From positions 1 to 37,291 of IMG/VR virus record IMGVR_UViG_3300003321_000307: a stretch of 37,291 bases of DNA; one strand, 5' to 3'. Under the pieces are notes generated by a model that saw only the letters and a program-made list of their open reading frames with translations, did no database searches and had not been told where the DNA came from. Below, one piece after another: positions 1-37,291 of this stretch. The number at the start of each line of letters is the position of its first letter. Within the stretch, counting starts at the first letter, position 1. The stretch comes from a virus. The translations under genes were made by a program, and so were the position numbers.

Positions 1-227
1 ATCGGGTCTAAAAGAAGGCTTATAGTGAGCGTAATTACTGTCAGGGCAGTAATACTCATATCAAGTTGCTTTAATGCAGCCAAGCCCCCCAGATAGCCTA
101 TTACGGCCTTTGAGATAATGAAGTATCCCCTGAATATCCATTTAGCCCATAATGGGCTTTCATTATTTAATTGTCCGAGACCGAATTTTACCGTTCCTTC
201 TTCTCCGGTGGTTGAGGTTGCTGTCAT
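1..227 (-). CDS. Partial small membrane protein (3' end outside window)
   Basis: An open frame begins with ATG at 225-227 and runs off the left edge, giving about 75 residues that start MTATSTTGEEGTVKFGLGQL. A hydrophilic N-terminus of about 25 residues is followed by one or two hydrophobic stretches (WIFRGYFIISKAVIGYLGGL and a second rich in L/I/T), so it is probably a membrane protein. It lies 4 nt after the stop of the preceding 50-residue gene on the same strand, so the two are probably co-transcribed. The position beyond the endolysin would suit a holin or superinfection protein, but nothing in the sequence proves this. I do not recognise a family. Confidence 0.6.
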   Translation of the reverse strand, partial: MTATSTTGEEGTVKFGLGQLNNESPLWAKWIFRGYFIISKAVIGYLGGLAALKQLDMSITALTVITLTISLLLDP

Positions 228-231
228 TGTG

Positions 232-384
232 TTAAGATTTTAAAATACTTTTTATACGTTCGTAATCAACCTTTATTTTACTCAATTCTTCAGGCGAAAC
301 CTTTTTATTCTCTTTCATGGCATCCATAAACCTCATCGCATCCTTACCCCTCAATATCGGAGTCTCTTTAATTAGTTTTGCCAT
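232..384 (-). CDS. Small phage protein, 50 residues
   Basis: ATG at 382-384 opens a 50-residue frame (MAKLIKETPILRGKDAMRF...) ending in TAA at 232-234. The protein is charged and predicted helical. Very similar short proteins of the form 'K-ETP-L-G-DA-RF--AM' are common among phage genes of Bacteroidota, where their function is unknown. Its start faces the Mom-like gene, and the 65 bp between them holds a strong plus-strand promoter. The gene just downstream begins 4 nt after its stop. No functional claim is made. Confidence 0.65.
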   Translation of the reverse strand: MAKLIKETPILRGKDAMRFMDAMKENKKVSPEELSKIKVDYERIKSILKS

Positions 385-395
385 CTTATTTTACT

Positions 396-427
396 TTTGT
401 GATAGTTAAAGATAATTATTATATTTG
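396..427 (+). promoter_or_regulatory. Bacteroidota-type promoter of the Mom-like gene
   Basis: TTTG at 396-399, a 20-nt spacer, then a perfect TATATTTG (-7 box, consensus TAnnTTTG) at 420-427. The expected transcript start near 433 lies upstream of the ATG at 450 and downstream of an alternative TTG start at 378. The promoter therefore rules out the longer reading of the gene. Confidence 0.75.
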
Positions 428-449
428 GATAAATAAAAACTCTCATATC

Positions 450-1043
450 ATGTCATACGAAAACAGATTACTAAAATCCGATTGGGTTGTCGTGTCAATA
501 AGCCTGTACACATCGAGGCAATTAATAGAAAAATTTCATTACGCAAAATCAGCTACTAACACAGGGGTATATACTCATGGATTATTCAGAAAAGGCGAAG
601 AACTATTCGAGGCAAACTGCTTAGGCGTTGCGTGGTGGTTGCCACCCACCAAAAATGCAGCAATAGCTACGTTTGACGGCGATTGGAGAAAGGTTTTATC
701 GTTAACAAGATTGGCAATTAATCCAAATGTACCCAAAAATGCATGTTCATTTTTACTATCGCGTTCAATAAAACTAATAGATAGGGAAAAATGGCATTGT
801 CTTGTGACATACGCTGATACATGGCAAAATCATAACGGAGGAATTTATAAAGCAACTAATTGGGAGTACATGGGATTGACTAAGCCTTCTCCTGTTTTTC
901 AAAATGAACATGGCAAAATGATGGGTAGAAAAAGAGCAGGTAAAAACTTTAAAAAATCAGAATTAATTGAACAAGGCTTTAAAGAAGTGGGCAAATTTCA
1001 AAAGCACAAATTTAGAATGATATTAAACGATATTCCTCACTGA
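450..1043 (+). CDS. Mom-like DNA adenine modification protein (GNAT-like fold)
   Basis: The 197-residue product resembles the Mom family, whose Mu phage member converts adenine to a methylcarbamoylated form that blocks many restriction enzymes. Landmarks, in order, are HYAKSATNTGVYTHGLF, NCLGVAWWLPPTK, LSLTRLAI, NACSFLLSRSIKLI and LVTYADTWQNHNGGIYKATN, ending in a basic tail. ATG 450 is chosen because a strong promoter ends at 427; the longer TTG reading from 378 would also overlap the divergent gene. The gene stands alone on the plus strand with its own promoter and a terminator 27 nt after the stop. It is expected to act in the cytoplasm on phage DNA. The family call comes from recalled motif similarity. 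Substrate and cofactor are not shown. Confidence 0.65.
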   Translation: MSYENRLLKSDWVVVSISLYTSRQLIEKFHYAKSATNTGVYTHGLFRKGEELFEANCLGVAWWLPPTKNAAIATFDGDWRKVLSLTRLAINPNVPKNACSFLLSRSIKLIDREKWHCLVTYADTWQNHNGGIYKATNWEYMGLTKPSPVFQNEHGKMMGRKRAGKNFKKSELIEQGFKEVGKFQKHKFRMILNDIPH

Positions 1044-1191
1044 TGTGAGAGTTTATGTGAGGTTTGATCAAGCCCCTCTTCGGATGGGCTTTTTCTTTTA
1101 ATGGGTTACAAAACTTGCACCAATATTGACCGTTTATAATAATTAAATTATACTTACAATTGGGGCATATAGGGATGTACTGTATATTCAT
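1012..1191 (-). CDS. Small zinc-ribbon-like protein, 59 residues
   Basis: The start ATG (1189-1191) overlaps the endolysin stop codon in an ATGA junction, an arrangement repeated throughout this phage, which argues for real translation. The product begins MNIQYIPICPNCKYNLIIIN and has two Cys pairs, CPNC and WCKFC, about 16 residues apart, as in a single zinc ribbon. The C-terminal half is basic and histidine-rich. The frame reads through the opposite strand of the Mom terminator and overlaps the last 32 nt of the Mom-like gene, so the functional part may be only the first 35 residues. Function unknown. Confidence 0.5.
   Translation of the reverse strand: MNIQYIPICPNCKYNLIIINGQYWCKFCNPLKEKAHPKRGLIKPHINSHISEEYRLISF
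1070..1096 (+). terminator. Rho-independent terminator of the Mom-like gene
   Basis: AAGCCC (1070-1075) pairs with GGGCTT (1086-1091). A further two base pairs close a TTCG tetraloop, and a T run follows. It lies 27 nt after the stop codon at 1043. Confidence 0.75.
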
Positions 1192-1838
1192 GGGGCTGCA
1201 TTGGCGAGGGATTTTAATTCATCAAAAGTACCATTAAACAAATCCAAATCCAAATCCTTATTTGGCCCCCCATACTGCGAATACTGCCAAAAAGTATACC
1301 GATCAAAGCCTTTCGGCAATCCCGGTTCATGATTTTGGTATGATGCTATCCATAATGGAAACCGTGTGAACCGCTGATCATTATTCAGATATTCCGCAAA
1401 ATAATTAGCGTAGGAATAGATTATAGGCGTTCTGCCGGTCTTTTCTTCCACGATGGATAACCATTCCAACGCTGACTCAATCCAGTTACTACGGTTAGCT
1501 AAAACCTGTTTATTAAGGCGTAAGCTATCTGCTGCATCCTTACCAACCAAATCCTCAATATCCAATATGGGGGGCAAGCATCCCGGTGCACCGAAATCAA
1601 CGCCTCGAGATAAATAATTTTCAGCCTGTATTCTAGCTTCGCCCAATCCGAAAAAATGATAACAACCACGGACTTTATTTGTTCCGTGTTTTAGGATTTG
1701 CCAGTTAGTATTAAAAACCGGGTCCCTGAATGTTTCGTTTTGCGTGGCCTTGCAGATAATAAAATCGAATGCCGATTTGACTATATCGAATGTCGAATTG
1801 TTGTGGGATATATCGCAGCCTAGCGGTCTGGTGTCCAT
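1188..1838 (-). CDS. GH25-family endolysin (lysozyme)
   Basis: The 216-residue product covers one GH25 (Chalaropsis-type) muramidase domain. Characteristic segments are GCDISHNNS with the conserved Asp9, ICKATQ, CYHFF near residue 60, PPILDIED with the expected catalytic Asp93/Glu95 pair, and the C-terminal YTFWQYSQYG strand. The family cleaves the MurNAc-GlcNAc bond of peptidoglycan. No signal peptide or cell-wall-binding domain is present, so it would depend on a holin. Candidate holins are the small membrane proteins encoded nearby on the same strand. The ATGA junction at its stop couples it to a zinc-ribbon protein. Length and motifs fit a single-domain phage endolysin. Confidence 0.93.
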   Translation of the reverse strand: MDTRPLGCDISHNNSTFDIVKSAFDFIICKATQNETFRDPVFNTNWQILKHGTNKVRGCYHFFGLGEARIQAENYLSRGVDFGAPGCLPPILDIEDLVGKDAADSLRLNKQVLANRSNWIESALEWLSIVEEKTGRTPIIYSYANYFAEYLNNDQRFTRFPLWIASYQNHEPGLPKGFDRYTFWQYSQYGGPNKDLDLDLFNGTFDELKSLANAAP

Positions 1839-1879
1839 TGATAATTGTTGTTGGATATCTATATACTTTTTTCATTTTT

Positions 1880-1907
1880 CTATACATATTTACTCTGACA
1901 TGTATAG
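1880..1907. repeat. Inverted repeat in the endolysin leader
   Basis: CTATACAT (1880-1887) and ATGTATAG (1900-1907) form a perfect 8-bp inverted repeat around a 12-nt spacer, between the 27-residue membrane peptide gene and the endolysin start. On the plus strand it is followed by ATTTTTT. It could be an operator or a weak hairpin; nothing decides between these. Confidence 0.5.
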
Positions 1908-1912
1908 ATTTT

Positions 1913-1996
1913 TTAACTTATTATCGATTCAATCAGCACCATCACCGCAACATACATCACAAGTACCATTATTAGTATGAACGCGAGGGATTTCAT
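1913..1996 (-). CDS. 27-residue single-span membrane peptide
   Basis: ATG at 1994-1996 and TAA at 1913-1915 enclose MKSLAFILIMVLVMYVAVMV followed by LIESIIS. It is one uninterrupted hydrophobic helix with a single basic residue at the N-terminus and a short acidic tail. It sits just upstream of the endolysin on the same strand, where a pinholin-like or membrane-disrupting peptide would make sense, but this is inference. There is no clear ribosome binding site, which is usual for Bacteroidota. Confidence 0.45.
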   Translation of the reverse strand: MKSLAFILIMVLVMYVAVMVLIESIIS

Positions 1997-2032
1997 AGTT
2001 GTAAATGTAAAATATTATTATAAACTTTACAA

Positions 2033-2048
2033 TAGGCAATATCGCCTA
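2033..2048. promoter_or_regulatory. Near-perfect palindrome before the Acb2/Tad1-like gene
   Basis: TAGGCAATATCGCCTA is a 16-bp palindrome with one mismatched pair, 20 nt upstream of the ATG at 2069. A weak promoter-like pair lies just upstream (TTG at 1999-2001 and TAAACTTTA at 2021-2029, with 3 rather than 2 nt inside the -7 box). The palindrome would fall near the transcript start and could be an operator or a 5' hairpin. Confidence 0.4.
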
Positions 2049-2068
2049 AGTAAGTAAATAGGAAAACA

Positions 2069-2383
2069 ATGAAAGTCTTAACAGAAGGACACAAATACGA
2101 GTTGTCCAATTTTGAAAACAAAGAGCAAAAAGGTCAAATTATTCAATTTATTGAAAAAGTACCATCGGAAGAAGTCCCAGCCATACTTATTACAGTTAAC
2201 GATGGTACAACTAATGAAGAACTTATAGAGGTTCTTATAAATCGGCTTCAGTACCTAAATGGCAAATTTCCATGTCGCGAAAATTCAGTTGCCCTAACCA
2301 AATTGGATGAGGCATTATTGTGGTTGAATAAACGAACCGCAGACCGAATTAAGCGAAATGTAGAAGGGAAAAATATAGCCTAA
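2069..2383 (+). CDS. Acb2/Tad1-like cyclic-nucleotide sponge (anti-CBASS/anti-Thoeris)
   Basis: The 104-residue protein has a short beta-rich N-terminus (residues 8-30, YELSNFENKEQKGQIIQFIE), the segment TVNDGTTNEELIEVLINRL, and a helical hairpin ending in CRENSVALTKLDEALLWLNK then RTADRIKRNVEGK. This last part (residues 69-101) matches the Acb2/Tad1 hairpin domain, whose known members bind and sequester the cyclic oligonucleotides or gcADPR-type signals of CBASS and Thoeris. No enzyme motif is present, as expected for a sponge. The gene is monocistronic on the plus strand with a strong terminator after it, facing away from the surrounding lysis and tail genes. Family is likely; the ligand is unknown. 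Other members of this domain family have no assigned role. Confidence 0.75.
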   Translation: MKVLTEGHKYELSNFENKEQKGQIIQFIEKVPSEEVPAILITVNDGTTNEELIEVLINRLQYLNGKFPCRENSVALTKLDEALLWLNKRTADRIKRNVEGKNIA

Positions 2384-2411
2384 TTATTAATAGTCTGGCT
2401 TAAACATTTAC

Positions 2412-2435
2412 AGCCTCACTACGGTGGGGCTTTTT
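2412..2435 (+). terminator. Terminator of the Acb2/Tad1-like gene
   Basis: AGCCTCAC and GTGGGGCT form an 8-bp stem with one G-U pair around a TACG tetraloop, followed by TTTTT. It lies 28 nt after the stop at 2383. Confidence 0.85.
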
Positions 2436-2439
2436 CATT

Positions 2440-2562
2440 TCACAGATACCAATAAAGTTCAATAATCAAAAACACCACCGTCACCCCCAATCCCCAATAG
2501 AGCAGCCTATTCGGAATGCCGATATAAAATGTTTTGATGATATTGATGACGAGGCGGATCAT
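2440..2562 (-). CDS. 40-residue single-span membrane protein
   Basis: The start ATG (2560-2562) overlaps the stop of the upstream beta-helix gene in an ATGA junction, and TGA lies at 2440-2442. The product starts MIRLVINIIKTFYIGIPNRL and continues with a hydrophobic span (WGLGVTVVFLIIELYW) to the C-terminus. It probably inserts with the basic amphipathic N-terminus in the cytoplasm. It is the last gene of the beta-helix pair's transcript and meets the Acb2-like gene's terminator head-on. No family recognised; a membrane role accompanying the exported beta-helix proteins or lysis is conceivable. Confidence 0.6.
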   Translation of the reverse strand: MIRLVINIIKTFYIGIPNRLLYWGLGVTVVFLIIELYWYL

Positions 2563-3872
2563 TGCAGTTTTACCGTTCCTCCGGGGACGACAAGGTAAGC
2601 CGAAGCCGCATTAATAGTGATCGATACGGACGGCATAGACGACCCAGTACCGTTTGAAGCCGTTATAGTATACGAACCGGATGACGTACCAGTAGGTACC
2701 CCGCTGATCTGTCCGTTAGCCGTGTTAAACACCAATCCCGTAGGCAATGATGGGCTGATTCCCCACGAGGTAACAACACCACCAGTGTTAACAGGATTCA
2801 TTGCCGTTATAAACTCACCCACGTTACCGATTATAGATGATGGCGAATAGGTTACACTTGGTGAACCTGGAGCAGTACAAGCTATACCAAATAAAGGAAT
2901 CGGTAATAATGCTGCAGAAAGCGTATCATCACTTACATTCGAAGCCCAACCTTGAGGTAATGGATTTCCGCCCCCGGATGAATAATAAAAATCTAAACGA
3001 GAACCAGAACGATTAAACCACTTTGCGCGATTAAAACTAACCGTATCATTAAAGGGTGTACCGCCTCCAAAGTTACCGCTCGCAAATCCCTCATAAGTAT
3101 AAGCTGTTTGAACACCGAAAGCCTTGTTGTAAGATACTCTTATATTATTACCGCCAACAAGCTGACCGCCTTGCGCACCTGAATTGACGCAAATATTATA
3201 TTCAATTACTTGCCAGGATCCACCAACATCGCCACCGATAAAGGCAGACTTCCCGGCATCTAAAGTACTCCCACCCTCGATACAATTACCAATACACTGC
3301 ATTTGACTTGTTGGCGTTCCGTTAGACTGGTAAAAACTTAATATATCACCAACATCATCTGATATTACCGTAGTCAGGCAGTCGTTATAATTCATTTGAT
3401 TTCCGGGGCCAGTTATGTTATTCCACTGGATATGACTACCACCGCCGTTTGGGTGCCCAGCAGCATCTTTTATGTTGTAGAAACGGTTGTAGTTAATATG
3501 TATATTGGTATCTCGTTCAACTATAGCAACGTTACCTGAATTGACAATATTAACCCCTCTGTAGCTTGAGTCAATGCGATTGTACATGATCGTTATATTC
3601 TTACAATCCTTTCCAATATGGATAGCTCCGGTTGCTTTGTGGGAGTTTTTAAGATAGCAGTGAGTTATGGTTACATTCTTAGTTCCGTTCGGTATGTCAA
3701 TACAATTATTGTTCGTATTCCCCGCGTCTATAAACAGCGCGTCATAAGTATGGTTTGAAAGTGCAGTGAAATGAGTTGTTGTCGTTCTTGTTATTCCGCA
3801 AAATGAACTGTCGCTGGTTGCTTGCGCGAAAGCAAAAACGGGGGATAAGAATAAGATGAAAAACCATTTCAT
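2559..3872 (-). CDS. Secreted-type beta-helix protein with putative Ig domain (tail spike-like)
   Basis: The 437-residue product begins with a Sec signal peptide (MKWFFILFLSPVFAFAQ, likely cleaved after AFA). Residues 60 to about 310 form a right-handed beta-helix with NosD/CASH-type rungs, recognisable as N-I-T-I-x-Y-N-R and similar repeats. After a Pro-rich linker, residues 340-425 look like a putative-Ig (He_PIG) domain with SLPTGLVFNTANGQISGVP. The C-terminus ends VVPGGTVKLQ. It is a diverged tandem copy of the neighbour 3872-4924 (shared SFYxSxGTPTS, GGSTxxAGKSA and NxAFG blocks). Beta-helix folds in phages usually bind or cut polysaccharides, but no catalytic residue is evident. A signal peptide on a virion protein is unusual. 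Confidence 0.75.
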   Translation of the reverse strand: MKWFFILFLSPVFAFAQATSDSSFCGITRTTTTHFTALSNHTYDALFIDAGNTNNNCIDIPNGTKNVTITHCYLKNSHKATGAIHIGKDCKNITIMYNRIDSSYRGVNIVNSGNVAIVERDTNIHINYNRFYNIKDAAGHPNGGGSHIQWNNITGPGNQMNYNDCLTTVISDDVGDILSFYQSNGTPTSQMQCIGNCIEGGSTLDAGKSAFIGGDVGGSWQVIEYNICVNSGAQGGQLVGGNNIRVSYNKAFGVQTAYTYEGFASGNFGGGTPFNDTVSFNRAKWFNRSGSRLDFYYSSGGGNPLPQGWASNVSDDTLSAALLPIPLFGIACTAPGSPSVTYSPSSIIGNVGEFITAMNPVNTGGVVTSWGISPSLPTGLVFNTANGQISGVPTGTSSGSYTITASNGTGSSMPSVSITINAASAYLVVPGGTVKLQ

Positions 3873-4924
3873 TAAAACAACGGGTTCGGCAATATTTTTA
3901 TAGTTATAGTAGCGTCGTGTTTATTTGTACTCCATCCGGCAGGTTGTGAAACCGTTTTAGGGTCAAACCAAAAATCAGAAACCTGTTTATTTTTATTCAG
4001 CCAGTTTGAGCGATTATTGCTAATGGTTACATTGTTTGTGGGAATGCCTCCATAATTGCCGTATGTAAACGCCGCTGTAGCAACAGGATTTGAGCCATCA
4101 CCGAAAGCGACATTATTTGAGCATATAATGTATGTGCCCCCTTGTACTTGCCATGCCTCCATACCTGAATTGACTGCTATATTATATTCGCAGTCTTGAT
4201 ATGAGCCGGAAACATCGCCAACAACCCCAGCTGATTTGCCTGCCGTATAAGTTGAGCCGCCGAATACTTTATTGTATTTCATACTCATATATGATGTTGG
4301 TGTCCCTTTGCTTTCGTAAAAGCTTAAACAATCCCCTATTGCCGGGTTAGGTGTCTGATGCCAAACTAAATTACTGTCACATCTTTGTGATGCGCCGTTG
4401 GTGTTATTAAATTGCACATCCGAGCCGCCAGCTGCACCGCTGCCTGTAACGCTTTGAATGTTCAAAAAATAATTACCAACAACAGCAATATTTTGTGCGC
4501 CATAAACATTATTTACGCCGCGTCCAGATGTGGCTATTATATTGTTCCTGATAGTAATGTTATACGCGCCTTTCTCAATATAGATTGCCCCATTATCGGT
4601 TGCGCAATTGTGGATATAGCTGTTTAATATGGTTACATCATGCACTCCTGGCGGGATAATTATCCCCGAACTTTTGCCGCCTGTTATATCAACCCCCTTG
4701 ATCGTTTGTCCAGAAAAAGCAGTAACAGGTGTGCTGACAGTGAACACTGTCGGCTTTCCGGTTGGAACTACAGGCGGCGGAACATACTTCAATGTTTGCG
4801 TAGTTATTGTTGTCGTAGTTGTCGTTACCAATGTATCGAGATTAGCTAAAACGGTTCTGGTTACTGTAGTTTGGGCCAATGACATAATAGGCAATAGCAA
4901 AATAATCAGGATTAATTTTTTCAT
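3872..4924 (-). CDS. Secreted-type beta-helix protein (tail spike-like)
   Basis: 350 residues start with a Sec signal peptide (MKKLILIILLLPIMSLAQ), then a Thr-rich low-complexity stretch (residues 18-48, including TTTTTTITTQ), a Pro linker, and a right-handed beta-helix from about residue 60 to 330 (for example VHDVTILNSYIHNC, AYNITIRNNIIATSGRG). Its stop shares one base with the start of the next beta-helix gene (TAATG), so the paralogues are translationally linked. The gene begins just after a terminator on the same strand, and a weak -7-like TAACTTTA ends 4 nt before the ATG, hinting at its own leaderless transcript. Likely a surface polysaccharide-binding or depolymerising spike; unproven. 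Confidence 0.75.
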   Translation of the reverse strand: MKKLILIILLLPIMSLAQTTVTRTVLANLDTLVTTTTTTITTQTLKYVPPPVVPTGKPTVFTVSTPVTAFSGQTIKGVDITGGKSSGIIIPPGVHDVTILNSYIHNCATDNGAIYIEKGAYNITIRNNIIATSGRGVNNVYGAQNIAVVGNYFLNIQSVTGSGAAGGSDVQFNNTNGASQRCDSNLVWHQTPNPAIGDCLSFYESKGTPTSYMSMKYNKVFGGSTYTAGKSAGVVGDVSGSYQDCEYNIAVNSGMEAWQVQGGTYIICSNNVAFGDGSNPVATAAFTYGNYGGIPTNNVTISNNRSNWLNKNKQVSDFWFDPKTVSQPAGWSTNKHDATITIKILPNPLF

Positions 4925-4951
4925 GACATAAAGTTATGTAAATCAAAGCAA

Positions 4952-4983
4952 TAAAAAAAGCCCCTCCTCTCGCAGTTGGGACT
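4952..4983 (-). terminator. Minus-strand terminator after the lysis-region genes
   Basis: Read on the minus strand, AGTCCC pairs with GGGGCT across a 13-nt loop and is followed by T7. The stem needs a U-G pair that works only for minus-strand RNA (the plus strand would have C-A), which fixes its direction. It separates the 63-residue gene from the beta-helix pair. Confidence 0.75.
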
Positions 4984-5012
4984 TTCTAATATCTACCTAT
5001 GAAAAAATATTA
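4953..5012 (-). repeat. 3' UTR repeat, copy A
   Basis: From the stop codon of the 63-residue gene to the terminator T-tract, this stretch is clearly related to the region after the capsid gene (25694-25761). The best block, ATCTACCTATGAAAAAA on the plus strand (4991-5007), is identical in both, and the hairpins share cccctc and the loop pattern. Both copies begin exactly at a stop codon. Confidence 0.7.
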
Positions 5013-5201
5013 ATTTAATTCATGCTTGAGCTGCCAAAACCTTTCCTCAACAATTTCCTCACCGATCTCACAATATCCTAAACCATTTCGTTGACAATAC
5101 ATTTTAGCTTCCGCATCGTTATTACCATATGCGGGAGGCCCTTCAAACAATCGGATTTCTCCGTCAACTAAGGCATGTATGTAGGTGGTAAAGGTTTTCA
5201 T
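5010..5201 (-). CDS. Hypothetical protein, 63 residues
   Basis: The product starts MKTFTTYIHALVDGEIRLFE and continues with an acidic helical half that contains YCEIGEEIVEERFWQL. No signal, membrane span or recognised motif is visible. The pattern 'YIHALVDGEI-LFEGP' suggests a small alpha/beta protein. Its ATG overlaps the stop of the 52-residue membrane protein (ATGA), and it is the last gene before a terminator. It may therefore belong to the lysis-region transcript that runs from the tail fibres. Function unknown. Confidence 0.6.
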   Translation of the reverse strand: MKTFTTYIHALVDGEIRLFEGPPAYGNNDAEAKMYCQRNGLGYCEIGEEIVEERFWQLKHELN

Positions 5202-5356
5202 TGTTTACTATTCCTTATCCATTCTTTCAGTTCATCAATCTTATCTTGCAATCGCTTATTCTCACTCTTTAAATCAACCTTATCAATGTAATTTTTTAGC
5301 CCGAACCACCCTAAAGTTACTACGGAAATAATAAAGGCGATTGTCCCGCTGTCCAT
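5198..5356 (-). CDS. 52-residue membrane/coiled-coil protein (spanin-like shape)
   Basis: ATG at 5354-5356 gives MDSGTIAFIISVVTLGWFGL, a single N-terminal transmembrane helix, followed by a charged coiled coil rich in Lys, Glu and Asp (LKSENKRLQDKIDELKEWI). The layout of one N-terminal span plus a coiled coil is that of an inner-membrane spanin (Rz) or a short holin accessory, but at 52 residues it is much shorter than known Rz proteins. It begins 1 nt after the stop of the receiver-domain gene and overlaps the next gene by 4 nt, so all are expressed together. Confidence 0.65.
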   Translation of the reverse strand: MDSGTIAFIISVVTLGWFGLKNYIDKVDLKSENKRLQDKIDELKEWIRNSKQ

Positions 5357-5357
5357 C

Positions 5358-5759
5358 TCATGCTTCGAGTAACTGAGTCCTGTTGATTATGCTTGGCAAA
5401 AATGATTTCACTGAGTCTCTTATTTTATTGAGCCAGTTTTGGCTGATTGTATCCTTTTCAATCACCTCATTTACCGCCAATGGAAATAAAGGTAATAAAA
5501 AATCTACAGAACAATATGCGGTGATTACAATGATATACACACCCTTGCTGATAGACCGAAAATATTTTAGCGTGTCGTATAAGTCATAACCTGGAACTCT
5601 GGCATCTGTTATTACCATGTCGGTTTCTTTGGAGAATGCGTTACGAAAGTCATCGCCGTTGGTGAAAGTTTTAAGGTCGAATGAATCGCCATTGAATAGA
5701 TCCTTAAGCCATTCGAGTATTATTTCTTCATCATCGAGGGCGTTGATGTGGATTTTCAT
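5358..5759 (-). CDS. Receiver-only response regulator (CheY-like)
   Basis: The 133-residue protein is a complete REC domain with every hallmark residue: an acidic pair Asp9/Asp10 (NALDDEE), phospho-acceptor Asp52 in VITDARVPGYD, Thr80 in IIVITAY, and Lys102 in VIEKD. No DNA-binding or enzymatic output domain follows; the C-terminal 25 residues are helical. The start overlaps the stop of the membrane/coiled-coil gene 5756-6064 (ATGA), and a second membrane protein starts 1 nt downstream, so it is embedded in the lysis-region transcript. It could be phosphorylated by, or titrate phosphate from, a host histidine kinase. Both ideas are inference; the fold call is firm. Confidence 0.85.
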   Translation of the reverse strand: MKIHINALDDEEIILEWLKDLFNGDSFDLKTFTNGDDFRNAFSKETDMVITDARVPGYDLYDTLKYFRSISKGVYIIVITAYCSVDFLLPLFPLAVNEVIEKDTISQNWLNKIRDSVKSFLPSIINRTQLLEA

Positions 5760-6064
5760 TTACGAACCTCCGCCATTAGCTTAGTGAACTTCTCATCAAT
5801 GTGCAACCTGTCGGCCTCCCGATATTCAAACAACTGCTTTATATCTTCTTTCATGCTCTGCATAGATTGACTCATTGCCCGGTCTACTACAGCTGTGATA
5901 AACGCCTCCCGCTCTTCTCTCCGTGCCCTGAAAGAACTATCAATCCATTTGAATAGAACAGTTATTATTCCGAGTACTGTCGCCCAAACTACTCCTAATA
6001 ATGTCCAGTTAGTTGGGTCGGGATTAGGTAAAGCCATCTTATTAATCATTGTTGAATGTCCCAT
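5756..6064 (-). CDS. Membrane-anchored coiled-coil protein (holin candidate)
   Basis: 102 residues contain one transmembrane helix (residues 20-40, WTLLGVVWATVLGIITVLF) then a basic patch RARREER and an extended helix to the C-terminus. ATG 6064 is preceded by GGAGGGAG, but those bases also encode Gly-Gly of the upstream gene. Starts at 6049 or 6037 (MALPNPDPTNW) would avoid a 23-nt overlap. Topology and neighbours (endolysin region, other small membrane proteins) make it a holin or holin-accessory candidate. Similar TM-plus-coil proteins in Bacteroidota phages are unannotated as far as I know. It overlaps the receiver gene by 4 nt. Confidence 0.65.
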   Translation of the reverse strand: MGHSTMINKMALPNPDPTNWTLLGVVWATVLGIITVLFKWIDSSFRARREEREAFITAVVDRAMSQSMQSMKEDIKQLFEYREADRLHIDEKFTKLMAEVRK

Positions 6065-6410
6065 GTCTCCCTCCGCTATATATTAAAAATAAAGAGGTAA
6101 CAATTATTGCGCCGTTTGAGCATAAAAAAATAATGAACGGGTCAGCTATAAAATTTAAATAGTACAAGGTAATAAAAAAGTAGTTAATTATTGGGCAAAA
6201 AAATACCAAGCTATTAAATTGTTTATGCCAAAAACTTTCATAGCCCCGTGATCTGTCTATGAAATAAAATAAAAAGGTCACAGCCGTGAACCCATTGAAA
6301 AATGCTTTAATAAAGTTCATCGGATATTGCGGATCAGGTATTGCATAAACATACCATGTGAACACGGCAGAGTACAGTACTGTGGCGATTATGCACTGTA
6401 TAGACCTCAT
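6042..6410 (-). CDS. Four-helix integral membrane protein
   Basis: From ATG 6408-6410 (ATGA overlap with the upstream stop) the 122-residue product starts MRSIQCIIATVLYSAVFTWY and has about four hydrophobic spans separated by short polar loops, including FDxSRGYESFWHKQF-like central residues (seen as IDRSRGYESFWHKQF). A longer start at 6431 adds seven residues but loses the overlap that this phage favours. It may be a holin or a membrane-located superinfection-exclusion protein; no family is recognised. It is followed immediately by the TM/coiled-coil gene. Confidence 0.65.
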   Translation of the reverse strand: MRSIQCIIATVLYSAVFTWYVYAIPDPQYPMNFIKAFFNGFTAVTFLFYFIDRSRGYESFWHKQFNSLVFFCPIINYFFITLYYLNFIADPFIIFLCSNGAIIVTSLFLIYSGGRHGTFNND

Positions 6411-6595
6411 GGGCCAACATCTAAATAACATTGACTACCTGAACAGAAATAGCCTTTAGGACACGGAACCTGGGGGCATGTGCCGTCGCTATAGGGATGA
6501 ACATGGGACTTGATAGCCGTGATAACAGCTTCGGCACCATGTTTTTCGATTAGAGCGTCGAACTCTTGTTGTACTTGTGATTTGTCTTTATTCAT
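6407..6595 (-). CDS. Small Cys-containing protein, 62 residues
   Basis: The N-terminal half is a charged helix (MNKDKSQVQQEFDALIEKHG...). The C-terminal part has four cysteines in the order C-PQVP-C-PKGYF-C-SGSQ-C, resembling a tiny knottin-like or metal-binding tail. No signal peptide is present. It lies between a coiled-coil gene and a membrane protein gene, with a 4-nt overlap into the latter. Function unknown. Confidence 0.55.
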   Translation of the reverse strand: MNKDKSQVQQEFDALIEKHGAEAVITAIKSHVHPYSDGTCPQVPCPKGYFCSGSQCYLDVGP

Positions 6596-6601
6596 AATTG
6601 T

Positions 6602-6820
6602 CTATTTTTTAGGGCCTGTAAAATTCTGTCCATCAACATAAATATTGCCTTCCTCGTAAAACCCGGTTAGCTGTTTCTGTTGCTTTAACTGTTGGTTTTC
6701 TGCTTTCAATATTTCAAAAGCAGACCGTAACTGAACCAATTCGAGATATAGGTTCTCATAGGTTTCGGATACTTGGCGTGGGGATGGGTAGTGGTTCATG
6801 TTATTGCTATTTAGTACCAT
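6602..6820 (-). CDS. Small coiled-coil protein downstream of the esterase fibre
   Basis: 72 residues in which positions 18-50 form a Leu/Glu/Gln-rich coiled coil (LYLELVQLRSAFEILKAENQ...), followed by a short GFYEEGNIYVDGQNF tail. ATG 6820 overlaps the fibre stop by 10 nt; an alternative ATG at 6799 (MNHYPSPRQ) starts just after it. Small coiled coils after a fibre gene can be fibre chaperones or trimerisation partners, but this is only contextual. Confidence 0.55.
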   Translation of the reverse strand: MVLNSNNMNHYPSPRQVSETYENLYLELVQLRSAFEILKAENQQLKQQKQLTGFYEEGNIYVDGQNFTGPKK

Positions 6821-9093
6821 GATGCTGTTCCTGAATCGTACGTCAAAACAACCAATCCGCCAGCTGTCGGGGCCGTTATACCATCTACTACGGTGCCGTT
6901 ACCATACGTAACTGTAGTAACTGTTTGCGTATACTTTATATATACAGCATCGTTATTGGCAGGTGATGATGGTAAATTCACTGTTAGTGTTGCTATCGTA
7001 CCTGACGGGTTAATGATATTATATTGATTGTTGATTAAATTGACTGTTCCGGCTGTTGCTGGCGTGAAAATCGTATGCTGTTTTTGAGCAAATGAAGCAC
7101 TACCAACCTTTTCTATAACACCAGTTGAAGTATTACGAGTTAAAATGTCATAAGTTGAAGCTGACGTTGTGGGGATTATATTTAATTGCATTATCCCCCC
7201 GCTCGATATATTAGCTAAACTTGTTTGATTTTTAGTCGGTGGTGTAGCCGTTGTGTAAGTACCTACGTCAACTGCAGGAAAACTTGTTGCTGTAAAATAC
7301 TTAGACTCGTTGCCGCTTGTGGTTCCTACATAAATTCGATAAGAAACAGCTCCGGTAACCGTAGCACCATTGACGGTATTTGAGTTAGTTGTACCGGATG
7401 CAACAACAACGCTTCTTTCAATTCCTGGAGTCGTTAAATTATTATTTGCATCCACACCAACAATCTCATATACGTAAGTTCCTGCTGTTAATGCTCCGCC
7501 CGTAGACGATGTAGTCGGGTTTGAAGGTTGCCCCGGAGATGCAACAATGCCGAAATTGGCAGTTGATTCAAATCTGGATGTATTAGTTACATCCAGATTA
7601 AAACCAGCGTCAATAGTATTATTGCCCAATATTAAATTACCAGATGGCGGTATCCATGCCGCCTGAACAACTGTCCCTGATGTTACAGGAGCCGTAAAGA
7701 ATTTAATTCCTGGCCCTGGTTGATAATAGTTTGTTATATCCATCAAGCCATTGCTTGCAAACACTTTTATCCTTGCCGAAATGCTACCTATAGCCGGGCC
7801 AGAATATAAATCGCTATTTTGCGCTATGTTGACTCCTGCGCCAAGATTTAAGGCCATAGTTTGATCTATGTCAAGCGCTAAACTTTGGTTGCCGCTTGTG
7901 CCGCCTGAGACATAAAATTTATGATGCCCTCCATTGCCATAATTCCTATATTCGGTATGGCCGTTTGTTGTATATAAATTGAATGTAGCCCCCGGCGTAA
8001 ATGTTCCGTTCGTTGTAGCCGATACGAACTTTGTATTTTGCAAAAATCCAATGTCTTGATTATAGTTAAATTGTGATGTTCCTGTCCCAGATGCGGGTAA
8101 ATAGACATTTGTATTTGATGTTGACTGAAACCAAGACCCGGTAAATATAAAACGTTGCCCTGTTATGGTTGAATCTGGAAGAACCCTAAGAGGGGCTGTA
8201 ACAAGCCTTCCTGTACTATCGAGCATTAACTTTGATAAATTCTTACTACCATAATTTGCGGATATTGTATTTTTCAAATAAAGATTATTGGCTTCAATGG
8301 TATTCATTGCTGAACTTGGAGTAGTGCAATCGAAGCAAAAATTTGGTGAATTTAGTGCTGCCTTGATTATTTGAGCATAAACTACAGCACCAGCACCATT
8401 TGGATGTGTTTGATCTCCATTATTTAATAATCCAATCCCCCCATAAACAGGCAATTGAAAACTATTCCACATATCTATATAAGTTCCCCCATAATGTGCG
8501 GCTACCTGCGAAATAACTGTATTATACATTATTAATGTAGCTGCATTCGCTCGTTGTGAAGATACGCCGCAAATTGAAAGAAATATCATTTGATTTCCAG
8601 CCCAACCTCGTGCAATAGCCGTATTTACATAAGTATTGTAGTTTGAATGAAATGTTGCTGTATCTGTACCTAAAGCCGATGCATCATTAAAACCAAATTC
8701 ATTAAAAAGTAGTTTTCTATGAGTATATTTATAAGGTACAGAAGCACTTGCAACGGTCGCCCCTGAAACACCTAAATTTAAATGCTTATACCCCATCGAA
8801 GTGCTAACTTGATACGCAAAAGTCGAATAGGGCTTATTGGTTAGATTGTACCCAAATGTGAGAGAGTTACCCGACCAAACTAATGTATCAGCGGTATGAT
8901 TAAGAGATTGCACGCCGTTAGAAAGCGTCTTTGTTGAAGCCACCCAATCTAACGAGTCTATTTTAGTTGTTGTCGTAGACCCCGTAACAAGTATTTTGTT
9001 AACAGCACCCCCATTTATCTGATTGGTTTTAAATTGCGTCTGCCCCCAAGCCAAAGCGGGGATTAGGAATAATATGTATAGTAGTCTTTTCAT
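6811..9093 (-). CDS. Large tail fibre with SGNH/GDSL esterase domain and Sec signal
   Basis: The 760-residue product has a Sec signal (MKRLLYILFLIPALAWGQ), then an SGNH-hydrolase domain at residues 70-245: nucleophile Ser77 in WSGNSLTFG, the Gly block LGVSGAT (107-112), the Asn block GFND (Asn136) and the DQTHPNGAG block with Asp227/His230. The usual block-I Asp of GDS is Asn here. The remainder is long, Gly/Thr/Ser/Asn-rich fibre with a C-terminal block common in phage fibres (DAVYIKYTQ...VLTYDSGTASWY). Such domains deacetylate surface glycans in other phages, so receptor processing is the likely role. It overlaps the preceding fibre gene by 4 nt. Confidence 0.8.
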   Translation of the reverse strand: MKRLLYILFLIPALAWGQTQFKTNQINGGAVNKILVTGSTTTTKIDSLDWVASTKTLSNGVQSLNHTADTLVWSGNSLTFGYNLTNKPYSTFAYQVSTSMGYKHLNLGVSGATVASASVPYKYTHRKLLFNEFGFNDASALGTDTATFHSNYNTYVNTAIARGWAGNQMIFLSICGVSSQRANAATLIMYNTVISQVAAHYGGTYIDMWNSFQLPVYGGIGLLNNGDQTHPNGAGAVVYAQIIKAALNSPNFCFDCTTPSSAMNTIEANNLYLKNTISANYGSKNLSKLMLDSTGRLVTAPLRVLPDSTITGQRFIFTGSWFQSTSNTNVYLPASGTGTSQFNYNQDIGFLQNTKFVSATTNGTFTPGATFNLYTTNGHTEYRNYGNGGHHKFYVSGGTSGNQSLALDIDQTMALNLGAGVNIAQNSDLYSGPAIGSISARIKVFASNGLMDITNYYQPGPGIKFFTAPVTSGTVVQAAWIPPSGNLILGNNTIDAGFNLDVTNTSRFESTANFGIVASPGQPSNPTTSSTGGALTAGTYVYEIVGVDANNNLTTPGIERSVVVASGTTNSNTVNGATVTGAVSYRIYVGTTSGNESKYFTATSFPAVDVGTYTTATPPTKNQTSLANISSGGIMQLNIIPTTSASTYDILTRNTSTGVIEKVGSASFAQKQHTIFTPATAGTVNLINNQYNIINPSGTIATLTVNLPSSPANNDAVYIKYTQTVTTVTYGNGTVVDGITAPTAGGLVVLTYDSGTASWY

Positions 9094-10229
9094 TTCATGT
9101 AATCGCTTTGAAGTACACTGCCCGATGTTGGGGCAAGCCCTGTGTTAAATGTTATTGTATTCCCTGAAATAGTATAATCGGCCGGTAATGCCCCTTGCGT
9201 TAGCCTTTGCCCATTCTCATAAAGTCTCACCGTTCCGCTTGTCGGCGTATTGGCTAAAGTGAAAGTAACATTTGAACCGTTGATCGTACCGGACGGGGTT
9301 TCGCTGTAAACAAAGTTTGATGCTGTCAACCCTCCGCCGCTCCCATTACTCGCCGAGGTCGCCCTTCCTGTAGCATCAAAAGTCACCGTTGCGTTGGTAT
9401 AAGTGCCAGGCGTAACAGACGTGGTTGGCAAATCCGCTGTCACCAAACTTCTAAAAGTCGGTGCTGTTGCACTTCCGGTTGAAGGCCCTGCAAATACAAT
9501 ATTTGCAGATTGATTGGCTAAAGTGCCTGTTAAAGTTCCTGACGTTGTTACCGGGCTTCCTGAAACAGTTATAAAAGAAGGGAGCGATAATCCAACAGAT
9601 GAAACGCCGCCACTTATTAACTTCTGCTTATACCACACGTTATGATAAAGCACCGGGATTGTGTCTATACCAGCCGTATCAGTTAAAAACGAGGTAAGAA
9701 TGGGATAGGATAAGCCTGTTGACGCCTGAGCGACATATTCAGGCCAGTTTCTACCATTTGGAACAATAATTGATGAAGTTCTGCCCGGGCCATCGGTTTG
9801 CAACTGAGCACCGCCACCGTGAACTGAATTTACATTAACCAATCCGGTTATTGCATCACTTCCAACAAGCCTGTAAACTTTAAAATGTCGCCTTGCGGTA
9901 TCCGTAGCAGACCCTAAAGAAGCATTTCCGTCTATGATATGTAATGCATCTCCAACGCCTGATAGGTTTTTAAAATACTGCGTTGCTGACAATTTGATCG
10001 TATCGGCAAATTTTAATTTCGACGGGTTTTTAAAATAGTTCGGGTCATAAGCGCCGCGACCAACAGGATACCAGTTACCATTGGCCGATTTGACGTAAAC
10101 AGTCGTATCCGTACCAGAAATCTTATAGAAGAACTGCGCTGATATGAAGTTGGTCACGCCGCTCGGTGCAGGATATTGCGCCCTGGCAAGTACTGGAAGT
10201 AATAAAAGTATGAATAATAGTTTTTTCAT
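9090..10229 (-). CDS. Tail fibre protein with Sec-type signal
   Basis: From ATG 10227-10229, one base after the stop of the preceding gene, the 379-residue product starts MKKLLFILLLLPVLARAQ, a classic Bacteroidota signal peptide. A longer reading from 10271 would bury this signal and overlap the neighbour. Mid-protein are fibre repeats widely seen in phages (GPSTGSATAPTFRSLVTADL and PGTYTNATVTFDATGRATS). The C-terminus has a beta carrier domain (VRLYENGQRLTQGALPADYT). It lies between an Mtd-N-like fibre base and the esterase fibre, so host recognition is the likely role. Confidence 0.8.
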   Translation of the reverse strand: MKKLLFILLLLPVLARAQYPAPSGVTNFISAQFFYKISGTDTTVYVKSANGNWYPVGRGAYDPNYFKNPSKLKFADTIKLSATQYFKNLSGVGDALHIIDGNASLGSATDTARRHFKVYRLVGSDAITGLVNVNSVHGGGAQLQTDGPGRTSSIIVPNGRNWPEYVAQASTGLSYPILTSFLTDTAGIDTIPVLYHNVWYKQKLISGGVSSVGLSLPSFITVSGSPVTTSGTLTGTLANQSANIVFAGPSTGSATAPTFRSLVTADLPTTSVTPGTYTNATVTFDATGRATSASNGSGGGLTASNFVYSETPSGTINGSNVTFTLANTPTSGTVRLYENGQRLTQGALPADYTISGNTITFNTGLAPTSGSVLQSDYMK

Positions 10230-10230
10230 T

Positions 10231-10686
10231 TTAAAATTGAATATATCCATCAAATAAAGAACCCCAGTCAAATGTTATGGTATTTATGAGCGCTCCTGTT
10301 TTCGTCATCGAAAAAGTCAAAGACCCCATTGCAATGTATGATCCACCTGAAAGCACATAAACCGTAGGTTGTTTTATAGAGTTTCCACAAAGCCTTGCAT
10401 AGGTATCGGTGTATCCGGTCGGCATATTCGTTTGCCAGTTGGTAACTGTAAAACCAGTAGCTCCGATAAATGGAACCTGTAACGGTAATCCTGAACCGCC
10501 GCTTTCAAACCAATATGGCAAATCATTCCAATGAGTAGTTCCATCCCCCATTTTCACTCCTAACGGGTTGCCGTAAATATCCTTTTCCCATCCCAACTGT
10601 CCATCTGGCAAAATAGGGTTGACATACTCCCATGCTTCGGTCGTATCCCTGCGCTGTAATATTTCTCCGTTTACCGTAATGCTCAT
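10231..10686 (-). CDS. Fibre-base protein with Mtd N-terminal-like domain
   Basis: The first 65 residues match the major-tropism-determinant N-terminal type (ILQRRDTTEAWEYVNPILPD, then GWEKD, VKMGDGTTHWNDLPYW), a small fold that attaches receptor-binding proteins to the tail in several phages. Residues 75-151 are beta-rich and end with a strand GSLFDGYIQF. There is no C-type lectin domain and no diversity-generating reverse transcriptase nearby. It overlaps the upstream tail protein by 4 nt (ATGA) and leads directly into the first fibre gene. Confidence 0.75.
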   Translation of the reverse strand: MSITVNGEILQRRDTTEAWEYVNPILPDGQLGWEKDIYGNPLGVKMGDGTTHWNDLPYWFESGGSGLPLQVPFIGATGFTVTNWQTNMPTGYTDTYARLCGNSIKQPTVYVLSGGSYIAMGSLTFSMTKTGALINTITFDWGSLFDGYIQF

Positions 10687-11276
10687 GATGCTTGCATAAT
10701 GATTAATTGCGGTGCCGGGGCATTCGCATGTCCTTGTTCTATTACATCAAATCGCAATACCGAATAACTGCCAGGCGCTATTACTGTTGCTATTACATTA
10801 CCGAATTGATCAATTATAGTAACTGTCTCTGTCGGCAATGGTATCGGCGGTATATTAGTGGTTACTTTCTCAAGCTCTCCATCCCCCTGAAAGGTTAGGG
10901 ACGACGAGCTAATGGCTGAAAATGGACTATCGGTACTTGACTCCGTTAAAAGAATAGTTCCAGTCCATTGGATGTAGTTAAGATCGGTAAATATGAAGCT
11001 TATCTTACCGGATTGCAAAATCAAATCCTGAAAAACGGAGATGTTGGCAACGTCAACAAAGTTTGTGTATTCATTAACTGTTAACGTATAGGAATATTTG
11101 GCAGTGTACTCATATGTCTTGCCCTTAATTGAGTTTTTGGTAGTTGTTTCCTGAATTTCAGCGGTTAGTTTTAAAACGCAATCCGTTGCATGCCCGATTA
11201 CATAGTCAAAGCCATTTATAGTGACATATGTATTCAGGTCTTTCCCGCGAATGAAATCAGGTACAATTGCGCTCAT
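10683..11276 (-). CDS. Tail-tube-like minor tail protein
   Basis: The 197-residue protein is beta-rich and shares the opening layout of the major tail protein encoded at 16789-17235 (GKDL-x-TYVTING plus a Cys in an ATDCVLKLTAEIQETTTK stretch, against GKDLFISLNG and TECAIEFTTKTF). A second tail-tube fold near the hub suggests a tube-cap or baseplate ring role. The C-terminal 60 residues form a separate small beta domain (ETVTIIDQFGNVIATVIAPG). Position between hub and fibre base supports a tail-tip location. Confidence 0.55.
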   Translation of the reverse strand: MSAIVPDFIRGKDLNTYVTINGFDYVIGHATDCVLKLTAEIQETTTKNSIKGKTYEYTAKYSYTLTVNEYTNFVDVANISVFQDLILQSGKISFIFTDLNYIQWTGTILLTESSTDSPFSAISSSSLTFQGDGELEKVTTNIPPIPLPTETVTIIDQFGNVIATVIAPGSYSVLRFDVIEQGHANAPAPQLIIMQAS

Positions 11277-11317
11277 TTGCTTATAAAGATATAAAAAATT
11301 TAGATTTTAAAAACCAA

Positions 11318-14023
11318 TTATTGATTGCGGGCGTTGCGTTCATATTCAGGCACATACTGGTAGGTCGTTTGGCTTTCATCATCACATATCTCAATCAACG
11401 TTACAGTATGCTTATTCAACCTCAAATGGCTTTCAATGCTAAATGCCTGAAATAATTTTCCTTCGTAATACCGCAATCCGTAAACCGCGTAATAAGAAAG
11501 ATATGGTGCTAATATTTCACCATCGAATTTATACATAGGTCTTTGATATTGACGCGCATAAGCCTTTGTTATCGTAGCGGGCAGCCTGTCTAATTTATCG
11601 AGTGATTTTAAGGCAAAATTCCATGTATTGGCAACTACAGCTGTTAAATAATCGGTGCCATAAAAAATATTTCCTGCTACGCGCTTATTTGGAGGATAGG
11701 TGAATAATTTTAAATCGTTCTGCTTAACATCTGCTGTCGGTAAGCCTGTTACAACGGTGGTGATATGTTTTTCGCCGGTTTGGAGGTTATATTGGTTTGA
11801 TGCATCGGAAAGGGTGATGTTTAATTGGTCGATTAAAACATATTTATCATGCCTGATACCTGTTGGCTCGAATATATTTTGTTTCGCCCCTGGATTAATA
11901 ATATTCCAATTCGCACTATCGTATTGCTGATAAACAGGAGGATAAAACCTTATTAATATTTGCCCGCGTTGTGTTTCAGGGAACGGAGGACATGTAATCT
12001 GAAAATTCTGCCATCCAATGAAGTCAGTAGTCGGCGAGCCTTTTATACCAGCCATATCACCTTCGGTATTATATACAAGGCTTAATGGCGCCCATATTGG
12101 CTTGTCTGGATTAAATGCCCCAGTATGGCCGCCTAAATAATCAGTTTCGGATAAATTAACATTTGGATTATTCATTAAACAATAAACATTTCCAGACCCC
12201 CCATCTATAAAAATAATACCAAATGAAAATACCATCCCAACATCGTGTCCGTCTATTTGATCACCTGCTGTGCTCGCTGGCTTCCATCCAAAAGAAATAT
12301 TTAATAATTGATTTGCCTGATCTACTGAAAAACCCGGTTCGGTTTCGATATAATTATCCATTGTCGCATCATAGCCCTCTATTTTCAATTCCCAATTACC
12401 GTCCAATGCGCCACTTCCAACATCGGGAGTTAATGGATCATAATTACAATAGGCCGGGCAAACTCCAGAATGATTTACCCACCCCGGCGGCAATTCCCCC
12501 TGAACAGCACCAATCTCAAACGATGGGTTTTCATACAATAAAGCCAAAATATTAAAACTACAATCATTCTCAATGTTATATGGTTTATCGAAGTTGAATG
12601 TTTGCGGCGGATTTAACGGCTTCATTGGTGTATCAAATCCTATCAACCCATAAGGTACATCCGGGTCATTGTTTACTATACCTGAAAAATCATGAAATAT
12701 CCTGTAAAAGCATTGTGCGTAAGTTGATGAGACAACACCGTTATTGATATAGGTTAAATCATTCCAGTTAATCAGTTTAAACTCGCCTTTATCCTGAACA
12801 ATGGTTAATTTCATGGGCTGCATAAGCAATGAGAGTGCATCATATGTGCTTACCGGCACACCGGAACTATCGTATAAAATATCCGACCATGTGGAAATAA
12901 TAAACCATAATGATGAAGTAAAAAGATTATTATATCGCAATGAACTGACTATATGAACATCCCCATAATCATAGCGTAATTGATCTAAACATTGCTTCAA
13001 TAACAAGCACCATTTAGTTAGCCCATACTGCTGAATTTGATAAGTGCCGTATCCTTTACCACCAGAGCCATCGCCCCAAAGATTGCCTTTTAATGACGGC
13101 AGACCGTCCGTTGCTTTCAATAATACCATATATGGTGCATCTGCATACATATCCTGCATTTCATCTGGCAATAGATATCCCTTAAACTCAACTTCGTCAT
13201 CTTTCATTAACTGCACATACCATGTTTGCTCCGGTGCTGTTGCAAATTCTTCAACCGTGAAGTCGTTGCCTGTAAACAATAAAGTAATATCCAATTGCTT
13301 GCAGACTATTGGCGTAAACTTATCTTCTTGCGGATCGGCTATTTTATAAACAACCGGGTCATCGCCACCTATGACATCCTTTGGATATTCGGTCTTGAGG
13401 TATGCATGCCGCATATCATATAGCTGCAGTTCCCATTCTATTTCTCCATTTGCCGATGGGAACTGCAGCCTGTATTTATAATGGGTATAATCATCCGAAA
13501 ATGCCCTTATAACAAAATCGTGGTGTATATTGCATTCATTAGTATCTGTTGCATTGATATAATAGGAAGTCCCTGGTTTCAGTCCTGTAAAATAACCTGT
13601 CGTATTGGTTTGCGGCGGGTCTGGCAATGGTGGAGACATGAAATAGGTTATAGGGGCGAATGAACTTGTGCAAAATAAGTTTACAGTTCCATCATTTGCT
13701 CCTGGATTAGTTTCATCGGTAACCTCGAAAGATATTTCCCGTATATCGCACGCAGGCGGCACATATCCGCAAAAGGTTGAATTATGCTCGACCGAATAGT
13801 ATGCATAAGGTGCGGCTACCTGCACTTTATAAGTATACCTATCAAATGTGCCGGGCTGACAAATAATACCAACTATAGTATCAACTGGCGGCTGAGATGG
13901 GCCGCTTCCTGTATTTGAGTTAAATGTTATATAAGTCGGATCTAAAGTGGATCGCATTACGGTTATTAATGGCCGCGATCCTTCTGTTGACTGAAAGGTG
14001 TATAAGGTTACAAACTCGGGCAT
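11318..14023 (-). CDS. Large tail-tip hub / baseplate protein
   Basis: 901 residues directly after the tape measure, with which it shares one base (TAATG), where the hub normally sits. The N-terminal 170 residues contain fibronectin-like or Ig-like beta domains (ISFEVTDETNPGANDGTVNL). Residues 175-480 resemble hub modules (YRLQFPSANGEIEWELQLYD, LKATDGLPSLKGNLWG). Residues about 500-715 look like an inserted carbohydrate-binding-type beta-sandwich (NPSFEIGAVQGELPPGWVNH through IRFYPPVYQQ). The C-terminal 180 residues return to hub sequence. Domain names are inferred from pattern and position. No lysozyme or peptidase motif was seen. Confidence 0.75.
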   Translation of the reverse strand: MPEFVTLYTFQSTEGSRPLITVMRSTLDPTYITFNSNTGSGPSQPPVDTIVGIICQPGTFDRYTYKVQVAAPYAYYSVEHNSTFCGYVPPACDIREISFEVTDETNPGANDGTVNLFCTSSFAPITYFMSPPLPDPPQTNTTGYFTGLKPGTSYYINATDTNECNIHHDFVIRAFSDDYTHYKYRLQFPSANGEIEWELQLYDMRHAYLKTEYPKDVIGGDDPVVYKIADPQEDKFTPIVCKQLDITLLFTGNDFTVEEFATAPEQTWYVQLMKDDEVEFKGYLLPDEMQDMYADAPYMVLLKATDGLPSLKGNLWGDGSGGKGYGTYQIQQYGLTKWCLLLKQCLDQLRYDYGDVHIVSSLRYNNLFTSSLWFIISTWSDILYDSSGVPVSTYDALSLLMQPMKLTIVQDKGEFKLINWNDLTYINNGVVSSTYAQCFYRIFHDFSGIVNNDPDVPYGLIGFDTPMKPLNPPQTFNFDKPYNIENDCSFNILALLYENPSFEIGAVQGELPPGWVNHSGVCPAYCNYDPLTPDVGSGALDGNWELKIEGYDATMDNYIETEPGFSVDQANQLLNISFGWKPASTAGDQIDGHDVGMVFSFGIIFIDGGSGNVYCLMNNPNVNLSETDYLGGHTGAFNPDKPIWAPLSLVYNTEGDMAGIKGSPTTDFIGWQNFQITCPPFPETQRGQILIRFYPPVYQQYDSANWNIINPGAKQNIFEPTGIRHDKYVLIDQLNITLSDASNQYNLQTGEKHITTVVTGLPTADVKQNDLKLFTYPPNKRVAGNIFYGTDYLTAVVANTWNFALKSLDKLDRLPATITKAYARQYQRPMYKFDGEILAPYLSYYAVYGLRYYEGKLFQAFSIESHLRLNKHTVTLIEICDDESQTTYQYVPEYERNARNQ

Positions 14024-16044
14024 TAAGACGTCCTCCCCTGTGTTTTAGTAGCTCGGTTGATAGTTAGGAGCAAATCAGAACCAGATATTCGGTGCGTGAC
14101 AGTTATGGTATCATTAGCTCCAGAAACACCCGATTGCGATGTGTAATTAGCAAACTCAGCTAAATGCTCCGGGGTGACAATGGCTTCAGGGCCGCGTTCA
14201 GCAAACATGCCGATTGTTGATTGCGAAAATATACCACCTGTTGCGAATCCCTGAATAGAAGATGAGCCGCTTGATGTACCGCCGAGCAAATTTTTAAACC
14301 CACTCAGTTGTCCGAATATAGAAACAAACGATGTCCCGGCTCCGAACCCTGTAGCGGCAAGCAAAACATCCAAAAGAGCAGCAGCGGCGGCGGCGGCAAT
14401 AAGCTTCTCAACCAATTGCAATAAGAATTGTCCCATTGCTGACACAAATGATTGCGTACCTGACAAGGCTGTTTCAAATGCCCTCGTTAAGCCGCCGCCA
14501 AATATTGAAACAACGTTATTGGTGGCTTTCAACTCTGCATTGTACTCCTTTATTGCATTTGATGCATCATAAGCCCAATTCGTTTGATCTTGGAATGCTT
14601 TGACACCTTTTTGCATGCTTGAAACAACTTCATCATTAGTTTTCCCCAATCCGGCATTACCCAGTTGATCATCGCTGAATTGACGAACGCCTGAGTTTTC
14701 GAGCAACCCGCCGTTATCAAGTCCATTTCCAAAACCACGTTCAGAACCTAATCCTTTTGCAGTTAATAAATCGTTTCGAGGTGCAAGACCCATCAAAATA
14801 TTATATGTCGCCATCGCCTTGTCGATAGCTGCCTGTAAGGTTTGTATTTGCTTCAGTAGTGGCGAGTTAAAATCTTCTTTTCCTGTTTCGCCAGCAACTA
14901 TTGAATCTTGCAGCGCGGTTTCAGCTTCTTTTAGTTTTTGTTTCAATAAGTCAAGCCCGGTAACCGCTTCTTTATCCTTCTTCATCTTATCGGGATCGAT
15001 AAGTGAATTAATACCGAAATCTTTTACCATTTGCTGAACTGTATCGGCAGCCTCTTTGATTCCTTTTTGCAAATCAGCTTTATACTGCTCCATCGTTTGG
15101 AGCGTCTTACCATGTAGTTCTTGACCCGCCTTTGTCTGATCCTCAACAAAGGTTTGCATGGCAACTTGGTTGGTATGCCCAATTACTTGAATCTCCCTGA
15201 ATCCTTCTTGTCCGGATGCACCTGTTGAAATTACTCTATTTGGATTTTTTGCCGCTGCCTCTGCGTTATTTTTATCAATCTGGACTTTTAACCGTTCTTG
15301 TTCTGCTATAATATCGACCAGTGGTTTTATGGCCTCCTGCAAACGCTCTTGCCCCGCTTTAACAACTGCTTGGTTAATAATTGACTGTGTTAGATTATCA
15401 TATGCCACTGCCGCTTTACCGGCTAATATTGCTTCTTGTGACATATTAGCGAAATAAGCCGGGTATTCGGATTGCAACTGTTTAACCGCTTCGATCCTTT
15501 GGGACATCGGGATATTAGCATTTGTAGCAGCTTCATACAGCGATTGCAGCGATGATATTTCTTTAGCAGCTTCCGTATTTGCGGATTCTACGGCTTTTTG
15601 ATAGGCTGTTTGTTCTTCCGCAGCATTTTTTTGTGATTCCTGATACTTATTCCATAGTTCAGCGGCTAATGTAATTGCCAATATCACCCCACCCGGGCCT
15701 ATAAGAGAAGATGCAAGTGCAGAAAACGCGCCCCTTAATGACCCGGTTTCATTTATCAACGAGTTGATATGGTGTCCCATAGCCATCAGCGACCGTTCAG
15801 CCGCTTGGCCACCTAATGTAAACGCCATTACGCCATCACGGGCGGCAGAAATACCGGAACGCATTTGCATGAAACGCATCGACGCCGATTGAGCCGAACC
15901 GCCTAATGATTCGGTTGCTTTGGCAGCATTGGCAAGGTCACGTGTGACTTCGTTGGATGTTGACTTAGCAACATTGCCAACTTCCTGCATTCCTGCTTTA
16001 TACGCACTAATATCAGCGCCTACGGTCACATTTAAATCAGCCAT
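14023..16044 (-). CDS. Tail tape measure protein
   Basis: The 673-residue product is mostly helical, starts MADLNVTVGADISAYKAGMQ, has hydrophobic segments near residues 105-130 and 540-570 (LLQLVEKLIAAAAAAALLDV), and ends with the hallmark tape-measure C-terminus FATGGI...IGMFAERGPEAIV. The length sets tail length; at roughly 1.5 angstrom per residue this corresponds to a siphovirus tail of about 100 nm. It follows the frameshifted chaperone and precedes the hub, the canonical order. Confidence 0.92.
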   Translation of the reverse strand: MADLNVTVGADISAYKAGMQEVGNVAKSTSNEVTRDLANAAKATESLGGSAQSASMRFMQMRSGISAARDGVMAFTLGGQAAERSLMAMGHHINSLINETGSLRGAFSALASSLIGPGGVILAITLAAELWNKYQESQKNAAEEQTAYQKAVESANTEAAKEISSLQSLYEAATNANIPMSQRIEAVKQLQSEYPAYFANMSQEAILAGKAAVAYDNLTQSIINQAVVKAGQERLQEAIKPLVDIIAEQERLKVQIDKNNAEAAAKNPNRVISTGASGQEGFREIQVIGHTNQVAMQTFVEDQTKAGQELHGKTLQTMEQYKADLQKGIKEAADTVQQMVKDFGINSLIDPDKMKKDKEAVTGLDLLKQKLKEAETALQDSIVAGETGKEDFNSPLLKQIQTLQAAIDKAMATYNILMGLAPRNDLLTAKGLGSERGFGNGLDNGGLLENSGVRQFSDDQLGNAGLGKTNDEVVSSMQKGVKAFQDQTNWAYDASNAIKEYNAELKATNNVVSIFGGGLTRAFETALSGTQSFVSAMGQFLLQLVEKLIAAAAAAALLDVLLAATGFGAGTSFVSIFGQLSGFKNLLGGTSSGSSSIQGFATGGIFSQSTIGMFAERGPEAIVTPEHLAEFANYTSQSGVSGANDTITVTHRISGSDLLLTINRATKTQGRTS

Positions 16045-16057
16045 GCTATAAATATAA

Positions 16058-16785
16058 TTATATTTTAGTCTTTACACCACCCTTTATTAAATTTAGCCGC
16101 TCTTGACCGGCCTCCCATAAACGCTTTCTTTCTTCAGGATCAACCGTAGCCGGTTTGGGTTTTTCAGGATCAATCGGCAATGGCAATAGATCAGATGGAT
16201 ATTTCCCGTCGTCTTTGGCAAGATTAACACGACGAACCCACCAAGCCAGGTAACGGGTTTGCTCCCATTGCTTAAAATTGCGAATAGCGTATCCTGATGA
16301 AATGCAAGACCATTCATAATAAGTGAGACAATAAAATTCGTGTGTTTTTAAACCTACTTCGCCGATGGCAAATTCAAACTCTGCTTTGAATGATGTTTTT
16401 TTTTAGGCGTTTCTTGTGTTTGTTTGGCCTCGGCTTTTACAGCCTGCTCTTTCAGAAACTCGCTCATGCCGGTAGCATCTTTATAAGCCTCCCATATAGG
16501 TGCCCATTCATTGAGATTCACATTCGCTACCTGTTCTGAAACCCAATCAATAGTGTATCCATGTTTTATTTCAAACTTAGAGTATTTGTACCCGACAAGG
16601 CCGCAATAAACAATGACCGTGATGCCTAATAAGAAATTTTGCTCAATTATTGTATTGAGTGACATGGTAGCTTCCTGAATATCATCCTGTTTTTGGGTGT
16701 ATTTAGTAAGCTCTATTAAAGCGTAGTTATTAAAATGGAAGAAGTGTTCGCCGCCAGCGAGATCAAGTTTTATAATTGTATGCAT
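16058..16785 (-). CDS. Tail assembly chaperone, -1 frameshift product (GT-type fusion)
   Basis: At the A9 run (16396-16404 in plus coordinates) the short chaperone frame can slip by -1 into a second frame that continues TSFKAEFEFAIGEVGLKTHE and stays open for 112 residues to TAA at 16058-16060, giving a fusion of about 242 residues. The second frame has no ATG and is preceded by an in-frame stop just before the A run, so frameshifting is the only plausible route to express it. Its content (Trp-rich WEQTRYLAWWVRR, Pro-rich DPEKPKPATVDPEE) is protein-like. This is the gpG/gpGT arrangement known from lambda-like tails. The fusion recruits tape measure and tube subunits in known systems. Confidence 0.85.
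16354..16785 (-). CDS. Tail assembly chaperone, short form (G-type)
   Basis: 143 residues starting MHTIIKLDLAGGEHFFHFNN, mostly helical, ending in a Lys/Gln-rich tail (AEAKQTQETPKKKHHSKQ) encoded at and after the slippery A9 tract. It starts 4 nt after the tail tube stop and ends where the -1 extension becomes open. In tailed phages the short form is made in excess over the fusion and keeps the tape measure soluble. The position between tail tube and tape measure is diagnostic. Confidence 0.85.
   Translation of the reverse strand: MHTIIKLDLAGGEHFFHFNNYALIELTKYTQKQDDIQEATMSLNTIIEQNFLLGITVIVYCGLVGYKYSKFEIKHGYTIDWVSEQVANVNLNEWAPIWEAYKDATGMSEFLKEQAVKAEAKQTQETPKKKHHSKQSLNLPSAK
16396..16404 (-). 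other. Slippery A9 site for -1 ribosomal frameshifting
   Basis: On the minus strand the sequence reads CCT AAA AAA AAA CAT in frame 0. A -1 slip re-reads one A and continues AAA ACA TCA TTC. The run allows full re-pairing of both tRNA-Lys. It lies 13 codons before the frame-0 stop. Confidence 0.85.
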
Positions 16786-16788
16786 CTA

Positions 16789-17235
16789 CTATGATGGGCT
16801 TATTTCAAATAGCGGCGATGCGCTGGACAATTCGTAAGTGTAAGAAGCTATTTCGTCAAATTTGGCAGTCTCTTTTATGGATGAAACGTAAACATCAGCC
16901 CCGTAGAACTTGCCGCCGCGTTCATAAGATGCGAAAACCTTAGTTTGGTTGATACATAAATCCATTAATTTTGCAGTGGAGTATTCGCCCGCCGCGCCGC
17001 CCGAAATAGATGCATCTGCAACGGTAAAGCCTTGGCCGGTAAATTTAACCGTCACCATTGTTACAATATTTGATCCAAAAAGGTTTCCGTTTGCGTCAAC
17101 GGTACACTTGGAGCTATTATCAAAGGTTTTAGTAGTAAACTCGATTGCGCATTCGGTATCGCAGCCGATCATAACGCCGTTAAGCGAAATGAATAAGTCC
17201 TTTCCTTTGTAATAAATGGGTTGGGTATCTGCCAT
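16789..17235 (-). CDS. Major tail tube protein
   Basis: The 148-residue, beta-rich protein begins MADTQPIYYKGKDLFISLNG and has the compact size and position (just before the tail chaperone) of TP901-1/HK97-type tail tube subunits. It includes the segment CDTECAIEFTTKTFDNSSKC and ends LSSASPLFEISPS. No extra Ig domain is attached. It precedes the chaperone by 4 nt on the minus strand and is probably one of the most abundant virion proteins, making it a candidate glycosylation target. Confidence 0.8.
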   Translation of the reverse strand: MADTQPIYYKGKDLFISLNGVMIGCDTECAIEFTTKTFDNSSKCTVDANGNLFGSNIVTMVTVKFTGQGFTVADASISGGAAGEYSTAKLMDLCINQTKVFASYERGGKFYGADVYVSSIKETAKFDEIASYTYELSSASPLFEISPS

Positions 17236-17286
17236 TGCTTTAAAATTTGAACTAAAGATAATAAAAAAATCAGATTTGCAAGCACA

Positions 17287-17718
17287 TTAAACATTTTGTG
17301 CAACTATAAACTGATACCTCATTAATTTGCGGTTGATAGTTTTGGTAGGTGTATCAAGCGCACCCATGTCATGCGTGTCTAAAACTTGCGTATTCATAAC
17401 TTGAAATCCGGTCAGTGTAATGTCGCCGCCGTTCAAGTCTACCACCTGATTTATGTTGCTACATAGTGCATCCAACGGCTCACGGTTGCTAAATCCTTGC
17501 GCTTGCTGATAAACTACATCTAATAATATTGTCGTTGCCCATAGATGGCCGCATTTGGATGTTGAGTGCTGCCGGTTTGTTTGGGATGTGAGCAAGATGT
17601 ACAAATCTGGTATAACTGCATCCTTTGGTACTTGCATGTCGTATACAGGCGAACCTAAAGGGGTTATAAGCCCATAAATAGTCTGTCTTACCTGTAAATC
17701 AGGGGTTTCATTAACCAT
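17287..17718 (-). CDS. Tail terminator / tail completion protein (DUF3168-like)
   Basis: 143 residues with an alpha/beta pattern like tail-terminator proteins: N-terminal helix, SPVYDMQVPKDAVIPDLYIL strands, then TILLDVVYQQAQGF and a C-terminal strand LMRYQFIVAQNV. In HK97-like phages this gene sits between the gp10-like protein and the tail tube, as here, although a 2-kb plus-strand cassette now separates it from gp10. It is divergent from that cassette's promoter and needs either read-through across the cassette or its own start signal. Confidence 0.6.
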   Translation of the reverse strand: MVNETPDLQVRQTIYGLITPLGSPVYDMQVPKDAVIPDLYILLTSQTNRQHSTSKCGHLWATTILLDVVYQQAQGFSNREPLDALCSNINQVVDLNGGDITLTGFQVMNTQVLDTHDMGALDTPTKTINRKLMRYQFIVAQNV

Positions 17719-17766
17719 GCCTAAAGATAATCAAAATAAATTATTCAATTGTAACAAAAATAATAC

Positions 17767-17797
17767 TTGACACGTATTACGTAATACATTATCTTTG
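17767..17797 (+). promoter_or_regulatory. Strong promoter with palindromic operator for the 12-gene cassette
   Basis: TTG at 17767-17769, a spacer of exactly 20 nt, and a perfect -7 box TATCTTTG at 17790-17797. Inside the spacer lies a perfect 14-bp palindrome, GTATTACGTAATAC (17774-17787), placed where a bound dimer would block polymerase. The first gene starts at 17820. Confidence 0.8.
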
Positions 17798-17819
17798 TAC
17801 TATACAAAACGAAAAAGAA

Positions 17820-17939
17820 ATGGAAACTTTAAAAAACAACCTGATCCCCGCAGCCGTAGTAATCGGCGTATTAGTAATCGTAGTATTATTCGGGTCTTAT
17901 ATGGCTCATCATGCTGGACAAATTAACTGGAAGAATTAA
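17820..17939 (+). CDS. 39-residue single-span membrane protein
   Basis: METLKNNLIPAAVVIGVLVI continues with VVLFGSYMAHHAGQINWKN and a stop at 17937. A polar N-terminus, one hydrophobic helix of about 20 residues and a His-containing tail are visible. It is the first gene of the plus-strand cassette, 22 nt after the -7 box of a strong promoter, so it should be well expressed. Tiny membrane proteins made early can act in superinfection exclusion or host takeover, but no family is recognised. Confidence 0.65.
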   Translation: METLKNNLIPAAVVIGVLVIVVLFGSYMAHHAGQINWKN

Positions 17940-17961
17940 TTAATATTAAAAGCGAATATAG

Positions 17962-18168
17962 ATGAAACTTAAAACAATAATATCGGCAAAGAACTTAAAA
18001 GTTGGTCAAATAATAAAACCAAATAAGACATTCTGCGAAGTGATGGAAATTGTTAAAATTTCAGACAAGCAGATTTTCATAAATATGCGTCCTTTGCAAT
18101 TACCATCGGGCGGGAATTATAGGTTTGGCCTTCACACCAATGTTAATGTCTATGAGGATGCCAATTGA
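17962..18168 (+). CDS. Hypothetical protein, 68 residues
   Basis: Starts MKLKTIISAKNLKVGQIIKP and is predicted to be an all-beta small barrel, with 'K-G-x-x-I-x-x-N' turns and the strand KQIFINMRPLQLPSGGNYRF. There is no catalytic or metal motif. It follows the membrane protein by 22 nt and overlaps the zinc-ribbon gene by 11 nt. Role unknown. Confidence 0.6.
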   Translation: MKLKTIISAKNLKVGQIIKPNKTFCEVMEIVKISDKQIFINMRPLQLPSGGNYRFGLHTNVNVYEDAN

Positions 18169-18358
18169 TAAATCTAAATTAAAAAATTGTCCTTTTTGCG
18201 ATTCGGATTCCGATTTACAAACTGGTTATATACACCCTAATTATGTTATAAGTTGTTATAGATGCGGCGTTAAAATGTCGCATGATAGAAAAGATAAGGT
18301 AATAGGATTTTGGAATAACCGCCCAAATTTTTCAACTAAATATATTGATCAAGATTAA
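18158..18358 (+). CDS. Lar-like zinc-ribbon protein (possible restriction alleviation)
   Basis: From ATG 18158 the 66-residue product has two cysteine pairs, NCPFCDSDSDL near the N-terminus and ISCYRCGVKMSHD about 20 residues later, then VIGFWNNRP. The order CPFC, C-x-x-CG and W-N-x-R is that of the Lar restriction-alleviation family, whose E. coli Rac member modulates type I restriction-modification. Many family members in phages have no tested function. An ATG at 18125 would extend it by 11 poorly plausible residues (three Met in a row of six) and increase the overlap with the preceding gene. It sits in a cassette of small early-type genes. Confidence 0.65.
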   Translation: MPIDKSKLKNCPFCDSDSDLQTGYIHPNYVISCYRCGVKMSHDRKDKVIGFWNNRPNFSTKYIDQD

Positions 18359-18376
18359 TAATTTACCACAACTAAA

Positions 18377-18517
18377 ATGAAACCAATCCACCCAAAACAA
18401 CCAAAAGGAATGAGCGACAAGGCTTTTAAAAGCTTTATCAAAAGGAACAACATTACATCGGTTGCCTTAACTGCGCTGGCCGCCTCAATAGAAAGGGGGA
18501 AAGTAAAATGTGCCTAA
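18377..18517 (+). CDS. Hypothetical basic protein, 46 residues
   Basis: MKPIHPKQPKGMSDKAFKSF continues IKRNNITSVALTALAASIER and ends GKVKCA. It is short, basic, and helical after a Pro-rich start. The stop overlaps the start of the next gene by 10 nt. No motif is recognised; gene density and overlap support coding. Confidence 0.5.
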   Translation: MKPIHPKQPKGMSDKAFKSFIKRNNITSVALTALAASIERGKVKCA

Positions 18518-18669
18518 CCTACACACAACTCAAAAAGATGCTTGCGGATGCCAATTGGGCACACGATCAGGCATGGGAATTAGGTCTTTACGACGAAGCC
18601 CTACGATATACAAAAATTAGCCTGCGGATTTTACAGGCCATAGTTAAAATGACTGAACATGCCATTTGA
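18508..18669 (+). CDS. Hypothetical helical protein, 53 residues
   Basis: MCLTYTQLKKMLADANWAHD begins an all-helical protein with two predicted helices separated by LGLYDEALRYTK. The pattern resembles a single TPR-like hairpin, but one repeat is too little to assign. Its start overlaps the previous gene by 10 nt and its end overlaps the next by 11 nt. Confidence 0.5.
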   Translation: MCLTYTQLKKMLADANWAHDQAWELGLYDEALRYTKISLRILQAIVKMTEHAI

Positions 18670-18850
18670 AAAGAAGAAAGAAATAGCGCAAGTCCGCTCG
18701 GTACGCGTAACTGAAACCGTTGAGACTATTATAAAAAAACACTGCGGCACACTCGCTCAGGGACTGCGGGAATATGCCGAACAATTAACTAAATTAGATA
18801 ACAAACTTAAAAAACTAAACAATGGACAAACTGACCCAAATCGCAAATAA
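18659..18850 (+). CDS. Putative ribbon-helix-helix-like small protein
   Basis: 63 residues: a charged start, a strand-like SVRVTETVE, then two helices (ETIIKKHCGTLAQGLREYAE and QLTKLDNKLKKL). The strand-helix-helix order is that of RHH DNA-binding proteins, though the match is by shape only. It could regulate the cassette's own palindromic operator at 17774-17787, an idea offered as inference. It overlaps both neighbours. Confidence 0.45.
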   Translation: MPFEKKKEIAQVRSVRVTETVETIIKKHCGTLAQGLREYAEQLTKLDNKLKKLNNGQTDPNRK

Positions 18851-19001
18851 GCAACTTCACCCGCGCCGCGAACCGATTGCCTACCAGGTAAAAGATTTAG
18901 GCGGAAACATTCTGTATCAAAACAATAGTATTAAGCTTTGCCAGCACTGGCGCAAAGAGCATTGTTTAGTCAATAAAACTTTTATTAAAACTTTAAGATA
19001 A
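18822..19001 (+). CDS. Hypothetical protein, 59 residues
   Basis: MDKLTQIANKQLHPRREPIA begins a basic, mixed alpha/beta product containing YQVKDLGGNILYQNNSIKLC and QHWRKEHCLVNKTF. The gene starts 29 nt inside the preceding one and its stop abuts the next ATG (TAAATG). There is no recognised motif beyond two isolated cysteines. Confidence 0.5.
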   Translation: MDKLTQIANKQLHPRREPIAYQVKDLGGNILYQNNSIKLCQHWRKEHCLVNKTFIKTLR

Positions 19002-19127
19002 ATGAAAACCAACCTAACCCGCGAGTCCGAAAGAATGGAACGCAATTTTTACCGTAACTTATTAATCCTTCTGCTGTTCGCAGCTAGCTTGTTTATTTAT
19101 TCACTTTATTTAACTTTTTCGAGATGA
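19002..19127 (+). CDS. 41-residue single-span membrane protein
   Basis: MKTNLTRESERMERNFYRNL is followed by the hydrophobic helix LILLLFAASLFIYSLYLTF and a short SR end. The basic N-terminus suggests an N-in orientation. The ATGA junction at its end couples it to a second tiny membrane protein, forming a pair. The function of both is unknown. Confidence 0.55.
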   Translation: MKTNLTRESERMERNFYRNLLILLLFAASLFIYSLYLTFSR

Positions 19128-19225
19128 CACCACAAACCATCCTGGGCATAATTACCCAATCGGTGCCTATCGCCCTTATTATCACAACTGTAATTGTTAG
19201 GGGAAGAAAAATTTTGGAGGATTGA
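19124..19225 (+). CDS. 33-residue single-span membrane peptide
   Basis: MTPQTILGIITQSVPIALII continues TTVIVRGRKILED. It is one hydrophobic span with a basic then acidic tail, starting in the stop codon of the previous membrane protein (ATGA). Its end contains GGAGG, which serves as ribosome binding site for the YopX gene that follows. Confidence 0.5.
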   Translation: MTPQTILGIITQSVPIALIITTVIVRGRKILED

Positions 19226-19226
19226 T

Positions 19227-19556
19227 ATGCAACGCAAAATCAAATTCAAATTTTGGAATCGTATAGTCGGGCGTATGACCGAAAAGGCGTATACGCTTGA
19301 GGAACTGTATAAAGAGAAAGTCAACTTCTCTAATCTTACCCCATTGCAATATACTGAGCAAAAAGACCCCAATGGGGTTGAAATTTATGATGGCGATATA
19401 TTATTACATGGAGAAACAATATACATTGTTACAAAGGTCGAAGGGAATTGTAATTGGCTTGGTAGATCGCGAGATGGAAAAAGAGGAATGCTGCTGTCTT
19501 TCTGCCATGAAGATATTGTTATTGGTAACATCTATCAAAATCCTGAATTATTATGA
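19227..19556 (+). CDS. YopX-family protein
   Basis: 109 residues with the full YopX signature: MQRKIKFKFWNRIVGRM at the start, LTPLQYTEQKDPNGVEIYDG in the middle, DILLHGETIYIV after it, and VIGNIYQNPELL at the end. YopX proteins are common in phages and mobile elements of Firmicutes and Bacteroidota, and their biochemical role is unknown. ATG 19227 is preferred over 19194 because it has a clear GGAGG 7 nt upstream and begins the conserved domain. It overlaps the next gene by 4 nt. Confidence 0.88.
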   Translation: MQRKIKFKFWNRIVGRMTEKAYTLEELYKEKVNFSNLTPLQYTEQKDPNGVEIYDGDILLHGETIYIVTKVEGNCNWLGRSRDGKRGMLLSFCHEDIVIGNIYQNPELL

Positions 19557-19738
19557 AACTTGAATTCAGAATAAGATCACTCATCTTCCCGGATTGGGTT
19601 TACAGTTCGTCGCATTGGCAAATTTCATACTTTTTTCAAAGATGGGAAGGACAATATATTAATATGCCTGAACACGACCCAATAATGCAGCAGTTAGTAA
19701 ATGGCGAATGGATTGATGTTGAAATTGAATTACCATGA
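19553..19738 (+). CDS. Hypothetical protein, 61 residues
   Basis: MKLEFRIRSLIFPDWVYSSS begins a compact beta-rich product containing HWQISYFFQRWEGQYINM and an acidic end WIDVEIELP. It starts in the YopX stop codon (ATGA) and overlaps the last cassette gene in the same manner. No family recognised. Confidence 0.55.
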   Translation: MKLEFRIRSLIFPDWVYSSSHWQISYFFQRWEGQYINMPEHDPIMQQLVNGEWIDVEIELP

Positions 19739-19863
19739 ATAAACACATCGACCGTAACCGCCCGCGCCAGCTCAACCGTTTGCGCCAGGCGGCGAAGTTT
19801 GCATTGAAGATGCATAATTTACCATATCCATTGGATTATTTGCGGGTGAAAGGATGGTTTTAA
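19735..19863 (+). CDS. Basic 42-residue protein, last gene of the plus-strand cassette
   Basis: MNKHIDRNRPRQLNRLRQAA begins a very basic, helical product ending PYPLDYLRVKGWF; it could bind nucleic acid. The stop codon TAA overlaps, on the opposite strand, the stop of the gp10-like gene: the palindrome TTAA (19860-19863) ends both genes. No terminator hairpin separates the two convergent genes. Confidence 0.5.
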   Translation: MNKHIDRNRPRQLNRLRQAAKFALKMHNLPYPLDYLRVKGWF

Positions 19864-20402
19864 GCCTGCTTGCTTCTTAACAACTCCTGCAAAGCAGTTT
19901 GCAACATCGGCACAAGCTTTTGAGATTGGGCAACGAAAGCCGGGTACAGGAATGGCTGTGGAGCGAGGCCATCACGCAGTATAGTACGAGCCATAGCCCA
20001 TGCGATTTGTTCCGGCGTTTCGTTTTTTGTTCCAGTTATGCCATGTCTGCTAATCCATCCAACTAAAGCTAAAATAAACTCCTGCATATCACCGCCTCCT
20101 GTACCTTGAAATTGCGATGCAACATCCGACATTTCATCTGGTACCTCAACCCTGCCACCGGTACCAAATTCCTGAAAGGCGGATTCCGGCGCTGTTGCCG
20201 CTATCGAAACCTCAAAGTCGGATATAGCTTGCTTAACGATTCCTTGTCTGATTTTACCTAAGTCAGCAGGCGCATTATTTTTCGCATCGGCAACGATCAG
20301 ATCAGCTACGGCATTAATTGAGGCTTTGGCAATACGTTCACCTTGTACGCCTAAATCACTTAGCTTGGCTAATAGTTGTGGGAGTCCTTCAACGGTGTTC
20401 AT
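19860..20402 (-). CDS. HK97 gp10-like head-tail/tail completion protein
   Basis: The 180-residue protein follows the gp10 pattern: N-terminal helix (VEGLPQLLAKLSDLGVQ), VADLIVADAKNNAPADLGKI, the core ISDFEVSIAATAPESAFQEF with GTGG, and a C-terminal PFLYPAFVAQSQKLVPML segment. In siphoviruses this protein joins the completed head and tail. It is preceded by the head-closure genes, and the usual next gene (tail terminator) is displaced by the inverted cassette. Confidence 0.85.
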   Translation of the reverse strand: MNTVEGLPQLLAKLSDLGVQGERIAKASINAVADLIVADAKNNAPADLGKIRQGIVKQAISDFEVSIAATAPESAFQEFGTGGRVEVPDEMSDVASQFQGTGGGDMQEFILALVGWISRHGITGTKNETPEQIAWAMARTILRDGLAPQPFLYPAFVAQSQKLVPMLQTALQELLRSKQA

Positions 20403-20483
20403 TTAGCATAAGCCCCTCCATATAATATATTCTAATGGCCATATAGGACTGCCATTTTCCCCAATTGATAGGCGTACGCTCAT
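20403..20483 (-). CDS. Possible 26-residue micro-protein
   Basis: ATG (20481-20483) overlaps the upstream stop (ATGA), and the frame MSVRLSIGENGSPIWPLEYI then IWRGLC ends at a TAA that directly abuts the gp10-like ATG. It exactly fills the gap between two genes, which is why it is listed. There is no other evidence that it is translated. Confidence 0.35.
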   Translation of the reverse strand: MSVRLSIGENGSPIWPLEYIIWRGLC

Positions 20484-20635
20484 TTGCACAATTCAATTAA
20501 TCTGTCAATATCAAAATTGTTAGACGGAATTGGCTTACTCAGTTGCTCCATTAAATCATCTTCAACAAGTTTCATCATAGCTTTATTTTGCGCCCTTGTC
20601 GATTTGCGCCTTTTCTTTTTACATCGCATTCCCAT
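20480..20635 (-). CDS. Small basic protein, 51 residues
   Basis: MGMRCKKKRRKSTRAQNKAM starts a strongly basic N-terminus followed by an acidic helix (MKLVEDDLMEQLSKPIP) and a short FDIDRLIELCK end. It lies 2 nt after the head-closure gene stop on the same strand. The basic first half could bind DNA inside the connector region; this is inference only. Confidence 0.5.
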   Translation of the reverse strand: MGMRCKKKRRKSTRAQNKAMMKLVEDDLMEQLSKPIPSNNFDIDRLIELCK

Positions 20636-20637
20636 GA

Positions 20638-21045
20638 TTAGCTTCTCTTTATCCCCAAAATAAACACAAATACCTGATCTTTATAAACGGTCGCCTCTGT
20701 GTTCTGAAATGACGACTTAGTGCCTGGATAAAACGGGCTGATAGCATGCACCGTATAAATATCGCCGGGATTATTCAAATCCTCAAACAGCATTGATTTA
20801 GTTGGCGTAAATGCTTTACGATAACGGATTACCAAAGTCTTATCACCGTTAAGAACAGACGCCCCAGCCTCGATAGCCCATTGGTGATATTGCTTTATAG
20901 GCTGCAAATCCCCCCATGTTACATCTGTTGGAATAGTTTGAGAGCAAACTACAGGAACGTTTGTTGCAACAGCGCCGCCGGAACTGTTTTGCGTTGACGT
21001 TTCTTGAAAGAAGCGGATGCGGTGATTTAGTTTGCCAGGGTTCAT
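20638..21045 (-). CDS. Head closure / head-tail adaptor protein (SPP1 gp16-like)
   Basis: From ATG 21043-21045 the 135-residue product begins MNPGKLNHRIRFFQETSTQN, the classic opening of head-tail adaptor proteins, then GGAVATNVPVVCSQTIPTDV, WGDLQPIKQYHQWAIEAGAS and VIRYRKAFTPTKSMLFEDLN. A longer frame from 21141 is rejected because its extra 32 residues lie over a separately coupled membrane peptide. It follows the head-tail connector, as expected. Confidence 0.8.
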   Translation of the reverse strand: MNPGKLNHRIRFFQETSTQNSSGGAVATNVPVVCSQTIPTDVTWGDLQPIKQYHQWAIEAGASVLNGDKTLVIRYRKAFTPTKSMLFEDLNNPGDIYTVHAISPFYPGTKSSFQNTEATVYKDQVFVFILGIKRS

Positions 21046-21128
21046 GATATTAAATAAATAAACGCAGCCATAACACCAAATACACAAAAACATACCCAGA
21101 AATAAAATATGTAGTCGTCTCGTTTCAT
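21042..21128 (-). CDS. 28-residue membrane peptide between connector genes
   Basis: MKRDDYIFYFWVCFCVFGVM then AAFIYLIS. A charged start and a single hydrophobic helix with two Cys are visible. Its ATG overlaps the connector stop and its TGA overlaps the head-closure ATG, both as ATGA. This double coupling argues that it is translated. A membrane peptide inside a head-joining operon is unexpected; role unknown. Confidence 0.5.
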   Translation of the reverse strand: MKRDDYIFYFWVCFCVFGVMAAFIYLIS

Positions 21129-21685
21129 AATATTGTTGCAAATCTCTTATAATTCTGTAACAGCATGGCTATATTAGATGGCATATCAACCTTACTCATA
21201 TCCCTGTTTTCATAGGTATAGCTAATAATCTGCTTTATAGCCACAATCAAATCATTCGGTATCTGCGTTGTATCAGTATAGCCAACATCCAAACTCAAAA
21301 TAAAAGTTACACATTCGTTGGCATGGATAGTATAATAGTAGTTTGTAAAAAATTCGTACCATGCGTTCCAGTATAGGAAGCCGTTAGCCCATCCTATTAT
21401 AGTGCGCAATGGTTCGTATTTGAATTTGGGCATGTATGTGTTAGTATCGGAGCTATCTTGGTTTACTACAGCCGCACCATTTAAAGGGAATTGAAAGGCG
21501 GTATAGAAATACTTCCCGGTGGTATAAATCGTTTCCGACCGCTGATATAGTCGGTAATTGGTCTCTTTCTCAACAAGGCCGACAGCTGCAATGATTAGAC
21601 CGGTAATTAGGTCGTCATCGTCCATATAATCGACCCTCAAAAAAAGTTTAGCATCTGCCAGTGATAATACGTCTAACGGGCCCAT
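21125..21685 (-). CDS. Head-tail connector protein (HK97 gp6-like)
   Basis: The 186-residue protein has the gp6-like opening LSLADAKLFLRVDYMDDDDL, ITGLIIAAVGLVEKETNYRL, and the C-terminal helix PNDLIVAIKQIISYTYENRD. This family forms the dodecameric ring below the portal. Middle residues are richer in Trp/Tyr (WANGFLYWNAWYEFFTNYYY) than usual. It starts directly after the GT4 glycosyltransferase stop, so the two genes are co-transcribed. Confidence 0.8.
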   Translation of the reverse strand: MGPLDVLSLADAKLFLRVDYMDDDDLITGLIIAAVGLVEKETNYRLYQRSETIYTTGKYFYTAFQFPLNGAAVVNQDSSDTNTYMPKFKYEPLRTIIGWANGFLYWNAWYEFFTNYYYTIHANECVTFILSLDVGYTDTTQIPNDLIVAIKQIISYTYENRDMSKVDMPSNIAMLLQNYKRFATIL

Positions 21686-22663
21686 TTACTTTATCTTCTT
21701 AAACCATTCATCAAATCTTACTAACTCCTCCGCGCTTTTTACAGACACATTAGCTGCCCTATCATAACTAACTTCACTTTGCCATTGCCACGCTTGTGGG
21801 TTCTCCATCAAATATACAATTGTTTCACAATATTTTGTAATATTATTCCGGTCGATATACAACGCAGATCCGCTCAGATTCTCCTGTATCCCCTGAGTTG
21901 GATGAGCAATAACAGGGATGCCGTATTGCATGGCTTCAATTGCGCATTGGCTGAATGATTCAAATTCTGACGGAACGAGTAAGATGCGAGTATTGGCGTA
22001 CACGGTATTCATATCAATTCCGTTAGGTAAGTAATCCATATTCGGTAAATGCGCCTCTATCTGATCGCCATACCCGCCGAATATACCCATGAACTCATAC
22101 TGTGGCAAGCGACTTGCTATTTCAGCGAATATGTGACCACCCTTATTGTGATTACAATTTATGAGCGTTATCTTATTGCCCGTTGATCGCCCAGATACAG
22201 GAGGTAACATTGGATGCAATACAGTTCCATTAAACTGGCTAAAAGTACTAAATAGGTCATCCCGCAATTGATAGGAATTATAAATTATATGCGCACTGCC
22301 AGGTTCGCAATGTCTAACTGCATACATCTTGGAATTATTATGCGCAATGAAAATCAATGGCTTATTATGCTGCTTTGCTTTATTGAATCCATAGCCAGTT
22401 CCGATCAACTGCGTTATTACCACATCGCACCATTTGAAATGCTCATTATTACGCGTGAATATTTCGATGTTTTCGCCCTGCGGATGGATTTCTATGCCAT
22501 CGTGAATATATGGTTGTTTGTTCCCGGCAATAATTCGTATTTCGTGGTTTTTTCGGAGATGATTTACCAAGCGACTTAAATATATTTCTCCGCCAGCAAT
22601 GCCTGAAGCAAACTCTTCATGTTGATGAAACCAGTTATAGGGGCAAATAACAATTTTACTCAT
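21686..22663 (-). CDS. GT4-family glycosyltransferase (GT-B fold)
   Basis: From ATG 22661-22663 (MSKIVICPYNWFHQHEEFAS) the 325-residue product has a GT-B N-terminal domain with GIAGGEIYLSRLVNHLRK, a donor-side INCNHNKGGHIFAEI, and the C-terminal EX7E motif within PSEFESFSQCAIEAMQYGIP followed by VIAHPTQGIQENL. This is the signature of retaining nucleotide-sugar glycosyltransferases. An upstream ATG at 22708 would add 15 residues and include a terminator hairpin, so it is rejected. No signal peptide or membrane span: a cytoplasmic enzyme. Its place inside the connector operon points to virion glycosylation or alternatively to host surface modification. Confidence 0.88.
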   Translation of the reverse strand: MSKIVICPYNWFHQHEEFASGIAGGEIYLSRLVNHLRKNHEIRIIAGNKQPYIHDGIEIHPQGENIEIFTRNNEHFKWCDVVITQLIGTGYGFNKAKQHNKPLIFIAHNNSKMYAVRHCEPGSAHIIYNSYQLRDDLFSTFSQFNGTVLHPMLPPVSGRSTGNKITLINCNHNKGGHIFAEIASRLPQYEFMGIFGGYGDQIEAHLPNMDYLPNGIDMNTVYANTRILLVPSEFESFSQCAIEAMQYGIPVIAHPTQGIQENLSGSALYIDRNNITKYCETIVYLMENPQAWQWQSEVSYDRAANVSVKSAEELVRFDEWFKKIK

Positions 22664-22671
22664 ATATAATG

Positions 22672-22694
22672 AAAAAGGCCTGCCGAAGCAAGCC
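22672..22694 (-). terminator. Terminator-like hairpin in the leader of the GT4 gene
   Basis: On the minus strand GGCTTGC and GCAGGCC pair (one G-U) around a TTCG tetraloop, followed by T5. The T-tract ends 9 nt before the GT4 start codon. Unless bypassed, it would cut off the connector and tail genes from upstream transcription. Confidence 0.8.
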
Positions 22695-22736
22695 ATAAGG
22701 TTTAACAAAGCCGCTCTAAAAGTTTTATAATTTGCT

Positions 22737-22955
22737 TTAAGATGCGGCGGATGCGTTTGGGTCTGTTACCTCAACGGTTACTGAGCTTTGGTAAGCGGTG
22801 ATGGCTGCCATTTTTCCTTCCAGTTCGGTTACAATTGCCTGTGCCTGAGTGCCCAAATCATTGAATTTTGCAATTGACGCGTTCGCGTCATCTACCAACG
22901 CAGCAAGACCGCTGTCATCGGTGGTAATGGTTAATGTCTTTAAAATCTGTGCCAT
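22737..22955 (-). CDS. Small Ala-rich coiled protein, 72 residues
   Basis: MAQILKTLTITTDDSGLAAL begins a protein with a short strand then one long helix (DANASIAKFNDLGTQAQAIV to KMAAITAYQSS) and a C-terminal TVEVTDPNASAAS. It has no charge clusters or signals. Its place between glycosyltransferases and connectors would suit a small head decoration or fibre protein and a glycan acceptor rich in Ser/Thr, but this is speculation. A terminator hairpin follows it. Confidence 0.55.
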   Translation of the reverse strand: MAQILKTLTITTDDSGLAALVDDANASIAKFNDLGTQAQAIVTELEGKMAAITAYQSSVTVEVTDPNASAAS

Positions 22956-22980
22956 AAGTTTTTTATTTTAAAGGTAATGA

Positions 22981-24873
22981 TTAACTATGAAGTATGTATG
23001 GTTTACTGTGCAAAAATTGTGTATAAGAAAACCCATTTTCGCCCCATAACCCGTTTCTTGAATACAGATGTATTGGCATATCCAACTTCAAAGACTCAAG
23101 GATATAGAGCAGGCTGGTATTTGCACTGTGTATCTCCTTTGCCCCCTCAATAACTCCGACCCAATCCAGCATAGTAAATCCTTGCCGCGCTGACATTTCA
23201 ACTATCGGCAACTTTGAGTCGATTTGAGGTGTTATCTGATATTGCGCCTGATTGCCATAGTATCTATTAACCAGAATGTACTTTTTGGGCAATCCTTTCA
23301 TTAATTCAGCTTCAGCATTTCGATCTCTCGCCCATGTTAACTCCCTGAACATTTCCCAACGGTGCCCGTATAATGAATATTTCGCCTGCATGCACATATC
23401 AAGACCTTTCCCCATATTCTCGCTTGCAAACCGATATGGGATCCACTGCCCGTCGATAGTCTGTAACGGCATGCGCGATTCATAAGGGAATTCATGTTTT
23501 GTCTTATCAACAAAGTTTATATCTGGCCAATGCTTTTTTAATGATAAATATTCAGGATTAACAGGCCAAATGCAATCATTACCCTCATCCATCAGGGCGC
23601 GAACTAATGGCACAAGCCAAATTATATCCCCCAAACTTGCAAACTGACCGATTATATATCTTCTTCCTGTAGATTTTGGTTTAATCATAGTTTTATTTTT
23701 ATGAACCCCGAATTGATTTGTTAATTTTTTATGCGGTTGCCGGTAGCCCTCATAACTGAATTTATCTGCCACTTCATCTGGTGCGAACTTCATACCGTGA
23801 GCTTCAAGTTCTTTTCGATAAGTTCGGCAAATATGATGATCTTCAGGATGTGTTAATTTGCAGATACTGGCACTTAATTCCATGAGCCGACGAGACCGGA
23901 GGCTAAATCCGCCATTGCCAACATTCATACTGTCATTATACCACCAGGTAGCGCCGATATAGTCATATTGAAGGAACTCGTCAGACCATGCTTGCCAGTT
24001 GTTCACAAAGCCGTCATGTTGGAAGATAAGACAATGTTCAGTCTTGACATATTTATAGGCCTCCCGCACCAAATATTCGCTGTATGCTTCTTTTGATCTA
24101 ATATCAGGATGCAATAATTGGATGTCGCCGAACTTTATAAACTCGGTGCATTTTTTTAAGGCTGTTTGTATATTATCAGGACGGTTGTCGACGCATAGGA
24201 GAGTTACATCTGGTAAATGCAAAGGAACAAAATTAACGGCAACATCTGGTTGTTCTGTATGATTCATTGACGAGTCGAAGCCGATATGTTCTATGACGGA
24301 TTCTTTGAGGCATAACGCTCCGCCTGCACTTATACATGAGTTGTGATCCCAATTCCCTATTTTTAGTAGCGAAGGTTTAACGTACTGATTATATGTATAT
24401 TTGTCTATGCAAAAATTAATGCCTCCAACTGATTCTTTGCAATACAAACCATTTGCTTCGTATTTTATTTTGTGCCTATCAGTTCCGTTTGCATTTTTTG
24501 TTACGGAATGGAATCCGGTTAAAATACAGCCTCCCAATTCTGGATAGTTGCTTATTAATCTATCAACAAAATCATTTCTAACCAACGCGTCTGAGTCCAA
24601 GTTGATAACAATATCGTTTCGTTGGAATAGTTGCTCGTAACCGATCAATAATGAATCTTTAATGCCCTTGTTTTCTAATTTACCTGTCAGGTTTTTATGA
24701 GAGTCTTTAAAATTAAAGCCGTCAATAAGTTGCAACGTTTCAGGATTGGTACTAGCGTCGTCAACGATCATTAGTTCATCAATTCGCGACAAATCAGCGC
24801 GTCTTAATGAGTCAAGGCATTGCTTTAGGTATTGGGGGCGGTTATAGGTGCATATTAGTAAAGCGACTTTCAT
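22981..24873 (-). CDS. Three-domain glycosyltransferase (GT2 + DUF5672-like + GT9-like)
   Basis: 630 residues. Residues 1-205 are a GT2 (GT-A) domain with ALLICTYNRPQYLKQCLDSL, the ELMIVDDAST strand and the metal-binding NLDSDA motif (Asp93, Asp95). Residues 222-395 resemble DUF5672 transferases (LIFQHDGFVNNWQAWSDEFL, then GATWW and NGGFSLRSRR). Residues 405-630 look like a heptosyltransferase/GT9-type GT-B domain (IIGQFASLGDIIWLVPLVRA). No membrane segment. The start overlaps the methyltransferase stop by 4 nt. Such fused enzymes can build a short oligosaccharide in sequence. The target is not evident from sequence. Confidence 0.8.
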   Translation of the reverse strand: MKVALLICTYNRPQYLKQCLDSLRRADLSRIDELMIVDDASTNPETLQLIDGFNFKDSHKNLTGKLENKGIKDSLLIGYEQLFQRNDIVINLDSDALVRNDFVDRLISNYPELGGCILTGFHSVTKNANGTDRHKIKYEANGLYCKESVGGINFCIDKYTYNQYVKPSLLKIGNWDHNSCISAGGALCLKESVIEHIGFDSSMNHTEQPDVAVNFVPLHLPDVTLLCVDNRPDNIQTALKKCTEFIKFGDIQLLHPDIRSKEAYSEYLVREAYKYVKTEHCLIFQHDGFVNNWQAWSDEFLQYDYIGATWWYNDSMNVGNGGFSLRSRRLMELSASICKLTHPEDHHICRTYRKELEAHGMKFAPDEVADKFSYEGYRQPHKKLTNQFGVHKNKTMIKPKSTGRRYIIGQFASLGDIIWLVPLVRALMDEGNDCIWPVNPEYLSLKKHWPDINFVDKTKHEFPYESRMPLQTIDGQWIPYRFASENMGKGLDMCMQAKYSLYGHRWEMFRELTWARDRNAEAELMKGLPKKYILVNRYYGNQAQYQITPQIDSKLPIVEMSARQGFTMLDWVGVIEGAKEIHSANTSLLYILESLKLDMPIHLYSRNGLWGENGFSYTQFLHSKPYILHS

Positions 24874-25370
24874 TTCATCTTCTCACAAATTACCACAAAG
24901 CTATTATTATAATCAACCCCGCTTACGTAAACCTTATGTCCTAATTTTTTCAGATATACTTCAATTTCGCAGCCCTCAAATTCATGCACATGCTTTCTAT
25001 TGCTCCATACCTGCCAGTATTCCTGAGATTTATGAGGCAAGTATAAAAACAGGATGCCACCGATCTTTATTTTACTAAGCCAATAATCTAATACATTGCA
25101 CCAGTTCTCTTTTACGTGTTCCAAACAATGAGAGCTGTGAATATAATCAAACTCGCCTATCGGCAAATGCATCGCATGATACTTACTATCAATTGAGGGC
25201 TCGATACCAATAGCACCGGGTAGCATCCATTTCTCTTTATAATACCCCACATCAAGGCCATTGCCTTCGCAGTAATACTGTGCCAATGGCCTCACCCATA
25301 AGCTTGCACCGCCTATTGCCTGATGTGAAGGATATGATTTTCCGTTAAATTCAATGAAGTTTAGGGGCAT
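24870..25370 (-). CDS. SAM-dependent methyltransferase (class I, Methyltransf_11-like)
   Basis: From ATG 25368-25370, 1 nt after the upstream stop, the 166-residue product starts MPLNFIEFNGKSYPSHQAIG. Motif I is a compact GNGLDVGYYKEKW; the acidic IGIEPSID follows; motif IV is FDYIHSSHCLEHV; and IKIGGILFLYLPHK forms the post-motif strand. A longer start at 25457 would run through the RHH gene in another frame. This type often methylates sugars or small molecules; with glycosyltransferases beside it, O-methylation of a glycan is a reasonable inference. Confidence 0.8.
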   Translation of the reverse strand: MPLNFIEFNGKSYPSHQAIGGASLWVRPLAQYYCEGNGLDVGYYKEKWMLPGAIGIEPSIDSKYHAMHLPIGEFDYIHSSHCLEHVKENWCNVLDYWLSKIKIGGILFLYLPHKSQEYWQVWSNRKHVHEFEGCEIEVYLKKLGHKVYVSGVDYNNSFVVICEKMK

Positions 25371-25371
25371 G

Positions 25372-25572
25372 TTAAAAATCTGTTGCGTTGTCGTTTGGAT
25401 GATTATCTCTGCCATAGTTCTTTTTCGGAGTATGTCTAACTTCCTGCTTCTGCACATGCTTAGTCAGCACATTATTACAATGACTCGATAATGATCGCTT
25501 ATCTTCTTTGGCCTGCTCTTTCAGGGCTTCGATAGTCTCATCTTCCACCCTTATTTGCAATGGTTTTTTCAT
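25372..25572 (-). CDS. Ribbon-helix-helix DNA-binding protein
   Basis: 66 residues: basic strand KKPLQIRVEDETIEALKEQ, second helix RSLSSHCNNVLTKHVQKQ, and a basic disordered C-terminus (HTPKKNYGRDNH). The strand-helix-helix layout matches Arc/MetJ-type regulators. No toxin gene is paired with it. It is the first gene of the glycosylation unit, right after its promoter, and a 19-bp palindrome in that promoter is a likely autoregulatory operator. The transcript appears to start at or beside its ATG. Confidence 0.7.
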   Translation of the reverse strand: MKKPLQIRVEDETIEALKEQAKEDKRSLSSHCNNVLTKHVQKQEVRHTPKKNYGRDNHPNDNATDF

Positions 25573-25577
25573 GTACG

Positions 25578-25610
25578 TAAATGTAGTTATATTAATTACA
25601 CATTTGCAAA
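25578..25610 (-). promoter_or_regulatory. Promoter and operator-like palindrome of the glycosylation unit
   Basis: On the minus strand, TTTG (25607-25610), a 21-nt spacer and TACATTTA (25578-25585, one mismatch to TAnnTTTG). TGTAGTTATATTAATTACA (25582-25600) is a 19-bp palindrome with 7 of 9 pairs matching, spanning the spacer. Only 5 nt separate the -7 box from the ATG. Confidence 0.6.
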
Positions 25611-25622
25611 CTTTTTATTCAC

Positions 25623-25652
25623 AAAAAAACCGCCATCCCAACCAGATGACGG
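25623..25652 (-). terminator. Second terminator after the capsid gene
   Basis: Minus strand CCGTCATC pairs with GATGGCGG (one G-U), 7-nt loop, then T7 (25623-25629). Together with the hairpin at 25693-25727 it forms a tandem terminator. Confidence 0.8.
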
Positions 25653-25692
25653 CTCTATAAACCAATTAATTAACAACCACGAGTAAATATAC

Positions 25693-25727
25693 AAAAAAAA
25701 TCCCCTCGTTCTTGCAACTTGGGGATT
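25693..25727 (-). terminator. First terminator after the capsid gene
   Basis: Minus strand ATCCCC pairs with GGGGAT around a 15-nt loop, followed by T8. It lies 32 nt after the capsid stop codon. Confidence 0.8.
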
Positions 25728-25761
25728 AAACTACATCTACCTATGAAAAAAATACTAATTA
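25694..25761 (-). repeat. 3' UTR repeat, copy B
   Basis: Second copy of the element at 4953-5012. It shares an identical 17-nt block (ATCTACCTATGAAAAAA, 25735-25751) and a related hairpin, and again starts exactly at the stop codon of the gene in front. Confidence 0.7.
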
Positions 25762-27045
25762 AGAGCCAGGGTTTACAAATCCGCCATGCTGGAAGGCATC
25801 GCTATAATATACCGGCATCGCAACGCGCCCCTCCACTCTTACCGTGATCTGGTTATTCTTCACGTTATCACCGTCCTGTTCGAAGAACTCAACAATCGGA
25901 TCTTCGCGGAATAATAATTCTGCTCCCATTTCCCAATCACCAACAAGGAATGAATTTGCTGCCTGCGCAGTTGATTTATAGGATTTAGTTCCTGCGACCT
26001 CAAGGCCCATACCTGAACCGCCGTAAGAAACCAAACCACCTGGTAATGAATAAATACCGTTGGTATTCCCTGTTGATTGAGAAAGCAACACGTTGTTATA
26101 CCCGATAGGGTCAAGCAATATTCCTGTTGCAGTATGATTCAATACTTCGATCTGGCTGATTGAATCTACCAGCATTTCTACCGATTTGGTTTTACCGCCT
26201 GCGTAGGCAATTGAGTTAGCGGAGTTATACAAACCTAATAACTGGCCGTTAGCGCCGGTTCCGTTCAGGATTTGCGTGTCTTCGGCATCCAGATATTTCT
26301 GCAATAAACGGAACGCTAAGTTACTTTTTAGGGCCGGAATATCATCCAGTGATTTACGTGAAATACGGATATAACCAGCAATGAATTCAGCTTCTGAGCT
26401 TGCTTCTTTATAGCGGATATCAAACTGCGGTTTAGCGCCTGAGTTTTCCTGCCATGCGCCTACCGATCCATCAAAGCCAATTTCTTTTAGGAAGTTGTAC
26501 AACGAGGTGGTCATACGGCCGGTACGCATAATGTCACGCAAGTGAACTTTACGTGAAGGGAAGGGCACGATACCTGGCGCAACCTGTACGTTAGCCGCGG
26601 TTAGGTTTGTGATGCTGGAAAGACCCATATCGCCAACGGCTTTCAACTCCATGCGAACCTTATTCGCGTTTTTCAGCTTACCGGCAGCAAACGCTTTAAT
26701 CTCTTCCAGATTGTCGTCAATGGCTGTGTCAAAAGCCTCTTTGAACGAAACTCCGTTTTCATTAGCTTTTTTATGACCTTTTCGGTTCAGTTCTAAAAGA
26801 GCCTCGTCGTGGTCTTTCAGCTTTTGTTCCCATTCTTTCTTTTCTTCTAATACCGCATCCAATTGAGTTTTAAAGTCGGTATTTGAAGTTACAAGAGATT
26901 TAATCTCTTCTTTAAGCGCATCTTTAACCTCGTTGGTTAACTTCGCGCTATTCTCGCCGCTTTTTTCGTATACTAGGTTCAATTTTTCCTTGACCTGTTT
27001 TACTTCTGGCGAATCTGCTGTTTCTATAATAAATAATTCTGGCAT
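25759..27045 (-). CDS. Major capsid protein (HK97 fold, with scaffolding N-terminus)
   Basis: 428 residues. Residues 10-95 are a charged coiled coil (KEKLNLVYEKSGENSAKLTN ... EEKKEWEQKLKDHDEALLEL), the scaffold-like delta domain removed by the protease. The capsid body starts near residue 130 with DMGLSSITNLTAANVQVAPG and includes LHDIMR-type (LRDIMRTGRMTTSLYNFL), ISRKSLDDIPALKSNLAFRL and ILNGTGANGQLLGLYNSA, all typical of HK97-like capsids. It follows the protease gene by 5 nt and ends at a tandem terminator. The exact cleavage site cannot be read from sequence. Confidence 0.92.
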   Translation of the reverse strand: MPELFIIETADSPEVKQVKEKLNLVYEKSGENSAKLTNEVKDALKEEIKSLVTSNTDFKTQLDAVLEEKKEWEQKLKDHDEALLELNRKGHKKANENGVSFKEAFDTAIDDNLEEIKAFAAGKLKNANKVRMELKAVGDMGLSSITNLTAANVQVAPGIVPFPSRKVHLRDIMRTGRMTTSLYNFLKEIGFDGSVGAWQENSGAKPQFDIRYKEASSEAEFIAGYIRISRKSLDDIPALKSNLAFRLLQKYLDAEDTQILNGTGANGQLLGLYNSANSIAYAGGKTKSVEMLVDSISQIEVLNHTATGILLDPIGYNNVLLSQSTGNTNGIYSLPGGLVSYGGSGMGLEVAGTKSYKSTAQAANSFLVGDWEMGAELLFREDPIVEFFEQDGDNVKNNQITVRVEGRVAMPVYYSDAFQHGGFVNPGS

Positions 27046-27050
27046 TTTCT

Positions 27051-28013
27051 TTAAAAGTTAAATCCGTTAAATTGTTGTTTGATCTCAAATCCAAATCCAT
27101 CAACTAAGGACTTTTCGGCTTGCTGCGCTTTGAGTGCTTTTTGGAACATGCATTTGCATTCAGGGCATTCTACCATTTTAACTGAATCAACCCCATCGTT
27201 GTCAGGGTCGGTTAAAACATTAGAATCATTATCGCCATCTCCGTCAGGATCTGGAAATTCTGATTTGCATTTAGGGCATATTAAAGCGGCTCCTTTGCTT
27301 TCAAGTGAAATTCTCTTGCCTAAATTATAGTATTCGGTATTTATTTGTTTTATTTCAAGTTCTAAAGCCATATACGTTTCATCGCGCATTCCTGGCTCTT
27401 TCAACGCTTTGATGAGTTTTGCTAAACGCTTTGCCAAATCTTCTGGCTTCGAAGCGGACTTCATCCCCTGCATAGTTGCTTTTGGATTAGCCGCCCATGT
27501 TACGGGTGACATTTCAGCTAAATTCAATTCATACAGTTCGCGATACCATGTTTCCCAATCTTGCGCATCTGGCTGAATGATTGCCGATTTTACAGTTTGG
27601 TAGCCAATTGAATTTTGTTCAACCAATCCAGCCGCAATCAATTTCACGGCATCCTCTGCAAAAGTGGCTCCGCTGGTTACTTCTGCTTCATAATATAACC
27701 CTTTGCTATCCTCCTGCAATACTTTTGGTTTGGCTAACACCTGCCAAGTAATGTGCTGGTTTAAGACAAGTATGGAATTATTGCCATTCGGCCCACTTTC
27801 AGCAATAGACTTCTTAAATGCACCTGGCATTATGATATCATCGTCCAAATCCTTATTGCCGAAAATAGCAGCGTAAGCCGTCCATGTTTTTTTAGCCGGG
27901 TCAGCGTCAACTATTTCAGCAGGTGATTGAAAGTCCTTATACTCCATTATTCCGTTAGGCACTGGGATAAGATTGCCTGCTGATTTGTGATAATTTCCGA
28001 ATAGTTTTGCCAT
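27051..28013 (-). CDS. Prohead protease (HK97 type) with zinc-ribbon/Ca-loop C-terminus
   Basis: Residues 35-185 form the prohead protease with the expected catalytic residues: His87 in LVLNQHITW, Ser135 in EQNSIGYQT, and Glu167 in LNLAEMSPVTW. The polypeptide is 320 residues, longer than usual. Residues 246-288 add two Cys pairs (CPKC and CPEC, plus a nearby Cys288) separated by an acidic segment, DPDGDGDNDSNVLTDPDNDG, that resembles thrombospondin type-3 calcium-binding loops. Such an insertion in a protease tail is unusual. The tail may anchor or time the protease inside the procapsid; this is inference. Confidence 0.88.
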   Translation of the reverse strand: MAKLFGNYHKSAGNLIPVPNGIMEYKDFQSPAEIVDADPAKKTWTAYAAIFGNKDLDDDIIMPGAFKKSIAESGPNGNNSILVLNQHITWQVLAKPKVLQEDSKGLYYEAEVTSGATFAEDAVKLIAAGLVEQNSIGYQTVKSAIIQPDAQDWETWYRELYELNLAEMSPVTWAANPKATMQGMKSASKPEDLAKRLAKLIKALKEPGMRDETYMALELEIKQINTEYYNLGKRISLESKGAALICPKCKSEFPDPDGDGDNDSNVLTDPDNDGVDSVKMVECPECKCMFQKALKAQQAEKSLVDGFGFEIKQQFNGFNF

Positions 28014-28021
28014 TTGGGATA

Positions 28022-28054
28022 TAAAAATAAATCATAAGAATAATATTTGGCAAA
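28022..28054 (-). promoter_or_regulatory. Possible promoter of the protease-capsid unit
   Basis: On the minus strand TTTG (28051-28054), a 21-nt spacer and TATTTTTA (28022-28029, one mismatch to TAnnTTTG), ending 8 nt before the protease ATG. The minus-strand operon is interrupted just upstream by opposite-strand genes, which makes a separate promoter useful. Confidence 0.4.
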
Positions 28055-28068
28055 AAACCGTTTCACAC

Positions 28069-28099
28069 TTGTATGTATACACTATTTTGTTTATATTAG
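28069..28099 (+). promoter_or_regulatory. Promoter of the three-gene plus cassette
   Basis: TTG at 28069-28071, a 20-nt spacer and TATATTAG at 28092-28099 (one mismatch to TAnnTTTG). The spacer holds the palindrome TGTATACA (28074-28081). The ATG at 28105 is 5 nt beyond the -7 box, so the transcript should be nearly leaderless. Confidence 0.55.
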
Positions 28100-28104
28100 C
28101 CAGT

Positions 28105-28290
28105 ATGACAGCTATTGAACTTTTCACAAAAATAACATCTGAGCCTAAATGGTATGCCGGATTTTGTAGTCCGCAAAATGCAACTAATATCAAACGAAGA
28201 TTTGAAGCTAAAACTTTAGAGTTTGGCACGCTTGAAAAAATGTTTAACTATTATGGATATTATTTAGAAGCATCTTGGATTAAAAAATGA
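28105..28290 (+). CDS. Small protein, possible helix-turn-helix regulator
   Basis: 61 residues, MTAIELFTKITSEPKWYAGF then SPQNATNIKRRFEAKTLEFG and TLEKMFNYYGYYLEASWIKK. The tail pattern 'IKRRF-x-GTLEKMFNYYGYYLEASW' resembles small Cro-like proteins of Bacteroidota phages. An ATG at 28069 is rejected because it lies in the promoter. First gene of a divergent cassette facing the protease. DNA binding is inferred only from pattern. Confidence 0.5.
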   Translation: MTAIELFTKITSEPKWYAGFCSPQNATNIKRRFEAKTLEFGTLEKMFNYYGYYLEASWIKK

Positions 28291-28517
28291 CCGCATCTCA
28301 ACTCACTATTTATAATCTGTTAATTAACTACAAATACACTTCAAAATGCAAAACCTGTAATGCTTTGCCATTTTACATGGAGTTGTATAACAGGCTTGGC
28401 GAGGCTGAATTGAAAGGGATACGCGATGGTTCATGGCAGGTTCATGAAACTGGCAAATGGGATTTATTTGATGAGGAGTTGGATAAATTGATTGAGAAAT
28501 ATGGAAATTATAAGTGA
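28287..28517 (+). CDS. Hypothetical protein, 76 residues
   Basis: MTASQLTIYNLLINYKYTSK begins an all-helical product with one CKTC pair (residues 21-24) and an acidic C-terminus (LFDEELDKLIEKYGNYK). ATGA overlap with the preceding gene. The single Cys pair is not enough to call a zinc site. Located in the plus-strand cassette between head genes; role unknown. Confidence 0.55.
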   Translation: MTASQLTIYNLLINYKYTSKCKTCNALPFYMELYNRLGEAELKGIRDGSWQVHETGKWDLFDEELDKLIEKYGNYK

Positions 28518-28842
28518 GATCAGGCTTGAGTTAATCATGCGGTTAGCTGATGCATATCTAAAAGCCGAAGACAATATAATTCTTCACGGTTCGCCTGTTT
28601 CAACAGAACAAGAGACCTACAAATGGCATATTCACGGCATAGGATACAACGACCATTATTCAGCCGCCATGTCCTATTTTTCATCACATCAATTAAACAT
28701 TCTTAAGGCAAACGGCATTGTAGTTTGGCGACATGAAGCTATTAACAGAAGTAGGTTGTTTAATACTGGAATAGGCATTGGAGTTAAATTAAAACGCAAA
28801 TTAATTTATGCTTATCAGATCGGACTTATTACCTTAGTTTAA
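28501..28842 (+). CDS. Hypothetical protein, 113 residues
   Basis: From ATG 28501 the product starts MEIISEIRLELIMRLADAYL and contains KWHIHGIGYNDHYSAAMSYF and VVWRHEAINRSRLFNTGIGI. It is a helical-plus-strand protein with several His, but no active-site motif is recognised. An alternative TTG start at 28492 adds only three residues. It overlaps the previous gene by 17 nt and converges on the Mu F-like gene with a 14-bp overlap. Confidence 0.55.
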   Translation: MEIISEIRLELIMRLADAYLKAEDNIILHGSPVSTEQETYKWHIHGIGYNDHYSAAMSYFSSHQLNILKANGIVVWRHEAINRSRLFNTGIGIGVKLKRKLIYAYQIGLITLV

Positions 28843-29650
28843 GGATTGGAATTCCGGATTCTGATAACAACGGCACCACAACCAAACTACATCTGCAATT
28901 CACAACTTCATTGGCCGTGGCTGACATATCCCCAGGGTACTGCATCTGTGAGCTACCAACATCGAAAGTATCATCCATAGCTACCAACTGGCCTGAAGCA
29001 TCTGCGTGATCTGGCCGCGTATTAGCATCCAAAACAGCAAGCCATTGCTTACCGACCTCATAATCAGAATCGATGCCACCCAAGTATGCCCCCCAATTAG
29101 CTGCAGTTGTGGTCTCCGTCCTTGCTATAACGAGTGCCCGTTGCCTGTTGAAATCAGGATCATCTAAAGCATCGGTAATAAAGCTGGCTTGCTGCGATAT
29201 TGGTAAATCTTGTGATTCATCTAATAATTGCTGTATTTTCTCTTTTGTAGTATCGGTCACGCCTTGTACACGATCGGCGGCTTGTGTGTTAAAAAATAAA
29301 GACATTAACTTTCGCCATTTCTCACTAAAGAATCCGGGCAGGTCTTTTACTTCTGCCGACTTCTGCGGCTTGGTTAGTTTTTCAATATGATTGTAGGTGA
29401 ATGATGCGCCTTTAACGCCTGTCTTTTGATAGACGCTCAAATACGCAACTTGTATCGGCTGTTTGGTAACTAATACCGTGAGATGCGCCGATAGTTGAGC
29501 GACTCCATGATGTTTTACGAAATCACTGGCTGCGCGAGTCTGGGCATCCAACGCCTTCTTAAATACCGGATAAGCCTGCTGTTCTGCGGAATGATGCAGC
29601 CGAACCCAGTCTCTGCGATATTGTGCCTGATTATATTTAACTGTTTTCAC
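28829..29650 (-). CDS. Head morphogenesis / minor head protein (Mu F/SPP1 gp7-like)
   Basis: The 273-residue protein contains the conserved C-terminal module ARTETTTAANWGAYLGG, then WLAVLDANTRPDHADASGQL, and VVNCRCSLVVVPLL, typical of the Phage_Mu_F domain. The N-terminal half is helical. It is encoded directly after portal (ATGA overlap at 29647-29650), the usual arrangement. Some members of this family are ejected with DNA or assist packaging. Confidence 0.9.
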   Translation of the reverse strand: MKTVKYNQAQYRRDWVRLHHSAEQQAYPVFKKALDAQTRAASDFVKHHGVAQLSAHLTVLVTKQPIQVAYLSVYQKTGVKGASFTYNHIEKLTKPQKSAEVKDLPGFFSEKWRKLMSLFFNTQAADRVQGVTDTTKEKIQQLLDESQDLPISQQASFITDALDDPDFNRQRALVIARTETTTAANWGAYLGGIDSDYEVGKQWLAVLDANTRPDHADASGQLVAMDDTFDVGSSQMQYPGDMSATANEVVNCRCSLVVVPLLSESGIPILKLR

Positions 29651-31110
29651 ATGCCACCTTTCCCTGCATCCGCAACTTGGGCACCGGCAAGAGTGAATTG
29701 ATTGTCGGTTATACCTAAATCAGATAGTAACATCATATTTGACGGAATAACAATTTCATTCATCAACGGATTTGGGTCAAGATCAAATCCCATTCCTTGA
29801 CGCTTCTCGTTACCAGTCGTCCACCACGCTTTATTCATCCATTCGGCGACCGTTGCCAAATCATCTTGCATATCAGGCAGTGTTAACGCGTCGTATTGAA
29901 TGATGTAATCATAGTTGTTATCAGAGTACGGAGCGCAAATATCTCTCGTTAGACGGTCTGAAAGTAAATTGCAAAGTGGGATGATAACGTTATAGATGAA
30001 TTGCTTCATGTGAGCCGACACGTTATTATCGGTTGATGCCGACATGTCGTTAAGCAGCGTAATTGGAATGTGATAAGCATTTGCTACATCTTTTCGGTCG
30101 AAGTTCATTGACTCTAAAAGCATCAATTCCTGAACTGGCAGGCCGACCTGGGTAAAGTCAATTGCAGCTGGTGACGCATATAACCTATCTATTAAGTCGC
30201 CGCCTGAATATCGGTTTTTTCTGGCAATCTGGTCTTTAAAGTCCATGGCCTGGTCAGCGTTCCATTTGACATTTCCATCCTTAGGTGAAAAGAACCCCAT
30301 TGCGCCACCATTAACAATTTGCTTATTGGCCTCAACCCGACTATCTTTATTTTTCTGCAATGTCATTCGGTAAGCCATTAATGGAGATTGACCATAAAGC
30401 TGCGATCCATAATTAGTATAGTTTGGATTGAATGATTTGGTGTGGCTTACTGTATTGGAATCAAAATCGTAAATATCAGAACCAAAGAAACGCTGGTTAA
30501 TTACTCGGTAGCCTTTGATTGGTTCAAACGGACCCCCGGAAATGATTTGCATAAACTGCGCAGGCAATACATACATTTCAGCCCATTTTTTATTTTTCGG
30601 GTTAATCCCGTTGTAATAATTGTAGGTATTTCCGGTTAACAGGTAGAAGCCTGCAAAATGCTTCAGCCATTCGATTGAGGTTTGATATTTATTGGGGTTA
30701 TTAATCAGATCGGATATCGGCGCAAAATAAACCTCATCCATTGTTTTGGATTTGATTTGAAGTGCTTTATACAGCCCTTCTTTAGTGCCAGATTGAATTA
30801 GATTCCTATATTTCTGAAGCGCAGGTTTATTTTGTTTTTTAACTCTGAATACCGTTGGAACACATAGGGCTAATTTAGTCAGGATTAAATCAACGCAGGT
30901 ATAAACGTCCGCGTTCATCTGGTAGCCTTGCTGGATATATGTGAAGGTATTGTCGGCCAACTGGACTGGTTGCCCATCATTCAGCCATCCATAAAGAGTA
31001 GTATTGTAACCAGATAATTGGGTTAGGGCGGCTTCAAGTTGGCTATTGCGGGTTTGTATGGCTTTTATTTCTTCCTTACTTGCCAAACCTAAAAAATCGA
31101 GTAGCCCCAT
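29647..31110 (-). CDS. Portal protein (HK97/SPP1-type)
   Basis: The 487-residue product contains typical portal blocks: YQMNADVYTCVDLILTKLAL, FYLLTGNTYNYYNGINPKNK, SPLMAYRMTLQKNKDSRVEA, FDRKDVANAYHIPITLLNDM and YDALTLPDMQDDLATVAEWM. It has the expected length and forms the dodecameric gateway at one vertex through which the terminase packages DNA. It is preceded by the large terminase and an intergenic structured element, and followed by the Mu F-like protein. Confidence 0.93.
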   Translation of the reverse strand: MGLLDFLGLASKEEIKAIQTRNSQLEAALTQLSGYNTTLYGWLNDGQPVQLADNTFTYIQQGYQMNADVYTCVDLILTKLALCVPTVFRVKKQNKPALQKYRNLIQSGTKEGLYKALQIKSKTMDEVYFAPISDLINNPNKYQTSIEWLKHFAGFYLLTGNTYNYYNGINPKNKKWAEMYVLPAQFMQIISGGPFEPIKGYRVINQRFFGSDIYDFDSNTVSHTKSFNPNYTNYGSQLYGQSPLMAYRMTLQKNKDSRVEANKQIVNGGAMGFFSPKDGNVKWNADQAMDFKDQIARKNRYSGGDLIDRLYASPAAIDFTQVGLPVQELMLLESMNFDRKDVANAYHIPITLLNDMSASTDNNVSAHMKQFIYNVIIPLCNLLSDRLTRDICAPYSDNNYDYIIQYDALTLPDMQDDLATVAEWMNKAWWTTGNEKRQGMGFDLDPNPLMNEIVIPSNMMLLSDLGITDNQFTLAGAQVADAGKGGM

Positions 31111-31161
31111 TGTTTTATCTTTTTGTAAATATAATTTGAATTATTGAATTTACAAATATCG

Positions 31162-31234
31162 TATATTTGCCATGTGTGGTAATGCTGGCCTGTGAGAATA
31201 TCCGGAGTTCGTTTGCAGCAGGCCAAGCGACCAC
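31162..31234 (+). ncRNA. Candidate structured RNA between terminase and portal
   Basis: A perfect -7 box TATATTTG (31162-31169) on the plus strand is followed by a two-part stem: GTGGT (31176-31180) with ACCAC (31230-31234), then GCTGGCCTG (31184-31192) with CAGGCCAAGC (31219-31228, one bulged A), enclosing a 26-nt loop. An alternative outer pairing is TGGTAA (31177-31182) with TTACCA (31238-31243), which includes the terminase stop. The -33 element is not at ideal spacing. It could instead be a minus-strand processing or packaging signal. Confidence 0.4.
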
Positions 31235-31237
31235 GTG

Positions 31238-32509
31238 TTACCAACTCCAATCATAAACACCATCCAATATCAATTCAGTCGCCCCCCAAACCAACGCATC
31301 TATCCTGTTCGGTGATTTTTCGCCTTGTTTAGCAGACCAGCTTGTCATTTCAAGTTCCAAATCAGCATGTTCTCCAACGTGATGTGCTTTACCCTGCTCA
31401 TATAGCGCGGCAACCGGCTCGGCCCTGGTTAACTTATCCCGTGTGGCGTGAACCGACTTGTATGATACATTTTCATCAACCTGTCGAATAACAGCCTCGA
31501 TCAAGTCACCTCCATTGTTTACCTCGCCAATAATCCTATCTGCCCTGTACTTTCTATATAACCCAACGGCTGTTTTAGCCCATTCGGAAGGCGTATAAAT
31601 ATCACTTTTATCCTCCAATACATACAAATGCCCATCATACCCTTCTGCCGTCACTACAATTCCTGTTTCGTCGGATGTGTCTTTTGAAGTCACAGCCGGA
31701 TCAATGGCAACAACAATTCTTTTATAAACAGGTGTTTTAGATTCGACATTATAGGAATTTGATTCTTTTACCCTTGTTGAATTAATCAGTTCATCTGTCC
31801 ATAACGCGCCTTCTGTTTCTTCTGTAAATTCACCTTTAAGGAAACGCTTTTTCTTTCTCGATGGCAACGATTCCAAAAGCTCCATATAATCAGCCGATAT
31901 GTTTTCCAGATTATCCTCCGGGTTCATATGCAACTGACCGTATTGGTCGACATGCGACAGTGATATATTTGTCTCTGGCTCTACATGGCCAAAGAATATT
32001 TTGTATGTCCAGTGTTTTTTAGATGGCGGATTCTCGTCTATAAATAACAGATTTCTTGCGCCTTCAATATATTGAGCCAACCGGGTGAGTAATGTTGTGT
32101 AAGCCTCGTAACTTATCTGGCTGGCCTCATTTACAAATACCGTTAAAAACTCCATACCCAATATCTTTTCAGACCGTTCCTTATCATCCAAACCACCGAT
32201 CCATATTTCAGATCCGTTAGGCAGTGTAATAAAAAAATCAGCATTGTTCCATTTGACTACCAGATTAGGAAAACACACTTTTAAAACCTTCCTTAGCGTA
32301 TCCATCCATATAGAGTTTTTAACATGGTTAAACCTGAAACGGCATATCAGGTGACGGGAACCGGGGAACTTGCAGGCTATGACAATAATAGCATAAACTA
32401 TTATGAAGCTCTTCCCTGAACGGCTGCCTCCGAAAAGTAAGAATTTTGATTTACCTGATGTGAATAGCCGAATAGCCGCTTCCTGTATTTTGGTCTTTAC
32501 AAAGCTCAT
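31238..32509 (-). CDS. Large terminase subunit (PBSX-type packaging ATPase-nuclease)
   Basis: 423 residues. Walker A is FGGSRSGKSF (residues 27-35), Walker B TVFVNEAS (123-130) and the C-motif follows in LLFIDENPPS. The C-terminal nuclease has Asp270 in VVAIDPAVTSKD, Glu329 in IIGEVNNGGD and a late Asp in RIDALVWG. This is the headful/cos packaging motor. The start overlaps the small terminase stop by 4 nt. All expected catalytic residues are present. Confidence 0.95.
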   Translation of the reverse strand: MSFVKTKIQEAAIRLFTSGKSKFLLFGGSRSGKSFIIVYAIIVIACKFPGSRHLICRFRFNHVKNSIWMDTLRKVLKVCFPNLVVKWNNADFFITLPNGSEIWIGGLDDKERSEKILGMEFLTVFVNEASQISYEAYTTLLTRLAQYIEGARNLLFIDENPPSKKHWTYKIFFGHVEPETNISLSHVDQYGQLHMNPEDNLENISADYMELLESLPSRKKKRFLKGEFTEETEGALWTDELINSTRVKESNSYNVESKTPVYKRIVVAIDPAVTSKDTSDETGIVVTAEGYDGHLYVLEDKSDIYTPSEWAKTAVGLYRKYRADRIIGEVNNGGDLIEAVIRQVDENVSYKSVHATRDKLTRAEPVAALYEQGKAHHVGEHADLELEMTSWSAKQGEKSPNRIDALVWGATELILDGVYDWSW

Positions 32510-32898
32510 TCCCCGAGTTTTGAATCTGCGTCGGTGATGTTGATAGCAATAGAACCCATATTATCAACTTCCTGACGTTCTATATAGCCGCGTTTTTTGC
32601 CTTTTGTTTTTAAGAAAAATATAATTGCAGTATCAGATGGGGGTTGCTCATAAATAGTAGGTTCACCTTTTTGATTATACGTCTGGACTGTTATACCATC
32701 TATTTTTTCCATTAACTTAGATTCGACAAAATCTATAGCTGACTCATTGACATCATCAACAGCCTGCTTAAATTCAGGATCATTATTACACCAATCATAA
32801 AAAGTAGACCTGGCAATATTAGCAGACTCGCAAGCGGCTGATACTATTCCCTTAGTCTTTTTAAGATATTCTAAAACCGTCTTTTTATTATTGTCCAT
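32506..32898 (-). CDS. Small terminase subunit
   Basis: The 130-residue protein has an N-terminal helix-turn-helix (VLEYLKKTKGIVSAACESAN then ARSTFYDWCNNDPEFKQAV), a central coiled coil (VNESAIDFVESKLMEKIDGI) and a C-terminal KTKGKKRGYIERQEVDNM typical of phBC6A51-like small terminases. It recognises the packaging site in known relatives. It lies between the iteron-rich origin-like region and the large terminase, with ATGA overlap into the latter. Confidence 0.85.
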   Translation of the reverse strand: MDNNKKTVLEYLKKTKGIVSAACESANIARSTFYDWCNNDPEFKQAVDDVNESAIDFVESKLMEKIDGITVQTYNQKGEPTIYEQPPSDTAIIFFLKTKGKKRGYIERQEVDNMGSIAINITDADSKLGE

Positions 32899-33057
32899 TT
32901 TGTAGGTTAATCCACTAAAGTTTCATTCCAATTTTACAAAATTTTCTCCAAAAATCCATCTTTTAACATTAATCCATCAAGGCCGTATATCATGCATGAT
33001 TTTGCCACCGTTTGAAGGTACGCAAAATCATCTGGTTTGACTAATTAAATACAAAAG

Positions 33058-33378
33058 TCAGGGCAACTCAACACATTTTTTAGGGCAACTCAAATTTTGT
33101 TTAGGGCAGGTTTGACAAAATATTATTCTGTTTAGGGCAACTCGATTTTTACAAAAAAGGCGATTCTAAAGCGTATAAGCACTTTAGGGCAAGTAGGGCA
33201 ACTCAATTTATATATTTTCGCGTGCGAGAAGTTTTTTTATATAAAAAATATTTCTTTTTGACTTGCCCTAACTACCCTAAACGCCATTCTGAGTAAACTG
33301 GCCGAAATTTTCAGGGCAACTAAACTTTTAGTCAGTTGCCCTATTAGGGCAGTTCGCATGTTTTTAGGGCAACTCAAA
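33058..33378. repeat. TAGGGCA iteron array, probable replication origin
   Basis: Nine direct copies of (T/C)AGGGCA, usually extended to TAGGGCAACTCAA, start at 33058, 33080, 33101, 33132, 33184, 33193, 33311, 33344 and 33365. Two inverted copies are at 33263-33269 and 33336-33342, with a degenerate one at 33272. The first three are 21-22 bp apart (two helical turns). Between copies lies an AT-rich stretch with a perfect 16-bp palindrome, T6ATATA6 (33232-33247), as in a DNA-unwinding element. It occupies the 475-bp gap between primase-helicase and small terminase; the rest of that gap (32899-33057) shows no gene. Confidence 0.75.
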
Positions 33379-34777
33379 ATATAAAATGCCATATTCCATT
33401 GGTTTTTTGCTCATGTAAAACTATTTTATGGAACTCGCAATAATTTTTTAGCATAGAGTAGAATGTGCGGCTTGCTATTCGGGAATTTTTATATTGATCT
33501 TTGAATTTCTGGTAATAAGCACTTTTTCTTATAGACTCACCAGGTGATAATAAATTCTCATCTATAAAATCTAAAAAGTCAGGTGACAATTCAGCCATCA
33601 GGCGTTTTTCAGGAAGGTTTATCAATTGTTGTTCGATGAGTCCTTTACGAAGATAAAGCTGGCAACAATCTATTATAAAGTTGTCAAATTCATTATATTG
33701 CTTATCGTCCCATTCATCGAACATCATAATTTTAAATTCATCATAAGGAGTGAATTTTTTATGATAATATTGACTGATCTCTATTTCAAATCTTCTGCGT
33801 TCGTGAGAATTACCAGCCCCCCGTATGGCGTAATTGGTTGTTATAGCTATTTTTGGGCTGTTTGCAAAAGGTAAATAAAAAGACTCTAAACCTTTCTTTT
33901 CAACCGTTATTCCATCTGTCAAGACGCTGAATAATCGTTCAAAGTCAAAATTCTTTTGCACATCCTGGAAGAAGTGTAAGCGGGTATCTTTATTAATTTT
34001 TTGATAAACAAAATTCTTATCGAAATTAAATGTCTTACCCTCTTCGGTAGCGGTGACTAAAAATTTTTCAGTAGCTTTAATAAGTAGCCCCTTTCCGGTT
34101 CCGCCTTCAGGATGATCGCTAATAACTTCATCATTAAAAATTATAGCCGGGCAATAAGCCGGGTTTTTGTAAGATGAAATTAAAAAACCAAGCGCTGAGC
34201 AAATAGTCTCATATCGAGGAACTTCTTTATTCGAAACATTGAATACAAAAGTTTTAAAATCGCTTGATGATTCTTCAACAGGAGTAAAATCACGCGGCAA
34301 TATCTGGCTTTCCCATATGTAACCATTTAAAGACGAGTATGGATGAGTTGTGATAGATTGAGTAGTTATTTTTACGATACAATTTTGATAATAAATTTGG
34401 ATGGCGTCTTTACGGTCCCGCCTGAATTCTATTTCCTTCGCTTCAAGCGTTCTTAAAAAATCGTCATTAAAAAAATTACCTACCCGGTTTAAAAAAGATT
34501 CATAAATCGATCGTTCTTCATTTTTATGGATGAAATTCAATACTTCATCGACCAAATCCTTTTTGCCAATTTCTTTGACTATATTATCTATGATGCGTAT
34601 AAAGGAATGCCGGTGAATATTATTACGATAAAGGAAATAACCACGTTCGTGTAAAAAAGCTAATGTGTTTATCCGGTCGATTTGAATTTTACCATTTCCA
34701 TCCCGGTAATAAAGATCAAAATGATTATATTCTTTAGTGTCAGCCACATGGGCAACTGTCATTTTACTACCCATCAA
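33374..34777 (-). CDS. Primase-helicase family ATPase (DUF5906/SF3-like)
   Basis: 467 residues. The C-terminal two thirds are an SF3-like ATPase: Walker A PEGGTGKGLLIKA (223-235), Walker B-like LHFFQDV (268-273), sensor AITTNYAI (311-318) and a basic ERRRFEI (327-333). The N-terminal 170 residues are alpha/beta without a convincing archaeo-eukaryotic primase motif. Family members unwind DNA at phage origins. The TAGGGCA iterons overlap its 3' end, so it is a candidate origin-binding or loading helicase. It overlaps the coiled-coil gene upstream by 4 nt. Confidence 0.85.
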   Translation of the reverse strand: MMGSKMTVAHVADTKEYNHFDLYYRDGNGKIQIDRINTLAFLHERGYFLYRNNIHRHSFIRIIDNIVKEIGKKDLVDEVLNFIHKNEERSIYESFLNRVGNFFNDDFLRTLEAKEIEFRRDRKDAIQIYYQNCIVKITTQSITTHPYSSLNGYIWESQILPRDFTPVEESSSDFKTFVFNVSNKEVPRYETICSALGFLISSYKNPAYCPAIIFNDEVISDHPEGGTGKGLLIKATEKFLVTATEEGKTFNFDKNFVYQKINKDTRLHFFQDVQKNFDFERLFSVLTDGITVEKKGLESFYLPFANSPKIAITTNYAIRGAGNSHERRRFEIEISQYYHKKFTPYDEFKIMMFDEWDDKQYNEFDNFIIDCCQLYLRKGLIEQQLINLPEKRLMAELSPDFLDFIDENLLSPGESIRKSAYYQKFKDQYKNSRIASRTFYSMLKNYCEFHKIVLHEQKTNGIWHFIF

Positions 34778-35199
34778 CGCCGATCCTCCGGCATCTCATT
34801 TTCATTTAAAGTGTTTAGGTATAATTGATGTTTAAGATTAGCGTTTTCTTCTTTTAATCGCCAAATTTCCTCTCGCATTTTTCCAGCATTCCATTTGAGG
34901 GCATAATTATCGGTTTGAACTTTTGCGATAACATCAATATGCTTATTTAAAATTTCGACACGCTCCCGTGCTTCTGATTTTTTATTGCCGGGATTGCGTT
35001 TTTCCCATTTTAATAAGTCAGAAAGGAATTCAACAGAAATTCCTTTGATAATCATTATTGAATGAGAGACCTGACTTTGCTCATTATAAAGCTCCATTGC
35101 GGCCTGCGTGAAAATCTGCTGATATTGAAGTTCTTGTTTTGTGAGTTTTAATTCCTTATTCGCGTAACGGAATTGGTCTAAGTAGTCAAGATTTGGCAT
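34774..35199 (-). CDS. Coiled-coil protein between two helicases
   Basis: 141 residues, predominantly coiled coil: LDQFRYANKELKLTKQELQY, then a mid segment VSHSIMIIKGISVEFLSDLL, and a C-terminal coil KMREEIWRLKEENANLKHQL. No catalytic motif. It ends in an ATGA overlap with the primase-helicase and begins 4 nt after the Pif1-like helicase. It could be a helicase loader or adaptor by position; unproven. Confidence 0.65.
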   Translation of the reverse strand: MPNLDYLDQFRYANKELKLTKQELQYQQIFTQAAMELYNEQSQVSHSIMIIKGISVEFLSDLLKWEKRNPGNKKSEARERVEILNKHIDVIAKVQTDNYALKWNAGKMREEIWRLKEENANLKHQLYLNTLNENEMPEDRR

Positions 35200-35203
35200 A
35201 AAG

Positions 35204-36379
35204 TTATCGGTTTACAATAATTTTTAATCCTTTAGGTGATTTAACTCGTGAAAGAGCGGTGTAAAGTTGACCTTTTGAAAAGCATGGGATTGATAAATCA
35301 ATAGTTATTTCATCAAATGTCAACCCCTGGCTTTTGTGGATTGTAAGTGCATATGCAAGTTTTATTGGATACTGATATATTGATCCTATTTCCTGTAATT
35401 CTAAAGCATCCTGATCTTCATTTAAAACATATTCGTGTTTCGATATTTCAATAGGGTCTAAAGCATATTCAATACCTGATACCTCAATAAAATATTGTCC
35501 TTTCCTTTCAATAAATATTCCAAGCGTTCCGTTAACTAATGGATTATTTTTAGAATTGACGAGATACATGATCTTACATCCACTCTTAACTTTTATTAAA
35601 GGCTCAAAATTAAATTCATCCGCTTTGGCATTCCCTGTTACAACAGCCTCAAAAATTATTTCAGGCTGATTGATTAAATCCAATCCTTGTTGATTATATT
35701 TGGCTACAGTAGAATTATGCGGGGCAAGGATTATACCGTGATAATCTTTAGAAAGAAATTGCTTAAAATATTGGCTTTTACCGCCTTCCCGGATAATATT
35801 CAAATGGCTTATAAATTCTTCATCGGATTGTCGTTGAACTTCATCGAGTTCAATAGTTATTGGAGATAATTGTTTATAAACAGTAGCATTATAAAATTCC
35901 TCACCCTCATACGTTTTATATAAAATTGACCTGAAATTATCATCGATTGGAGCTGGTAATTGTTTAAGGTCGCCTATGAAAATAATCTGCTTTGAAGATA
36001 GCGGCAAACATCCATTTTTTAATAATGTCCAATTCATTGCATCGAGCATATCTGGACGCAACATAGATACCTCGTCAATAAATAATACATCTATTGCATC
36101 TAATAATTTACGCTTTTCGCCTTTCAAAAAATTACAGGCAGCGAAGTCAAGGACGCCAAATGGTTTTAACCCAAACATAGAGTGAATAGTTTGGCCCCCG
36201 ACATTATTTGCTGCCACGCCTGTAGGCGCAATAAAGGCGACTTTTTTACCTTTTTGTTTTAATAGATCAAATGCGTATTTAGAAATAAATGATTTACCAG
36301 TTCCGGCTTTTCCGGTGAGAAAAATATTTTCCCCTTCTAATATTTTATTTAAGAAAAGTTGCTGTGATTTGGCTAACAT
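35204..36379 (-). CDS. Pif1-like SF1B helicase
   Basis: The 391-residue product shows Pif1/RecD-type motifs in order: motif I FLTGKAGTGKSF (21-31), Ia AFIAPTGVAANNV, II VLFIDEVSML, III IFIGDLKQLPAP, IV around LDEVQRQSD, V AYALTIHKSQGLTFDEI, and VI LYTALSRVKSP. It is close to minimal size, lacking large accessory domains. The substrate is expected to be a 5'-3' unwound phage intermediate. It begins just after a terminator-like hairpin flanked by 14-bp repeats. Start ATG 36377-36379. Confidence 0.92.
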   Translation of the reverse strand: MLAKSQQLFLNKILEGENIFLTGKAGTGKSFISKYAFDLLKQKGKKVAFIAPTGVAANNVGGQTIHSMFGLKPFGVLDFAACNFLKGEKRKLLDAIDVLFIDEVSMLRPDMLDAMNWTLLKNGCLPLSSKQIIFIGDLKQLPAPIDDNFRSILYKTYEGEEFYNATVYKQLSPITIELDEVQRQSDEEFISHLNIIREGGKSQYFKQFLSKDYHGIILAPHNSTVAKYNQQGLDLINQPEIIFEAVVTGNAKADEFNFEPLIKVKSGCKIMYLVNSKNNPLVNGTLGIFIERKGQYFIEVSGIEYALDPIEISKHEYVLNEDQDALELQEIGSIYQYPIKLAYALTIHKSQGLTFDEITIDLSIPCFSKGQLYTALSRVKSPKGLKIIVNR

Positions 36380-36459
36380 AATTCAAATTATAAGGGACAA
36401 AAAAGCCGGGAGCCAAAGTGTGTGAGAAGTGCTGCCCGGCAATTTAATTCAAATTATAA
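36380..36459. repeat. 14-bp direct repeats flanking a hairpin in the helicase leader
   Basis: AATTCAAATTATAA occurs at 36380-36393, directly upstream of the helicase start, and again at 36446-36459. The two copies flank the GCCGGG/CCCGGC hairpin. The rest of the gap to 36568 has no gene; a TATATTTA sequence on the minus strand may be a -7 box. Confidence 0.7.
36399..36440 (-). terminator. Terminator-like hairpin between nuclease and helicase
   Basis: On the minus strand GCCGGG pairs with CCCGGC, with AGC/GCT continuing the stem across a bulged C, and T6 follows. It lies 20 nt before the Pif1-like start, so it would act as an attenuator. Confidence 0.65.
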
Positions 36460-36568
36460 ACCTAATCCGTTGCAAACTTACGACTTCTCACTGACATAAA
36501 ATTGTAACGGGCTTAAATGGAAACTAAATATACGTATTTCTACCTGATTTTAAAAAATAAAAAACAAT

Positions 36569-36991
36569 TTACCAACCAAAATAGTTATTCACAATTTTTT
36601 TACATTCGTCAAATCCACAGGCGAACTCAGCCCTATAGCCTCGCTTTCTAAGTTGTACAAGGCATTCAATTTGAGCGTCGATATGATCTGACTTTTTAAA
36701 TGATCCGTTCAGGTTATATAAGTCTTCATAAGACCGCTTTACCTCAATGAAAAGACCGTGAAAATTACCACAAGGCTCACATATAAAAATATCTGGAAAC
36801 GAATGATTGGATCGGTTAGTCTTCATTCTGTTAACCATCCCTTTTGACAAAACCATACCAGCGGCACTATCGCTGATAAACATAACGCCTTTTAATTTTA
36901 GGTATTTGCAGATAGCATTTTGAACATTTGTTTCAGTGCCTTTTAGTGACGGTTCTCGCTTTTTAGGCGGGATGTAATAACCCGGCATCAT
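36569..36991 (-). CDS. VRR-NUC domain nuclease
   Basis: From ATG 36989-36991 (140 residues, MMPGYYIPPKKREPSLKG) the protein has the VRR-NUC pattern: GTETNVQNAICKYLKLKGVM, then NHSFPDIFICEP with the catalytic Asp, and HGLFIEVKR with the Glu-x-Lys pair, plus the C-terminal LVQLRKRGYRAEFACG. These PD-(D/E)xK nucleases resolve branched DNA in phage replication. A longer start at 37054 adds 21 residues but overlaps the upstream gene by 59 nt; the shorter one follows AAGGAA closely. Confidence 0.85.
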   Translation of the reverse strand: MMPGYYIPPKKREPSLKGTETNVQNAICKYLKLKGVMFISDSAAGMVLSKGMVNRMKTNRSNHSFPDIFICEPCGNFHGLFIEVKRSYEDLYNLNGSFKKSDHIDAQIECLVQLRKRGYRAEFACGFDECKKIVNNYFGW

Positions 36992-36995
36992 TTCC

Positions 36996-37202
36996 TTAAC
37001 TTGTTTTCGGCTCAACTCCGTACCTTTCTCTAATGGCTTGTTTTGTTGATTCATCTTTTGTGGTTTTATAAATGTGACGGTCGCGCTCTTTAATATACTC
37101 CTTTAAACTTTCACTCATCACATACGGCTTCGGCTTCGAGTACCGTTTTTTCTCAGGAACGTACCCTTCTTTATTTGTGGCAGGGATTATTTTGGGCGGC
37201 AT
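36996..37202 (-). CDS. Small basic protein, 68 residues
   Basis: MPPKIIPATNKEGYVPEKKR begins a basic, partly disordered product with a helical middle (YVMSESLKEYIKERDRHIYK) and a Gln/Arg-rich end. Its start lies 1 nt after the stop of an upstream gene that continues past the right edge. No motif recognised. Confidence 0.55.
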   Translation of the reverse strand: MPPKIIPATNKEGYVPEKKRYSKPKPYVMSESLKEYIKERDRHIYKTTKDESTKQAIRERYGVEPKTS

Positions 37203-37203
37203 A

Positions 37204-37291
37204 TTACGCTATCAATTTATTAAAAATTCTCAATTTTTGACGTTGGTAATCAGTTCTTAATTGATATGGGACGATCCGTATTAAATCTTTT
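37204..37291 (-). CDS. Partial CDS at right edge (C-terminal end only)
   Basis: The minus-strand frame entering from the right edge encodes ...KDLIRIVPYQLRTDYQRQKL then RIFNKLIA and stops at TAA 37204-37206. Only about 28 residues are inside the window, basic and helical. The stop is followed at once by the next ATG, as in the rest of the operon. Identity cannot be judged from this fragment. Confidence 0.5.
   Translation of the reverse strand, partial: KDLIRIVPYQLRTDYQRQKLRIFNKLIA

Follow-up and report, generated by a model that had tools for sequence, protein, structure and literature searches.

A compact Tad1-family protein and candidate immune-signal sponge encoded by a phage of probable Bacteroidota hosts

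A short gene in a viral DNA record (plus strand, 2069–2383) very likely encodes an oligomeric Tad1-family immune-signal sponge for cADPR isomers and/or CBASS cyclic nucleotides. Our analysis directly supports its coding status, its homology, the predicted fold, the phage origin and the conservation of residues in helix 2 and the tail; oligomerization, ligand binding and immune inhibition we infer. The 104-aa product combines a predicted N-terminal β-sheet with a C-terminal two-helix hairpin, both modeled at high confidence, and would assemble into an oligomer, hexamers of three dimers being characteristic of Tad1. During infection, such a sponge would hold host second messengers without cleaving them, the candidate ligands being the cADPR isomers that TIR proteins of Thoeris produce, the cyclic di- and trinucleotides of CBASS, or both. 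With its messenger sequestered, the corresponding effector would stay inactive, and the gene would serve as an accessory counter-defense gene. The likeliest role of the protein is the same sequestration reported for other Tad1 proteins, in which six pockets serve both gcADPR and cyclic dinucleotides, while two trimer interfaces take up cyclic trinucleotides (PMC12043709). Tad1 alleles can also trigger the Panoptes guard system (PMC12657218).

The window, by which we mean the whole 37,291-base stretch that was analyzed, is a virus record with recognizable portal, large terminase, major head and endolysin genes, and nearly all of its genes lie on the minus strand. The tad1-like gene sits on the opposite strand between the endolysin and tail genes, flanked by a GH25 endolysin (1188–1838, minus strand) and a putative Ig-domain gene (2559–3872, minus strand). 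The gene and its parts are as follows:

2069–2383, plus strand: tad1-like gene; ORF with an ATG start, 104 aa, matching PF24729, PHROG 2428 and Tad1 PDB entries (by sequence and fold), with a model pLDDT of 93.8
2069–2203, plus strand: N-terminal β domain, residues 1–45, from AlphaFold/DSSP and conservation counts; subfamily motif GHKYELxNFEN...QxIQFIEK
2204–2221, plus strand: GTTNEE loop, residues 46–51, at the beginning of helix 1; unchanged in 44/44 subfamily rows
2213–2353, plus strand: C-terminal two-helix hairpin (residues 49–66 and 70–95) with a PCREN turn and KRTxDRxxR; PF24729 on residues 53–88, helices from DSSP
2354–2380, plus strand: C-terminal tail RNVEGKNIA, residues 96–104; every aligned row has V98 and E99
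2412–2431, plus strand: hairpin resembling an intrinsic terminator, with a T-run after it, 28 bp past the stop codon; 8 pairs, 5 of them G-C; tail TTTTCATTTC

Judged by its sequence relatives, this ORF is a real gene, far beyond chance, given 80 kept viral relatives and the match to Pfam PF24729. Residues 81–93 are EALLWLNKRTADR and residues 96–101 are RNVEGK, exactly the hairpin sequence and protein end that a sequence-only reading of this DNA had reported for the same ORF. That reading had also described the gene as monocistronic and opposite the lysis genes. It does stand alone against the GH25 endolysin and its minus-strand neighbors and has its own terminator-like hairpin, but a second plus-strand gene lies nearby, at ~450–1043. 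This Mom-like DNA-modification gene (PF25680, E 5e-28; PHROG, E 2e-34) is a predicted anti-restriction gene.

The sole real Pfam match of the 104-aa protein is PF24729 (Acb2_Tad1_hairpin), at 27.3 bits, narrowly passing the gathering cut-off of 27 bits. Residues 6–102 match PHROG 2428 (E 2e-24), which Tad1 of Bacillus phage SBSphiJ7 matches over its full length (E 8e-47). A PDB sequence search returned Thoeris anti-defense 1 entries (8kbb, E 2e-13; 7uav, E 2e-11), and the Tad1 E-value improved to 1e-20 when the family profile was used as the query. SBSphiJ7 Tad1 is also matched by tblastn (E 1e-15), and the two proteins share a family-level layout and 59% identity across the C-terminal 59 aa. 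The SBSphiJ7 protein is longer, however (142 aa versus 104 aa); BLAST finds no alignment for the N-terminal half, and its helix-1 loop reads NGVMNED in place of DGTTNEE. An HTH_40 match to our protein (E 0.14) is at chance level, and the model has strands in that region.

The AlphaFold2 model was built from an alignment of 49 rows and has a mean pLDDT of 93.8. DSSP assigns strands at residues 2–5, 9–11, 24–27, 29–32 and 40–44, followed by helices at 49–66 and 70–95. In a Foldseek search of the PDB, all 15 matches at E ≤ 0.001 were cbTad1 or CmTad1, each at a probability of 1.00, with TM-scores by query length of 0.62–0.72, rmsd values of 3.5–4.9 Å and up to 103 alignment columns; the first match beyond the Tad1 set had an E-value of 0.35. 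These two proteins, cbTad1 from a C. botulinum prophage (7uav, 7uaw, 8smd and 8kbe–8kbh) and CmTad1 (8kbb–8kbd), are therefore both the best PDB sequence matches and the only significant fold matches. They differ from the window protein in sequence (~30–36% identity) and in the length of the N-domain, which is shorter in the window protein; the rmsd of ~4 Å suggests that the two domains are somewhat differently arranged or that the N-domain itself differs. Homology to an experimentally defined Tad1, the predicted β-sheet and two-helix layout and viral encoding were all found for this protein.

Much of what the sequence-only reading had proposed agrees with these results. It had called the protein a cyclic-nucleotide sponge of the Acb2/Tad1 hairpin type, an identity that we can now narrow to Tad1, because PDB sequence search, Foldseek, PHROGs and profile–profile comparison all favor Tad1 over Acb2; the protein is a Tad1-family member and not an Acb2/Tad1 intermediate. 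The predicted structure does contain the hairpin whose absence was to refute that reading, and its matches are to Tad1. Profile comparison to both families, also suggested, gave an hhalign probability of 99.7% to SBSphiJ7 Tad1 and 26%, over 16 columns, to T4 Acb2. The short, β-rich N-terminus that had been predicted, unlike the all-helical Acb2, appears in the model as five short strands. It had been taken, however, as a departure from characterized members, whereas an N-terminal antiparallel β-sheet followed by two long C-terminal helices is the standard Tad1 architecture (PMC12043709). Since a β-rich N-terminus is the normal Tad1 signature, the argument for N-terminal novelty falls. The further suggestion made there, that the signal bound may not be one known from characterized members, is possible.

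Our scan of viral sequences found 104 relatives, of which 80 were kept; most are 42–75% identical to the window protein, with many full-length matches. Many are 100–110 aa long and carry the pattern GHKYELxNFEN..QxIQFIEK...TVNDGTTNEEV...FPCREN.IAITKLEEALMWLNKRTADR..R.VEGK. This compact subfamily (~100 aa) is widespread, occurring on diverse phage contigs and in three Bacteroidota genomes. T42, G46–E51 (GTTNEE), R89, V98 and E99 are invariant in its 44 aligned rows, and R93 is present in 43; over all 49 aligned rows, R89, V98 and E99 show no variation and R93 almost none. Other positions vary: position 62 is Y or F in 26 of the 44 subfamily rows and S, H, G or another residue in the remainder, and at position 72, 34 rows have N and 9 have T. 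The ligand range may therefore differ within the subfamily. The window protein has Y62 at the end of helix 1, N72 in the REN turn and the helix-2 arginines R89 and R93, all candidate pocket residues; the last three are identical in the aligned cbTad1. In the HMMER alignment, Y62 and N72 pair with an aromatic residue (F) and an N of cbTad1, which we take to be F82 and N92. In 2022 work by Leavitt et al., cbTad1 mutants at F82 and N92 are reported to lose gcADPR binding, for which both residues are described as essential.

Some subfamily members (L051 and L061) have no Pfam match at 0.01, and current annotation may miss such members that fall below the Pfam cut-off. Monophyly of the GTTNEE subfamily was considered, and the tree groups these rows together without resolving them as one clade, since SBSphiJ7 and other long branches are placed among them in an unresolved part. 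Separately, a Tad1-like hairpin occurs C-terminally behind other N-terminal sequence in longer phage or prophage proteins (L064, L066, L087 and L089), and the family profile also finds a C-terminal hairpin in gp184 (PDB 8y6v; E 4e-8).

Across ~45 loci of relatives, neighboring genes are diverse; the sole recurrent set belongs to one phage lineage (9 loci), and a search for a conserved operon partner found no constant one among these loci. A close Tad2 neighbor, encoding a functional analogue from an unrelated protein family (PF11195), was seen in just one case: in L021, only 7 bp separate the stop codon of the Tad1 homologue from the start of a Tad2-like gene (30.6 bits) downstream. The two genes form a two-sponge cassette (L021:3647–4325), which is followed by a polynucleotide-kinase-3′-phosphatase-like gene. 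At another locus, L060, a Tad2-like gene (PF11195, 50 bits) is located ~4 kb upstream of the homologue. No Tad2 was seen among the window proteins scanned.

For comparison with related phages, we chose seven records by their major head protein (62–79% identity). Neither Tad1 nor Mom was detected in these seven records, which may be incomplete, and this suggests that both are accessory anti-defense genes. The large tail gene is common to six of the seven records and the endolysin to two, and sister records carry other small genes near the endolysin. Relatives sought by endolysin yielded one weak match, and comparison of the window DNA with named phages gave no match. The window also encodes, among its late genes, a small response-regulator receiver-domain protein (5358–5759, minus strand; PF00072, E 1e-10). 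Adjoining the head genes are two glycosyltransferase-like proteins (GT4-type; GT2 plus DUF5672) and a methyltransferase (21686–25457, minus strand), a block that may modify the virion or the host surface.

The host of the window phage is probably a member of the Bacteroidota, because homologues occur in a Flavobacterium MAG, in Tenacibaculum ovolyticum and in a Cyclobacteriaceae MAG, the last with a reading-frame break in its sequence. Two of these three genomes with relatives encode defense components: a CBASS cyclase (PADLOC, E 9e-86) in Tenacibaculum and a ThsB-like TIR protein in the Flavobacterium MAG. These systems represent an opportunity for a sponge to act, with no causal link implied. 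Genes near the Tenacibaculum CBASS-type cyclase (L093:33–2373) encode a trypsin-like peptidase (PF13365) and an uncharacterized protein of 290 aa.

The PF24729 hairpin domain is common to Tad1 and Acb2, and on that basis the protein might be read as an all-helical sponge of the Acb2 type, directed against CBASS and extended at its N-terminus. We give this reading almost no credence. Similarity to Acb2 (T4 Vs.4, PaMx33 gp24) is alignable over 16 residues at most, T4 Acb2 belongs to PHROG 717 and not 2428, and Acb2 is placed on an extremely long branch of the tree. No Acb2 chain appears in the PDB sequence matches or among the 50 fold matches listed; moreover, Acb2 lacks a β domain, and the five strands of our model are at odds with an all-helical protomer of one short and two long helices. 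Profile comparison, PHROG and fold lead us to reject Acb2 membership. The Tad1 fold could instead have been reused outside defense, for example in a structural or regulatory phage protein, as the C-terminal hairpins of gp184, L064 and L066 illustrate. That outcome is improbable here: the protein of the window stands alone as Tad1 and is not part of a fusion, its gene looks accessory and occurs in unrelated phage contexts, and the L021 homologue has a Tad2-like neighbor.

A compact Tad1 with altered specificity, in which gcADPR binding has been lost and another Bacteroidota messenger is bound, such as CBASS cyclic dinucleotides (c-di-GMP, STING-type), is a possible but rather unlikely variant. 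STING-type CBASS is common in Bacteroidota. We speculate, tentatively and at similarly low odds, that the GTTNEE subfamily has shifted to a messenger that known Tad1 proteins bind poorly (c-di-GMP, another Bacteroidota CBASS cyclic dinucleotide or an undescribed TIR product), with position 62 tuning specificity. Several observations are consistent with such a shift, including the subfamily's own invariant GTTNEE loop, which corresponds to NGVMNED in SBSphiJ7 Tad1 and NGCQIDD in other Tad1 relatives. The position of the cbTad1 aromatic residue is often S, H, G or another residue while the helix-2 arginines are retained, and a CBASS cyclase is encoded in the Tenacibaculum genome that bears a homologue. 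In addition, CTN and gcADPR binding is reported to be common to Tad1 homologues, whereas the range of CDNs bound differs among them (PMC12043709). Against a change in the window protein itself, both the aromatic Y62 and N72 are retained.

A Tad1-family sponge in this phage would mean that signal sequestration of the Tad1 type also occurs in a large and apparently uncharacterized subfamily in phages of probable Bacteroidota hosts. CBASS and Thoeris are present in Bacteroidota, and few characterized counter-defense proteins are known there. The Tad1 kind is already known, and the ligand preference of the compact subfamily is the remaining point of interest. The tad1-like gene encodes no new kind of protein but is a promising candidate for binding assays, which its ligand preference merits; its interest is modest. 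Concrete residues for studying the evolution of sponge specificity are those of the conserved GTTNEE loop and of the aromatic position that varies.

Follow-up and report, generated by a model that had tools for sequence, protein, structure and literature searches.

An iteron array with a bilateral layout beside an SF3/D5-type helicase gene is a probable replication origin of a Bacteroidota-type phage

We analyzed a 37,291-nucleotide stretch of viral DNA (IMG/VR record IMGVR_UViG_3300003321_000307, positions 1 to 37,291), hereafter termed the window. A dense cluster of short repeats lies between a helicase gene and the gene encoding the small terminase, both on the minus strand. The features of this locus, in window coordinates, are as follows.

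32506..32898, minus strand: small terminase gene, the next gene after the array; its product is disfavoured as the iteron binder
33060, 33082, 33103, 33134, 33186, 33195, 33313, 33346 and 33366, plus strand: (T/C)AGGGCA copies
33269 and 33342 (ends), minus strand: (T/C)AGGGCA copies
33059..33140, plus strand: distal outer iterons, with AGGGCA at 33060, 33082, 33103 and 33134 (22, 21 and 31 bp apart); consensus TAGGGCAACTCAA
33186..33203, plus strand: inner iteron pair A, AGGGCAAGTAGGGCAACT, two copies at a 9-bp distance; 52 bp separate the pair from the closest outer iteron
33203..33262: AT-rich core, 60 bp, 78% AT (window about 60%), the presumed unwinding element
33233-33248: palindrome TTTTTTATATAAAAAA inside the core
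33262..33279, minus strand: inner iteron pair B, in the opposite orientation to pair A, copies 9 bp apart, one of them degenerate (AGGGTA)
33273-33278, minus strand: the degenerate AGGGTA, a twelfth copy that completes an inverted pair
33312..33377: proximal outer iterons at 33313 (plus), 33342 (minus), 33346 (plus) and 33366 (plus), the last overlapping the helicase stop codon
33374..34777, minus strand: initiator helicase gene, SF3/D5 type, 466 aa from a likely ATG at 34774 (phrog_28855, 2e-88)
33374..33601, minus strand: winged helix at the helicase C terminus (residues 392-466), with a predicted recognition helix at 435-448; the proposed iteron reader
34774..35199, minus strand: coiled-coil-like protein (141 aa) encoded upstream of the helicase; in most relatives it does not adjoin the helicase gene

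AGGGCA occurs 11 times within about 310 bp (33060-33371), with nine copies on the plus strand and two on the minus strand, which confirms the 11-copy array reported in a preliminary description of this DNA. Outside the array, the 37 kb hold 15 further copies, which corresponds to 0.13 expected per 326 bp (Poisson P ~5e-18). In the rest of the window, the most densely clustered 6-mer reached 6 copies per 326 bp, and 100 first-order Markov simulations never exceeded 7. The array is intergenic (33053-33378), taking up most of the space that separates the two genes; the overlap with the helicase gene described earlier holds for the last extended iteron copy, which covers the stop codon by about 4 bp, but not for the remainder. 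Plus-strand spacings of 22, 21, 31, 52 and 9 bp fall near multiples of the helical turn except for the 9-bp pair. No second iteron cluster was found in the window, a record that may be incomplete, and an Rfam search returned no match. GC skew gave no usable origin signal, as almost every gene is on the same strand. One of the few plus-strand genes, at 378-1043, matches Mom-like DNA modification proteins (phrog_1384, 1e-34), suggesting that the phage DNA may be modified. An inverted repeat, TGATTTTGC...GCAAAATCA, lies at 33000-33035, beyond the array and before the small terminase gene, adjoining ATCATGCATGAT.

Read along the minus strand from the helicase stop codon, the array runs through the proximal outer iterons, the inverted inner pair, the core, the opposite inner pair, a 52-bp interval and the outer iterons spaced 31, 21 and 22 bp. 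The minus strand of the core carries CGCACGCGAAAATATATAAA, which is common to relatives, and relatives also have in common a CACACG-TAAAATATATAAAA-like stretch adjoining one inner pair. The palindrome singled out in the preliminary description is present; its exact form is not kept in relatives, whereas an AT-rich core is.

The adjacent gene, previously taken for a primase-helicase, encodes a 467-aa protein that comprises the helicase only, with no fused TOPRIM primase. No primase was found among the window proteins scanned, and the record may be a fragment. The AlphaFold model (pLDDT 88.7) shows an SF3/D5-like ATPase followed by a C-terminal winged helix, and a model of the L024 helicase, whose iterons belong to a different class, likewise places a winged helix at the C-terminal end. 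The top match in the PDB was SaPI5 Rep (7om0/7ola; Z 21.4, residues 12-462 with the C-terminal region included, 381-394 residues, 11-12% identity), followed by ASFV PrimPol and poxvirus D5/E5. This kinship rests on fold, since a sequence-profile search of solved structures gave no credible match. Walker A (GGTGKG) occupies residues 224-229, and G224, G227, K228, D271, N314 and R327 are invariant in 29 relatives. Pfam DUF5906 was detected in 26 of these 29, with the window protein itself below threshold. The predicted fold and the invariant residues identify the protein as a putative SF3/D5-type initiator helicase. A Pif1/Dda-like helicase is encoded nearby (35204-36379, minus strand); it also occurs in L005 and L027 and was not found in most relatives.

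Searching viral contigs with the helicase yielded 56 loci, to which two further viral scans added few. Helicases lacking a primase formed a set of 16 distinct proteins including that of the window (L006 duplicates L005; L012 and L025 were left out), all from loci whose sequence continues past the helicase gene and 47-67% identical to the window helicase. In all 16 loci, the intergenic stretch that follows the 3′ end of the helicase gene contains an array. The first copies lie at or near the helicase stop codon in most of them; L022 and L027 differ in that their main arrays begin some 280-350 bp past it. About eight iteron sequences occur among the relatives (TTGCCCTA, CTGCCCTA, GTGCCCTA, TTGCCCCA, TTGTCAGAA, GTTTGTCAA, GTTTGTAAT and CTTTGTAAT/C), all arranged in one layout: outer iterons, about 52 bp, an inverted pair (9 bp), a core of 50-75 bp (81% AT), an inverted pair (9 bp), about 52 bp and outer iterons. 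The 9-bp pairs are present in all 16 related arrays.

A layout search blind to iteron sequence recovered 16 of 16 arrays against 1 of 285 control chunks of real DNA from outside arrays, although the layout had first been noticed in those same 16 loci. For that reason, a later set carries weight, namely bacterial genomes from the phylum to which L067 belongs, searched after the layout had been defined. Fused-primase homologues in these genomes showed the layout at 9-bp spacing with no mismatch (L076), one mismatch (L087 and L102) or two (L089), and no control matches at the 0-2 mismatch level were found within these four loci. L090, L091, L096, L103 and L075 carry strong arrays of other sequences. 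Among the fused-primase relatives, a clear 3′ array was seen in roughly nine of about 38 loci, the rest having none or one below the null; thus, beyond the primase-less clade the array is found in only part of the loci. L015, the nearest annotated phage relative (40% identical), has no clear array at the corresponding place. L054:3318-3740 holds twelve ACTACGAT iterons in a large mirror-image repeat about an AT-rich centre, a variant of the bilateral layout. In L097, a distant homologue from a bacterial genome, eleven ATTACAAA copies lie about 1 kb downstream (+960 to +1176 past the helicase).

Primase-type domains (BT4734-like_N and PriCT_1) precede the helicase in the fused relatives, and a separate BT4734/PriCT_1 or CHC2 gene is present in relatives. 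The same two domains form a separate gene before the helicase at L009:3186-3995, L026:2137-2949 and L012:2785-3603, a pattern that reads as gene split or fusion within this helicase family. The relatives include Polaribacter and Bacteroides phages as well as Lacinutrix and Ignavibacteria assemblies, from which we infer that the host phylum is Bacteroidota.

The helicase-linked arrays, the bilateral layout around an AT-rich core and the SaPI5 Rep fold support the earlier suggestion of an iteron origin served by an adjacent initiator. Very likely, a Bacteroidota-type phage starts its replication at this array, where the helicase would bind the iterons through its C-terminal winged helix, the inner pairs would seed rings and the core would melt.

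Initiators often autoregulate, and the array sits in the gap before the structural genes, as would suit an operator through which the helicase or a repressor controls those genes or helicase expression. However, the array lies 3′ of the helicase gene, away from the helicase promoter, and it keeps its place and layout among relatives while the downstream gene varies. Melting also explains better why inverted pairs flank a core of 81% AT. An operator is therefore a very unlikely account of the array, although regulation may be a second role.

The preliminary description had named binding by the small terminase, and hence a packaging (pac/cos) site, as the finding that would speak against an origin, and the small terminase gene does directly follow the array in the window, L005 and L006. 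In L007, however, another gene intervenes, and other loci have nuclease or other genes next to the array. The small terminase of L021 is 61% identical to that of the window and is encoded about 1.5 kb off, yet the iterons there are the unrelated CTTTGTAAT, which disfavours a packaging site; similarly, L026 has CTTTGTAAT iterons despite a large terminase that is 81% identical. Terminase genes do not follow the iterons; the array always adjoins the helicase. We regard a packaging site as highly unlikely.

Within the origin reading, the protein that reads the iterons can be sought in what varies with them. The last ~75 residues of the helicase group in line with iteron type. Winged-helix identity correlated with iteron similarity when the ATPase core was controlled for (partial r 0.82, permutation p 2e-4, computed without phylogeny and with consensuses picked by eye), whereas the core showed no such relation when the winged helix was controlled for (partial r -0.05). 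In sliding windows, r rose from 0.1-0.3 in the N-terminal part to 0.77-0.87 after about residue 391-411. The helicases of L022, L024 and L019 are about 73-78% identical, yet they go with three different iterons. Aligned with L005, the window is 82% identical in iteron columns and 61% in spacers (p 2.5e-4). This co-variation argues that iteron specificity is set by the C-terminal domain of the helicase.

Two other readers had been proposed, the N-terminal part of the helicase and the coiled-coil protein. A coiled-coil gene adjoins the helicase gene in the window, and one of similar size does so in L005. Nevertheless, the gene upstream of the helicase is coiled-coil-like only in the window and L005/L006; in most relatives it is different (an SF2 helicase, a BT4734/PriCT_1 primase-type protein or another gene), and the iterons do not follow it. 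Recognition by the N-terminal domain fits poorly with the sliding-window correlations given above, and either alternative appears most improbable. Iteron arrays can serve partition, but a partition or incompatibility (centromere-like) array is hardly credible here, as the iterons follow the helicase winged helix and no ParA/ParB-like match was found among the window proteins scanned (a subset of ORFs).

For the origin bound by its helicase, a sequence of events can be proposed on the model of SaPI Rep and SCCmec Cch2. The outer iterons, mostly on one helix face (spacing of about 21, 31 and 52 bp), would gather the helicase, which would contact them by way of the C-terminal winged helix. Two rings facing in opposite directions would then be seeded at the two inverted 9-bp pairs, on either side of the AT-rich core, and melting of the core would let the two helicases start bidirectional replication. 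The winged helix and the array would change together under a fixed layout because each helicase recognizes its own iterons.

More broadly, these loci probably form one family of phage origins whose near mirror-symmetric layout is fixed, with inverted 9-bp iteron pairs flanking an AT-rich core and outer iterons some five turns off. The helicase winged helix and its iterons would be swapped as one specificity cassette, so that even closely related phages would carry origins without cross-reaction, and a PICI-type origin would not be confined to satellites. The range of iterons, each paired with a fitting winged helix while the ATPase core hardly changes, amounts to a natural experiment on how an initiator changes its target, of possible use for deriving a recognition code for the winged-helix domain and for predicting origins in phages known from sequence only.

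Among known systems, the window can be compared with the Rep-ori of SaPIs and PICIs (SaPI5, SaPIbov1, EcCICFT073), which has the same Rep helicase fold, an origin directly 3′ of rep and a C-terminal iteron reader (PMC6092414, PMC7581432). In SaPI and SCCmec elements, the C-terminal domain of Rep or Cch2 binds iterons directly downstream of its gene, and both proteins are thought to self-load (PMC7581432). The array and helicase of the window probably work in the same way, but within a full phage genome: unlike a PICI satellite, the window carries genes for TerS, TerL, portal, Mu F, protease, capsid, tail and tape-measure-like proteins. Its helicase has no fused primase, none was found adjacent to it among the window proteins scanned in this possibly fragmentary record, and protein identity is 11-12%. 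SCCmec Cch2 with its putative origin is similar in that Cch2 is a D5-type helicase standing alone, and its C-terminal domain binds iterons immediately past its own gene; the accessible part of that source gives three AAGTG iterons and describes no bilateral layout, in contrast to the window (PMC7581432).

Phage P4 places crr 3′ of the alpha gene, with type 1 repeats that include a 9-bp pair and inverted copies beyond it (NC_001609 annotation), and the C-terminal winged helix of alpha binds the repeats, as relayed in PMC4234260 (citing Yeo et al. 2002). Alpha, unlike the window helicase, includes a TOPRIM primase, and P4 also depends on a distinct ori at a distance of about 4.5 kb, whereas the window, possibly an incomplete record, has one array only. 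The pRN1 ORF904 replicon likewise combines an SF3 helicase bearing a C-terminal winged helix with an origin 3′ of the gene, but that origin is a 100-nt stem-loop and the primase is fused, where the window has iterons and no fused primase (PMC4234260). In the open-access literature searched, we met no account of origins of this kind in Bacteroidota phages, which does not prove their absence. The Rep-ori organization has been called unique to PICIs in one paper; judging from the loci compared here, what appears to set the window apart from PICIs is a full phage genome, a helicase with no fused primase and a clade with swappable pairs of iteron and winged helix.
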